DNA from: a virus
Length of the DNA stretch: 43,971 nucleotides
Direction: 5' to 3' (one strand)
Virus record (IMG/VR): IMGVR_UViG_3300036985_003843
Span: 1-43,971 of that record
The notes under the pieces are model-generated. The model made no database searches, was not told the origin of the DNA, and was given only the letters and a program-made list of their open reading frames with translations. This document shows, piece by piece, positions 1 to 43,971 of the stretch (positions are counted from its first letter, which is position 1; the number at the start of each line of letters is the position of its first letter). The position numbers and the translations under genes were made by a program.

Positions 1-127
1 TGACGTAGACGGCGCGGGCTGCTGCGCTGATCGAGGGATAGGTCGTGCCTGTTTCGACGCAGAGCACTGGGCGGCGCTGCTGGTGCTTGGGCAGCCCGAG
101 GGCGGCGATCTCTTTGGCAAGGGTGAT
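1..127. repeat. Left copy of the 127-bp terminal direct repeat
   Basis: Bases 1-127 are identical to 43845-43971. An overlap of exactly this length is what a de Bruijn assembler with k=127 leaves on a circular or circularly permuted molecule, so it is probably an assembly signature rather than a true terminal repeat. An open reading frame runs through the join without interruption, which supports circularity. Confidence 0.93.
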
Positions 128-532
128 CTCGTCAAATAGCTGGGTCAGGCTGGAAACGGGCAGCCCCCCGAAGAGGTGGGGGTGGGTGCGGGCCAGGGCG
201 CGGAGACTGGCGCGGGTGAAGTAGTAGCGGTGGCCCTTGGTGTCGCCGAAACGCTTGCCCTCTATCAGGCCGTTGCGCATCCACGTCTGCACAGCCTCGT
301 AGCTGATGTCCATGAGCTGGCAGATCAGGCCGGCGTTTACCCAGCGGCCGATGGCGGCCCGACCTAGGCCTAGGTCGTTGCATTTACGGCGTAAAGCCGT
401 ACCTGTGCGGCGTGGATAGCCATGCTGGCGGACGGTGTTCCAGTAGATCTCAGGCAACGCAGGCCATGGCACGTCGCCGGCCAATAGCTCAAGGGTGGTG
501 AGTTCTTCGCTCGACCAGACTTTGCCGCCCAT
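1..532 (-). CDS. HTH DNA-binding protein with a NUMOD1-like C-terminus (5' part; crosses the contig junction)
   Basis: This is the first 177 codons of a 210-residue protein that starts at ATG 532 and continues across the circular join to a TGA at 43744-43746. Residues 1-60 look like a small Myb/SANT-type or HTH segment (starting MGGKVWSSEEL). Residues 70-112 resemble a MerR-like winged HTH (MDISYEAVQTWMRNGLIEGK, then GHRYYFT). Residues about 155-200 (VLCVETGTTYPSI ... FTWRS) match the pattern of NUMOD1-type DNA-binding modules, which occur in homing endonucleases and phage regulators. No nuclease motif is visible, so a DNA-binding regulator or nucleoid-type protein is inferred. Its ATG overlaps the TGA of the upstream 53-aa gene (TGATG), so the two are probably translationally coupled. 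It is the last gene of the left minus-strand operon. Confidence 0.72.
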   Translation of the reverse strand, partial: MGGKVWSSEELTTLELLAGDVPWPALPEIYWNTVRQHGYPRRTGTALRRKCNDLGLGRAAIGRWVNAGLICQLMDISYEAVQTWMRNGLIEGKRFGDTKGHRYYFTRASLRALARTHPHLFGGLPVSSLTQLFDEITLAKEIAALGLPKHQQRRPVLCVETGTTYPSISAAARAVYV

Positions 533-693
533 CAGTGGTTCCAATGCCGGATCACTCCGGCGCAGATCATCACGTTGGTGCCTAGGTAGCTGAGCAGGAT
601 GGCCAAGCGGACCAGTGCAACACGATCAGCGATGCGCGGGTCAGCGTGTGCTTTCTCACCTAGGGCCAGGGCCAGGACTCTCCAGCGGGTCAT
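532..693 (-). CDS. Hypothetical 53-aa protein with a hydrophobic C-terminal half
   Basis: The ATG at 693 overlaps the stop of the upstream 83-aa gene, and its own stop overlaps the next start, so both ends fit the tight overlap pattern of this operon. Residues about 24-47 (VALVRLAILLSYLGTNVMIC) are hydrophobic enough for one membrane segment. The N-terminal half is basic. I recognise no family. A small membrane or membrane-associated early phage protein is possible but unproven. Confidence 0.6.
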   Translation of the reverse strand: MTRWRVLALALGEKAHADPRIADRVALVRLAILLSYLGTNVMICAGVIRHWNH

Positions 694-944
694 CAATGCT
701 CTACCTGCTGCCATTGGACGGCGCCTGCGATCTGCTCACAGCCGACAACGCAGCAATTATCGGTGAGCCAGTCTTCACAGAGCAGGGAGAGTAGCCGATT
801 ACGCATTTCAGGAGCCGCCCAGCGATCTACGTCAAAGTTGGCGAAAAGCGGATCGTTGGTGTCAATGCCAATGCAGTAACGGTTGATTGTCATTTCGTAG
901 GCAGGGTGGACAACTGATACCAGGAGGTGGATGTAAGTGCTCAT
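693..944 (-). CDS. Hypothetical 83-aa protein
   Basis: The start ATG at 944 (MSTYIHLLVS) was chosen because it overlaps the upstream stop as ATGA, the rule in this operon. The longer upstream extension is arginine/proline-rich shadow sequence. The protein is acidic, has four cysteines, two of them adjacent (CC in DNCCVVGC), and contains the stretch YCIGIDTND. No family recognised. Confidence 0.65.
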   Translation of the reverse strand: MSTYIHLLVSVVHPAYEMTINRYCIGIDTNDPLFANFDVDRWAAPEMRNRLLSLLCEDWLTDNCCVVGCEQIAGAVQWQQVEH

Positions 945-1180
945 TGGTGGCCCTCCAGCTCGGCGGCGATGGCTAGGAGTTCGGCGCGGATGCGTTGGCA
1001 CTCAAGCGCCATGGGTATGTGGTTGCGCGGCTCCATTGCATCACTGGGTGCCACTTGATCAGCAGCAGCCTTCAGGGCGGCGGCGGCAGCCCATTGAACG
1101 TGGCGACGAGGAGCGTAGTCCATTTCCACGTACGTGGCATCTAGCACGGCTTGAGCGGCAGGAGAAAGTGGCTTAGTCAT
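941..1180 (-). CDS. Hypothetical alanine-rich 79-aa protein, MTKPLS paralogue 1
   Basis: It begins MTKPLSPAAQAVLDA, almost identical to the N-terminus of the next upstream gene (MTKPLSSAAQAVLDA), followed by an alanine-rich helix (AAAAALKAAADQV) and a C-terminal helix ending AAELEGHQ. Start and stop overlap both neighbours as ATGA. The family is a small helical phage protein of unknown function. The resemblance to its neighbour points to tandem duplication. Confidence 0.75.
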   Translation of the reverse strand: MTKPLSPAAQAVLDATYVEMDYAPRRHVQWAAAAALKAAADQVAPSDAMEPRNHIPMALECQRIRAELLAIAAELEGHQ

Positions 1181-1371
1181 TGGGCCTCCAGTTCGGCGGC
1201 GATAGCGAGGATGAGATCAAGGGCTTCAGCACTGCTGTAGTTGTAGCTGTCACCGATACTGGCAGCAGCCCGCAGGGCGGCGGCAGCAATGGCTTCAGCG
1301 TCAGGCGATTCAGCCACGTTGATAGCGGCATCCAGCACCGCCTGCGCGGCGGAGGATAGGGGCTTAGTCAT
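1177..1371 (-). CDS. Hypothetical alanine-rich 64-aa protein, MTKPLS paralogue 2
   Basis: The start at ATG 1371 (MTKPLSSAAQAVLDA) overlaps the upstream TGA; codons upstream of it lie inside the previous gene. The middle (AIAAAALRAAASIGD) and end (LILAIAAELEAQ) parallel the neighbouring 79-aa protein, so this is a shorter paralogue. It is predicted to be almost wholly helical. Function unknown. Confidence 0.75.
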   Translation of the reverse strand: MTKPLSSAAQAVLDAAINVAESPDAEAIAAAALRAAASIGDSYNYSSAEALDLILAIAAELEAQ

Positions 1372-1556
1372 TGGTGGCCCCACTTGGCGAGGACGGCGCG
1401 GGCGTGGTCTACGGCGTGGCGGTTGAGGATGATGCGACAGGCAGCAGCAGCTTTGGGATTGTCGAAGCCAATCATGGCGCGGGCTGCGGCGGCTAGGTCA
1501 TCGCGCATTTGCTGTGGCATCAGCTCCATAATTTCTTCGTCGGTAGGCTCAATCAT
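1368..1556 (-). CDS. Hypothetical 62-aa protein
   Basis: The start ATG 1556 (MIEPTDEEIMELMPQQ) lies eight bases inside the upstream gene's end, in keeping with the operon's overlap style. The acidic N-terminal helix is followed by an alanine-rich stretch and the ending HARAVLAKWGHQ. No family recognised. Confidence 0.65.
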   Translation of the reverse strand: MIEPTDEEIMELMPQQMRDDLAAAARAMIGFDNPKAAAACRIILNRHAVDHARAVLAKWGHQ

Positions 1557-1881
1557 CGAGGGCCTCCAGTGCGCGGCGGATGGCGGCAAGGTTGCACTGC
1601 AAATCACACCGTTTTTCAAGGCCGCCAAGCTCACGAAGCGCCTGCTCCTTCAAGCTCGGCGGTTTGGGGCGGCGGGCGGCGCGGAGATACTGAGTCAGGC
1701 TGTAACCCAACTGTACGCAACACGCCTCAAGTTCCTTGTCGGCGCCCCATTGGGCGGCCTTGGTGGCGAGAGCAAGATCAACTTCGCTCACTTCACCGGC
1801 AATGGTGGTGCCGAAGTAAGTGCCAAGCCACTCGCGCACCAGCTTAGGCGGTGGGGTAAGTGGGTGCGTCGGCTTAGTCAT
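1549..1881 (-). CDS. Hypothetical 110-aa protein
   Basis: The ATG at 1881 overlaps the TGA of the upstream 56-aa gene. The N-terminus MTKPTHPL echoes the MTKPLS start of two downstream genes. The body is mixed helical, with a cysteine pair (CC) near residue 54, a basic patch (RAARRPK) and a C-terminal helix (LAAIRRALEALDD). No catalytic motif or known domain recognised. Confidence 0.65.
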   Translation of the reverse strand: MTKPTHPLTPPPKLVREWLGTYFGTTIAGEVSEVDLALATKAAQWGADKELEACCVQLGYSLTQYLRAARRPKPPSLKEQALRELGGLEKRCDLQCNLAAIRRALEALDD

Positions 1882-2048
1882 TGCGGTTGGGGGTGGTGGA
1901 GGGGGTCGAAGCCAGCGTCGAGGCAGGCGTCAAGGGCGGCGGCGTAGGCGGCGGCTGTAACGAATCTGGGGTCGCACCCCCAAGCAAGGTGGGCCAGGTG
2001 GTATCGCACCAGCAGGGCCTGTTGCTCGGGGGTAAGCGGCTCAGTCAC
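1878..2048 (-). CDS. Hypothetical 56-aa protein, GTG start
   Basis: The small gene reads from GTG 2048 (MTEPLTPEQQALLVRYHLAH) to a TGA overlapping the ATG of the next gene. Its start lies inside the end of the 49-aa gene upstream. The N-terminus resembles the MTKPLS...AAQAVL family seen downstream. It is included because both ends obey the operon's overlap rule and the reading frame fills an otherwise empty stretch. Confidence 0.55.
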   Translation of the reverse strand: MTEPLTPEQQALLVRYHLAHLAWGCDPRFVTAAAYAAALDACLDAGFDPLHHPQPQ

Positions 2049-2190
2049 TTGGCGTGTCTAGGCGCTCCACTTGCGCGAGCACATGCTGAGCGAAGGCAAC
2101 GTGGGTCATCACCGCCTGGGGGTTAGGTGGGCGGTTGTAGGAGTCGATCCACCATTCGCGGAAGGCGGCTTCGGTCTGAGCGGTGTCCAT
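2041..2190 (-). CDS. Hypothetical 49-aa protein
   Basis: Reads from ATG 2190 (MDTAQTEAAFREWWIDSYN) to TGA 2041-2043. The N-terminal half is aromatic-rich and the C-terminal helix is HVAFAQHVLAQVERL. It follows the 2191-2239 gap, which could hold a minus-strand promoter, and starts a run of nine overlapping small genes. No family recognised. Confidence 0.55.
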   Translation of the reverse strand: MDTAQTEAAFREWWIDSYNRPPNPQAVMTHVAFAQHVLAQVERLDTPSD

Positions 2191-2239
2191 GGCGGTTGGC
2201 CTGATGTGAACGTTGTTACCCTAGCACACTACAGCCGAC

Positions 2240-2455
2240 TCAGAAGATTGTACAGAGCCTGATACCCTTGTACAAATAGCCGTAGTCGCGGGTTTCGGTG
2301 ACGACGGTATCGGCATCACAGACATCGCAAATGTCGGCCCAGTGTGAGCCGGCACCAGGGCGATAGGTGCCGTACTTTTCGCCGCAGTCAGCGCAGCACT
2401 GGTAAGCAGCCATGAGGCGCTCCAGCAGCTCGGAATTAGGGTTGGGGGATGCCAA
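2240..2455 (-). CDS. Small zinc-finger-like phage protein, 71 aa
   Basis: Cysteines at 20, 21 and 24 (CCADCG) and at 43 and 46 (CDVC) form a likely treble or ribbon zinc site. The middle GEKYGTYRPG and the ending RDYGYLYKGI match a small Cys4 protein I recall from many tailed phages, where the function is unknown. The ATG at 2455 lies 20 bases inside the upstream gene; a later in-frame ATG (MAAYQCC) is an alternative start. A DNA/RNA-binding or adaptor role is only an inference. Confidence 0.65.
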   Translation of the reverse strand: MASPNPNSELLERLMAAYQCCADCGEKYGTYRPGAGSHWADICDVCDADTVVTETRDYGYLYKGIRLCTIF

Positions 2456-2774
2456 GGGTCTCAGCGGAGTAGGTGGTCACGACTGACACGTCGGCACCAA
2501 GCCGCAGGGCTTGACCGACCGTGCCATGAAAAATAGCAGTGGCGTCCGGGCACTCCAAGATCTGAAACTCTTCCACCTCAAATGGCTGGCCCTTACGGAA
2601 CCAGCTCATACGTACCACCGCAAACACGTCATCGGGGATGGCTCCCACGATGACCGCCAGCGTGGGGCGTCTCGGCGGTCTTGGCTTGGACTTAGTTGCA
2701 GACACCGGAGTATTCCGAAAAAGCCGTGAGGCTGCCAAAAGCAGCCCCAACAGCAGATTAGAGATAAAGGGCAT
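2436..2774 (-). CDS. Hypothetical 112-aa protein with an N-terminal hydrophobic helix
   Basis: The start is ATG 2774, two bases after the primase-helicase stop. Residues 1-18 (MPFISNLLLGLLLAASRLF) form a hydrophobic segment followed by a basic, proline-rich stretch, so it may be a single-pass membrane or signal-anchored protein. The rest is a soluble, beta-rich domain (LAVIVGAIPDDVFAVVRM ... FQILECPDATAIF). No family recognised. Confidence 0.6.
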   Translation of the reverse strand: MPFISNLLLGLLLAASRLFRNTPVSATKSKPRPPRRPTLAVIVGAIPDDVFAVVRMSWFRKGQPFEVEEFQILECPDATAIFHGTVGQALRLGADVSVVTTYSAETLGIPQP

Positions 2775-2776
2775 GG

Positions 2777-5221
2777 TCAGTTCCAAGCATCTCGGGCGGC
2801 TTCAGTCAACTGCACCAGCTCCTGTGCCGTGCGTTCCTTACAGGGGGATACATGCAAAACCTGTCCAATAGGGGCAGATCCCTGTTGGTCACTAGGTTTC
2901 TGAATAGGACAGGGGGTAGGGTTGTCCCAATTAGAAACGGGCGTTTCGGCTCCTTCTGCTCCGGTCGCCCCAGATCCCCCTAAATGCTCGTCCTCTAAAT
3001 AGGACACCCCGGAAGGTTGTCCCATTTGATTTCCCTGTCCAGCACTGGATTTAGTACCTATTGGACACCCCTTATGGGATATATCACGCGAGAGTAAAGC
3101 TACGTACTGGTTCGATGGTCTACCTGCCTTACCGGGCTCACCAACCCCCCCTATCTCAATCAACCCCCTAGATAGAAGACGCTGGAGCGATTTGCGAATA
3201 GCGGCGACCTTCCCGCCGCAGAGTGGATCAGCTGCCAGGTCGGTCACAGCCAGAGCCCTCGGATAGGCCGCTCTGAGGCGCTGTAGGACGCGATCCACCA
3301 CCGATGCAGGGTTGGCACTCTCCACGTCGGTTTCGACGTAATCAGCGAGCGAGAACGTGAGGTCGTCTTCCAGCTTCATCAGCAGCCTGGAACCGTCCCT
3401 GCCCGCTCTGGACTTTTCCACGGCGATCAAACGGGCGTTGTGCCCTACCTGCTCCAACTGGCGCTTATCGGGCCTCCTAAGCCCCCACACCTCGTCCACA
3501 GCGTCCCTAATGGCCGTGGACCCCCTGAACCCGCCGGTCTTGTTGGCATGGTGGATCAACAGGATGGTGCAGCCAGGAAAGAGCCTGCCGTTGTTGTTCG
3601 ATAGCCAGTAGATCGGGCTAGCAAACTCTTTCTTGTTCTCATCGAACGCGGAACCACGGCTACAACCCGTGATGGAGTCAATAATCACCAGCTTGGGACG
3701 GTGCTTTTCGATCAACTTGACAAACCGGAAATACCAGTTCAAATCCCAGCCCATAACCACCGTCACAGGATCGGAGGCATCAAATTCCAGGTCGCGCATC
3801 TGCTGCTGAACCTGAACTTCAGCTTGGTCCCCATTCAGGATCAACACCGGCCCAGCTTCCACTGGAACAAGATCACCCCGGACCGAAAACGGAATCCCCC
3901 TCGCCACATGCTTGGCAATAGTCCAAGCCGACATCGACTTACCGTCCCCGCCGGCCCCATGAATCATCACCGTGCCAGGACAGGGCAACAGATCAGGAAT
4001 CAGGTACTCAAACTGCAAATCTTTAGCCAGCAAACGCTCCATCCCAATCTCATCCTCCTGTTGTTCGTACTGGATCTGGCTAATAAGCAACCGCTCCAAC
4101 GCACCGGCATCTCTGTAGCCAGCTTCCAGAGCCAGAACATTCATGCAGTGGGCCATCTCAGCCGGGTTATCCAATTCCTGGAGGGCCCTAGCCCGCTTAA
4201 TAACCTCGGCGTAGTTCAACGTGACCTGCCGAATCCGGGTCACGTTGTCAACTTCAATATCGGTAACAACCTTCCGCAGATCCTCGGACAACCACAACCG
4301 ACCCGGCAGCTGCTGATCTGCCAGCCAGAACAGAGTCCCCAGGCTCACCGAGCCCCGCTTAAAGCTTTTCCAAGCATCTTCACAAGGGTTGCCATCAACC
4401 CAGTCATCAGCAAACTCTGGATCGTCCGCTGACCACGCCGACCACAAAGTCAGCCCAAGATCCCCCGGCAACTCCGAGTGGATCGCCATACCAACTTTGA
4501 TCCAGTGGTCCCGGCTACCGCCGCCTTGCCCTGGAATCACCCGCAAAGCCGACTGAATAATTTCAGCCACTTCTTCCGGTGCCCGATCCGAAAAGTCCAA
4601 CGCTTTCCGGTTTTTGATGAAGCCACCATCAGCTGGATCTTTGCCAGCCGCATCCTTCATCTCAGCCAGCAACCACGCTGGAGCCTCTGGAATAGCCTCC
4701 AGATCGCCCTCAAAGCCGTAGAAGCCTTCGGCCCCCTTCCCATCACTGGAGCCCGGATAGGCCCCGTAGAGCAGCCCCTGGCGCCCCCAGAGCACTTCAT
4801 AACCAGCTCCGGTATCCGACAACCCAAACCCGCTTACCTCGCCCCACAGGGCCTCTGGAACGGTGTACAGGTACTTCGCCGCGTTGGCCTTAGTGGAAGT
4901 AACAACTGGAGCACCCTGCAAGGATTCGCCCCACTTGCCCTTCAATTTCGCCAAATTCCTGTCCACGTCAAGGATTACAAGCCCCTTGCTGCGTGGCCCA
5001 GTAAACACACCGACAGCCTTAAAGCTGTCCGGCTTCCGGTGAATGTGGAGTGCTACATCAGCCGGCGTCAACACCGCATGGTGCGATTTCTCCAGCGGGG
5101 TCTTGCCCTTGCTGACCTTCCCGGACTGGAGCTTGGAACCCTTGACGTAGATAGGTGCGTAGGCAAAGCCCTCAGGCAGCCCCGCAACAAAATTCAGCAG
5201 GTCTTGCGACTCAGTAGACAC
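2777..5221 (-). CDS. Primase-helicase (PrimPol-like + PriCT-2-like + RecA/RepA-like ATPase)
   Basis: This 814-residue replication protein probably makes primers and unwinds the fork. Residues 1-190 resemble a bifunctional primase-polymerase, with the acidic pair DVD (D85/D87) and a later YEVLWG strand. The expected catalytic His of motif II is not obvious (the position reads TSTKANAAKYLY). Residues about 210-300 fit the PriCT-2 pattern (DHWIKVGMAIHSE ... WSAWSADD ... WKSFKRG). Residues 410-620 form an AAA_25/RepA-like ATPase with Walker A GAGGDGKS (422-429), Walker B KLVIIDS (D515) and a LIHHANK sensor. A winged-helix-like region and a low-complexity tail follow. I chose GTG 5221 because it has a GGAG nine bases upstream; a TTG at 5239 is the alternative. 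It is the first gene of the left minus arm, divergent from the SSB gene. Confidence 0.88.
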   Translation of the reverse strand: MSTESQDLLNFVAGLPEGFAYAPIYVKGSKLQSGKVSKGKTPLEKSHHAVLTPADVALHIHRKPDSFKAVGVFTGPRSKGLVILDVDRNLAKLKGKWGESLQGAPVVTSTKANAAKYLYTVPEALWGEVSGFGLSDTGAGYEVLWGRQGLLYGAYPGSSDGKGAEGFYGFEGDLEAIPEAPAWLLAEMKDAAGKDPADGGFIKNRKALDFSDRAPEEVAEIIQSALRVIPGQGGGSRDHWIKVGMAIHSELPGDLGLTLWSAWSADDPEFADDWVDGNPCEDAWKSFKRGSVSLGTLFWLADQQLPGRLWLSEDLRKVVTDIEVDNVTRIRQVTLNYAEVIKRARALQELDNPAEMAHCMNVLALEAGYRDAGALERLLISQIQYEQQEDEIGMERLLAKDLQFEYLIPDLLPCPGTVMIHGAGGDGKSMSAWTIAKHVARGIPFSVRGDLVPVEAGPVLILNGDQAEVQVQQQMRDLEFDASDPVTVVMGWDLNWYFRFVKLIEKHRPKLVIIDSITGCSRGSAFDENKKEFASPIYWLSNNNGRLFPGCTILLIHHANKTGGFRGSTAIRDAVDEVWGLRRPDKRQLEQVGHNARLIAVEKSRAGRDGSRLLMKLEDDLTFSLADYVETDVESANPASVVDRVLQRLRAAYPRALAVTDLAADPLCGGKVAAIRKSLQRLLSRGLIEIGGVGEPGKAGRPSNQYVALLSRDISHKGCPIGTKSSAGQGNQMGQPSGVSYLEDEHLGGSGATGAEGAETPVSNWDNPTPCPIQKPSDQQGSAPIGQVLHVSPCKERTAQELVQLTEAARDAWN

Positions 5222-5253
5222 AGTGATAGACTCCCACAAGAAAGGACACGATT

Positions 5254-5285
5254 CACCCTGGAGCCCGCAGCTCTGGGGTGTTTTT
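5254..5285 (+). terminator. Intrinsic-terminator-like hairpin in the divergent leader
   Basis: Bases 5254-5264 (CACCCTGGAGC) pair with 5270-5280 (GCTCTGGGGTG) as an 11-bp stem with two G-U pairs and a five-base loop, followed directly by TTTTT. The T tract makes it work for plus-strand transcripts only. No plus gene lies upstream, so it is either a leader attenuator for the SSB transcript or a block to antisense reading. Confidence 0.6.
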
Positions 5286-5365
5286 CTATGGTAGACGAAA
5301 GGTCAACCCCGTGTTACTGTGTCACTGTTGCCAACCAGGCGACCTCCAACCAACCCCTAAATGAA

Positions 5366-5950
5366 ATGGGATTTCTCTCCAAAAAGGCTTCCGCCAGCGT
5401 CAATGCAGGCTCCAGCGGTGGCGGCTACCTGTCTGTCAGCAAGCTGCCCGATGGTGGTTCAGTCCGCTTTGCCCTGCTATCCGAGCAACCTCTAGAGGGT
5501 TACGAAGCCTGGGGCGCCAATGCCGAAGGCCAGTCAAAGCCCTTTCGTTTTGATTTCGAGCCTACCCCCGAGGACGTGATCGCTGAACTAGGCGAGTACG
5601 AGCCCCGCGAAGGACGTGGCGGCCCTGGCACGGTGGACGTTAAGTTTTTCATCGCCACGCCTGTCTACAACTTCGATGCTGGCACGGTCCAGGTAATGTC
5701 TTTGACCCAAAAGTCAATCATCAAAGAACTGGATCAGATCAGCCAAATGGACGACTACGACGACTTGCTTGCCTGGGACTTCAACCTCAGCAAGAAAGGC
5801 TCGGGTCTGCTTACTGAGTACACCCTGCGCCCCGTACCCCGTAAGAAGGGCAGCCAGGAGCACATCGACGCTGCCTGGATCGAAGCCAAGTCCGCCGGTT
5901 TCGACATCAGCCGCCTACTAACAGGAGCCAACCCCTTCAAAGCAGGTTGA
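5366..5950 (+). CDS. Putative single-stranded DNA-binding protein, 194 aa
   Basis: The central part (LTQKSIIKELDQI ... WDFNLSKKGSG ... TEYTLRPVPRK) follows the pattern of phage SSB proteins of the gp32-like type, in which a strand reading 'K-G-x-G-x-x-T-E-Y' is typical. It is expected to coat ssDNA during replication and recombination. Its place next to a RecB-like exonuclease and opposite the primase-helicase supports this. The C-terminus (LLTGANPFKAG) is not the usual acidic tail. The start is ATG 5366 (MGFLSKKA); the frame stays open far upstream, but that stretch is antisense to the primase gene. Confidence 0.6.
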   Translation: MGFLSKKASASVNAGSSGGGYLSVSKLPDGGSVRFALLSEQPLEGYEAWGANAEGQSKPFRFDFEPTPEDVIAELGEYEPREGRGGPGTVDVKFFIATPVYNFDAGTVQVMSLTQKSIIKELDQISQMDDYDDLLAWDFNLSKKGSGLLTEYTLRPVPRKKGSQEHIDAAWIEAKSAGFDISRLLTGANPFKAG

Positions 5951-6029
5951 CTTATAGCAGGTAACGGCTAAAGTTAAGGGGCAGCGGTGCTTCCAACACC
6001 CTGCCCCCGACCACCTGCGTTACCAGGCG

Positions 6030-6515
6030 ATGGCTGAAGGTTATGTGAACCCGGTTCCAATCAACCGGGTCTGTGAAGTTTTTTCGTACAACCCGCTCAC
6101 AGGAAATATGCACTGGCGCGTAAAAGCCAGTAAAAACACTGTGCTGGGCTCTGTAGCAGGATGTTGCAGTCACGGGTACAGACTGATCCGCTTTGACAAA
6201 CAACTATTTAGGGCACATCGCCTTGTGTGGGCTTTTTGCACCGGAGAGCAACCGCCAATGTACCTGGATCACATTGACGGAAACGGACTGAACAACAGGA
6301 TCTGGAACCTCCGGCCCGCCACAATCGCGGAAAACAACAGGAACATTCCTTCATCTGGTTGTACGCAACGCAAAACAGATGGGAAGTGGATCGCCCAGAT
6401 AGGTGCCGATGGTATGCACTTTTACCTCGGAACCTTTGCTACCAAAGCCGAAGCACAGGCTGCCTATATAGGTGCGGGCCGAGTGCTCCACAAGGAATTT
6501 TTTAGGGTATTGTAG
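6030..6515 (+). CDS. HNH endonuclease with AP2-like DNA-binding domain
   Basis: The 161-residue protein has an HNH core at residues 60-105: RAHRLVW (H63), LDHIDGNGLNNRIWNLR (D80, H81, N89, N93) and ENNRN. Residues 111-155 match an AP2 fold (GKWIAQI ... YLGTFATKAEAQAAY). HNH-AP2 proteins are free-standing homing-type endonucleases that nick or cut DNA and spread between phages. It sits between SSB and exonuclease genes, ends three bases before the next start, and breaks an otherwise functional pair, as expected of an intruder. The start ATG 6030 lacks a clear Shine-Dalgarno site. Confidence 0.88.
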   Translation: MAEGYVNPVPINRVCEVFSYNPLTGNMHWRVKASKNTVLGSVAGCCSHGYRLIRFDKQLFRAHRLVWAFCTGEQPPMYLDHIDGNGLNNRIWNLRPATIAENNRNIPSSGCTQRKTDGKWIAQIGADGMHFYLGTFATKAEAQAAYIGAGRVLHKEFFRVL

Positions 6516-6517
6516 TT

Positions 6518-7336
6518 ATGGGAAAGAGTATCTCCGTGCCAGCTAACACACAAGACACGCTGGCAAACCTCCGCAAGTGGAAGCTGGTGCAAGATAACTC
6601 GGGCCCATTCAGGGTCTACCGAGACACCAAAGGCAATGTCTACTCTAGTGTTACACACATCCTAGGGCAGACTAGCGATAGATCAGGACTGGAACGCTGG
6701 GAAGCCCGCCTCGGTGTGGCTGAAGCCACGCAACAGAGAGATGTAGCTGCCCGGCGGGGCAACATGGCCCACAACCAAGCTGAATATCTACTCAAAACTG
6801 CCCAACGACTGGCACGTTCCACTGCCAACAAACGCAACGCTATCAAGTGGGACGAGCTGGGATTGGCTCGGATTCCCTCGCCAATCACGCAATGGGCTCT
6901 GAATAAGGTACACCCCCATATACCAGAAGTTGGCTGGAGCGCATCAGGTTACGCCCGAGGTTTATCTAACTGGATCAACAACAATGTTACCGAAATTTTC
7001 GCATCAGAATTTAGTATTCACCACCCCGCCGGCTTCGCCGGCACCTGTGATGCACTGGTGACCCTAAAGGGTCACAGTGGAATCACTATCTGTGACTGGA
7101 AAACCAGCACCAGCAACAAAATACGTTACATGAACGGCGACCACCAATATGTCCACCAACTAGGTGCTTATTCACTGGGACTACAGCACCTCACCGGCCT
7201 CAAACCATCGGGTGGTGCAGTTGTACTAGCCCGCAGGTGCGGCGACCCGGATGTCTACTACGTAGACCAAGACGGACTGGAGCAAGCTGAGGCAGCGTAC
7301 CTCGCACGGGTGGAGCAGTACCTTGCGAGTTTCTGA
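6518..7336 (+). CDS. PD-(D/E)XK exonuclease (RecB/Cas4-like), 272 aa
   Basis: The nuclease core is visible as GTCDAL (D178), then ICDWKTS (D193, K195) and QLGAY (Q214-Y218), which together make the D-(D)xK-QxxxY signature of RecB-family and MGME1-like exonucleases. The N-terminal 50 residues include YSSVTHILG, common in phage members of this family. It likely resects DNA ends for phage recombination, working with the SSB encoded 570 bases upstream. The last 25 bases or so of the gene are partly repeated downstream of the small terminase gene (8005-8029). The ATG at 6518 lies two bases after the HNH stop. Confidence 0.85.
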   Translation: MGKSISVPANTQDTLANLRKWKLVQDNSGPFRVYRDTKGNVYSSVTHILGQTSDRSGLERWEARLGVAEATQQRDVAARRGNMAHNQAEYLLKTAQRLARSTANKRNAIKWDELGLARIPSPITQWALNKVHPHIPEVGWSASGYARGLSNWINNNVTEIFASEFSIHHPAGFAGTCDALVTLKGHSGITICDWKTSTSNKIRYMNGDHQYVHQLGAYSLGLQHLTGLKPSGGAVVLARRCGDPDVYYVDQDGLEQAEAAYLARVEQYLASF

Positions 7337-7339
7337 CAC
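7311..7339 (+). repeat. Upstream copy of a 24-bp direct repeat flanking the small terminase gene
   Basis: TGGAGCAG (7311-7318) and TGCGAGTTTCTGACAC (7324-7339), covering the end of the exonuclease gene, recur at 8005-8012 and 8014-8029 with the five-base spacer cut to one base. The downstream copy is non-coding, so it looks like a remnant left by duplication or insertion. Confidence 0.85.
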
Positions 7340-7346
7340 TTTTGCA

Positions 7347-7373
7347 GTACGGCTGTACTAGCCTCCATTCATG
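7347..7373 (+). repeat. Isolated copy of the two repeat words found in the 9.7-9.9 kb arrays
   Basis: GTACGGCTGTACTAG (7347-7361) is a perfect 15-base match to 9852-9866 in the 16-bp array. It is followed by CCATTCATG (7365-7373), the unit of the 9-bp array. Both words sit just upstream of the small terminase gene, suggesting a shared binding site. Confidence 0.85.
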
Positions 7374-7406
7374 ACTGGAACTGCCCTACACTGCGGCTAA
7401 CAGTTT

Positions 7407-7934
7407 GTGACTGTACGTACAGTGACCGAAGACAACAGCTACGAAGTCGGCGGAGCCGACGACGATATTGAACCGATTGACGGTGGAGTGAAGCCGGAAA
7501 AGGCTAAGGGTCTGCCATCGCCATTCACTAAGGCAGAAAATCGCTATTCAAAGGGTCGTCCAATCAACGACACCCAAATGCAGGAGCGCGTTAATGCTGC
7601 CTACATGCTGATGCTTGCTGGTGGATCGTACCGCGAGAATGTCTGCCAACTTGCCACACGGTACGGTGTTAGTTTTCGTCAAGGCGAAAACTACATTCAT
7701 GAAGCCAAAAAGTTGATGAAGGAGGACTTTGCTGGAGAACGGGCAGAGTTCCTGAATCAAGTTAATAACATGCGGATGCACACCGTAAAGAAAGCACTCA
7801 AGCGCGGAAACTTTCAAGTAGTGGCACAGCTACTTGATAGCCTGGGTCGTGCTATGGGTGAGGGAAGTGTGGAAGAAGCCGCTAATGCAGCACCTAACTT
7901 GAATATCACCATCGAGGATAAAAGGGGCAGCTAA
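7407..7934 (+). CDS. Putative terminase small subunit, 175 aa
   Basis: Residues about 55-105 contain an HTH-like segment (ENVCQLATRYGVSFRQGENYI), followed by a long helical oligomerisation-type region. This architecture (N-terminal DNA-binding HTH, central helices, short C-terminal tail) is typical of small terminases, which recognise the packaging site and hand DNA to the large subunit. The acidic N-terminus and lysine-rich linker fit too. The start is GTG 7407, with a second GTG at 7422 possible. The large subunit lies 3.5 kb downstream rather than next door, which lowers confidence. Repeats flank the gene on both sides, consistent with a binding site in cis. Confidence 0.6.
   Translation: MTVRTVTEDNSYEVGGADDDIEPIDGGVKPEKAKGLPSPFTKAENRYSKGRPINDTQMQERVNAAYMLMLAGGSYRENVCQLATRYGVSFRQGENYIHEAKKLMKEDFAGERAEFLNQVNNMRMHTVKKALKRGNFQVVAQLLDSLGRAMGEGSVEEAANAAPNLNITIEDKRGS
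7410..7423. promoter_or_regulatory. 14-bp perfect palindrome over the small terminase start
   Basis: ACTGTACGTACAGT is a perfect palindrome lying on the first codons of the gene. Its GTACGTAC core recurs as (GTAC)3 at both ends of the 16-bp array (9753-9764 and 9911-9922) and as TGTACGTACA at 22695-22704. It could be an operator for autoregulation or a protein-binding site linked to packaging. Confidence 0.45.
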
Positions 7935-8120
7935 AAAGCCATTCAAGTCTCGGCTAAAGCCTCGACAAAAACCCATTCATGGCTTAAAAACCCCATTCAT
8001 GCACTGGAGCAGCTGCGAGTTTCTGACACCCTGATGGTACGTTTGCGAATGGCGAATGATTCTCAATATCAGGCGGTTATTGAGAATGATAATGAGAACC
8101 GTTCTCAAGCGGCAGGCACT
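7935..8120. promoter_or_regulatory. Non-coding, repeat- and inverted-repeat-rich region after the small terminase gene
   Basis: This stretch holds GCCATTCA (7937-7944), CCATTCATG at 7973-7981 and 7993-8001, and the downstream copy of the 24-bp direct repeat (8005-8029). It also carries a cluster of TGAGAA/TTCTCA half sites: an inverted repeat ATTCTCAATA/TATTGAGAAT (8059-8068/8078-8087), TGAGAATGATAATGA (8081-8095) and GAGAACCGTTCTC (8094-8106). No convincing gene lies in it. It looks like a protein-binding region, for packaging, replication or regulation. Confidence 0.6.
8005..8029 (+). repeat. Downstream copy of the 24-bp direct repeat flanking the small terminase gene
   Basis: Non-coding copy of the exonuclease gene end: TGGAGCAG (8005-8012), one base, then TGCGAGTTTCTGACAC (8014-8029). 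The reading frame of the original is lost through the four-base shortening. It marks a past duplication or recombination around the gene between the two copies. Confidence 0.85.
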
Positions 8121-8149
8121 AAAAAGCCCCAGCCTGGGGAGACTGGGGC
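8121..8149 (-). terminator. Intrinsic terminator of the minus-strand island
   Basis: On the minus strand GCCCCAG (8149-8143) and CTGGGGC (8132-8126) form a 7-bp GC-rich stem with a ten-base loop, followed by TTTTT (8125-8121). It lies five bases past the stop of the 57-aa gene, closing the three-gene minus operon 9148-8155. Confidence 0.82.
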
Positions 8150-8154
8150 GGGGG

Positions 8155-8328
8155 CTAGTCAACTTGGAAGATCGAACATCGTTGTATCTCTGCTGCCATG
8201 GTTTCTCCTTCTTTGATTGCGTCCCTTTCGTTGTAGTGCCAACTTCTTCGGTTTCCGATCTGGCATCCCCAGGCGCAATAGGTTGGGGACCACCACACGC
8301 AAGCGGTGATGTTGCTGTTGCTGCTCAT
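8155..8328 (-). CDS. Hypothetical 57-aa protein, last gene of the minus island
   Basis: Reads from ATG 8328 (MSSNSNITACVWWSPTYCAWG) to TAG 8155-8157. The start overlaps the upstream stop as ATGA, and a terminator follows five bases after the stop, so it is very likely real despite its size. It has three cysteines and several tryptophans in the first 25 residues, then a charged stretch (YNERDAIKEGETM). No family recognised. Confidence 0.6.
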   Translation of the reverse strand: MSSNSNITACVWWSPTYCAWGCQIGNRRSWHYNERDAIKEGETMAAEIQRCSIFQVD

Positions 8329-8765
8329 GGTTTTACTTTGCGTGGTGTGTAGTTGGGGCGGGATTGGCCTTTATCGGTCCGGGTTTTGCGTGGTGCGCCT
8401 GGCGCTTTGCGTGTCGCGGCCTTTGGTCGCTCCACTCGATCATGCGCGGAATTTTTGCACTTAATTTCAGCGAGCCAGGTTGGGAAGTGATGGCGCGGGC
8501 AGGGTGCGCCGCCGTTCATTATCTGAGACTGTGACCAATAGGGCACCAGTTCTAGCCATAGCTGCATGGGGCCCTCCTTGCCGTACTCGTGATGGAGTTT
8601 CAGCAAATCGGCCCAGTCTGACTCTCGGAGGGTGGAGCGTTCGGCACTCCAGCGAAGGTCACGGAGCATACGTTTAGCTAGGCGGATCTGTTCCCGCTCA
8701 AGTTCTCGGGCATCAGCTGCTAACTGTTTGCGCTCTCGGCTGGTATTCCATTCTCCGCCGCTCAT
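8325..8765 (-). CDS. Hypothetical basic 146-aa protein
   Basis: The ATG at 8765 overlaps the upstream TGA. Residues 1-60 form a charged helix (RERKQLAADARELEREQIRLAK), the middle holds aromatic residues and a CPRHHFP motif, and the last 40 residues are a disordered Lys/Arg/Pro tail (RKAPGAPRKTRTDKGQ), which suggests nucleic-acid binding. It is the middle gene of a minus-strand island placed against the direction of its surroundings. Function unknown. Confidence 0.6.
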   Translation of the reverse strand: MSGGEWNTSRERKQLAADARELEREQIRLAKRMLRDLRWSAERSTLRESDWADLLKLHHEYGKEGPMQLWLELVPYWSQSQIMNGGAPCPRHHFPTWLAEIKCKNSAHDRVERPKAATRKAPGAPRKTRTDKGQSRPNYTPRKVKP

Positions 8766-9148
8766 TGCTTTAAGTCTCCTGTAACCAGTGACTGTACGTC
8801 TGGCGGGAGTTGGTTAAAACAAACTCTGCGGCCAAGGTGGTTAGAGCGGCCAAGTTTGGCAACGCAATTCCAATCCAGCGGCGCCCCTTCATGCTGGCTG
8901 ATAATACCTAAGCCGCAGGGGCTGAAAGGATGTTCAGATGCAGCTCTGTATGAGAACCATTTCACACCTTGCGCATCTGTGCAATCTGGAGCCAAATAAA
9001 CGGCTGTGTAGCGGTCAAACTCTCGTTCGCCTGCATCGTAAAAACGCGCTAAGCGGTTGCGATGATTGCGCAACCGTGTTAGCAGTGGGTGTAACTCGTT
9101 TCTGTTTACCATGCCTAGTTTGGCGAAGGTCAGCCCGTAGTCTTGCAC
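8762..9148 (-). CDS. Hypothetical 128-aa protein, first gene of the minus island
   Basis: It reads from GTG 9148, with ATG 9112 (MVNRNELHPLL) as an alternative start, to a TGA overlapping the next ATG. The protein is mixed, with a basic N-terminal helix (LLTRLRNHRNRLARFY), then EFDRYTAVYLAPDC. No conserved domain recognised. It is divergent from the plus gene starting at 9171, so a promoter for this operon may lie in or just upstream of 9149-9170. Confidence 0.55.
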   Translation of the reverse strand: MQDYGLTFAKLGMVNRNELHPLLTRLRNHRNRLARFYDAGEREFDRYTAVYLAPDCTDAQGVKWFSYRAASEHPFSPCGLGIISQHEGAPLDWNCVAKLGRSNHLGRRVCFNQLPPDVQSLVTGDLKQ

Positions 9149-9170
9149 ACCAGAGGGCAGACCGCAAGCA

Positions 9171-9650
9171 ATGGACCAGCTTGTTAAGTATCACAACAGA
9201 GGCGAGAGGATGGGCGGACTGGGGCCCATAGTGGGCAAGCACTTCGGCAAACTAGCCATGGCCAACAAAATCACAGCACAAGACCGGGAAGAAGCCAGAG
9301 GCTACCTACTGGAGATTCTCAAGCCGGGCGACACTGTTTACACAATTTGCACCCATGTCGCTAGTTCTGGAATGATGCGCGTTCTGGATTTAGTCGTGCC
9401 AATGGTTGATGAAAATGGCAAGCCTTGGATTCGCCGCATCAGTTGGCTGGCCTGCAAGGCTGCCGGACTGAGCTGGAGTGAAAAGCACGAGGGGATCAGG
9501 ATGAATGGCTGCGGAATGGATATGGGTTTTCATACCGTTTATTGCCTGGGGCAGGCTTTATGGCCTGATGGCACACCGGAGCCGCACGGTAAGCGCAACG
9601 GAGAGCCTGACAGTTGTGGCGGTTATGCACTTAAGCAGAGCTGGCTCTAA
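9171..9650 (+). CDS. Conserved phage protein of unknown function, 159 aa
   Basis: The segment EILKPGDTVYTICTHVASSGMM, followed by ISWLACKAAG, GIRMNGCGMDMGF and an ending GGYALKQSWL, is a family I recall from many phages and mobile elements, always of unknown function. The core appears to be a compact alpha/beta domain. The start is uncertain: ATG 9171, ATG 9210 or ATG 9258 (MANKITAQ), the last fitting the usual family length best. The gene ends just before the 9-bp repeat array. Confidence 0.7.
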   Translation: MDQLVKYHNRGERMGGLGPIVGKHFGKLAMANKITAQDREEARGYLLEILKPGDTVYTICTHVASSGMMRVLDLVVPMVDENGKPWIRRISWLACKAAGLSWSEKHEGIRMNGCGMDMGFHTVYCLGQALWPDGTPEPHGKRNGEPDSCGGYALKQSWL

Positions 9651-9658
9651 ATTTTCAA

Positions 9659-9750
9659 GCCATTCATAGCCTGGGCCATTCATTCATGCCATTCATGCCA
9701 TTCATGCCATTCATGCCATTCATGCCATTCATGCCATTCATGCCATTCAT
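9659..9750 (+). repeat. Tandem array of a 9-bp unit GCCATTCAT
   Basis: Seven perfect head-to-tail copies run from 9688 to 9750. One further copy at 9675-9683 is separated by a TCAT insertion, and another lies at 9659-9667, giving nine in all. The period of nine bases, close to one helical turn, is iteron-like. Single copies of the core CCATTCAT lie around the small terminase gene (7365, 7973, 7993). It is not a CRISPR array, as there are no spacers. Confidence 0.93.
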
Positions 9751-9752
9751 GC

Positions 9753-9922
9753 GTACGTACGTACAGGCGTACTGGTACGTGGGGGTAGTACGGGCGCACT
9801 AAGGCACAGGCGTACTACAGTACAGGTGTATTGAAGTACAGGCGTACTAGCGTACGGCTGTACTAGAGTGTCAATGTACTAGCGTACGGTTGTACTACTG
9901 TTAGGGTGTAGTACGTACGTAC
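9753..9922 (+). repeat. Imperfect 16-bp repeat array bracketed by (GTAC)3
   Basis: Units of 16 bases start at 9763, 9790, 9806, 9822, 9838, 9854, 9870 and 9886, with a shortened unit at 9779-9789 and a remnant from 9902. The consensus is roughly ACAGGYGTACTAGNGT. GTACGTACGTAC stands at 9753-9764 and again at 9911-9922, enclosing the array. The regular phase and repeated TAC/GTAC core suggest cooperative protein binding, as at a replication origin or packaging site. Together with the 9-bp array and the AT-poor flank to 10042, it fills a 392-base gene-free gap. Confidence 0.88.
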
Positions 9923-9986
9923 ACCGGCAAGATCCTAGCGCCTGCGGCCATAAGTTAATCTAATCTGTCACAATAGACTTTTGGGG

Positions 9987-10020
9987 TTGGCACGGGGTCT
10001 GGTGACTGTATTGTAGGAGG
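9987..10020 (+). promoter_or_regulatory. Weak sigma70-like promoter candidate and AGGAGG
   Basis: TTGGCA (9987-9992) and TATTGT (10009-10014) are spaced by 16 bases, followed at once by AGGAGG (10015-10020). The purine run is 22 bases before the ATG at 10043, too far for a normal ribosome site and probably at or before the transcript start, so this assignment is weak. Confidence 0.25.
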
Positions 10021-10042
10021 GCAAACCAGCCAAACCTAGGCC

Positions 10043-10468
10043 ATGCGCAAAATCGAAGCCCAAACCATCCAAGCCGTTAGGACTCTATTGAATCGGGCAG
10101 ACTATTCGGGCAGATTCTTTAAATCTGGTAACACGGAAGTTAGCCAAGAGCATTTAGGAGTTGCGCATACTGTCGGGTATGATCGCATCATTGGAGTTAA
10201 ATTGCACGGATACACTATTGCTAGGTTTTTTCCGCTCTCACGTACTTTTCAGGTATCCGATGCGGGTTGGCAGACTACTACAACCAAAAGCAGAATTAAC
10301 GCTCTTTTGAGTGTATTTAACCCGGCTGCCGGTAGGCTATACGCTAGGGCTTTTGATTGGTATTTTGGAAATTCTGCCTGGGAGGGAGAGGCTATCTTGC
10401 CGGTTGATTATCGGTTTGATTCTTGGCAGGCTCGGCAGGCTGAAAAGCTGGCAGGCTATCACGGTTAA
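10043..10468 (+). CDS. Conserved phage hypothetical protein, 141 aa
   Basis: The protein begins MRKIEAQTIQAVRTLL and contains the stretch GWQTTTTKSRINALLSVF in the middle. This N-terminus and the 'TTTKSRxNALL' segment recur in a widespread phage family with no assigned function. It is often a small early protein. A beta-rich first half (VKLHGYTIARFF) is followed by a helical part. It has no close neighbour in an operon; the next gene starts 113 bases later. Confidence 0.75.
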   Translation: MRKIEAQTIQAVRTLLNRADYSGRFFKSGNTEVSQEHLGVAHTVGYDRIIGVKLHGYTIARFFPLSRTFQVSDAGWQTTTTKSRINALLSVFNPAAGRLYARAFDWYFGNSAWEGEAILPVDYRFDSWQARQAEKLAGYHG

Positions 10469-10532
10469 GATTCGCAACTTTCTAGGGGTCTGATCCGTAA
10501 GGGGTCTGCCCGCTAGTGTAGGATACTAAGAA

Positions 10533-10553
10533 GCGGGGGAGATAATCCCCCGC
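10533..10553. promoter_or_regulatory. GC-rich hairpin before the 92-aa gene
   Basis: GCGGGGGA (10533-10540) and TCCCCCGC (10546-10553) form a perfect 8-bp stem with a five-base loop. No T tract follows on the plus strand, so it is more likely a leader structure or protein site than a terminator. Confidence 0.55.
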
Positions 10554-10581
10554 AACACAACCCAACCAAGGTAAACGGACC

Positions 10582-10860
10582 ATGCGAACCACACAAACAA
10601 ACACGGTCACACTGGCGGCAACAAACAACGTTTCTCTGTATGAATGGAAGGGATTGACCCGTATCTCCATTTGCGAGCAAACGGACCAAACCGTAGAGAT
10701 CAGCGACATCAACACCGCTGAACTAATGCGGGGGATTAGTTACTACCTTTCCCGTAGCCTTAACGAATGCGACCGAGACGAGACTGTAACCCGCATTCTG
10801 ACGGAGATAGCAAAGAACCTAGCGCCTCTGGTAGCACCTAAAGAAGCCGCCGCGAATTAA
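10582..10860 (+). CDS. Hypothetical 92-aa protein
   Basis: Starts at ATG 10582 with AAGG 11 bases upstream. The first half is beta-like (TVTLAATNNVSLYEWKG) and the second is helical and acidic (YYLSRSLNECDRDETVTRIL). No family recognised. It lies between a GC hairpin and an inverted-repeat cluster, so it may be separately transcribed. Confidence 0.65.
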   Translation: MRTTQTNTVTLAATNNVSLYEWKGLTRISICEQTDQTVEISDINTAELMRGISYYLSRSLNECDRDETVTRILTEIAKNLAPLVAPKEAAAN

Positions 10861-10876
10861 CACTCTCGCTTCGCAA

Positions 10877-10936
10877 GGTCTCAGCAGTCGCAACGCTGAG
10901 ACCCTACCCTCCCTAGCTAGGCTTAGCTAAGCCTAG
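10877..10936. repeat. 9-bp hairpin and a 20-bp perfect palindrome
   Basis: GGTCTCAGC (10877-10885) and GCTGAGACC (10895-10903) form a 9-bp hairpin. CTAGGCTTAGCTAAGCCTAG (10917-10936) is a perfect 20-bp palindrome. Neither has a T tract after it. They lie in the 109-base gap between the 92-aa gene and the 42-aa membrane protein, and suit an operator or recombination site. Confidence 0.8.
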
Positions 10937-10942
10937 CGGGAC

Positions 10943-10957
10943 TGATAATCATTCTCA
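10943..10957. promoter_or_regulatory. Fur-box-like site
   Basis: TGATAATCATTCTCA differs at one position from the 7-1-7 Fur consensus TGATAATNATTATCA. It lies 12 bases before the ATG of the 42-aa membrane protein. Its reverse complement shares 13 of 15 bases with 8081-8095. Binding by a host Fur protein is an inference. Confidence 0.4.
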
Positions 10958-10969
10958 CTACGAACCATT

Positions 10970-11098
10970 ATGACCCGATCCCTTGCCGTATTCTTTTTTA
11001 TCGGTGCCACGTGCACCGCTTCCCTCCCATTGGCGGCTGGCTTGCTGGTTGCCGGTCTGATCTGTGCTACAGTAGACGTGTTCAATCAACCAGCCTGA
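10970..11098 (+). CDS. Small membrane protein, 42 aa
   Basis: Reads ATG 10970 (MTRSLAVFFFIGATCTASL) to TGA 11096-11098. Residues about 5-36 are almost wholly hydrophobic, with a short TCTASLPLAAG break, so one long or two short membrane segments are possible. It stops three bases before the next ATG. The Fur-like site and the palindrome lie directly upstream. No family recognised. Confidence 0.5.
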   Translation: MTRSLAVFFFIGATCTASLPLAAGLLVAGLICATVDVFNQPA

Positions 11099-11101
11099 CC
11101 C

Positions 11102-11293
11102 ATGGCAACTGTATTAACCGGACAAGGCATCACCGACTACCGGGCCCGTGTTTTATTGTCCGCTCTAAAATTAGAGTGTTTGGGTATGAAGCGTAACGGT
11201 CCTAGTGTATACTCTATAGTCAAGCGAGAGTATAGTTTAAAGGGAAACAAAAAGAGTGTATACAATCAGCTTGAATCTATCCTAGCTAGTTGA
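11102..11293 (+). CDS. Small conserved phage protein, 63 aa
   Basis: MATVLTGQGITDYRARVLL, then LKLECLGMKRNG, YSIVKREYSLKG and KKSVYNQLESIL. This pattern (an RAR..L helix, a GMKRxGxSVYSIVK turn and a final KxSVYxQ helix) matches a short phage family I recall as frequent and uncharacterised. The likely fold is helical. The ATG at 11102 lies three bases after the membrane-protein stop, so the two form one unit. Confidence 0.72.
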   Translation: MATVLTGQGITDYRARVLLSALKLECLGMKRNGPSVYSIVKREYSLKGNKKSVYNQLESILAS

Positions 11294-11318
11294 CCCTAAC
11301 CTAGCGCAAGTCTGCCGA

Positions 11319-11339
11319 CCTCCCTAACACTTAGGGGGG
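11319..11339 (+). terminator. Possible weak terminator after the 63-aa gene
   Basis: CCTCCCTAA (11319-11327) and TTAGGGGGG (11331-11339) make a 9-bp stem with one G-U pair and a three-base loop. The sequence after it (TACGGTTTGTATTATTT) is T-rich but broken, so termination would be leaky. Confidence 0.4.
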
Positions 11340-11475
11340 TACGGTTTGTATTATTTAGCGCGTACGCGGGGCCCTGGGAACCTACTGGTACAACCCCATT
11401 TCTCTTTACTGTTACACACCCACGGGGGTAGGGGTTCAATTCCTGTGATACTGTAAACAAGTACCCCCATAAAAA

Positions 11476-12726
11476 ATGAGCGACACACCTTCGCTGCAAC
11501 TGCGCTGGGCACAGGGCGAGGTGTTTTCAAGCCGCAAACGCTTCCGCGTCCTTGTAGCAGGCCGCCGCTTCGGCAAAAGCTACCTCTCTTGCATCGAATT
11601 GCTGCGTGGAGCAATCGAACGTCCGGGCGAAACCTTCTTTTACTGCGCCCCGACCTACCGAATGGCGAAGGACATCGCCTGGAAAGCCTTAAAACGCCTT
11701 GTCCCAAAAGCCTGGATCAAGTCCAAGAACGAAACCGACCTCAAGCTGGAGCTAGTCAACGGCAGCACCATCGAATTGAAGGGCACCGAGAACGCAATGG
11801 CCCTGCGAGGCCGAAGTTTGGCCGGCGTAGTCCTAGACGAGGCGGCCTTCATGGACTCCGAGGTCTGGTTTGAGGTCATCCGCCCCGCCCTAGCGGACAA
11901 ACAAGGTTGGGCCCTGTTCATCTCAACCCCCGACGGCACCGCCAGCTGGTTCTACGACCTCTGGTGCTACTGCGCAGAAGGCGAAGACCCCAACTGGGTC
12001 CGGTGGCAGTTCACCACAATCGAAGGCGATAACGTCCCCCCAGAAGAAATCGAGGCTGCCCGAGGTCAACTCGACTCTCGTACCTTCCGCCAAGAATTTG
12101 AGGCCAGCTTTGAGAACCTCAGCGGCCTAGTCGCGGTCAGTTTCTCGGACGAAAACATCGACCCAATCGTCCAAGACCTCCCCATCGTCCCCCTTTTGAT
12201 TGGGGTGGACTTCAACATCGACCCCATGTCCGCGATCTGCGCGGTCAAAAAGGGCAACGACCTGTGGGTATTCGACGAAATCATCATGACCGGGGGCGCC
12301 ACCACCTGGGATCTCTGCGAAGAAATCCAACGCCGCTTCGGCGTGGAGCGCCGCATCATCGCCTGCCCGGACCCAACGGGCGGCGCCCGAAAAACCTCCG
12401 GCGTCGGCTACACCGACCACACCATCCTAAAAAAGTCCGGCTTCAAAGTCTCCAGCCCCCGAGCCCCCTGGAAAATCCGCGACAAAATCACCTGCGTCAA
12501 CACAGCCCTCCTCGACGCCTCAGGCACCCGCCGCCTCTACATCCACCCGAGATGTAAAGATTTAATAAAATCTCTCCGTACATTGACCTACGCCCCCAAC
12601 ACCGGCCTCCCAAACAAGAATTTGGGCGTGGATCACGCCTTCGACGCGCTCGGCTACATGTGCCTGCAAGTTTTCAACCTCGCCAAACCCGAAACTATGC
12701 GCTCCACCGACTATCGTGTGTGGTAA
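11476..12726 (+). CDS. terL: Terminase large subunit, 416 aa
   Basis: The packaging motor has an N-terminal ATPase: Walker A GRRFGKS (29-35), Walker B VVLDEAAF with D121/E122, and coupling motif FISTPDG (149-154). The C-terminal RNase H-like nuclease shows LIGVDFN (D245), ACPDPTG (D299) and DHAFDALGY (D386, D390). It threads DNA into the procapsid and cuts it at the end. The length is normal to slightly short. The start is ATG 11476 after an A-rich stretch. It heads the late operon; the gap upstream (11294-11475) probably carries its promoter, though I find no clear match. Confidence 0.96.
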   Translation: MSDTPSLQLRWAQGEVFSSRKRFRVLVAGRRFGKSYLSCIELLRGAIERPGETFFYCAPTYRMAKDIAWKALKRLVPKAWIKSKNETDLKLELVNGSTIELKGTENAMALRGRSLAGVVLDEAAFMDSEVWFEVIRPALADKQGWALFISTPDGTASWFYDLWCYCAEGEDPNWVRWQFTTIEGDNVPPEEIEAARGQLDSRTFRQEFEASFENLSGLVAVSFSDENIDPIVQDLPIVPLLIGVDFNIDPMSAICAVKKGNDLWVFDEIIMTGGATTWDLCEEIQRRFGVERRIIACPDPTGGARKTSGVGYTDHTILKKSGFKVSSPRAPWKIRDKITCVNTALLDASGTRRLYIHPRCKDLIKSLRTLTYAPNTGLPNKNLGVDHAFDALGYMCLQVFNLAKPETMRSTDYRVW

Positions 12727-12745
12727 CTACCTGTAGAACTGCGAT

Positions 12746-12931
12746 ATGGCCGCCAAAAAGCCTTCAAAGGCCCAGAAAAAAGTATCCAAAGTCATGCGCG
12801 AGTACGACAAAGGCGAACTGCACTCGGGCAGCAAGGAAGGCCCCGTAGTGAAGTCACGCAAACAGGCCATCGCCATCGCCATGAGCGAGGCCGGCATGAA
12901 GAAAACCACCAAAAAGCCCAAGAAAAAGTGA
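12746..12931 (+). CDS. DUF6496-like small basic protein, 61 aa
   Basis: The segments KVSKVMREYDKGELHSGS and KSRKQAIAIAMSEAGM follow the pattern I know as DUF6496, a short domain with lysine-rich flanks common in phages and bacteria. Function is unknown; the strongly basic ends suggest DNA contact. Its TGA overlaps the GTG of the next gene. Confidence 0.75.
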   Translation: MAAKKPSKAQKKVSKVMREYDKGELHSGSKEGPVVKSRKQAIAIAMSEAGMKKTTKKPKKK

Positions 12932-13125
12932 CAATCCACACCTTCCAGGGCTACCCCACCTACATCGAAGTTGACGCCGAAACAGGTCGCACGGCAGTCA
13001 CTTTCGACTTCAAAACCCCCGGCGAATCCCCATTATTCGCCGGCTTTATGGGCAACGTCTTCAACGGCGTGGAAGTCCTAGTGGACATAGACGAGGACAT
13101 TGAGGAAGACCCCGATGACGATTGA
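12928..13125 (+). CDS. Hypothetical 65-aa protein with an acidic tail, GTG start
   Basis: The GTG at 12928 overlaps the upstream TGA as GTGA. A beta-rich body (TYIEVDAETGRTAVTFDF) ends in an aspartate/glutamate run (DIDEDIEEDPDDD). No family recognised. The next gene begins 11 bases before its stop, so translation is likely coupled. Confidence 0.65.
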   Translation: MTIHTFQGYPTYIEVDAETGRTAVTFDFKTPGESPLFAGFMGNVFNGVEVLVDIDEDIEEDPDDD

Positions 13126-13390
13126 ATACCGTGGCGAGAAATTCGCCGGCTACAACAAACCCAAGCGCACCCCCAACCACCCAAAAAAGTCGCACGTAGT
13201 CCTCGCCAAAGAAGGCGAAACCGTAAAACTCATCCGTTTCGGTCAGCAGGGCGTATCTGGCTCACCAGCACAAAAAGGAGAATCAGCGTCGGACAAGGCC
13301 AGAAGGGCATCATTTAAGGCGCGACACGCCAAAAATATCGCCAAGGGCAAAATGAGCGCCGCATTTTGGGCAAATCGAGAAAAGTGGTGA
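13115..13390 (+). CDS. Conserved basic phage protein, 91 aa
   Basis: The start is ATG 13115 (MTIEYRGEKFAGYNKPK). It contains VKLIRFGQQGV and the C-terminal FKARHAKNIAKGKMSAAFWA, a pattern I recall in a small uncharacterised phage family near terminase and portal genes. It is highly basic. A structural, DNA-bound or head-associated role is possible but not shown. It ends 45 bases before the portal start. Confidence 0.75.
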   Translation: MTIEYRGEKFAGYNKPKRTPNHPKKSHVVLAKEGETVKLIRFGQQGVSGSPAQKGESASDKARRASFKARHAKNIAKGKMSAAFWANREKW

Positions 13391-13435
13391 CCCCCAATTC
13401 TCTGTCAAACTAGGTACACAGTAGGAGTCTCCCCC

Positions 13436-14842
13436 GTGGTTTACAGCGCCAACGTCCCCCCAACTGGCGCAATCGTCAGCGAATCCCCCTTCGTCCGATC
13501 ACTAGAAGTGATTGGAATGATGCCTGACTGGAAAGTAGTCGCTGCCGTCACCAATGGCACCAACTACATCCGCGATCTCGCCGAGCTATACCTCCCGCAA
13601 GAACCCCGCGAAGATGACGAGGCTTGGCAAGCCCGCATCGACCGTAGCGTCCTCTCCCCGTACACCAGCCGCTTAATCGAAACAGCAGCCGGCGCCGTGC
13701 TCCGCAAACCAATCCACATCGAAGGCGACCCCTACTGGAGCGAACTAGCCCAGAACATCGACGGCATCGGCTCCAGCATCAACGAATACGCCCGCCGCGC
13801 CTTAGTCAGCAGCCTGACCTACGGCCACAGCGCCATTTTGGTTGACTTCCCGGCAGCGACTGGAGCGTTGAATCTGGCGGAAGAACGCGCCATGGGCCGC
13901 CGCCCGTACTTCGTCCACGTCGATGCCCCCCAGATCTGGGGCTGGCGCAAAGATTCCACCAACCGTCTCACCCAAATCCGCATCCACGACTACGAGTACC
14001 GCCCCCTCAACGAGTTTGGGGAAGAACAGGTCGAAGTAATGCGCGTGATCTACCCAGGCCGTTACGACCTTTACACCTTGGGCCGCAGCACCGAAACAGT
14101 AGACCTAACGGAATCGGGCGGATTCAGCCTCGACACCATCCCCGTAGTCCCCATTTACAGCAACCGGCGTGGCGTCCTTATCTCCCAGCCCCCACTTCTA
14201 GACATCTCCAACCTAAATATCACCCACTACCAGCGCCAAAGCGACCTAATCCACGCCCTCCACATCGCGGCAATGCCCACCCTCGTCCTAGAGGGCTACA
14301 ACCAGGACAGCAGCGAGGCCACCATCGGCGTCAACTACGCCTTGGGCATGGAACCAGGCCACAAAGCGTATTACGTCCAATCTGACGCCACCAGCTTTGA
14401 GGCGCAAATGGCCGAACTCCAGTCTCTGGAGGGCCAAATGTCCACGCTGGGCATCACCAAACTATTCGGCCAGAAATTCGTAGCCGAGTCTGCCGAGGCC
14501 AAGCGCATCGACCAAGCCCAAGCCAACAGCGTCCTCTCAATCATCAGCCAAGAACTGGAATCATCCCTCAACCAAGCCTTTGCATTTGCCGCCCAATACG
14601 TGGGCATCGAACCACCAGAAATCAGCATCGACCGCGACTTCGACTACTACCGCCTAATCGGCCAAGACATCGCAGTCCTCGCCCAACTAAACGAATCCGG
14701 CAAGATCAGCAACTCAACTCTGCTGGAAATCCTGCGCCGAGGCGAAATCCTCCCCGACAATATCGACATCGACGAAGAAATCGAAACCCAGACCGAAGAG
14801 TCCCTCTCAGATTCCAATACAATGATGGAATCGGAGGCTTGA
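13436..14842 (+). CDS. Portal protein (DUF4055-type), 468 aa
   Basis: Position after terL, length, and helix-rich segments such as TSRLIETAAGAVLRKP and ALVSSLTYGHSAILVDFP fit the DUF4055 portal family of siphoviruses. The protein forms the dodecameric DNA gate at one capsid vertex and binds the terminase. The long stem-and-crown region runs from about residue 250 to 440, and the acidic C-terminus (about 445-468) is probably flexible. The GTG start at 13436 has GTAGGAGT eight bases upstream, a good ribosome site. Confidence 0.88.
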   Translation: MVYSANVPPTGAIVSESPFVRSLEVIGMMPDWKVVAAVTNGTNYIRDLAELYLPQEPREDDEAWQARIDRSVLSPYTSRLIETAAGAVLRKPIHIEGDPYWSELAQNIDGIGSSINEYARRALVSSLTYGHSAILVDFPAATGALNLAEERAMGRRPYFVHVDAPQIWGWRKDSTNRLTQIRIHDYEYRPLNEFGEEQVEVMRVIYPGRYDLYTLGRSTETVDLTESGGFSLDTIPVVPIYSNRRGVLISQPPLLDISNLNITHYQRQSDLIHALHIAAMPTLVLEGYNQDSSEATIGVNYALGMEPGHKAYYVQSDATSFEAQMAELQSLEGQMSTLGITKLFGQKFVAESAEAKRIDQAQANSVLSIISQELESSLNQAFAFAAQYVGIEPPEISIDRDFDYYRLIGQDIAVLAQLNESGKISNSTLLEILRRGEILPDNIDIDEEIETQTEESLSDSNTMMESEA

Positions 14843-14846
14843 TGAC

Positions 14847-15185
14847 ATGGCCGTATCACCTGGCACGTACAACATCAGCCTGCAACGCCGCGCTGACTAC
14901 TCCGTAGCACTCCAATTCAAAGACAGCACTGGCGCACCCATCAACTTGACCGGCTGGACCGCATATTGCCAAACCTGGGACCGCACTCGTACAACGAAGT
15001 ACGCCGACTTTGCGATCACATACACCAACCGCGCCACGGGTCAAATTGCTGTTGCACTGACTGACACACAAACAACACTGTTACCTGACGAGTGTTACTA
15101 CGACGTACTGCTGGAAAATCCCAGTGGTCTACGTGAATACTACCTAGAAGGTGTTATTTACGTATCAGAGGGCTACACAGCATGA
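14847..15185 (+). CDS. Hypothetical 112-aa structural protein, beta-rich
   Basis: The pattern SLQRRADYSVALQFKDSTG ... PINLTGWTAYCQ ... PDECYYDVLLENPSG ... YYLEGVIYVSEG resembles the N-terminal immunoglobulin-like or BppU-like domains of phage baseplate and fibre proteins. It may act as an attachment adaptor for the collagen-like fibre encoded next, whose ATG overlaps its stop as ATGA. Confidence 0.6.
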   Translation: MAVSPGTYNISLQRRADYSVALQFKDSTGAPINLTGWTAYCQTWDRTRTTKYADFAITYTNRATGQIAVALTDTQTTLLPDECYYDVLLENPSGLREYYLEGVIYVSEGYTA

Positions 15186-16291
15186 CAACGGTAAACGTAA
15201 CCAGTCTTTCCAATACAGTAGTAATTACGGAAGGTAATGGTGATACAGCTGTTGTCACCGCCCCGAGTTCTTCTGTACTAATAGAGACCATCGGTCTTGG
15301 TCCCCAAGGCGCTGTAGGCGCCACAGGTGTTACCGGACCCATCGGCCCAACAGGACCAACCGGCCCAATCGGTATCACTGGCGCTACAGGCGTCATCGGC
15401 ATTAGTGGCGCCACTGGCCCCGTCGGCCAAACCGGGGTTTCTGGTGCCACAGGCGTCATCGGTATCAGCGGTGCTACCGGCCCCGTAGGCCAGACCGGCG
15501 TGTCAGGCGCCACTGGAGTTATCGGCGTTTCTGGTGCCACTGGCGTAGTTGGTGTCAGCGGCGCAGTAGGCGTAACCGGAGCAACCGGCCCTAGCGGCCC
15601 CACCGGACCACAGGGATACTCATCCAGTCTTTTTCGTTACCGAGCGAGAACAACAATCACCACTGGCTACCCAGGCGATGGCCACATTATTTGGAACAAC
15701 GCAACGCAAACTAGCGCAACCGTAATCAGCATCAGCCACTTAACAGATGAAAATATTGATATTGATATTTTCCTAGCTCAACTTATACCGACTGAAAATA
15801 TCACGATCCAAGATCAAAACGCAAGCAGTAATTACCAGATTTGGCGCATTACAGGTGCGCTGACAAACATCAATCCTGGCACGTCAACCAGTTATTGGAC
15901 TTTACCTGTCACGCTTGTTTCGTCAAATGGAACAGGCACAACTAATTTTGCCAACAACCACGCAATTTTCGCTGCACTGGTAAATGGTGCAGAAGGAGCT
16001 ACTGGCCCCCAAGGCGCTACCGGCGTTGTAGGCGTATCTGGCGCCACCGGAGTTGCGGGCGTCACTGGTCCGACAGGCCCCGAAGGCGCTACGGGCATCA
16101 CTGGTCCGACAGGGCCCATCGGTATCACAGGCGCTACGGGCCCCGAAGGCGCTACGGGCATCCAAGGCCCCACTGGTGCCATTGGCATAACAGGCGCCAC
16201 TGGTCCTACACTCAGGGACAATATCACCACCAGCACTGCCGACCCTAGTGGCGGCATTGATGGCGACATCTGGATCAAATACACCGCTTAA
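15182..16291 (+). CDS. Collagen-like tail-fibre or head-fibre protein, 369 aa
   Basis: Residues about 40-145 and 275-345 are uninterrupted Gly-X-Y triplets (for example GPTGPTGPIGITGATG) that should form trimeric collagen-like stalks. Between them lies a 125-residue beta-rich domain (LFRYRARTTITTGYPG ... NNHAIFAALVNG). The C-terminus ends GGIDGDIWIKYTA, a frequent fibre tip or trimerisation motif. The DNA of both stalks is internally repetitive, so the lengths may vary between relatives. A receptor-binding or surface-decorating role is inferred. It lies between portal and scaffold, not with the tail genes. Confidence 0.88.
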   Translation: MTTVNVTSLSNTVVITEGNGDTAVVTAPSSSVLIETIGLGPQGAVGATGVTGPIGPTGPTGPIGITGATGVIGISGATGPVGQTGVSGATGVIGISGATGPVGQTGVSGATGVIGVSGATGVVGVSGAVGVTGATGPSGPTGPQGYSSSLFRYRARTTITTGYPGDGHIIWNNATQTSATVISISHLTDENIDIDIFLAQLIPTENITIQDQNASSNYQIWRITGALTNINPGTSTSYWTLPVTLVSSNGTGTTNFANNHAIFAALVNGAEGATGPQGATGVVGVSGATGVAGVTGPTGPEGATGITGPTGPIGITGATGPEGATGIQGPTGAIGITGATGPTLRDNITTSTADPSGGIDGDIWIKYTA

Positions 16292-16294
16292 ATC

Positions 16295-18772
16295 ATGGCT
16301 ACTCTTTACGTTGATTTTGAAAACGGCAACGACAACCACGGTGGCACCAGTTTTGCGCTGCTAGCGCAGGGAACAAATGGCCGCATTACCAGCACAACAT
16401 TTAGCAGCGTTGGCGCGACGTTTCCGAATGACGGCAGCCTTATTGGGCAATACCTGTCTATCTTTAACGGCACACTTTACGCCGTTTACAATATCACGGC
16501 ACGGGTGTCAGCAACGTCACTTACGATTGCAGCACTTTCTGGCGGTACAGCACTAGCAAACCAAGCAGTAGATCGTCAATATTTTATTGGCGGACGTTGG
16601 AAATCATTTACGACTGGCGCTACGGCGGTAAGGACGATACCTGGGGACACAATCAGAACAATGGGTAGTCCCGCGCCAATAAATACTGGTATAAATGGAA
16701 CGTGGACTTCACGAGCATTCCCAAGTACCAAGAGCATAACTGGAGCGACTAACACAACACCAATTACCATAACGTGTGCAACTCATGGATATGTGACGGG
16801 TCAAACAGTGGTTGTCACCGGCGTGCTGGGCACCAACTCGGCCAATAATATTTGGGAAATTGTCAATACTGGGGTCAATACGTTTACACTTACTGGATCT
16901 GTGGGCAACGGCACCTATATCAGTGGCGGCACGGCTAGAGATATAACCAATGCTGTTGTAAGGCTGTCTAGTGCGGTCACTCAAAACATTGCCAGTACGG
17001 GACCAGGACGCACTGCATGGATTTCGGCTGGTGGCGCTAATGTCCTTGCGTCTCTGGGTGCTGCAAAGGAGGGTCTAAACGGTGATGCTATTCAACTGCA
17101 AACGGCCTTTACGACGGGCCGAGCGGCGTATTGGGCCACGGGTTCATTGAATTTGTCCGCCTACCAACAGGTTAGCTTCTGGATACAGCAAACCTCTGGC
17201 ACTATTGGAGCGGCCGGTGCGGTTGATTTACGCCTATGTTCAGATACGACTGGCACGACAGCCGTTAATATTATCAGCATTCCAAATCTTGCGGTTATAA
17301 ACCGTTGGATGCCAGTAACTGTAGACTTAGGCGTCCCACTGGGTAGCAATATTCAGAGCATTGCGCTTTATGTTAATACGGATAATGGATCGCAGGCATT
17401 TACGTTTTCCAATATTATCGCTTGCAAAGCCAGTAGTGCCGCAGACGCTATAACGCTTACGAGTTTAATCGGCAAAAACACCGCAAGTGAAACGTTTTGG
17501 GGCATACAAAGCATCAATGGCACTCGCTTAATACTAGACGGAGCTACAGGCAATTCTCTTTATGTTCAGCTCCAACGTGGATATTATGGCACTAGCGGAA
17601 CGGCGCCAATCTGGAGGCGAGAAACAATAAAATTTGCTCCTTCTACCAGTGCTGGTGTTACCGTTCAATCATTCTTAGAAAGTGGTGTTGAAGGTAGTCC
17701 TATTACTTACGCAGGCGGGTGGAATCGTGTAGATATGAGTACTCAAACACTAGAAACCTGGATGGATGGCCAGAACGGTTTAGGCAATTGCTTGAGCTAC
17801 GGTGCGACGCTATCTTACATCAATGTTGAGAAATTTGCTGGAGTTCGAGCAAACTTTGTTCTGAGCGCTGGTTCGGCGGCTTCTTTCTGTAATTTTAATA
17901 TAATTGCAGGCAATAACTGCGCTTCGGCACTATCAATTGGCGCTCAACAGAGCAGAAACACGTACACCCTTGAATATGGCTGCGGGAACTTTGATAACGC
18001 TATTACTGCAGCAAATACCCTCCTGGGCGCCACAAAGATTTTCATTGGATATATGCTTTCCAATGGCGCCAACGTTGGTTCGGGAGTGCGCCTTCCTGGC
18101 ATGATTACTGGTTTGTGTTCCATAGAGGGAATTGCTGGTGCAGGTTTAATTGCAAACTCAACCCAAAGTGGTATCGCTGGACCACCAATACTCATTAAAA
18201 ACATTACCACTGCGGATAATCCCTCTGGTATTGCGTCGGACCTTGCATATAGTGATTATGTATTAGTTAATTGCTTGCTATCGGAGACGAGCGAAATTGG
18301 TTTTGCTACCAATGCCATCACCCAGGCCTACTCGCATAACCACGACAAGATACAGGGAAACCATAAAATATTTATGAATGGTGGGCTTATTTCTGCGGCT
18401 ACCGACCAGCGCAATACCGCTGCTGGCAATAGCTGGAAAATGCAACCAACCAGCACAGTCCTCAAAGCATCTGCATATCCAGTTATTCTTTCTCTGGCAA
18501 AAGTTGCCTGCGGCGCCAACACCCTTGTAACGATCAAAGCCTGGATGCGCCGCGACAATGCTGGCCTCACCATGCGCCTAGTGTGCAAAGGCGGTCAAAT
18601 CGCTGGCGTAACCAGTGACGTAACGTCCTCAGTAACTGCCGTCAACGCTTGGGAAGAAGAAACCGTCACCTTCACCCCCACCGAGATCGGCGTAGTAGAA
18701 ATCACCGCTGAAGCCTGGGGCGGCACCACCTTCTCTGGGTGGGTCGATGACCTAACCATTTCACAAGCCTAA
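16295..18772 (+). CDS. Large putative adhesin/tail-spike-like protein, 825 aa
   Basis: It begins MATLYVDFENGNDNHGGTSF, the start typical of pectate-lyase-like or beta-helix phage proteins. Residues about 145-215 (TNTTPITITCATHGYVTGQ ... NTFTLTGS) match the FCCH-like repeat often seen in phage tail proteins. The middle is rich in Ser, Thr, Asn and Gly with beta-helix-like character. The last 90 residues look like a carbohydrate-binding jelly roll (VTIKAWMRRDNAGLTM ... GWVDDLTISQA). No depolymerase active site is recognised. The DNA from about 15.6 to 18.5 kb is visibly richer in A+T than its neighbours, suggesting recent acquisition. Confidence 0.7.
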   Translation: MATLYVDFENGNDNHGGTSFALLAQGTNGRITSTTFSSVGATFPNDGSLIGQYLSIFNGTLYAVYNITARVSATSLTIAALSGGTALANQAVDRQYFIGGRWKSFTTGATAVRTIPGDTIRTMGSPAPINTGINGTWTSRAFPSTKSITGATNTTPITITCATHGYVTGQTVVVTGVLGTNSANNIWEIVNTGVNTFTLTGSVGNGTYISGGTARDITNAVVRLSSAVTQNIASTGPGRTAWISAGGANVLASLGAAKEGLNGDAIQLQTAFTTGRAAYWATGSLNLSAYQQVSFWIQQTSGTIGAAGAVDLRLCSDTTGTTAVNIISIPNLAVINRWMPVTVDLGVPLGSNIQSIALYVNTDNGSQAFTFSNIIACKASSAADAITLTSLIGKNTASETFWGIQSINGTRLILDGATGNSLYVQLQRGYYGTSGTAPIWRRETIKFAPSTSAGVTVQSFLESGVEGSPITYAGGWNRVDMSTQTLETWMDGQNGLGNCLSYGATLSYINVEKFAGVRANFVLSAGSAASFCNFNIIAGNNCASALSIGAQQSRNTYTLEYGCGNFDNAITAANTLLGATKIFIGYMLSNGANVGSGVRLPGMITGLCSIEGIAGAGLIANSTQSGIAGPPILIKNITTADNPSGIASDLAYSDYVLVNCLLSETSEIGFATNAITQAYSHNHDKIQGNHKIFMNGGLISAATDQRNTAAGNSWKMQPTSTVLKASAYPVILSLAKVACGANTLVTIKAWMRRDNAGLTMRLVCKGGQIAGVTSDVTSSVTAVNAWEEETVTFTPTEIGVVEITAEAWGGTTFSGWVDDLTISQA

Positions 18773-18777
18773 GAATC

Positions 18778-18960
18778 ATGACCTATCACGTCCACGCTGT
18801 TGAACAAGACCTGGCTGCCAAGTGGTACGCCCGCGTCGTGCTAAGCGAAACAGAAGCTCAGTTTTTCAAATTTGACCACTTCCCAACCATGGAAGAAATC
18901 CAAGATGCCGCTGCGGCTTACGTTGCAACGCAGGAGGTGAGCAGTGCCCCTGCCGAATAA
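18778..18960 (+). CDS. Hypothetical 60-aa protein
   Basis: Starts at ATG 18778, five bases after the adhesin stop (MTYHVHAVEQDLAAKWYARV). It is compact, with an aromatic FFKFDHFP segment and an alanine-rich helix. Its end overlaps the GTG of the next gene by 17 bases. It may be a chaperone or tip subunit for the adhesin by position, but nothing in the sequence proves it. Confidence 0.6.
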   Translation: MTYHVHAVEQDLAAKWYARVVLSETEAQFFKFDHFPTMEEIQDAAAAYVATQEVSSAPAE

Positions 18961-19216
18961 GAGCGACCTACAGAAGCTGGACATTGCCTACCTGGGGCAA
19001 CCATTTGTCCAGGTAGAGGCCACCAACCTCAACACCAAAACGATGGACGTTGCCTACCTCGGGCAACCCTTTGTCGTGGCGGCCTCAGGATTCAACGTAT
19101 ACGTCCGAGCCAGCGGCGTATGGAAAGCGGCCAGCGCCATTTACGTCAAGGTCAGCGGCGTCTGGAAAGCAGCAACCAACGTCTACGTCAAAGCAGCGGG
19201 AGTCTGGAAGAGTTAA
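18944..19216 (+). CDS. Repeat-built 90-aa tail-tip or fibre protein, GTG start
   Basis: The protein is made of two repeat types: YLGQPFV preceded by LDIA or MDVA, twice (residues about 11-45), then three 14-residue repeats of the form VYVKxSGVWKAAx (residues about 50-90). Short repeats ending GVWK are common in phage tail and fibre proteins. The start GTG 18944 overlaps the upstream gene. Its TAA overlaps the ATG of the glycosyltransferase (TAATG), coupling the two. Confidence 0.65.
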   Translation: MPLPNKSDLQKLDIAYLGQPFVQVEATNLNTKTMDVAYLGQPFVVAASGFNVYVRASGVWKAASAIYVKVSGVWKAATNVYVKAAGVWKS

Positions 19217-20292
19217 TGCCAAAACCCCGGCTACACCTCGTCGGCATCTTCCACACCCAACACACCGCTGCCTACAGCCACTGCGCCTTCACCGGCAAGG
19301 CCCTGCGCTTCCCGCGCATGATGCAGATGCAGGGCTACACCGTCATTGAATACAGCAATGAAGGCAGTGAAAGCACCGCCGACGAGCATGTAGTAATGAT
19401 GAGCGCCGCTGAGTTTGGTGCGATCTTCAACCGCAGCGAAACCGACTTCCACGGCAACGACGCGACCATCGGCAGCAAAGGCCACACACTTTTTGGGCAG
19501 CGCCTAATCCCCGCACTACGGGAGCGCCTGCAACCGGAGGACATCATCTGTCACCCCTTCGGCCACGCGCACCAGCAGCTGATGACCGAGTTTCCCAACC
19601 ACCAGCACGTTGAAACTGGCATCGGCTACCCCACGCTGATGCCAGACAGCTTCCGCATCTTTGAGTCCTACGCATGGATGCACTACCACCAAGGCAAGGA
19701 AGGCCGTAACGGACGCAACTACGAATGGGTGGTCCCCAATTACTACGACCTTGATGACTGGGAGCCCAACTACGAGCCCGGCCAGTATTTCGCCTTCCTG
19801 GGACGCATCACCCCGCTTAAAGGCATCGACACCATCAAGGCGCTTGCTGACCACAGCCCCTGGCCCATCGTGCTCCACGGCCAAGGCGACCCCTCACCAT
19901 GGGCCCACCCCAACATCGAGTATCGCGGCCCCATAAGCGGCAAAGCCCGCAGCGAGTTTCTGCGCAATGCAAGGGCGCTGCTTGCGCCAACAGTATTTAC
20001 CGAGCCCTTCTGCGGCATGGCCGCCGAAGCCATGCTCTGTGGTACGCCTGTGCTGGCAGTGGACTATGGCGCCATGACTGAAACCGTTACCGAGGGCGTA
20101 ATGGGCTACCGCTGCCACACCTTGCAGGACTGGATCGACGGCATCAACGCCGTAGGCGACCTGGACCGCCGCGTCATAGCAGACATTGCTCGCGCCAGGT
20201 GGTCACTTGATGCCTGCGGGCGCCGCTACGACAAGATTTTCCGCCAGCTCAACGGCCTCTATCGCCAAGGCTGGTACGAACTGGACGAGTAG
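19216..20292 (+). CDS. GT-B glycosyltransferase (GT4-like), 358 aa
   Basis: The second half shows the classic GT4 features: FLGRITPLKGIDTI (residues 194-207), a donor-site strand VLHGQGD and the E-x7-E motif EPFCGMAAEAMLCGTPV (E263, E271). It should transfer a sugar from a nucleotide-sugar donor. The start is ATG 19216, overlapping the stop of the repeat protein; longer readings run into that gene. Its place inside the adhesion module suggests that it glycosylates a fibre or capsid protein, but host-surface modification cannot be excluded. I see no motif for DNA-base glycosylation. Confidence 0.85.
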   Translation: MPKPRLHLVGIFHTQHTAAYSHCAFTGKALRFPRMMQMQGYTVIEYSNEGSESTADEHVVMMSAAEFGAIFNRSETDFHGNDATIGSKGHTLFGQRLIPALRERLQPEDIICHPFGHAHQQLMTEFPNHQHVETGIGYPTLMPDSFRIFESYAWMHYHQGKEGRNGRNYEWVVPNYYDLDDWEPNYEPGQYFAFLGRITPLKGIDTIKALADHSPWPIVLHGQGDPSPWAHPNIEYRGPISGKARSEFLRNARALLAPTVFTEPFCGMAAEAMLCGTPVLAVDYGAMTETVTEGVMGYRCHTLQDWIDGINAVGDLDRRVIADIARARWSLDACGRRYDKIFRQLNGLYRQGWYELDE

Positions 20293-20343
20293 TAATAGTT
20301 ACTTTTACTGTAGTATTAGATTGTCAATCTCCGTAAGTACGTC

Positions 20344-21057
20344 GTGTCCGAAAACCAGACCCCGGAAGTCACTCCTGTGGATGGCACTTCCCAACAGCCT
20401 GTGGCTGTCCCTGGTACACAAGACCTCGCCAGTCAGATCGAGGCTTTGCGTTCCAAAAACGCAGAACTGATTTCTGAGCGCCGCAAGGACCGCGAAAACC
20501 GCGACACCTTGCAGCAACAAGTAGAGGAGTTGCGTTCTGCCCAAGAACAAGCCAAGACCACAAAACTTGCCGAATCCGGCGAGTACAAAACTTTGTGGGA
20601 AGAGGCCCAAAAAACTGTTGCCGAACTCAAGCAACAGTTGAACACCAAAGAATCCGAAGTGGAGCAAATCCGCCAAGGCTTCACACAAGAACAGCTCCGA
20701 GCTGGCGCCATTGCCCAACTTTCTCAAGCCGGTGCATTGGCCCCAGATCAGCTGTATCGTTTGTTGCAGGAGAACCTACGCGCTAAAGAAGGGCAGCCTG
20801 TGGCTGTCGCCGGAGGCGTCGAAGTTCCAATTAGCGACTACATCGCTAATCTTAAAAATCCCGGCAGTGGTTACGAGCATCATTTTGCTGCTAGTAATCG
20901 TTCCGGTATGGGTGTAACGAGCAGTGCCCGTTCCACCGCCGTCCCAGGTCAGTCCAATCCTTGGTCTAAAGAATCCTGGAACGTTACCCAGCAGATGATG
21001 ATGCTGGTAGATAACCCTGATATGGCCCGCCTCCTGAAGTCAGAAGCCGGCGCCTAG
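20344..21057 (+). CDS. Scaffolding-type protein, 237 aa, GTG start
   Basis: The protein has a disordered, Pro/Gln-rich N-terminus, a long coiled coil from about residue 27 to 110 (SQIEALRSKNAEL ... QQQVEELRSAQEQ ... ELKQQLNTKESEVEQI) and a soluble C-terminus rich in small residues. It lies directly before the capsid gene. This is the usual look and place of a phage scaffold that directs procapsid assembly. No protease motif is visible. The leader 20293-20343 is T-rich and may carry a promoter. Confidence 0.72.
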   Translation: MSENQTPEVTPVDGTSQQPVAVPGTQDLASQIEALRSKNAELISERRKDRENRDTLQQQVEELRSAQEQAKTTKLAESGEYKTLWEEAQKTVAELKQQLNTKESEVEQIRQGFTQEQLRAGAIAQLSQAGALAPDQLYRLLQENLRAKEGQPVAVAGGVEVPISDYIANLKNPGSGYEHHFAASNRSGMGVTSSARSTAVPGQSNPWSKESWNVTQQMMMLVDNPDMARLLKSEAGA

Positions 21058-21098
21058 CCCCTGTGGGGCAACCCTACAACCCTCACTGGAGCTGATCC

Positions 21099-22208
21099 GT
21101 GTCTTTTAACGGCAACTTTTCGGGAGGAACATTCCTCTCCAACCTTGTTACTCGCCCCGAGTTCCTTCAGTACACCGCTGAAGGTATCTTCGAGCAGTCG
21201 AAGTGGATTCAGTCCGGCATTGTGCAGCGTAATGCTGCTCTTGATGCCCGTGCTGGCGGCACCCGCGTCCGCGTCCCATTCTTCGACCCCATCGCCCCGA
21301 CTGAATCCCAGATTCTGAGCAACTCCACCTGGGGCGGCGGCGGTGGCTACTTGGTGCCCTCGAACGTGACTGCCGACGAGCAGATCATGACGATCCTGCA
21401 CCGTGGCTTTGCCTATGCAGCTGACGACCTCAGCAAACTCGGCTCTGGAGCTGACCCTTTAAGCCACGTCCGCAACCAACTGACCGCAGCCATCAACAAG
21501 CTAAAGACTGCCACTCTGGCAGCCCAACTGCTTGGTCTGTTCGGCGGTATCTCCGGTGCTGGCGTCCTTGGCCCCAACCAACTGGACAAAACCCTCGCTG
21601 GTGTCCCCGGTTCGATGGGCGAAGGCAACTTCCTGAACGTCGCCAACGTTGTTGGCACCAAGGTGAAGCTGGGCGAGCGCGGCGACGAGCTTGACTCGAT
21701 TGCCATGCACTCCAACGTGGCTTACTACCTGCAACAGATCGGGATGCTGACCTTCAGCACCTCTGCTCTGTCCACTGGTGGTGCCGTGGTCTGGGGCGGC
21801 GGCGGTGTGGGCGTGACCCAAACCGAGGCTGCTTACTTTGCTGGCCTTCGTGTTGTGATCGACGACCAACTCGTCGCTCTGACCGGCGGTACGGCAACCC
21901 ACGCCAAGAAGTACCCTGTGTACCTCTTCAAGACCGGCGTGGTTTCCGAGGGCATCCAACAGGATCTGCGCCTTGCTGCCGACCGCAACATCCTGTCTAT
22001 GCAGGACGTTCTGGCTGTGGATTACCACTACGGTTACCACGTAACCGGAACCAAGTGGGCTGCTTCTACCGACAACCCCCTTAACACCACTGCGTCCGAC
22101 CAACTGGGTAACACCAGCAGCTGGAACTTGGTGTACGCCTCCACCAAGATGGTCCCCGTGGCCCGCTTGCTCGTCAACACCCCCTTCGACACAACTGCTT
22201 ACGCCTGA
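21099..22208 (+). CDS. Major capsid protein, 369 aa
   Basis: Length, position after the scaffold gene and sequence (SNLVTRPEFLQYTAEGIF, GGTRVRVPFFDPIAPTE, then DVLAVDYHYGYHVTG near the C-terminus) fit HK97-fold major capsid proteins. The GTG start at 21099 has GGAG nine bases upstream. Codon use is strongly biased to C-ending codons, as expected for the most abundant protein, and a strong terminator follows 23 bases after the stop. Confidence 0.88.
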   Translation: MSFNGNFSGGTFLSNLVTRPEFLQYTAEGIFEQSKWIQSGIVQRNAALDARAGGTRVRVPFFDPIAPTESQILSNSTWGGGGGYLVPSNVTADEQIMTILHRGFAYAADDLSKLGSGADPLSHVRNQLTAAINKLKTATLAAQLLGLFGGISGAGVLGPNQLDKTLAGVPGSMGEGNFLNVANVVGTKVKLGERGDELDSIAMHSNVAYYLQQIGMLTFSTSALSTGGAVVWGGGGVGVTQTEAAYFAGLRVVIDDQLVALTGGTATHAKKYPVYLFKTGVVSEGIQQDLRLAADRNILSMQDVLAVDYHYGYHVTGTKWAASTDNPLNTTASDQLGNTSSWNLVYASTKMVPVARLLVNTPFDTTAYA

Positions 22209-22230
22209 TAAGCAACCAATCGAAAGAACT

Positions 22231-22255
22231 GGGGCCCTACGGGGCCCCTTTTTCA
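22231..22255 (+). terminator. Intrinsic terminator after the capsid gene
   Basis: GGGGCCC (22231-22237) and GGGCCCC (22242-22248) form a 7-bp all-GC stem with a four-base loop, followed by TTTTT. It probably ends much of the capsid transcript and lowers expression of the connector and tail genes downstream. Confidence 0.88.
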
Positions 22256-22262
22256 TGTCAAC

Positions 22263-22535
22263 TCAACCAAGTCCGAGTCGAATCTTCTCCTGTGCCTCAA
22301 ACACCACGGGAGTGTTCATCACACTTTTGTATGACTGCAAGATCAACTGGTTAATCACGTCGTAGCTCACCTGGAGTTTTTCACCAATCGCGGTGATGTT
22401 CATGCCATCCTCTTCACGGAGGCGACGAATTTCCAGTGCTACGGGCTCCAGCTGGCGCACCTCACTGCCGGGCTCAAAAGCAGGCGCAGTTTTCTTTACG
22501 CTGATGGAGCACTCAGCGGCTTTCTGGGCAGGCAT
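22263..22535 (-). CDS. HTH protein encoded against the late operon, 90 aa
   Basis: Residues 30-75 form a helical DNA-binding-like unit (EIRRLREEDGMNITAIGEKL, then QVSYDVINQLI), similar to the small HTH modules of phage regulators. The reading frame is open and balanced, and this minus frame fits the gene gap between the capsid terminator and the next plus gene. Its ATG (22535-22533) overlaps the ATG of the divergent plus gene in the tetramer CATG. Being on the opposite strand to all its late neighbours, it may act as a regulator or moron. Confidence 0.65.
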   Translation of the reverse strand: MPAQKAAECSISVKKTAPAFEPGSEVRQLEPVALEIRRLREEDGMNITAIGEKLQVSYDVINQLILQSYKSVMNTPVVFEAQEKIRLGLG

Positions 22536-22731
22536 GAAATTAGTCCGTCTTTACATATCACAGGATAACCGGGGCTGGCACGAAGACATCGCCTACTCCC
22601 GCTACCAAGAACGCCTAGCCGACCTAGAAATGGACGGCGCGAATGTCTACATGGCAAAAATCCTGCCCCCAAAACGTCGCCCGCGTCCTGACAATGTACG
22701 TACAGGCCCCACTGCTCATTTCTACGGGTGA
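22534..22731 (+). CDS. Hypothetical 65-aa protein, start overlapping a divergent gene
   Basis: Reads from ATG 22534 (MKLVRLYISQDNRGWHEDIA) to TGA 22729-22731, ending in a basic, proline-rich tail (PPKRRPRPDN). Upstream in-frame starts lie inside the minus gene and are rejected. It contains the palindrome TGTACGTACA (22695-22704). No family recognised; the start overlaps the divergent HTH gene by two bases. Confidence 0.6.
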   Translation: MKLVRLYISQDNRGWHEDIAYSRYQERLADLEMDGANVYMAKILPPKRRPRPDNVRTGPTAHFYG

Positions 22732-22785
22732 CCTACACTGGAACTAACATATACATGCTGCACGTAGCGCCGAGGCAAGACACAC

Positions 22786-23313
22786 ATGGCTCCTGTCCTC
22801 GTCGCCACTCTTGCTGGAGCCAACTCCAACTCGTATATCACGGTAGCTGACGCCAGCATCTACTTCGACAACCGGCTTGATGCCGCCGAGTGGGCCGCCG
22901 CCACTGCCGACAACAAGGCCGCCTCACTTATCACAGCAACCGGCTGGCTCGACACACTGGACTTCTACGGCGACCGCTCAGCCGCTACCCAAGCCCTGAA
23001 ATGGCCCCGCATCGACGTGACCTGCGATGGCATCGAAGCAGACGCCACCTTCATCCCCCGCGAAATCAAGGACGCCACCTGCGAAACCGCACTGGCACTA
23101 CTGCGTAACCCCACCATGTTACGCGCTGTCGTTACTGCCCCAGGCGGCTACGACGAGGTGGAACTAGGTGACCTACGTGTCAAGTACCGAGGCCAAGGCG
23201 AATCACAGTCAATGCAAACCATCACCGACGCCCTGCCCTGGCTACGCAGCTTCCTGAAGTGCTGGGCCAAAGGAATCGGCGGCCCTAACTCCGTCCGCCT
23301 GTACCGCAGCTGA
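22786..23313 (+). CDS. Head-tail adaptor (DnaT-like family), 175 aa
   Basis: The N-terminus ATLAGANSNSYITVADASIYFDNR, followed by LDAAEWAAAT and ALLRNP, is the hallmark of the family named 'putative DnaT-like ssDNA-binding protein'. In phages it sits first after the capsid and is generally taken to be the head-tail adaptor. It would bind below the portal ring. Its TGA overlaps the ATG of the next gene (TGATG). Confidence 0.78.
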   Translation: MAPVLVATLAGANSNSYITVADASIYFDNRLDAAEWAAATADNKAASLITATGWLDTLDFYGDRSAATQALKWPRIDVTCDGIEADATFIPREIKDATCETALALLRNPTMLRAVVTAPGGYDEVELGDLRVKYRGQGESQSMQTITDALPWLRSFLKCWAKGIGGPNSVRLYRS

Positions 23314-23690
23314 TGAGCCAGATCGACACCGTATTCCAACCAATACCGGCCCCCCTTCTACGTGACTGGGGCCGCGATGTCACATACATAAAAGGCGGCC
23401 CGACTGATAACTACATACCCGCAACCGGCGAAGTACGCAACACTCAAATTCGCATACCTGTACGGGTAATCATCACACAAGTAAAACCAGAAGAGTTTGA
23501 GAGTACCTACCAAAGCACCGACATCAAAGTATTACTAGGTAATACCGAGCTTGGCGCATACACCCCCAGTGTGCGCGATCAGATCGAGTACACCGATAAC
23601 GGCGTAACCCGAACAGGCCGCATAATCGACATTAAAACCTATAAAGGTGAAAGCCCCATCCTCCACACCCTCATAGTGAGGCCCCAGTAA
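23313..23690 (+). CDS. Putative head-closure (stopper) protein, 125 aa
   Basis: The protein is beta-rich (RDWGRDVTYIKGG, RIPVRVIITQV, GRIIDIKTYKGES, HTLIVRP), with the size and position of a head-closure protein, between adaptor and neck genes. The assignment rests mainly on gene order. Start and stop overlap both neighbours, so the connector genes form one coupled unit. Confidence 0.65.
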   Translation: MSQIDTVFQPIPAPLLRDWGRDVTYIKGGPTDNYIPATGEVRNTQIRIPVRVIITQVKPEEFESTYQSTDIKVLLGNTELGAYTPSVRDQIEYTDNGVTRTGRIIDIKTYKGESPILHTLIVRPQ

Positions 23691-24193
23691 TGGCTAGTCT
23701 TCGTGACTTGGAACGCGACGCATACAACTGGGCAAACAACCTCGCCCGTAGCGCCGCCAAAGAAATCATGAACGGCTTAGCCGACGCCGGACCCAACTGG
23801 AGCGGCGAATTTCAAGATAGTTGGGTAGCTGATGCCCCAGGAGCGGGAGCCGGAAGTGGTACCTACCCTTACTCACTAAACGACATTCCCAAACTACCTG
23901 CTACAAAACGTGAGGCTGCCCGCAAAACAAAATTTATCCTCTACAACTCTGCTCCTCACGCCGCTATTGCCATGGATCTGGTTGATGTTCCTGTCGGTGA
24001 CTTCAAGCAGGTAGGTTATCCTCGCGGGGAAGTGGTTGCCCGTGGTAGTCGTCCAGCTAACGGTAAAAGGGGTGAAGTTTCAGGCAGGGGCAACGCAAGT
24101 AGCACCGCACCTCTTGACTGGTATCCGCTGTTCGTACAAGGTGGCAAAATGCAGAAAGCCCTAGAACGCGGTGTCCGCCTCGCTCCACCATGA
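23690..24193 (+). CDS. Putative neck / tail-completion protein, 167 aa
   Basis: An N-terminal helix (RDLERDAYNWANNLARSAAKE) is followed by a glycine-rich domain (PNWSGEFQDSW) and LYNSAPHAAIAMDLVDV, a pattern shared by HK97 gp10-like neck proteins. It lies between the head-closure and tail-terminator genes and overlaps the next by four bases. Confidence 0.65.
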   Translation: MASLRDLERDAYNWANNLARSAAKEIMNGLADAGPNWSGEFQDSWVADAPGAGAGSGTYPYSLNDIPKLPATKREAARKTKFILYNSAPHAAIAMDLVDVPVGDFKQVGYPRGEVVARGSRPANGKRGEVSGRGNASSTAPLDWYPLFVQGGKMQKALERGVRLAPP

Positions 24194-24660
24194 TTAACTA
24201 CCAAGCTATTCGTGCCGTACTAGAGGCCCCGTTGCTTACGGCTTACAACGGACTTACCCCTGCGGTTCCGGTGTACTTCGATAACGTGATGAATGACGGC
24301 TCCGACAGTGCCAAAGAGTTTGTCGATGTCAATATTCAATTCGGCCTAACAACAGAAACAGCCCTCACGGGAAATCCCGACTATGTACGTGGAGTAGTGG
24401 TCATTCGCACGTACACCCCCAAGGGCAAAGGCCCTGCCCGCAACCAAACCCTAGTAAACATCGCCGGCACTGTTTTACAGGAGATAAATAACCAACCAAA
24501 GTCTGCTTCCGGTATCTATCTACGCACTGGATCTATCGACGGCCCTGCCTTCAGCCCCGACTTCGGCGGCACTACACCAGATCAACAATCTCGTCGTGCA
24601 TTTACGCCGTTCTTTATCTCTCGCATTTCCGCCGGATTCCAGGCTCAGGTACTTTCATAG
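24190..24660 (+). CDS. Putative tail terminator protein, 156 aa
   Basis: An N-terminal helix (YQAIRAVLEAPLLTAY), then VPVYFDN, and strands VNIQFGLT and VRGVVVIRTYTPKG, followed by a helix, fit the alpha/beta fold of DUF4128-like tail terminators. These cap the tail tube at the head end. Gene order, just before the tail-tube gene, agrees. Confidence 0.68.
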   Translation: MINYQAIRAVLEAPLLTAYNGLTPAVPVYFDNVMNDGSDSAKEFVDVNIQFGLTTETALTGNPDYVRGVVVIRTYTPKGKGPARNQTLVNIAGTVLQEINNQPKSASGIYLRTGSIDGPAFSPDFGGTTPDQQSRRAFTPFFISRISAGFQAQVLS

Positions 24661-24735
24661 TGCCTAAGCAATAGAACAGCTAACCTGTATTAAGCCGGGC
24701 AGTGCCCGCACCGTCCAACTCTTCTGGTACTACTC

Positions 24736-25482
24736 ATGTCCACCGTTCTCTCGGGCACTTCCGGCGCCCTGTACTACACGCCTGCTGGTACTTCTGTTAC
24801 CACGCTGGCCGCATCTGCTTTCCCTGCTAGTGCCTCCAACATCACTGTAGGTGCCTACCTCGGTTTCAAGGTCAACGACCCTGTGACCTTGGCCTATCCC
24901 GCAGGCGCCACAGTAACCAACGCCATTGCCGCTGGTCCGTACTTTGTGAAAACTTATGTGGCTAGTACCGGCATCATGACTATTAGTGCAACTGCCGGTG
25001 GCACTGCTGCCACAGCAACTGCACTGCCTTCCGGTTTCGGCGCCAACTTCGCCAGCATCAGCTACACCGCCCCCGTGGTTGTCGGGTCCGTACGTGAGTG
25101 GAGCTTTGAAATCACCAGGGCCGAGATTGATGTAACAACCATCGGTCAGGCAGTCGGACAGTACACTGCTTTCCGCACCTACATCCCTGGTTTCGCTGAT
25201 GGCTCCGGTTCTGCGACGGTGTACACCACTGACGACGACACCGAACTGTCTAGCCGCATGATTGAGGATGTGATCCAGCGCGAACAGAGCGGCGCCACTA
25301 TGAAGCTGTACATCGACCGTGTGGTTGCCAGTGGTACGGTGAACGATACGGCTAGCCGTTCGATCACGGTCCCTGTGATTTTGACTTCTGCCAGCCTGAC
25401 GGTTAACCCCGACGATGGCCAGAGCGTTGAAATCGCCTTCCGTCCCAGCGCTGCCCCGACCTTCGACCTCAGCAAGTCCTGA
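24736..25482 (+). CDS. Major tail (tube) protein, 248 aa
   Basis: The protein is rich in Thr, Ala, Val and Gly with a repeated beta-strand pattern. The second half (VREWSFEITRAEIDVTTIG ... AVGQYTAFRTYIPG ... RSITVPVILTSASL) matches tail-tube proteins of siphophages. The N-terminal 95 residues resemble the short FCCH-like decoration (VGAYLGFKVNDPVTLAYP). A strong terminator follows, as expected of a high-dose gene. Confidence 0.8.
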   Translation: MSTVLSGTSGALYYTPAGTSVTTLAASAFPASASNITVGAYLGFKVNDPVTLAYPAGATVTNAIAAGPYFVKTYVASTGIMTISATAGGTAATATALPSGFGANFASISYTAPVVVGSVREWSFEITRAEIDVTTIGQAVGQYTAFRTYIPGFADGSGSATVYTTDDDTELSSRMIEDVIQREQSGATMKLYIDRVVASGTVNDTASRSITVPVILTSASLTVNPDDGQSVEIAFRPSAAPTFDLSKS

Positions 25483-25511
25483 TAATAGGATCTGGTTGTC
25501 CCCGTTAAATG

Positions 25512-25536
25512 GCCCCGGTTATGCCGGGGCTTTTTT
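25512..25536 (+). terminator. Intrinsic terminator after the tail-tube gene
   Basis: GCCCCGG (25512-25518) and CCGGGGC (25524-25530) form a 7-bp stem with a five-base loop, followed by TTTTTT. It separates the abundant tube transcript from the tail chaperone and tape-measure genes. Confidence 0.92.
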
Positions 25537-25580
25537 GTTGTTACTGCGTTACACTAAACACGTCTTCTCTAGAAGTTTCC

Positions 25581-25925
25581 ATGCCTGCCGCATTAAGCGC
25601 AATAGATCGCCTGCGTAAGGCCGCCAACCTAGAACCTGCCAAAAAGATCGTCGAACTCAGTGACGGCAGCAAGTTTGAGATGTGGGTGAGCCCTCTTACC
25701 ATGGCCGAACGCGAACGCGCCCAAAAACAGGCCAAGTCCGATGACGCTGGAGCCTTTGCCCTCCAACTACTACTTACCAAAGCCTGCGACGAGGCCGGCG
25801 TCCGCATGTTCAAGGCTGCTGAAATCGACATCCTCAAGAACGAAGTCAAGGACAAAGACCTTCAGACTTTGATGCTGGCGATTCTGACCGATGATTCGGA
25901 GGAGTTGGACAACAAAAGCACTTGA
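25581..25925 (+). CDS. Tail assembly chaperone, short form (gpG-like), 114 aa
   Basis: Reads ATG 25581 (MPAALSAIDRLRKAANLEPA) to TGA 25923-25925. It has a beta-strand pair (KKIVELSDGSKFEMWVSPLT) and a helical second half (AERERAQKQAKSDDAG). Position between tail tube and tape measure and an overlap with a second frame are the marks of tail assembly chaperones, which hold the tape measure during tail assembly. Near its end, GGAGGAG (25898-25904) and AACAAAAGC could promote a +1 slip into the 25891-26109 frame. Confidence 0.78.
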   Translation: MPAALSAIDRLRKAANLEPAKKIVELSDGSKFEMWVSPLTMAERERAQKQAKSDDAGAFALQLLLTKACDEAGVRMFKAAEIDILKNEVKDKDLQTLMLAILTDDSEELDNKST

Positions 25926-26109
25926 GGCCCAACTCAAAAAAGACACCTACCTCTACATCCAGTTTTTCGTAGCCGAAAAGCTCGGGCTAACACTGTCCGA
26001 GCTACGAGGCCGAATGACGGACATGGAGCTGATCGGCTGGCACACCTACTTCAAACTCCAGGCTGACGCCGAAAAAGAAGCCTACGAAAAAGCCAAACGC
26101 CGCCGCTAA
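25891..26109 (+). CDS. Tail assembly chaperone, second frame (gpT-like extension)
   Basis: This frame lies +1 (equally -2) relative to the short chaperone. Its useful part runs from 25918 (ALEAQLKKDTYLYIQFFVAEK) through LTLSELRGRMTDMELIGW to TAA 26107-26109. No start with a good ribosome site is seen: ATG 25891 stands before, not after, the GGAGGAG. I therefore infer it is made as a fusion of about 175 residues by slipping from AAA 25914-25916 to AAA 25915-25917. Ending in KAKRRR, it resembles the T part of lambda gpGT in size and place. Confidence 0.7.
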   Translation: MIRRSWTTKALEAQLKKDTYLYIQFFVAEKLGLTLSELRGRMTDMELIGWHTYFKLQADAEKEAYEKAKRRR

Positions 26110-26122
26110 CCGGCGGCTTTTT
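26099..26122 (+). terminator. Intrinsic terminator overlapping the chaperone stop codon
   Basis: GCCGCCG (26099-26105) and CGGCGGC (26111-26117) make a perfect 7-bp stem whose loop carries the TAA of the chaperone extension, followed by TTTTT. A ribosome finishing the fusion would melt the hairpin, so read-through into the tape measure could depend on frameshifting. Confidence 0.85.
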
Positions 26123-26160
26123 AACGGGATAGACTCTGTAAAGCCAGAAACGTATAACCC

Positions 26161-29088
26161 GTGGCAAGTTACGACGCCTCTATCAATGTTCGTGTATCCG
26201 GCACGAGCATGGTTGAGGGCGTCATCAACCGCGTCCAAGAACTGGAACGCCTTGTACGGGATATAAATACAAGACCTGTAAATCTAGCTCGCCCATTTGG
26301 ACGAGGCGAGATGGCAGATCGCTTCAGTCAAGCTGCACGTGAATTAAACGGCCTAAAAAATAGTTTTATAAACAGCGAAAGAGCTGTACAGGACTTCGGA
26401 ACTACCTCGGGCCGTACAGTAGCAAATACAACACAGTTAGCCCGAGCTTTTAAGCAGATTGCCGATAATAGCGATATAGCTACAGCGCAGTTTCGTGAAT
26501 TTACTGTGGCGACGCAACAAGCCGCCGTTGCCGCTAACTCACTGGGACGCGCACGGCTTTCCACATTAGCCAATGAACTATCTTTCGGCGGTAGGCAGGG
26601 ACAAACAATAGGAGGGGGAACTTTAGTACAAGAACTTCTAGCGCAGAGAAGGCAGATTCCGAATAGTATTTCCGCACTGGAAGCATATCAGAGTGAGTTA
26701 ATTGATTTACAGCGTATAGTCCGTGCAACTAGTCCTGAGTTTAGACAATTAGAGCGAGCTGTTTACCAGTTAGATGTTGCATTGGGTCGTGCTGGGCAGT
26801 TCGGCCCCGCTGCGCCGCCTGTTCAAGGGCCCGCACTACCGCCTGGTTTTACCCCTCCCCCTGCTACCCCTCGTCCCGGAGTGGCATCAGGGGCCCGTGG
26901 TGGCCCTCGTCCCGGAAGCCTAGACTTCAACCCCAATCCTTCGGCAGAAAACCTCGCCCTTGGTGCGGGCTTCCCTCTGCTATTCGGTGGCGGACCCGCA
27001 CAGGTACTAGGTGGTTTAGCGGGTTCTGCGTTTGGCTCCGGCTTCGGCGGCCAAATCCTTGGTTCAGCAATCGCTCAGCAACTTAACGATGCTTTGTTGC
27101 GAGTTAAAGAAATCGGTGCAGCGGCTAATCAATTAAACATGGACAAATTGCGTGAAAGCACTGTCTATGTAAACGCAGAACTAGAAACATCTATACGTCT
27201 TCTAGTTGAAGCGGGTAAAACAGAAGAAGCTCGCACGATGGCTATAGAAGAAGCAGCGGCAGCACTCGCTTTAACCCCAGATGCCATGAAAGACATAAAC
27301 AACGCTACCAACGCCTTGAACGGTGAGTGGGACCAATTTGTAGGCGCAATTAGCGGTACTTTATCTATTCTTGGGGCGCCCTTTGCTGCTGCTCTAACCG
27401 GCATACTGCGTATAGTTACGATGGCGCTCACAGGATTTAATATGATAAACACATACATATTTCGCGGTGTCAAAGGTTTCGTAGACTGGCTCGCAAAACT
27501 GCTAAACATTAAAAGTATTTTAGATAAAATAGGTTCATTTTTTGGGCGCAGAAGTGAACAACAAGAAAAAGAAATAGCTGCACTGACCGCTACAAACGAC
27601 AAACTTTTACGTGAAGTTCAGACAAGGAAGCAAATACTAGACCTAGAAGCACAACGCACACTAGGCCGCACAGAAGCCGAAAAACTTATAAATGCAGAAC
27701 TCACTAAACAACAAGCTCAAATTAAAATTAAAGCAGAATACGACGAAAAAGAACTTGCAATACGTAACGAAATAGGCACTAAAAGTGCCGCACAACTAGC
27801 CCTAGCTATACGGCTAAATTCAGCAGCAGAAAACCAAGCATTAAAAGAGCAAGCAATCAAGGATTTGTTAGTTCTCCAAGGCCTGGAAATAGAAGCCAAC
27901 GCTAAAAAGTATTCACTCGCTGCTGACGCTGTACAACGCCAAATAGACGCACTGGAACGTGGTAGTCAAGTCAGGCAGTCCCAATTTGCCGTCGAGTCTG
28001 CGCTAAATGATCTGTACGGCGCTCAACTGCAACGGCAGTATGAGGTAGCTAGAACAGCCTCAGAAAGGTACAGAATTGCACTTCTACAGTTCCAGCAGCA
28101 AGTTAAAGCTGCCGTCATTGAGTACAAACTAGCTCTTGCCAATAATCAAATACTTATTGAAAAAGCTGTACTACAAACAAAACTTGTTGAACTTAAATAC
28201 AAAGAAGTTGCAGCCGAAAAAGAAATAGCCATCGCACAAGCAGGAGCAAGAGGTAATACCCCGGAGCAGATTGCGGCTATAGCAGGCTCGTACGACAAAG
28301 CGCTTGGGGTACAGAGGGAAGTTCTCCAGAGCGCCTACGATCAACAAAAAGCAACCATACAAATAGCCCGTAATCAGGATGAAGTAGCTAAAGCCGTATT
28401 CCAGACAAAACTTATACAGGCCGAAAGTACGCTTGCTCAAAAACTGACAAGCGATGAAATCGGTATGTCTAAAATAGCGGCAGATAACCTTGCATACAGT
28501 TTGCGTATATCTGCACAGGAAACATTCTTGGTTGAGCAAAAAGTTCGTGGTGTTGTAGGTGCCATAGATGTAGGCACACAGCGTACGGTTATTTTTGCCC
28601 GTGCTATGAGTAATGTGGCAGCCGCTGCTAATGACGCTGCCTATAATATAAACAGAGCTTTCCAAAATCAACTCAAACTAAATCAAGCACGAAGTGCTCA
28701 ACCAGCCTCAGCCCCAGTCAGAAGAGCTGCCGAAGGTGCGTTCTGGTCCGGCGGTTTTAGAGCTTTCGCGCAAGGCGGAATGGTAACAAAACCTACTTTG
28801 GGGTTAGTTGGTGAGGGCGGTGAATCCGAGTACATAATACCTTCGTCTAAAATGGCGGTCGCGTCCGCAAATTACCTGGCAGGCGGACGTGGCGCCGGTA
28901 TTCTGGAAGGCGGCAGTGGCGGTGGATCTGCCCCATCCATCAACATCACCACGGGCCCGGTGGTCGAGTTCAACGGCGAGCGGTATGTAACAATGCGAGA
29001 CATGGAGCGTGGCTTGCAGCAGATGGCTACGAACATCTACACTGGTTTACGTACACCAGCTGGTCGTTACGCGGTAGGTACTCGCTAA
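26161..29088 (+). CDS. Tail tape measure protein, 975 aa
   Basis: The longest gene is typical in place and make-up: helical N-terminus, a Pro/Gly-rich linker (about 215-262), hydrophobic segments at about 268-310 and 400-430, and long charged coiled coils from 450 to 850 (for example KEIAALTATNDKLLREVQTR). The C-terminus carries the common AQGGMVTKPTLGLVGEGGE motif (about 870-895). It sets tail length and probably helps DNA entry; by the usual 0.15 nm per residue the tail would be near 145 nm. The start is GTG 26161. The coiled-coil DNA is A-rich relative to the neighbours. Confidence 0.93.
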   Translation: MASYDASINVRVSGTSMVEGVINRVQELERLVRDINTRPVNLARPFGRGEMADRFSQAARELNGLKNSFINSERAVQDFGTTSGRTVANTTQLARAFKQIADNSDIATAQFREFTVATQQAAVAANSLGRARLSTLANELSFGGRQGQTIGGGTLVQELLAQRRQIPNSISALEAYQSELIDLQRIVRATSPEFRQLERAVYQLDVALGRAGQFGPAAPPVQGPALPPGFTPPPATPRPGVASGARGGPRPGSLDFNPNPSAENLALGAGFPLLFGGGPAQVLGGLAGSAFGSGFGGQILGSAIAQQLNDALLRVKEIGAAANQLNMDKLRESTVYVNAELETSIRLLVEAGKTEEARTMAIEEAAAALALTPDAMKDINNATNALNGEWDQFVGAISGTLSILGAPFAAALTGILRIVTMALTGFNMINTYIFRGVKGFVDWLAKLLNIKSILDKIGSFFGRRSEQQEKEIAALTATNDKLLREVQTRKQILDLEAQRTLGRTEAEKLINAELTKQQAQIKIKAEYDEKELAIRNEIGTKSAAQLALAIRLNSAAENQALKEQAIKDLLVLQGLEIEANAKKYSLAADAVQRQIDALERGSQVRQSQFAVESALNDLYGAQLQRQYEVARTASERYRIALLQFQQQVKAAVIEYKLALANNQILIEKAVLQTKLVELKYKEVAAEKEIAIAQAGARGNTPEQIAAIAGSYDKALGVQREVLQSAYDQQKATIQIARNQDEVAKAVFQTKLIQAESTLAQKLTSDEIGMSKIAADNLAYSLRISAQETFLVEQKVRGVVGAIDVGTQRTVIFARAMSNVAAAANDAAYNINRAFQNQLKLNQARSAQPASAPVRRAAEGAFWSGGFRAFAQGGMVTKPTLGLVGEGGESEYIIPSSKMAVASANYLAGGRGAGILEGGSGGGSAPSINITTGPVVEFNGERYVTMRDMERGLQQMATNIYTGLRTPAGRYAVGTR

Positions 29089-29549
29089 TGGCTCGCGGTC
29101 AATCCCAATACCTCCGCATCTTCTCGGGCTCCACCACCTACCAGCGGTGGCAGTCCTACTACGTCAATACCGCCGTCACCTATGGCGGTACGGTCTGGTC
29201 CTATCAAGCATTTGATGCTGATGGCATCACAGCTGGTGAAGTGCAGTCAGAATCGTCAATCTCAGTGCGGTTGCCTGCTACCACCAACGCTATCGAGGTG
29301 GCGCTGCAAGCATTGGATGAAGCCCGCCTGGTAGAACTACAGCTATATGAGTTTGACACTCTGCTAGGAAACAACACGCCGCAGCCAGGGCAGAGGTTGA
29401 TCGCTTCTTATGTCGGTGAAGTGGTTGGTGTACAGGGCAGCTTTACGTTGATTCAGATGGAGTTAGGTAGTAGCCTCTCACCAGTTGGCGCTCAGGTTCC
29501 GCCGCGCACATTCTCCACCCGGCTGATAGGAGCGCCCTGCAAGTTATGA
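29088..29549 (+). CDS. Minor tail protein (DUF1833-like), 153 aa
   Basis: The ATG overlaps the tape-measure TAA. Strands such as YQRWQSYYVNTAVTYGG, VRLPATTNAIEVALQAL and the ending FSTRLIGAPCKL match small minor tail proteins next to the tape measure. Its probable role is the distal tail or tip ring. It overlaps the following gene by four bases. Confidence 0.68.
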   Translation: MARGQSQYLRIFSGSTTYQRWQSYYVNTAVTYGGTVWSYQAFDADGITAGEVQSESSISVRLPATTNAIEVALQALDEARLVELQLYEFDTLLGNNTPQPGQRLIASYVGEVVGVQGSFTLIQMELGSSLSPVGAQVPPRTFSTRLIGAPCKL

Positions 29550-31813
29550 GCATTATCGGCAGCGATCCACTTGCATTTCTACTTGCCCAAGGCGGAGTGG
29601 TCGGAACACCACTAACCGAGGGCGGTGCTGGTGGTGCCGAAAACCTGGATACGCGGCAGCGCAGCGCAGTCATTGGTGAGCCGATCCCCATTGTGTTTTG
29701 CCGCCGCACGGGTGGAACTGGTGGCGTGCTCATCAGCCCGCCTGCAACAGAAGCCAGGTTTGAAGATGACGCATCCAGCAACATCACCGCCAGCTATCAC
29801 CTGGTCTTAAGCGAGGGGCAGATTGACTCGATCCAGGTGCGCGATGTATTCCAGCGCAGCTGCCGGGTGGGCAGCTTCACCCAGACCTATGACAGGCGTG
29901 CTGGCACCTTTGTGGCCGGTAACTTCATCGACAATACGCCAAACCTAGAAGCGCCGACGTATTGCGGCACCTCTGGCACTTACGACGGACTGAGCACGAT
30001 GGCGTTCTCGGTCACAATCCCGGCTGGCTTCGATCAGTGGAATCGCCAAGTGCATTGCTTCATTCGTGGGGGGATCTACGTCCCACGGCTGCTCGATAGC
30101 GTCACTGGCCCAAGCAACAACGTGGCGGATCTGCTCTTGTATCTGCTGCGTAATAGCTCCAGGGTGCCTGAGGCGATGATCGACACTGCCACCAGCTTCC
30201 TAGCAGCGGCAACCTTCACCAATGCCAATGGCTTCTGGTTCAACGGCGTGGTAAGCGAATCCACCAACTTGCGCGACTGGATTGGCAATACCCTTCAGTA
30301 TTTCCTGCTGCGTCAGGCGAGAATCGGCGGCAAGGAAGCACTGAAGCCACTGGTGCCAACTAATGTCAACGGCACCATCAAGACCACAGCAGTGACCTGG
30401 GCGTTCACGTTCACCGAGCAGCACATCATCCCCGGCAGCTTTGAGATCACCTACACACCGCTGGCAGACCGGAAGCCGTTTTGCGCCGTGATGCTGTGGC
30501 GGCAGCAGGATGATCTAGGCATCCCCGTAATGCGCAACACTGAGGTGCGTTACACCGGCACTGCTGCTGATGGACCTTACGAGCAGCATGATCTAAGTGA
30601 GTTCTGCTCTACTGAAAATCACGCAGTCAAAGTCGGTGCCTACATCATCTCTAAGCGCAAGCACGTTACTCACCGATTACAGTTAGGCGTAAAGCCTGAT
30701 GCGTTCAATCCAACGCTTGTAGCTGGTGATCTTGTGCGTGTACGACTGGAGCGCATTGCATCCACTGGAGCTGACAGCCTGCACGACTATCTCTATGAGG
30801 TGGATCGGATCGGTAAGTCAATCAGTGGTGAAATCAGCCTGGATCTAACGCACTTCCCTGTGGATGCAAACTTGGCCAGTGTGGTGGCACAGGAGGTAAA
30901 TGCTGCCGTTGGCGGCGGCCTTCTGTTGCCTACTGGGCTGAGTGGTGTCACTTGCGACGTAAACTCTTCAAGCAATACCAGCGTCCCCGCTGAGACATTT
31001 ACCAGCGGAACATTCCCTAATTATGGATCTAGCCTTGGCGCTATAGACGAATCAGGTCTTGGTGATCCTCCGGTGAACAACCCTGAAGATGTACTTGGCG
31101 AAGGCGCTACGGCGCTTGGACCGTTTACTACAGCTCCAGTACCTGGCGGCCCCTCGGGAGTGCCACCAGAAGGCGTATGCCCTGGCGCTGTAATTACAAG
31201 GACTATCGGCAACCTTGACGAGCAAGGCAATGTAACTCAAGCAGTTAGCCAGATAGTCGAAGACTACAGCTTCCCGCTTACGCCGCCAGAAGAATTAGGC
31301 GGGGAAAATTACAACGGCAAGTATGTCGGATTTAGCGTTACATGCCCTGACGGCAGCCAGCAAGCAATAGATCCGCTTCTAAATCCAATCACCTATCCAT
31401 GGTCGCCGTATATGGTATGGCCCGATGGAATATGGAACCCAGGAGGGTACAATACATATGTATTTACTGTATCAGCTAGGGTAGGTCACAACTATCCAGC
31501 TTGCACACCTACAAGCTTGGGAAACAGTGTAACAAGTGTAGCTACAGCGCCTGGTCAAATGGCGTGGTATGTACCGCCTACTTATAATGTCGGTCCATGC
31601 CCTGGTGTATTACAATACAATGATGCCTTTGTTTATAAAAGTTCATTTGCGGCAGTAGGTATTACAGAACTATCAATACTATGGGATTTTGCCCGATCAG
31701 GCGGCACTCGCAGTTTTACTATTACTGTAACAGTTGCGCCTGCTTCGCCATCAATAGACGATGAACCTTATCCAACTCAGGAAGAGTATTTTGGCAGATT
31801 CTGTGTTCCGTAG
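29546..31813 (+). CDS. Tail-tip / baseplate hub protein, 755 aa
   Basis: Residues 1-460 resemble the hub family: VIGEPIPIVFCRRTGGTGGV near the N-terminus, ASYHLVLSEGQIDSIQVRDV, and a C-terminal half with LVAGDLVRVRLERI and YLYEVDRIGKS. It would form the tip complex that contacts the cell. From about residue 490 the sequence changes to a Pro/Gly-rich linker and a separate beta domain with several Cys (CPGAV, TCPDG, PACTP, GPCPG). The coding DNA there (31.2-31.8 kb) is richer in A+T, suggesting an added binding domain. Confidence 0.72.
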   Translation: MSIIGSDPLAFLLAQGGVVGTPLTEGGAGGAENLDTRQRSAVIGEPIPIVFCRRTGGTGGVLISPPATEARFEDDASSNITASYHLVLSEGQIDSIQVRDVFQRSCRVGSFTQTYDRRAGTFVAGNFIDNTPNLEAPTYCGTSGTYDGLSTMAFSVTIPAGFDQWNRQVHCFIRGGIYVPRLLDSVTGPSNNVADLLLYLLRNSSRVPEAMIDTATSFLAAATFTNANGFWFNGVVSESTNLRDWIGNTLQYFLLRQARIGGKEALKPLVPTNVNGTIKTTAVTWAFTFTEQHIIPGSFEITYTPLADRKPFCAVMLWRQQDDLGIPVMRNTEVRYTGTAADGPYEQHDLSEFCSTENHAVKVGAYIISKRKHVTHRLQLGVKPDAFNPTLVAGDLVRVRLERIASTGADSLHDYLYEVDRIGKSISGEISLDLTHFPVDANLASVVAQEVNAAVGGGLLLPTGLSGVTCDVNSSSNTSVPAETFTSGTFPNYGSSLGAIDESGLGDPPVNNPEDVLGEGATALGPFTTAPVPGGPSGVPPEGVCPGAVITRTIGNLDEQGNVTQAVSQIVEDYSFPLTPPEELGGENYNGKYVGFSVTCPDGSQQAIDPLLNPITYPWSPYMVWPDGIWNPGGYNTYVFTVSARVGHNYPACTPTSLGNSVTSVATAPGQMAWYVPPTYNVGPCPGVLQYNDAFVYKSSFAAVGITELSILWDFARSGGTRSFTITVTVAPASPSIDDEPYPTQEEYFGRFCVP

Positions 31814-31822
31814 AGCCTTGAT

Positions 31823-32476
31823 GTGACTACATTCCCCACGCTGACACCATCAAGCCGCACCTTCACGCCAGGGCGGCATCCGCACTCGGAGATCCCAACG
31901 CTGAATGGGTTGCAAGTTCGCGTGATGACAAGCAACGTCATTATTGAGCAGCAGCTCCGACTGACCTTTGTGGCGCTTACTGAAGCGCAGATGCTTAGCA
32001 TCCGCAGCCATTACATCGGCCAGCAAGGGCGCTTCCTTTCCTTTGCCATCCCCAGCAGCCTGCTTAGTGGGATGACCACGCCGGCATATTTCACTCCAAC
32101 TGGCTACAGCTGGATCTATGGCAGTGCGCCGCAGGTTGAAGACATCCCTGGCACTCAGCGTTACACCGTCAGCGTCGAGCTAGTCACGATCCCACCAGAA
32201 GGCGCCAATGTGAATGGCGCTGAGTTCACGGTGTCGATTGAATTGGCAGCAGGTGTTGCGTCAGTTCCTGGCGACGCTACAGGCGCCGACCTGACCGTTA
32301 CCGCATCAATCGAGGGTGGCGTAGCCGCAGACAACAGCAGTGCTGGATTTGATCTAACAGTGTCGGTGTCGCTAGCAGCTGGTGGCGCTGACGGCGGCGC
32401 TGATTACTACTTAGACTGGGTTATCCAGACCTACGGGTTTGAGGCTGACATTTATCCCTCATGGTGGGCATCTTAA
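31823..32476 (+). CDS. Minor structural protein, paralogue of 34619-35116, 217 aa
   Basis: Begins MTTFPTLTPSSRTFTPGRHP from GTG 31823. The first 125 residues align with the product of 34619: TFP-L-P at the start, ALTEAQMLSIRSHYIGQQG against ALTDAEASLIREHFQGQGG, then the SF-P segment and W-Y---AP. The second half adds beta repeats (FTVSIELAAGV, LTVTASIEGGV, LTVSVSLAAGG). Probably a tail-tip or fibre component; exact role unknown. Confidence 0.65.
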   Translation: MTTFPTLTPSSRTFTPGRHPHSEIPTLNGLQVRVMTSNVIIEQQLRLTFVALTEAQMLSIRSHYIGQQGRFLSFAIPSSLLSGMTTPAYFTPTGYSWIYGSAPQVEDIPGTQRYTVSVELVTIPPEGANVNGAEFTVSIELAAGVASVPGDATGADLTVTASIEGGVAADNSSAGFDLTVSVSLAAGGADGGADYYLDWVIQTYGFEADIYPSWWAS

Positions 32477-32479
32477 AGC

Positions 32480-32839
32480 ATGGCTGCACCGAACCTTAAA
32501 AATCCAACGACGATCACCGGCAAGACGGTCGGCTACGCCGTGACCACCTCAATGGCAGCAGCCCTCAGTAATAGCGCCGCCAGCGGCAAAGTATTCAAAG
32601 TCAACTCGGTCTACTGCGCCAACGTGGATGGCGCTGCTGCTGCCGACATTTCGTTGCAGCACTGGGATGGTACGACCGGCTACGAACTGGCGCACACCAT
32701 TACCGTGCCAGCCGATGCCACGCAGGTGCTGGTAACCCGCGAAGGTTACTTCTACCTAGAAGAGGGCCACAGCCTCCGCGCACAGGCCAGCGCCGCCAGC
32801 GACCTGGAGCTGGTAATCGGCTACGAAGAGATCAGCTAA
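32480..32839 (+). CDS. Minor structural protein, 119 aa
   Basis: A small beta-sandwich-like protein (NPTTITGKTVGYAVTTSM, VFKVNSVYCANVDGAAA, ELAHTITVPADATQV, GYFYLEEGHSLRAQAS). I recall such proteins beside tail genes in phages of aquatic bacteria, with no function assigned. It starts three bases after the previous stop. Confidence 0.62.
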   Translation: MAAPNLKNPTTITGKTVGYAVTTSMAAALSNSAASGKVFKVNSVYCANVDGAAAADISLQHWDGTTGYELAHTITVPADATQVLVTREGYFYLEEGHSLRAQASAASDLELVIGYEEIS

Positions 32840-32874
32840 ACCGTTTCCACCGCTAATCATCTGAGGATCAAACC

Positions 32875-33879
32875 ATGGCCGTCACCAAGCAGACTTACAC
32901 CGCAACGGCAACGCTAACCGGCGCGACTTTCTTTACGCAGCTTCGATCTGCGTTTATTGATGCTGGGTTGATGACCGAGTGGTACGACAATTTCACGAAC
33001 ACGCTTGAGAACCGTGTGATGGAAATTACTAACGCCGCCGGAACGTACGGCAAGACCTACTACTGGTTTATGGTCGACACATCAGGCAACCTTCGCTACC
33101 ACGTTGCTACGGGCTGGAACGCTGGCTCTGACGTACCTTCTGGCACCCAATACCTTGATTATTTCGCCACAACGACAAACAATGCAAGTAATCACAGACT
33201 ACTAGTAAGCTTTAACTTTAGCACTGACGTTAAGATTACCCGATACACAAGCGGCAACGTTAATTTCTTTGTAATCTCCCAAGGTGCCGTTTACAGGTGC
33301 TTCACCATCGTAAAAGGCAGCGGATCTTTCCAATCTTGGGTTGACTTTAGCAAAGGTTTTTTGAATCTGTTTTACGAGGTAAATCCTGTCGTTGTTTCCC
33401 GTTTTGGACAGGTCGGATTTCAACGCTACTGCTCACTTCGCAGGGAGCTAGGTAGAGGCATTGCATTGAACGGGTCAACTACAGCAACAGATTACACAGG
33501 AACCGGAGCTAATTACACCTATGGTGCTGAATACGCATACCGTGGTCTAGGTAATGGCAGCAACGTGTGGGCTAACAACGTAGATCCCGGTTCGGAGCGG
33601 GGGAGCGGCATTATCTTGCCCATTGGCTTTAGCGGCACCAACGGTGCATACTCCACAGACTCAAGCCCTGTATTCCATAGCCTGCCGTACTCCCAATGGA
33701 TCACTACAACCATGGGAAGTGATTTTGGAATCACTATGCTTTATACGGCAAACACGCTGGGCATTTACGACACGATCACCGTCTCCGCCGGCACCGAAGT
33801 CTGGGAAGTGATGGCGTTTGCAAACAGCCCAACGATCACAACAGGCGCCACTCCTGTCATGCTGGCTCGCACCACCTAA
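32875..33879 (+). CDS. Putative tail-fibre or decorating structural protein, 334 aa
   Basis: It starts at ATG 32875 with GAGG ten bases upstream. The first 60 residues (FTQLRSAFIDAGLMTEWYDN) and strands YYWFMVDTSGNLRYHVATGW and IILPIGFSGTNGAYS are typical of a structural family beside tail fibres. The C-terminus is beta-rich. No enzyme motif is visible. A host-recognition role is inferred from place. Confidence 0.6.
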   Translation: MAVTKQTYTATATLTGATFFTQLRSAFIDAGLMTEWYDNFTNTLENRVMEITNAAGTYGKTYYWFMVDTSGNLRYHVATGWNAGSDVPSGTQYLDYFATTTNNASNHRLLVSFNFSTDVKITRYTSGNVNFFVISQGAVYRCFTIVKGSGSFQSWVDFSKGFLNLFYEVNPVVVSRFGQVGFQRYCSLRRELGRGIALNGSTTATDYTGTGANYTYGAEYAYRGLGNGSNVWANNVDPGSERGSGIILPIGFSGTNGAYSTDSSPVFHSLPYSQWITTTMGSDFGITMLYTANTLGIYDTITVSAGTEVWEVMAFANSPTITTGATPVMLARTT

Positions 33880-33882
33880 CCC

Positions 33883-34167
33883 ATGGCTAATTTCAACCAA
33901 ACCCCATCAGGGCAAGCAAACGTTGATCTGGTCCTGCCAAGCCTTGCCTTCGGCGTCAACGGCACCGGCACATGGAACCAGCCAAACTACGCATGGGGCG
34001 GCGGCAGCACAGTCACTCTGACATTGGGCGGCGCAGGCGGCACCACAAACCTGCTTGTGCCTGCTGCGTTACTTGGTAAAAACGCATCAGTATCGACCTC
34101 GGGCGCAAACGGAATGTGGACTTTGCGAGATCAGCTCGCCGCCAAGCGTGCTAGCGCATGGCCATGA
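33883..34167 (+). CDS. Hypothetical structural protein, 94 aa
   Basis: Gly/Thr/Asn-rich protein (MANFNQTPSGQANVDLVLPS ... WGGGSTVTLTLGGAGGTTN) that starts four bases after the previous stop. It looks like a small capsid- or tail-decorating beta protein. No family recognised. Confidence 0.58.
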   Translation: MANFNQTPSGQANVDLVLPSLAFGVNGTGTWNQPNYAWGGGSTVTLTLGGAGGTTNLLVPAALLGKNASVSTSGANGMWTLRDQLAAKRASAWP

Positions 34168-34202
34168 CCACCGGCCTAGACTGACTCCAACGCAGGTACA
34201 TC

Positions 34203-34619
34203 ATGGCTTCACTGATCTACAACTCAGCCATTGACGACATGGCGCGCAACAACATCGACTTCGACACCAATACCTTCAAGGCGATGCTGGTCACCAGCTC
34301 CTACACGCCAAACAAGGACACGCATGACAAGCGAGACGATGTGACCAACGAAGTCTCTGGCACGGGTTACACCGCTGGCGGCGTCACCACTGCTTGCACC
34401 GTCACCAAAGACACCGCCAACGATAAGGTAACGCTGCAATTCGCGGCAGTCTCCTGGGCAGCTAGCACCATCACCGCACGGGCGCTGGTGATTTACAAAT
34501 CATTGGGAGGCGCATCAAGCGCCGATGCCTTGGTTGCCTATAACGATTTTGGCAGCGATGTATCGAGCACGGCTGGCACCTTCTCAGTGGCTGCGAGCAC
34601 GATCACGCTCCAGAACTAA
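34203..34619 (+). CDS. Conserved phage structural protein, 138 aa
   Basis: MASLIYNSAIDDMARNNIDF, then FKAMLVTSSYTPNKDTHDKR and GTGYTAGGVTTACTVTKD: this N-terminal pattern (xLVTSSYTPNxDTH) is common in phage proteins of unknown function beside tail genes. It is probably a minor virion protein. Its TAA overlaps the ATG of the next gene (TAATG). Confidence 0.7.
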   Translation: MASLIYNSAIDDMARNNIDFDTNTFKAMLVTSSYTPNKDTHDKRDDVTNEVSGTGYTAGGVTTACTVTKDTANDKVTLQFAAVSWAASTITARALVIYKSLGGASSADALVAYNDFGSDVSSTAGTFSVAASTITLQN

Positions 34620-35116
34620 TGGCCACGTTCCCTGAGCTGGAGCCTGCCACCCGCAGCTACGACTTTGGGCAATTCCCGCTGACGGAAGAGCCCAGCATCA
34701 GTGCGGGCATCGTCAGGTTTAGGCATAGCGTCACGCCGCAGAACTACCAGCTGACGCTGGGATACAACGCACTCACCGACGCAGAAGCCAGCCTGATCCG
34801 CGAGCACTTCCAGGGGCAGGGCGGTGGTTACCGCAGCTTCCAACTGCCGCCGATTATCTGGGCCGGCCACACCTTCAGCGGCAACGTGGTGCCAACCAAC
34901 ACCCGCTGGCGATATATCGCAGCACCAGTAGAAGAACACTTCAGCATCGGCTACGTCAACGTGACCGTAACGCTTGGATCTGATGGCACCATCGACGCTG
35001 AGCTAGGGCTACAGCCGGTTGATGTCACCATTGCTGGTGGTGGTGCTGGTGGTGGCAGCGGGGGCAGTGCCTTGACTGTTACCGCTACGCTTGCCGCAGG
35101 CGCTGCAACTGTATGA
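34619..35116 (+). CDS. Minor structural protein, paralogue of 31823-32476, 165 aa
   Basis: Starts MATFPELEPATRSYDFGQFP. Its first 115 residues align with the 217-aa protein 2.8 kb upstream, including the DAEASLIREHFQGQGG helix and the W-Y--APV-E stretch. A glycine-rich linker and one beta repeat (LTVTATLAAG) end it, so it is a shorter copy. Possible tail-tip component. Confidence 0.65.
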   Translation: MATFPELEPATRSYDFGQFPLTEEPSISAGIVRFRHSVTPQNYQLTLGYNALTDAEASLIREHFQGQGGGYRSFQLPPIIWAGHTFSGNVVPTNTRWRYIAAPVEEHFSIGYVNVTVTLGSDGTIDAELGLQPVDVTIAGGGAGGGSGGSALTVTATLAAGAATV

Positions 35117-35247
35117 CCGTAAGATCTAAGACTGGCACCGCATCACTACAACACCAGCCAGGCAAGCCCAAACTTACCCGTCAAGGCAATGGCGCCCGCA
35201 GTAAGCCAAGCCACGGACGCAAGCTACGGCGAGGCCAAGGTAAGTAG
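35113..35247 (+). CDS. Tiny basic protein, 44 aa
   Basis: Reads ATG 35113 to TAG 35245-35247, overlapping the upstream stop as ATGA. It is strongly basic, with repeated S/G/K/R motifs (RQGNGARSKPSHGRKL) and ends RGQGK. Short proteins with this ending recur in marine and freshwater phages and are often missed. Function unknown; nucleic-acid contact in the virion is possible. Confidence 0.6.
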   Translation: MTVRSKTGTASLQHQPGKPKLTRQGNGARSKPSHGRKLRRGQGK

Positions 35248-35276
35248 GTAGACTCACTGAGTAGCTCACTGCCGCA

Positions 35277-35546
35277 ATGATTGAACTTATTGCCGCAGTA
35301 GCAGGCGCCTCAATCACAGTGGCGGCTATGGGTGCCATGGGTTTTAGCAGACGCAACGATGAAGCCCGCGATGCCGTGGTGCGGCTAACCAGCGCCGTCG
35401 AGTCGATTTCTGTTCAGTTGCAAATCCTCCATACCGACATCAAAGACGAGCGCAAAGAAACCTTCGGTCGCCTAAATGGCGTCGAGCATCGAGTCACCAA
35501 GCTAGAAGCCAGCGGCGCCTGGGACGGTCGCAACAGACGCCAATGA
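35277..35546 (+). CDS. Membrane-anchored coiled-coil protein, possible lysis accessory, 89 aa
   Basis: Residues 1-23 are hydrophobic (MIELIAAVAGASITVAAMG) and form one membrane segment. They are followed by a coiled coil from about 35 to 80 (VVRLTSAVESISVQLQIL). An N-terminal anchor plus a soluble coiled coil fits an i-spanin-like or holin-accessory protein. It overlaps the holin-like gene by four bases. Confidence 0.55.
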   Translation: MIELIAAVAGASITVAAMGAMGFSRRNDEARDAVVRLTSAVESISVQLQILHTDIKDERKETFGRLNGVEHRVTKLEASGAWDGRNRRQ

Positions 35547-35749
35547 CTACCACACCCACCGAGCGCAGCTACTTAATCCGCTGCTTGGTGGCGCTGCTAG
35601 CAACTGGCATCACCATCGGCGGCATTGACCTAGCGGTGTGCCGATTCCGCACTCCATCCAACTGTGACCCACAATCATCCGCCGTTTATGCTGCGGTAGG
35701 TGCAGCCGCCGGCTGGATCGGCGGTCTTCTAGTCCCCACTAAGCCATGA
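35543..35749 (+). CDS. Putative holin, 68 aa
   Basis: Two hydrophobic segments (about 13-32, CLVALLATGITIGGIDLAV, and 47-65, AVYAAVGAAAGWIGGLLVP) are joined by a short loop with two cysteines. Size, two membrane passes and a position upstream of the endolysin suggest a class II-like holin that opens the inner membrane. The assignment rests on topology and context only. Confidence 0.6.
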   Translation: MTTTPTERSYLIRCLVALLATGITIGGIDLAVCRFRTPSNCDPQSSAVYAAVGAAAGWIGGLLVPTKP

Positions 35750-36027
35750 AAAGCGTTTTCCGCACCATCGCACTGGAGCTGGGCCGCGTAATGCTCAAGC
35801 TCGCCGTGGATCGCGCCCTCCGCAAGGAGCTGCCCGCGATCTTCGCCAAACTCGACATGGAACTGCCGTTTATGCTCATCAACCACGCCAAACCGCTTGA
35901 GCTGAAGGCAATAGTCACCGATGCGATTGAAGAGAAAATCGGCCACAAAGCAACCGCCACCCAAGTCAGCGCCATTCTCGGACTCTACGATCCAGTCAAA
36001 GCCGCACTCCGCAACATCAAACGCTGA
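35746..36027 (+). CDS. Hypothetical 93-aa protein in the lysis region
   Basis: The ATG overlaps the holin stop as ATGA. The protein is basic and helical (ELGRVMLKLAVDRALRKELP, LKAIVTDAIEEKIGHKATAT). No membrane segment or family recognised. Coupling to the holin gene suggests a shared lysis-time role. Confidence 0.6.
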   Translation: MKSVFRTIALELGRVMLKLAVDRALRKELPAIFAKLDMELPFMLINHAKPLELKAIVTDAIEEKIGHKATATQVSAILGLYDPVKAALRNIKR

Positions 36028-36033
36028 AATTCA

Positions 36034-36342
36034 TTACTGACTAATCCATAGCTTGATTGCATCCTCTAGGTGAGGCTCCCAGAAATGCTGCGCCCTAAAC
36101 CAGTCTTGCCAACTAACAACAGAGCCCTTAGCCATATTGCAGGCATAACAACAGGCCACCAGATTGGAACGTCTGGTCTCGCCCCCTTTTGACTTGGGAC
36201 GCACATGGTCCAGTGTGCCTGACCTTCCTAACGGCTCCCGGCAGTACGCACACTTATTACCCCAGAAGGTGATGATGTGCTGCCGAAACTTTGCCTTAGC
36301 TTGCCGTTTAGTAAAAAATTCAGTGCCGTCAATGTGGTGTTC
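36034..36342 (-). CDS. HNH endonuclease, 102 aa
   Basis: Canonical HNH with a zinc site: CAYCREPL, LDHVRPKSKGGE, then NLVACCYACNMAKG (CxxC...H...N...CxxC). It is a free-standing nuclease on the minus strand inside the plus-strand lysis block, between the 93-aa gene and the endolysin, so it is probably a mobile intruder. The start is ATG 36342 (MEHHIDGTEFF); a TTG at 36363 is possible. Confidence 0.87.
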   Translation of the reverse strand, partial: EHHIDGTEFFTKRQAKAKFRQHIITFWGNKCAYCREPLGRSGTLDHVRPKSKGGETRRSNLVACCYACNMAKGSVVSWQDWFRAQHFWEPHLEDAIKLWISQ

Positions 36343-36443
36343 CATGCAAGGAAGGCACTGCAACCAATTTAGCTACTAGGCCGGCCCGCCACTTGTCCTC
36401 ACCCCCTTAAGGAATAGACTCACACAAAAGACAAGTACCCTAC

Positions 36444-37631
36444 GTGGCCTCCAACAGCATCCGCCTACTGGATTTATTCCGGTACTACAAAACCGGCTTA
36501 CCCCACCAGATGGCCGCGATCACTGAACTAGAAGAAATCATCAATAAAGCCAACCCCAACATCCTGGGCCGCAACCAATCCTGGTTCAAAACCTGGAGTC
36601 AATCCGGCAAGCAACAGGATTACACACCAGCCATAAAACTCATCAAAGAGTTTGAGGGCTGCCACCTCACCGCATATACCGATCCTCTCCACGGCTGGAA
36701 CGTAGCAACCATCGGCTGGGGCACCACGCGCTACCCCGATGGCCGCAAAGTATCCCAAGGCGACATTCTCACTGCTGGCGAAGCAGACCGCCTACTGCTA
36801 CAAGAAATAGACACCATCGCCAAACGCCTCTCTAGCACCATTCCGCACTGGAGCGAAATGCGTCTTACGCAACAGTCGGCCCTAATCAGTTTCGCCTACA
36901 ACCTCGGCAGTGGTTTCTATGGCAGCACCGGATTTGAAACAATCAGCGCCCGCCTACGCGATAAAGCCTGGTCCGATGTCCCGGCTGCCCTAAAGCTATA
37001 CCGCAACCCCGGCACACCAGTAGAAGCCGGCCTACTGCGTCGCCGTGAAGCCGAAGGCGCCCTCTGGGCTCAAAACACCACAGTCACCCCAACCCAATCC
37101 ACCTCTACCTCGGTAAGCCTAAAAGTCCCCTACGAATACCAGCTAGATAACGGCCCCACCGGCTACCGGGAGTGCTTCAGCTCCAGTTGCGCGATGGTTG
37201 CCCGCTACTGGGGCAAGATTGCCGGCGACCACGAATACAACCGAGTCCGCCGCCAATTTGGCGACACCACCGACCCAAAAGCCCAAATCCTGGCACTAAA
37301 AACCCTGGGTCTCCGCGCCACATTTGAGATGGAGGGTACTGCCGCCATCTTGGAAAACGAAATCCGCTCGGGCTTCCCTACTCCAGTCGGCTGGCTACAC
37401 AAAGGCCCAGCAACTGCCCCAACTGGCTCAGGCCACTGGACCGTAGTAAGCGGCTTCACACCAACCCACTTCATCCACCAAGACCCAAACGGCGAAGCAG
37501 ACATGACGAACGGTGGCTACGTTAACCACAAGGGTGGCGCAAACATCGCATACTCCAGAAGCAACTGGCTACGCCGCTGGCTAGTCGATGGTCCCGAATC
37601 CGGCTGGTACTTAAAAGTCCGCCCCATCTAA
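36444..37631 (+). CDS. Two-domain endolysin: GH24 lysozyme + C39-like peptidase, 395 aa
   Basis: Residues about 60-210 are a T4-lysozyme-type GH24 domain: KEFEGC (E71), AYTDP (D80) and VATIGWGTT (T89) match the Glu-Asp-Thr catalytic set. Later, QQSALISFAYNLG is also typical. This domain cuts the glycan strand of peptidoglycan. After a Thr-rich linker (212-225), residues 226-395 look like a C39/C39_2 papain-fold peptidase: VPYEYQLDNG, ECFSSSCAMVARYWG (C244 probably the nucleophile), GHWTVVSGF (H331) and IHQDPNG (D347). It may cut peptide bridges. The GTG start 36444 has no signal peptide, so a holin is needed. Confidence 0.87.
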   Translation: MASNSIRLLDLFRYYKTGLPHQMAAITELEEIINKANPNILGRNQSWFKTWSQSGKQQDYTPAIKLIKEFEGCHLTAYTDPLHGWNVATIGWGTTRYPDGRKVSQGDILTAGEADRLLLQEIDTIAKRLSSTIPHWSEMRLTQQSALISFAYNLGSGFYGSTGFETISARLRDKAWSDVPAALKLYRNPGTPVEAGLLRRREAEGALWAQNTTVTPTQSTSTSVSLKVPYEYQLDNGPTGYRECFSSSCAMVARYWGKIAGDHEYNRVRRQFGDTTDPKAQILALKTLGLRATFEMEGTAAILENEIRSGFPTPVGWLHKGPATAPTGSGHWTVVSGFTPTHFIHQDPNGEADMTNGGYVNHKGGANIAYSRSNWLRRWLVDGPESGWYLKVRPI

Positions 37632-37633
37632 CT

Positions 37634-37855
37634 ATGAATCCCATCGAACAACCAGTCGAGCAGCAACTTAGCCAGAACTCCCGCGACCGCTGGCTACATG
37701 ACCGCTACAAAGCCAAGGACTGGAGCGGCCTACTAGAAGCCGCCCTCCTCCTTAACACGCTCTACCACATGGAGCGCACCAAATCAAACTGGGCAATCCG
37801 CGAAGCCGCGTCAAACCTCTCCAGCATCTGCGGCCTCGACCGCGACTCTGCCTAA
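37634..37855 (+). CDS. Hypothetical 73-aa protein, last gene of the late operon
   Basis: Starts three bases after the endolysin stop (MNPIEQPVEQQLSQNSRDRW) and ends at 37855, overlapping by 45 bases the tail of the convergent minus gene. The protein is helical with GLLEAALLLNTLYHMER in the middle. No family recognised. Confidence 0.6.
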   Translation: MNPIEQPVEQQLSQNSRDRWLHDRYKAKDWSGLLEAALLLNTLYHMERTKSNWAIREAASNLSSICGLDRDSA

Positions 37856-38269
37856 CGCCCCCTGGTACAACCCGGTGTACAACGAGTGCATGGGATGCCC
37901 CACCTGATCCCGTCCAGACTTCCTGTACAACTCCTCCAAATACTCATACCTAGCCTGATCCTCCATCACCCTCTCCCAGGGGGCTTTACAAGTTGTTTCA
38001 ACTGACTCAGACATTTCCGAAAGTGTGATAGGTAATTTAGAAGCAGCTCTTTCCCGTGCCCTCCGCGCTACAGAAGGACTGGTACTGGAGCGAATCAGGC
38101 GAGGTCTGACCTGAACAGGCGGCGGCACCTCAACCAGGCACCCACCATAAGCAGCTTCCGCAGAAGCGACAGCTGCCTCAACAGTATCTGCCTGGAACAA
38201 CTGGCGCAGTGGCCCACGACCGGGCAACCACACCAGCAGTTCAAAGTAGTTAGCGGCAGACTGGCTCAA
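37811..38269 (-). CDS. Hypothetical 152-aa protein, last gene of the right minus arm
   Basis: A TTG at 38269 overlaps the upstream TGA (TTGA), in keeping with operon coupling. The first part (YFELLVWLPGRGPLRQLFQA) is a compact beta/helix unit. The second part is basic and helical (RRARERAAS, YEYLEELYRKSG). It runs tail to tail into the last late gene. No family recognised. Confidence 0.55.
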   Translation of the reverse strand: MSQSAANYFELLVWLPGRGPLRQLFQADTVEAAVASAEAAYGGCLVEVPPPVQVRPRLIRSSTSPSVARRARERAASKLPITLSEMSESVETTCKAPWERVMEDQARYEYLEELYRKSGRDQVGHPMHSLYTGLYQGALGRVAVEAADAGEV

Positions 38270-38493
38270 CTTGCTTTACACCAGCTGCGGGGGTAGTCAG
38301 GCTCGTCCACGCTATGAACAGCGACAAAGCCACCAAGAGATTCAGCAACAAGTCGCGCCGCTTCGACGGCTCTCTCGTAGGTGACCCAGGTTCCCGCATC
38401 GTCTTTTTCGATTGTTAATCCGATACCAGAGCCACTGGAACCGTACAGCGCAGTGACGTACTGCCCATCCGCGACCACAAGATAGCGAGTCAT
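38266..38493 (-). CDS. Hypothetical 75-aa protein
   Basis: ATG 38493 starts MTRYLVVADGQYVTALYGSS. Strands and a helix (VTYERAVEAARLVAESLGG) give an alpha/beta look. A TTG just before the ATG is a weaker start. The leader contains the word TAGTGTTGCACA (minus strand, 38522-38511), so a promoter may lie between it and the upstream gene. Confidence 0.6.
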   Translation of the reverse strand: MTRYLVVADGQYVTALYGSSGSGIGLTIEKDDAGTWVTYERAVEAARLVAESLGGFVAVHSVDEPDYPRSWCKAS

Positions 38494-38571
38494 CAAAGTG
38501 AGTTAACTACTGTGCAACACTAGCCCCCAAGGGCAGCCTCAGTCAGACTTGTTACTAATTACAACTGAGTC

Positions 38572-38847
38572 TTATGAGTCTTGCGCTGTATCTGACCCAT
38601 CTTGCTTGGAGCGTTGGCGTCCTTGCACCCGTCGCTTTACCGAGTCTGCCCAGGCAGCATTATCGGCTGCTTCCGCAGCTCTGTATTCCGACAGAGGCAG
38701 TGCCTTTTCCAGTGCCGAGTACACCATCTCGCGCAGCAACGCCGTTGTCCGTTTGCCTTGCTGCTTAGCCATCTCATCCACCAGCAGATAGCGGTGGCGA
38801 TCCAACAGCAACTGGCAGTAGAACTTTTGCCCGTGGCGTAACGGCAT
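38572..38847 (-). CDS. Ribbon-helix-helix-like protein, 91 aa
   Basis: The first 50 residues (a strand QKFYCQLLLDRHRYLLVDEM followed by QGKRTTALLREMVYSALEKAL) fit a CopG/Arc-type ribbon-helix-helix fold, which binds DNA as a dimer. The C-terminus is charged and probably disordered (RRVQGRQRSKQDGSD). A role as an early transcription regulator is inferred. It sits alone, with gaps on both sides, consistent with its own promoter. Confidence 0.65.
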   Translation of the reverse strand: MPLRHGQKFYCQLLLDRHRYLLVDEMAKQQGKRTTALLREMVYSALEKALPLSEYRAAEAADNAAWADSVKRRVQGRQRSKQDGSDTAQDS

Positions 38848-38885
38848 GATGGCGTGAGTCTCTTTTGCTACACACTAGCACGGCT

Positions 38886-39089
38886 CTACCATCGCACATC
38901 CTCGTCCACGTTCTTTTTCCACGCTTGTCCCTGTGCCTTTCGTGCTCCAGCTCTCTGCCTGGAGCACCCGCGTCTTACGTCCCACGCCCACTCCAGGAAC
39001 ATGGCTGCCCGTTGCAGATCAGCGGTAGTAGCCCGCCGCATAGCTGCATGGAGCCGCTCCAGCACAATTTCTCTGCCGGTGCGGCTCAC
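38886..39089 (-). CDS. Hypothetical basic 67-aa protein, GTG start
   Basis: GTG 39089 lies four bases after the upstream stop. The helix IVLERLHAAMRRATTADLQR and the tail RRGCSRQRAGARKAQGQ are very basic. Longer readings in this frame overlap the 55-aa gene and were rejected. No family recognised. Confidence 0.5.
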   Translation of the reverse strand: MSRTGREIVLERLHAAMRRATTADLQRAAMFLEWAWDVRRGCSRQRAGARKAQGQAWKKNVDEDVRW

Positions 39090-39093
39090 TTTG

Positions 39094-39261
39094 TCACCAA
39101 TCTTCTTCTTTCGTGATTCTGACAAGTCGTAATGCCGGCCACAACTCCCGAATGGTGTAGTGCGCTGCAACCATGTTGTCAGCACATATCGTGGCCTTCT
39201 GCACTAAGCCGCCCGGTGTCCGTAACAGAGCAACATAACTCACTGGTGCTTTCCTGTTCAT
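39094..39261 (-). CDS. Hypothetical 55-aa protein
   Basis: ATG 39261 overlaps the DNA polymerase stop as ATGA. The protein (MNRKAPVSYVALLRTPGGLV ... YTIRELWPALRLVRI) looks like a small alpha/beta unit. No family recognised. Translation is probably coupled to the polymerase gene. Confidence 0.55.
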   Translation of the reverse strand: MNRKAPVSYVALLRTPGGLVQKATICADNMVAAHYTIRELWPALRLVRITKEEDW

Positions 39262-41087
39262 TTGGCGTCTACCCACGAATCAGCAGCTTTGGCTTCAGCC
39301 AAAGGCGGTACAGGCCCCAACCATTCGGCCTCAGCGTCCTGCATCACAGCAGCGAGTTGATGGCACCAAGCATCCGCGTGTTCTTCGCGCACCAGCAAAA
39401 TAACTTCGTCATGGATAACACCTGAGATGCGGACCAGTTCTTCGCCATCAGCTTTCAGGAGGGGCCAGAGTTTACCGAGGGTACGTTTGAGCACTGCGGC
39501 GCCGGCCCCCTGGATTGGGGTGTTGGAGCGGACCGTAAGCGAGTTGTAGTCGCCCGGTAGAATCCGCCGCAGCCCGGAGTTACGAATCCGGATAGCGGCA
39601 TCAGTACGACGGCGATTAGCTTGTGCAGCATTTTCGCGTTGCCACCGGCTGATCCCTGTATATGCGGCATGGAATTTGGCGCGGATCTCACCAGCTTCAT
39701 CGAGATCCATTTGTACCCCCATTCCCGCTGCATAGTTGCGTAATCCTCGGGCTCCCGATCCATACAACAGACCGAAGTTCGCAGACTTACTAATCTGGCG
39801 CATCTCTTTAGTGACTTCATCCTCTGGTACTCCATAAATTTGCATTGCCGTAACAGTGTGCAGATCCAGGCCATCCTGAAAAGCACGAATCATCAACGGA
39901 TCTTCGGCCTCGGCGGCTGCCAGCCGTAACTCCATTTGGGCGTAGTCCGCCACTACCAGTTTCCACCCGGCTGGCGCCTTTACACACGCCCGAAACCTGG
40001 AATCCCGAGGGATTTGTTGAAGATTGGGACCAATGCAAGACATACGCCCCGTATCTGCCCCCAACTGCATGTAACTAGCCTTGATAAACCCAGTGCTACC
40101 AAGGTGTTTCAGCAACGCCTCTACCATCTGGCGCCGCTTCTCCACCCGCTTCCACGCCAGGTACTCAGCCACAACCCTGTGATCCCCTACATACTCACGC
40201 AACGCAGCCCGACTGGCACTGGGTTTCCCCGTATTGTCTACCGGAATAGCACCCAATAGCGTCGTAAACACGTCCAACAATTGCTTGGGACTATTCAGAT
40301 TGAAGCCGGCCTGCTTCTTAGTCCCCTCCCTAACACTGCCCTCTGGCTTGGAGCGCAGATTAAACGTGCCATCAGAATCACGCGGCAGCTTCTTCCCTTC
40401 CGGTAGCGCCTCGTCCAGCGTGTCAATAAAAGCCTCTCCCAAACGCTCATTATCCGCAGCCAAATCCTGGTGCAACTGCTCCAGTTCATCACGCTCAAAC
40501 GGCATACCAGTACGCCACAGCTGCGCCATGGTCGGTAATGCCTTGCACTCCAGAAACCAAGCCTTATGCAGATTGCCCTCGGCCATCCGCTGATTGATTG
40601 GCCCATCCAACTGGGTCAACAGCTCAACGTCATAGGCGGCGTAGTCCAACTGACTGGGGGTCAGGTCACCAGTCCAGTCACTTTTTTGTTCTTCCTTTGA
40701 AATCTCAAGCTTGAGATAACGTTTTACAACATGCTGGAGCCCATGCTTCAGGTTGGGCAGTCCATTGGTAAGGATTCGACTAGCCAGCATGGTACATAGC
40801 ACGTCGCCTTCCGGGTAAAGCTCATGCTCCTGCAACCAGCCCAGGTCAAACACAGCATTGTGGGCTAACCAGTAACGCTTGATGGAGAAAAACTCCTCCA
40901 GGTCTTGCCAGTGATGGTCCTCCAAATCCCAGCAGTCAATCACCACGGGCATCCGATCCAGTGCGCCTAACTGCAATAAACGCAACCCGCCGTAGACCGG
41001 CTGAAGGCCGGTTGTCTCACAGTCAAACGCCACCGTGGTGGCATTGAACAGGGTGTGCAAATGCTCGATTCCTTGTAGGTACTTCAT
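39258..41087 (-). CDS. DNA polymerase, family A, with 3'-5' exonuclease, 609 aa
   Basis: Exonuclease motifs: FDCETTG (D22, E24), HNAVFD (D81) and YAAYD (Y149, D153). Polymerase motifs: A, VVADYAQMELR (D381); B, RQISKSANFGLLYG (R430, K434, F438); C, VIHDEV (D560). It replicates the phage genome. The residue matching E. coli Pol I F762 is Phe (F438). No 5'-3' nuclease domain is present, which is normal for phage Pol A. The size is near that of other phage members. It is the largest gene of the right minus arm. Confidence 0.96.
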   Translation of the reverse strand: MKYLQGIEHLHTLFNATTVAFDCETTGLQPVYGGLRLLQLGALDRMPVVIDCWDLEDHHWQDLEEFFSIKRYWLAHNAVFDLGWLQEHELYPEGDVLCTMLASRILTNGLPNLKHGLQHVVKRYLKLEISKEEQKSDWTGDLTPSQLDYAAYDVELLTQLDGPINQRMAEGNLHKAWFLECKALPTMAQLWRTGMPFERDELEQLHQDLAADNERLGEAFIDTLDEALPEGKKLPRDSDGTFNLRSKPEGSVREGTKKQAGFNLNSPKQLLDVFTTLLGAIPVDNTGKPSASRAALREYVGDHRVVAEYLAWKRVEKRRQMVEALLKHLGSTGFIKASYMQLGADTGRMSCIGPNLQQIPRDSRFRACVKAPAGWKLVVADYAQMELRLAAAEAEDPLMIRAFQDGLDLHTVTAMQIYGVPEDEVTKEMRQISKSANFGLLYGSGARGLRNYAAGMGVQMDLDEAGEIRAKFHAAYTGISRWQRENAAQANRRRTDAAIRIRNSGLRRILPGDYNSLTVRSNTPIQGAGAAVLKRTLGKLWPLLKADGEELVRISGVIHDEVILLVREEHADAWCHQLAAVMQDAEAEWLGPVPPLAEAKAADSWVDAK

Positions 41088-41135
41088 CGTGAAGCCTGGT
41101 AGGGCGTACTTGTTTAATGTAGCAGGTTAGTCCCC

Positions 41136-41597
41136 CTAGGAGGGACCGTATAAGTCACAATCCGTAGCAAAGTCGTCGCCGGCATCAGGAAAACCAAAGC
41201 TGCACCCATACCTACCCCAGTGCTGGCAGTCGATACAGAGCTTTTTGCCGTGACTTGGCAATCTGTGCCCCTGCTTCTCTAGATGGGCGTGGACCTCGGC
41301 GTAGACATGCCCCAGTCGAATCTGCGAGATGGCCTGGTGTGATATGCCGTAGTCCGCCGCCAATGCCAAGGTGCTTTTTTCTGACAGGATCACGTCAGCC
41401 GCTTCAGCAGGCGACAACGCACGTTTATGACTGACGCCACGCATACGAGGCCCTCTAACTGGAACAGCATTGTTTTCGTGTGTAGTCCACCTCGCTAAGC
41501 AAGCGTTGCAGTGGTGACGCCTTCGCCTTCGACCATCAATACAGTGCCGGCTGTCAACCACCCGTACATCCGTGGATTCACAACTCGGACAACTCAT
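41136..41597 (-). CDS. NrdR-like zinc ribbon fused to an HTH and a C-terminal Cys cluster, 153 aa
   Basis: Residues 1-42 closely follow the NrdR zinc ribbon: CPSC (C3, C6), VVDSRHCIDGRRRRR, CNAC (C30, C33) and WTTHE. In NrdR this ribbon binds the promoter boxes of ribonucleotide reductase genes. The nucleotide-sensing ATP-cone that follows in NrdR is missing. In its place stands a phage-type HTH (about 60-98, VILSEKSTLALAADYGISHQ) and then CIDC...C...C (C121, C124, C132, C147), another possible metal site. It is probably a DNA-binding regulator. Its neighbours include dCTP deaminase. ATG 41597 is preferred over GTG 41600. Confidence 0.72.
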   Translation of the reverse strand: MSCPSCESTDVRVVDSRHCIDGRRRRRHHCNACLARWTTHENNAVPVRGPRMRGVSHKRALSPAEAADVILSEKSTLALAADYGISHQAISQIRLGHVYAEVHAHLEKQGHRLPSHGKKLCIDCQHWGRYGCSFGFPDAGDDFATDCDLYGPS

Positions 41598-41778
41598 CAC
41601 TCAGTCGCTGGTAAACACCCAAAATTGTGCTGCGGTGATAACCGCAACACTGCAAAAAGTCGGTGAAAGACTCGATCACATCGCTTGCCTTTACCCCCAC
41701 AACTTTCGTGGTGTGGCAAGTAAGAATCTGCGCCGAGTCATCTGACCGAATCATCTGAAACTTGTACTGCTCGCTCAT
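41578..41778 (-). CDS. Hypothetical 66-aa protein
   Basis: ATG 41778 overlaps the upstream TGA; its end overlaps the zinc-ribbon gene by 20 bases. It starts MSEQYKFQMIRSDDSAQI and continues with a helix (VIESFTDFLQCCGYHRS). The stretch with FxxFLxxCGY recurs in small phage proteins of unknown function. Confidence 0.62.
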   Translation of the reverse strand: MSEQYKFQMIRSDDSAQILTCHTTKVVGVKASDVIESFTDFLQCCGYHRSTILGVYQRLSDELSEL

Positions 41779-42017
41779 TGTTTGTACTCCGGTCTGTCTA
41801 GTGTGTCAATCAAGCGATTCAAATAGAAGCGGGCTTTACCGGCATCCATTGCTGGATCATCCTTAAGCCACAGACGGCTTATGTACTTAAGGACTTGCCA
41901 CTGCAACCCACCGACAACTGCATCAGGGGCTTGCTTAACGCAATCCTCGATAAAATCAATGACCTCAATTCTCCCAGCCGTGTAGTGACTGGGATGGTTC
42001 ACCATGTCCTGGTTCAT
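41775..42017 (-). CDS. DUF3310 (SaV-like) protein, 80 aa
   Basis: The start MNQDMVNHPSHYTAGRIEVI, with the motif N-H-P-x-H-Y, followed by FIEDC and LKYISRLWLKDD (a KYxxR-type helix), is the signature of DUF3310, a small family found in many phages near nucleotide-metabolism genes. Function is unknown. The ATG overlaps the dCTP deaminase stop, and its own TGA overlaps the next ATG. Confidence 0.88.
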   Translation of the reverse strand: MNQDMVNHPSHYTAGRIEVIDFIEDCVKQAPDAVVGGLQWQVLKYISRLWLKDDPAMDAGKARFYLNRLIDTLDRPEYKQ

Positions 42018-42526
42018 AGCTTGGAAGCAGTAACTTGTTGGTCGAAGTTGTAGTGGCCCACGATGGAGTAATCCTCCGCAGGTTTAGCTGACATGACGTG
42101 AAATACCAGTTGCCCAATCCGCATTCCCGGCCATAGCTGCACAGGATGTAAAGCCCGAGCGTTTTGCAGTTCCAGTGTGAGTTTGGAACCACTCCAGCCC
42201 GGATCACAGTAACCGGCCATCAAGTGCTCAATACCAGAGCGAGCCCTGGAGCTTTTAAGCGCGAACTGACCGGCCAGAAACGACGGTAGGAAGAAAGTCT
42301 CGACAGTTTCCGCAAGGATGAACTCACGTGGATGGAGCAGAAACGGTCTCTCTTCAGTAAACCCTGCAATGGAGCGGGGCTGCATGTGCGAGGTTAAAGC
42401 TGTTTCGATAAGGATGTTCTCACCGAGTCTCACATCGAGACTGGCGGGATTGACTAGAGCTGGATCGTAAGGAGTCACAAGGCCCTCTTCACAGAGGGCC
42501 CGGATCTCGGAATCACACAGGATCAC
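42014..42526 (-). CDS. dcd: dCTP deaminase (Dcd/DUT family), 170 aa
   Basis: Motifs NPASLDVRLG (26-35), KSSRARSG (91-98), the substrate loop YCDPGWSG and LTLELQN with E119 (the likely catalytic Glu), and WPGMRIGQLVF match dCTP deaminases. The enzyme converts dCTP to dUTP, feeding dTTP synthesis, and some members also remove the triphosphate. The length is near normal. Overlaps of four bases with both neighbours show that it is part of one operon with DUF3310 and the HTH gene. The phage thus adjusts host nucleotide pools, though it has no reductase of its own here. Confidence 0.9.
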   Translation of the reverse strand: MILCDSEIRALCEEGLVTPYDPALVNPASLDVRLGENILIETALTSHMQPRSIAGFTEERPFLLHPREFILAETVETFFLPSFLAGQFALKSSRARSGIEHLMAGYCDPGWSGSKLTLELQNARALHPVQLWPGMRIGQLVFHVMSAKPAEDYSIVGHYNFDQQVTASKL

Positions 42527-42879
42527 GACTTAACGGCGGTTTGCTGGAGCGTGACATGCTTCCAGGTCTTGCCCCACTTGATCGCATTGATCGTGGTGAG
42601 ATGCACCTTGTAGTCACGGCTAATGGCAGTAGCACCTTCACCGGCAGCAAGCCTGGTTTTGATCTGGATCACTTGCGCCATGTCCAGGGCACGGTACTTC
42701 CTGCGGTGAGACACACGAGTCTTGCTTTGAGACTCCCGTTTCTTGGTTGGCGCGGGAGCTTTAACTGCCGTTGCGGGACCGTCAAAATTTACGGTCTGGG
42801 ACGACTCCAGGATTCCTTGGATGGTCTTGATGCTGTCCGTCAGGGTGCGGACTTGTGTATCAGAAAGAATGGTGAGCAT
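42523..42879 (-). CDS. HTH DNA-binding protein, 118 aa
   Basis: The C-terminal 50 residues (AQVIQIKTRLAAGEGATAIS then RDYKVHLTTINAIKWGKTW) are a phage-type HTH, similar in pattern to that in the zinc-ribbon protein. The middle is a basic Lys/Arg linker (TKKRESQSKTRVSHRRKYR). The N-terminal helix may dimerise. Probably an early regulator. ATG 42879 follows a 31-base gap, possibly with a promoter. Confidence 0.65.
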   Translation of the reverse strand: MLTILSDTQVRTLTDSIKTIQGILESSQTVNFDGPATAVKAPAPTKKRESQSKTRVSHRRKYRALDMAQVIQIKTRLAAGEGATAISRDYKVHLTTINAIKWGKTWKHVTLQQTAVKS

Positions 42880-42910
42880 AGAGCTTGGTAAAGCGTTGGT
42901 AGTGTAGTAC

Positions 42911-43237
42911 CTAAGGAGTGTTTGAGGGGTACTGCCGGCGCAAATTCAACAAAGTTTCTTCAGGTAGCTGAAGTATTTGTTGCATTGCCATCCGGGCCAA
43001 TACTTCGTGGTTGATGCTTTCGCTACTGACGAAGGCATCCACCAGGCCAACAAAGAGCTGGTTCAGAGTACGAGGTTTGACCCAGCTTGTATCGCAGGGG
43101 ATGGGTTCAGTCCCGTAGGACCAGTCGTCGTAAGACTCTTCGTTACGAAGGGCCTTAGCCGTCGTCTGCCCAATCCGACTGATCCACCATTTCCCAGTTG
43201 TTGACTCGTTCACTGATAAGGCGTCGCATTCCGGCAT
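42911..43237 (-). CDS. Hypothetical protein of up to 108 aa, start uncertain
   Basis: The C-terminal 75 residues (LRNEESYDDWSYGTEPI ... PRTLNQLFVGLVDAFVSSE ... MAMQQILQLPEETLLNL) look like a real acidic, helical protein. The only clear ATG (43237) makes it overlap the upstream gene by 83 bases; a start near 43155 would be expected but I see no standard codon there. No family recognised. Confidence 0.5.
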   Translation of the reverse strand: MPECDALSVNESTTGKWWISRIGQTTAKALRNEESYDDWSYGTEPIPCDTSWVKPRTLNQLFVGLVDAFVSSESINHEVLARMAMQQILQLPEETLLNLRRQYPSNTP

Positions 43238-43424
43238 CGGTCGCAGGCATCACGTCATCTTCACAAAGGTAGAAGGAGCCTCGGCACACAGCAGGGCCCC
43301 ATTCGGCGGGGTCGTAGTCGGTTTGAGACAGGACCACAACAGAGTCCTCCACAACAGCCTCCACGTCACAACGGCCATCAGGACTAAAGCTAATGTCATA
43401 AATTTCAAGGACATCGGGATTCAC
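43155..43424 (-). CDS. Hypothetical acidic 89-aa protein
   Basis: ATG 43424 overlaps the upstream stop as ATGA. It begins MNPDVLEIYDISFSPDGRCD, continues with strands (EAVVEDSVVVLSQTDYD) and ends in an acidic stretch (VDQSDWADDG). A beta-rich first half is likely. No family recognised. Confidence 0.58.
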   Translation of the reverse strand: MNPDVLEIYDISFSPDGRCDVEAVVEDSVVVLSQTDYDPAEWGPAVCRGSFYLCEDDVMPATDAGMRRLISERVNNWEMVDQSDWADDG

Positions 43425-43660
43425 TTCAGCACCTCAGCAGGTAAAAGCACAGCGCCCATGTCGTCCATCCAAACATCCCAGGACATCTTCAGGAACTGTT
43501 CAAGATCACGCAGCTGCTCTAGCTGGTGTTCGTCGTACGTGGTGGACAACCCAAGTTCTTGGCTGTACTTAATCGCCTGCTCCATGCGGAGAATCGAGTA
43601 GCGGACAGCGAAGTACCAGGGGCTAAGTTTTTCGTTGGGCACGGAGGTGTGGGTAGCCAC
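43421..43660 (-). CDS. Hypothetical protein of about 79 aa, first gene of the right minus arm
   Basis: The clear part runs WYFAVRYSILRMEQAIKYSQ ... YDEHQLEQLRDLEQFLKMS, helical and acidic. I take GTG 43660 as start because it lies just past the T tract of the upstream terminator; ATG (MEQAIKYSQ) further in is possible. No ribosome site is evident. No family recognised. Confidence 0.5.
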   Translation of the reverse strand: MATHTSVPNEKLSPWYFAVRYSILRMEQAIKYSQELGLSTTYDEHQLEQLRDLEQFLKMSWDVWMDDMGAVLLPAEVLK

Positions 43661-43668
43661 GGTCGTGT

Positions 43669-43706
43669 AAAAAAGAAAAAAGGCGTGAGGCTCTCGCCTC
43701 CACACC
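43669..43706 (-). terminator. Intrinsic terminator closing the left minus operon
   Basis: On the minus strand GGTGTGGAGGC (43706-43696) pairs with GCCTCACGCC (43691-43682), giving a roughly 10-bp stem with one bulge and one G-U pair and a four-base loop. TTTTTTCTTTTTT follows (43681-43669). It lies 38 bases after the stop of the junction-spanning HTH gene. Confidence 0.78.
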
Positions 43707-43743
43707 CATAGTGTTGCACACAAGCGGCCCTTAGGCTACTACT

Positions 43744-43971
43744 TCAGTTGTAAAACTTCGCATTCCTTTGGTGCGAGCTGCGCCAGGTAAACGAGGCACT
43801 GGTTTTGGTGGGGTGGTCAAGGGCGTCGTAGATGCACTTGGGGGTGACGTAGACGGCGCGGGCTGCTGCGCTGATCGAGGGATAGGTCGTGCCTGTTTCG
43901 ACGCAGAGCACTGGGCGGCGCTGCTGGTGCTTGGGCAGCCCGAGGGCGGCGATCTCTTTGGCAAGGGTGAT
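43744..43971 (-). CDS. HTH DNA-binding protein with a NUMOD1-like C-terminus (3' part; crosses the contig junction)
   Basis: This is the 3' part of the junction-spanning gene, ending at TGA 43744-43746. Bases 43845-43971 duplicate 1-127, so only 43744-43844 is unique here. It encodes the NUMOD1-like stretch and the tail (YDALDHPTKTSASFTWRSS). Joined at the repeat, the two parts give one uninterrupted 210-residue frame. Confidence 0.75.
   Translation of the reverse strand: MTLAKEIAALGLPKHQQRRPVLCVETGTTYPSISAAARAVYVTPKCIYDALDHPTKTSASFTWRSSHQRNAKFYN
43845..43971. repeat. Right copy of the 127-bp terminal direct repeat
   Basis: Identical to bases 1-127. Removing one copy gives a 43,844-bp circle. 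Confidence 0.93.

Follow-up and report, generated by a model that had tools for sequence, protein, structure and literature searches.

So far, NrdR-type zinc ribbons are known as the part of a nucleotide-sensing protein that delivers its output. In the structure of S. coelicolor NrdR bound to DNA, R12, R26-R29, and R37 contact phosphates, and base reading falls to D15 and R17; the D15A variant binds DNA more strongly and less selectively, the R17A variant does not bind, and dimers of the ATP-cone are needed to bridge two ribbon pairs over tandem boxes (PMC9110341). Here, we analyze a protein encoded in the window, by which we mean the whole 43,971-nucleotide viral sequence (IMG/VR record IMGVR_UViG_3300036985_003843). 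It shares with NrdR (TIGR00244; PF22811 plus PF03477) the ribbon fold, the zinc ligands, and the N-terminal position of the ribbon, but it has an HTH plus a Cys4 module where NrdR has the ATP-cone.

Small zinc-ribbon transcription factors also occur in phages, namely the Ogr/Delta late activators of P2-like phages (PF04606), and Ogr acts via the C-terminal domain of the RNA polymerase alpha subunit. The window protein resembles them in being a small phage zinc-ribbon protein but differs in its C-terminal part and in its hosts, and PF04606 matched no family member scanned with Pfam. There is also a weak HTH likeness to phage HNH homing endonucleases (phrog_59), from which the window protein differs in having no HNH nuclease domain. 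A published drawing of viruses of the STIV group includes an NrdR gene (PMC5894146).

The window belongs to a cyanophage, its portal being closest to those of KBS-S-2A, S-2L, and S-H1 and its lysozyme region closest to S-CBS phages. The features of the locus are as follows.

39258-41087, minus strand: DNA polymerase A-type ORF, 609 aa, the next gene downstream of the ribbon gene (sequence reading)
41136-41600, minus strand: ORF with NrdR-type ribbon, HTH, and Cys4 module, 153 aa from the ATG at 41597, stop codon at 41138-41136
41157-41237, minus strand: C-terminal Cys4 module, residues 121-147 (invariant in family alignments; no named family)
41298-41423, minus strand: HTH-like block, residues about 59-100 (AlphaFold helices, weak PHROG match, alignment)
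41472-41597, minus strand: zinc ribbon, residues 1-42 (PF22811, E=8.9e-11; Foldseek match 7p37_A)
41578-41778, minus strand: 66-aa gene directly upstream of the ribbon gene (no convincing family match)
41775-42017, minus strand: DUF3310 protein (PF11753, E=4.6e-14)
42014-42526, minus strand: dCTP deaminase (PF22769, E=6e-30)
42523-42879, minus strand: 118-aa HTH protein (weak HTH_38 match, below the cut-off)

The ORF at 41136-41597 is real and lies on the minus strand, a point absent from the earlier note on this DNA; a GTG at 41600, one codon before the ATG, is also possible as a start. Compared with close relatives, the gene shows a dN/dS of roughly 0.05-0.12, lowest in the Cys4 part, and the sequences indicate that the family is under strong purifying selection.

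As in NrdR, the zinc ribbon is N-terminal and contains two CxxC pairs (C3, C6, C30, and C33), together with R12, D15, R17, R25-R27, and R36. Residues 1-41 match the NrdR ribbon family PF22811 with 42.0 bits, above the cut-off of 27.2. A phmmer search of PDB sequences with the window protein returned significant matches to NrdRs only, and the family profile matched NrdR at 1e-8. The AlphaFold2 model, built on a shallow alignment of 14 rows, has a mean pLDDT of 65, with about 73-85 in the ribbon, about 80 in the HTH region, and below 50 at the C-terminus. In this model, the ribbon superposes on S. coelicolor NrdR (7p37_A) with an rmsd of 0.9 Å over 42 columns at 52% identity. The top four Foldseek matches are all NrdR models or structures. 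The earlier note had placed residues 1-42 very close to the NrdR ribbon and suggested HHpred or AlphaFold as a check; the AlphaFold2 model agrees with it. Profile and predicted structure identify the ribbon as NrdR-type well above chance level. Nevertheless, the protein itself is not an NrdR, since it scores 36.4 bits against the NrdR equivalog TIGR00244, which requires 124.65, and all of this score comes from residues 1-42.

A search for the ATP-cone (PF03477) found none in the window protein and none in 17 records, with a positive control in 12 of 14 genomes. The lack of this domain implies that the window protein does not sense nucleotides and that no means is known by which it could form tetramers across tandem boxes. 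The residues equivalent to the DNA contacts of NrdR are largely kept, including R12, R36 (R36/37), both base-reading residues (D15 and R17), and three of the four arginines of the RRRR motif, of which the fourth is His and which is preceded by a one-residue deletion. Because the ribbon is NrdR-type and retains the base-reading residues and most of the phosphate-contacting arginines, binding of the window protein to NrdR-like palindromic DNA is plausible. An attempt to trace the ribbon to cyanobacterial NrdR was dropped: 42 residues are too few for it, and identity is 53% to cyanobacterial and Streptomyces NrdR alike.

The region after the ribbon agrees with the earlier description of an HTH and a C-terminal Cys4 cluster standing where the ATP-cone would be. 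Four helices are predicted by AlphaFold2 (63-71, 76-83, 87-94, and 100-108), forming an HTH-like helical block at residues 63-108, and this HTH weakly matches phrog_59, a profile of HNH-endonuclease HTHs in PHROG. The window Cys4 module, with four invariant cysteines, reads C121-x2-C124-x2-W127-x4-C132-x2-GFPD-x(8)-C147 and fits the family pattern, a ribbon followed by C-x2-C-x2-W-x(3-7)-C-x2-GFP-x(n)-A-x2-C. It has no Pfam match and is modelled at a pLDDT below 50, too low to define its fold.

Relatives were found via short peptide patterns among IMG/VR contigs, most of which are fragments, and in the cyanophage S-LBS1. Their identity to the window protein ranges from 94-95% (L001-L003) through 81% (L004), 49% (L012), 45% (L022), and 43% (L013-L017) to about 35% (L024, L025, and L149) and 31-34% (L007-L011, L020, and S-LBS1 A39). 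Of the 13 members scanned, every one has a PF22811 match at E<0.1. Among relatives that are only 31-50% identical, all eight cysteines, R17, R26, R27, R36, and the GFP motif are invariant, and R12 varies freely across the family. Position 15 is Asp in the window, L001, L002, L004, and L012, Glu in L013, L015, L022, L024, L025, and L146, Gln in L007, L008, and L011, and Gly in L020. The HTH is missing from L022 (97 aa) and L146 (128 aa), which match each other at E=4e-17 and retain both ribbon and Cys4 module. These two modules thus make up the core of the family, with the HTH as an optional part.

The S-LBS1 homolog A39 (ATS93211.1, annotated 'hypothetical protein') contains all three modules, ribbon, HTH, and Cys4, but is 30% identical to the window protein, has QSR with YRR where the window has DSR with RRR, and has a sigma-70 gene nearby; a term search of the main text of the S-LBS1 genome paper (PMC6157547) found no discussion of it. 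No bacterial or archaeal relative, prophages included, was confirmed in 11.3 million contigs. Among the matches listed for 386 cyanobacterial genomes, at most the best 10 candidates per genome, none reached the Cys4 module. Our literature search found no paper combining NrdR, phage, and zinc ribbon. The proteins combining ribbon and Cys4 module are an undescribed viral family.

The ribbon gene is placed within a replication/early gene cluster. The 66-aa gene overlaps it by 20 bases, as it also does in L002, L004, and L012, and the two genes are likely translationally coupled. The order DUF3310, 66-aa gene, ribbon gene, (92-aa gene), PolA is common to the window, L002, L012, and L016 groups, and the A-type polymerase ORF keeps its place relative to the ribbon gene in L002, L012, and L016. 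The 118-aa HTH protein weakly matches phrog_59, the profile that also weakly matches the HTH of the ribbon protein. The region 37600-43971 contains no sigma-70-like promoter, with 3.3 expected by chance, and the early module may use promoters of a different kind.

In three lineages of relatives (L024, L025/L149, and L146), a gene resembling the C-terminal domain of the RNA polymerase alpha subunit (alpha-CTD, PF03118) adjoins the ribbon gene or sits just downstream of it. The coordinates below are those of the respective records.

L146, 889-1263: alpha-CTD-like gene
L025, 3627-4004: alpha-CTD-like gene
L024, 1876-2232: alpha-CTD-like gene
L149, 5504-5881: alpha-CTD-like gene

The PF03118 match is above the cut-off in L146 (E=1.4e-5) and just under it in L024 and L025/L149. 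Every locus found with such a gene has a ribbon gene upstream of it, and the two are possibly a phage polymerase-modifying pair. The model of the alpha-CTD-like protein (pLDDT 52) is too poor to serve as evidence and was set aside. A sigma-70 gene is present in six of the 13 records searched, and a sigma factor may be common in cyanophages; the window record contains neither a sigma-70 gene (Sigma70_r2) nor an alpha-CTD gene.

We consider that this protein has about an even chance of being a nucleotide-independent phage DNA-binding regulator composed of an NrdR-type ribbon and a Cys4 module specific to phages, between which an HTH may or may not be present. The ribbons would pair as in NrdR, gripping a short palindrome, the HTH would add contacts or specificity in the members carrying one, and the Cys4 module may bind a protein partner, possibly RNA polymerase. 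With the sensor missing, the protein would act whenever it is made, and it would probably activate or repress phage (or some host) promoters in a cyanosiphovirus, not exert dNTP-gated control of reductase genes. The identity of the ribbon, the kept contact residues, the lack of an ATP-cone, the invariant cysteines, the persistence of ribbon and Cys4 module in members devoid of the HTH, the purifying selection, the cyanophage setting, and the RNA polymerase context in relatives all argue for such a regulator; set against them are the lack of sigma-70 and alpha-CTD genes in the window, the low pLDDT of the Cys4 module, an alpha-CTD match over the cut-off in one of the three lineages with a poor model of that protein, and the fact that no target was found. 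A conserved viral family of sensor-less ribbons would show that the DNA-kinking module works alone, and it would provide a natural construct to separate DNA recognition from nucleotide control.

The main rival, which we regard as rather improbable, is that the protein binds DNA as an accessory factor in replication or recombination and is co-expressed with the genes for DNA polymerase and DUF3310. The position of the ribbon gene between DUF3310 and the polymerase, conserved in the window, L002, L012, and L016 groups, fits a replication factor equally well as a regulator; DNA-kinking zinc ribbons could serve origin architecture, and the window contains an origin-like repeat array at 9681-9923. 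Nevertheless, the gene is not beside the polymerase in the S-LBS1, L022, L024, and L025 lineages, and a search of 11 other records did not find the array.

A bolder form of the regulator reading, to be held tentatively and at a low probability, is that the kinking ribbon of NrdR was freed from sensing and rewired to RNA polymerase. The ribbon and Cys4 module would then bind promoter palindromes and recruit or redirect the polymerase, and one branch would do so with an adjacent alpha-CTD-like subunit. If the link to RNA polymerase is true, cyanophages would encode a phage transcription factor of a new kind.

The earlier note had proposed that a sensor-less NrdR ribbon occupies or competes for the NrdR boxes of the host and so alters reductase expression and dNTP supply during infection. 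If the protein instead acts on the host nrd promoter, it would give the virus a switch over the supply of dNTPs, but we find this unlikely. Several findings favour the proposal: the window protein retains both D15 and R17, dCTP deaminase is close by, upstream and separated from the ribbon gene by two genes as the earlier note had it, and neither PF02867 (class I/II) nor TIGR02505 (class II monomeric) matches a reductase in the window, a linear record that may be incomplete, or in any other record searched. The potential target is also widespread, with NrdR in 12 of 12 picocyanobacterial host-type genomes and a class II reductase in 11 of them. However, position 15 drifts within the family, with Asp in the window and Gln in S-LBS1, a phage that infects Synechococcus, whereas all 12 picocyanobacterial NrdRs examined (L110-L121) have Glu, compared with Asp in the studied NrdRs, which suggests that Glu may be the local norm. 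The dCTP deaminase has the same place in L004. The L014/L016/L017 records, which share the rest of the gene order, do not have it, and neither does the S-LBS1 record, so that the dNTP neighbourhood is local. The window protein is also devoid of the ATP-cone that links ribbons into tetramers.

The DNA targets speak against host-box competition as well. We scanned with a 16-bp consensus of the published motif, which can detect a known case since it found the E. coli nrdA box, 93 bases upstream at two mismatches (the second box was not seen). At four or fewer mismatches, the window contains one site, compared with 4.5 expected, and no tandem pair, and related records contain two isolated three-mismatch sites in 160 kb. 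The search of host genomes proposed earlier yielded no canonical box at three or fewer mismatches at the nrdJ loci of ten picocyanobacteria, and no convincing conserved motif upstream of host nrdJ; the picocyanobacterial NrdR operator may differ from the textbook box. A palindrome at 41631-41646, 34-49 bases upstream of the ribbon start, was rejected as an autoregulatory site, being inside the 66-aa gene and not kept in L012/L013. Overall, the NrdR-type ribbon and its DNA-contact residues stand from the earlier reading, the host-box and dNTP mechanism is not favoured, and a new mode of viral or host gene regulation is more likely than an imitation of the NrdR switch.

It is very improbable that the protein derives from a mobile element (a homing-endonuclease HTH, a transposase zinc ribbon) and plays no part in regulation itself, as might be thought from the weak match of its HTH to an HNH-endonuclease PHROG and from NrdR-like ribbons in an apparent multi-copy element of one cyanobacterial genome, because the gene is single copy, syntenic, coupled to its upstream gene, and under purifying selection, and Pfam detected no HNH or transposase catalytic domain in the window protein or any family member scanned. 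In that cyanobacterial genome (G027, contig C1), an NrdR-like ribbon recurs in ORFs 105-134 aa long in at least eight places, which looks like a mobile-element protein.

The array at 9681-9923 was set aside as an operator shared by the family, being absent from the 11 other related records. It begins with CATTCATGC repeated perfectly eight times in tandem, after which AGTAC-N4-GTACT dyads form a cluster, and it looks like an origin or operator array. The window contains nine sites of this dyad, compared with 0.6 expected, and an isolated perfect copy occurs at 7346-7359, in the gap ahead of ORF 7407.
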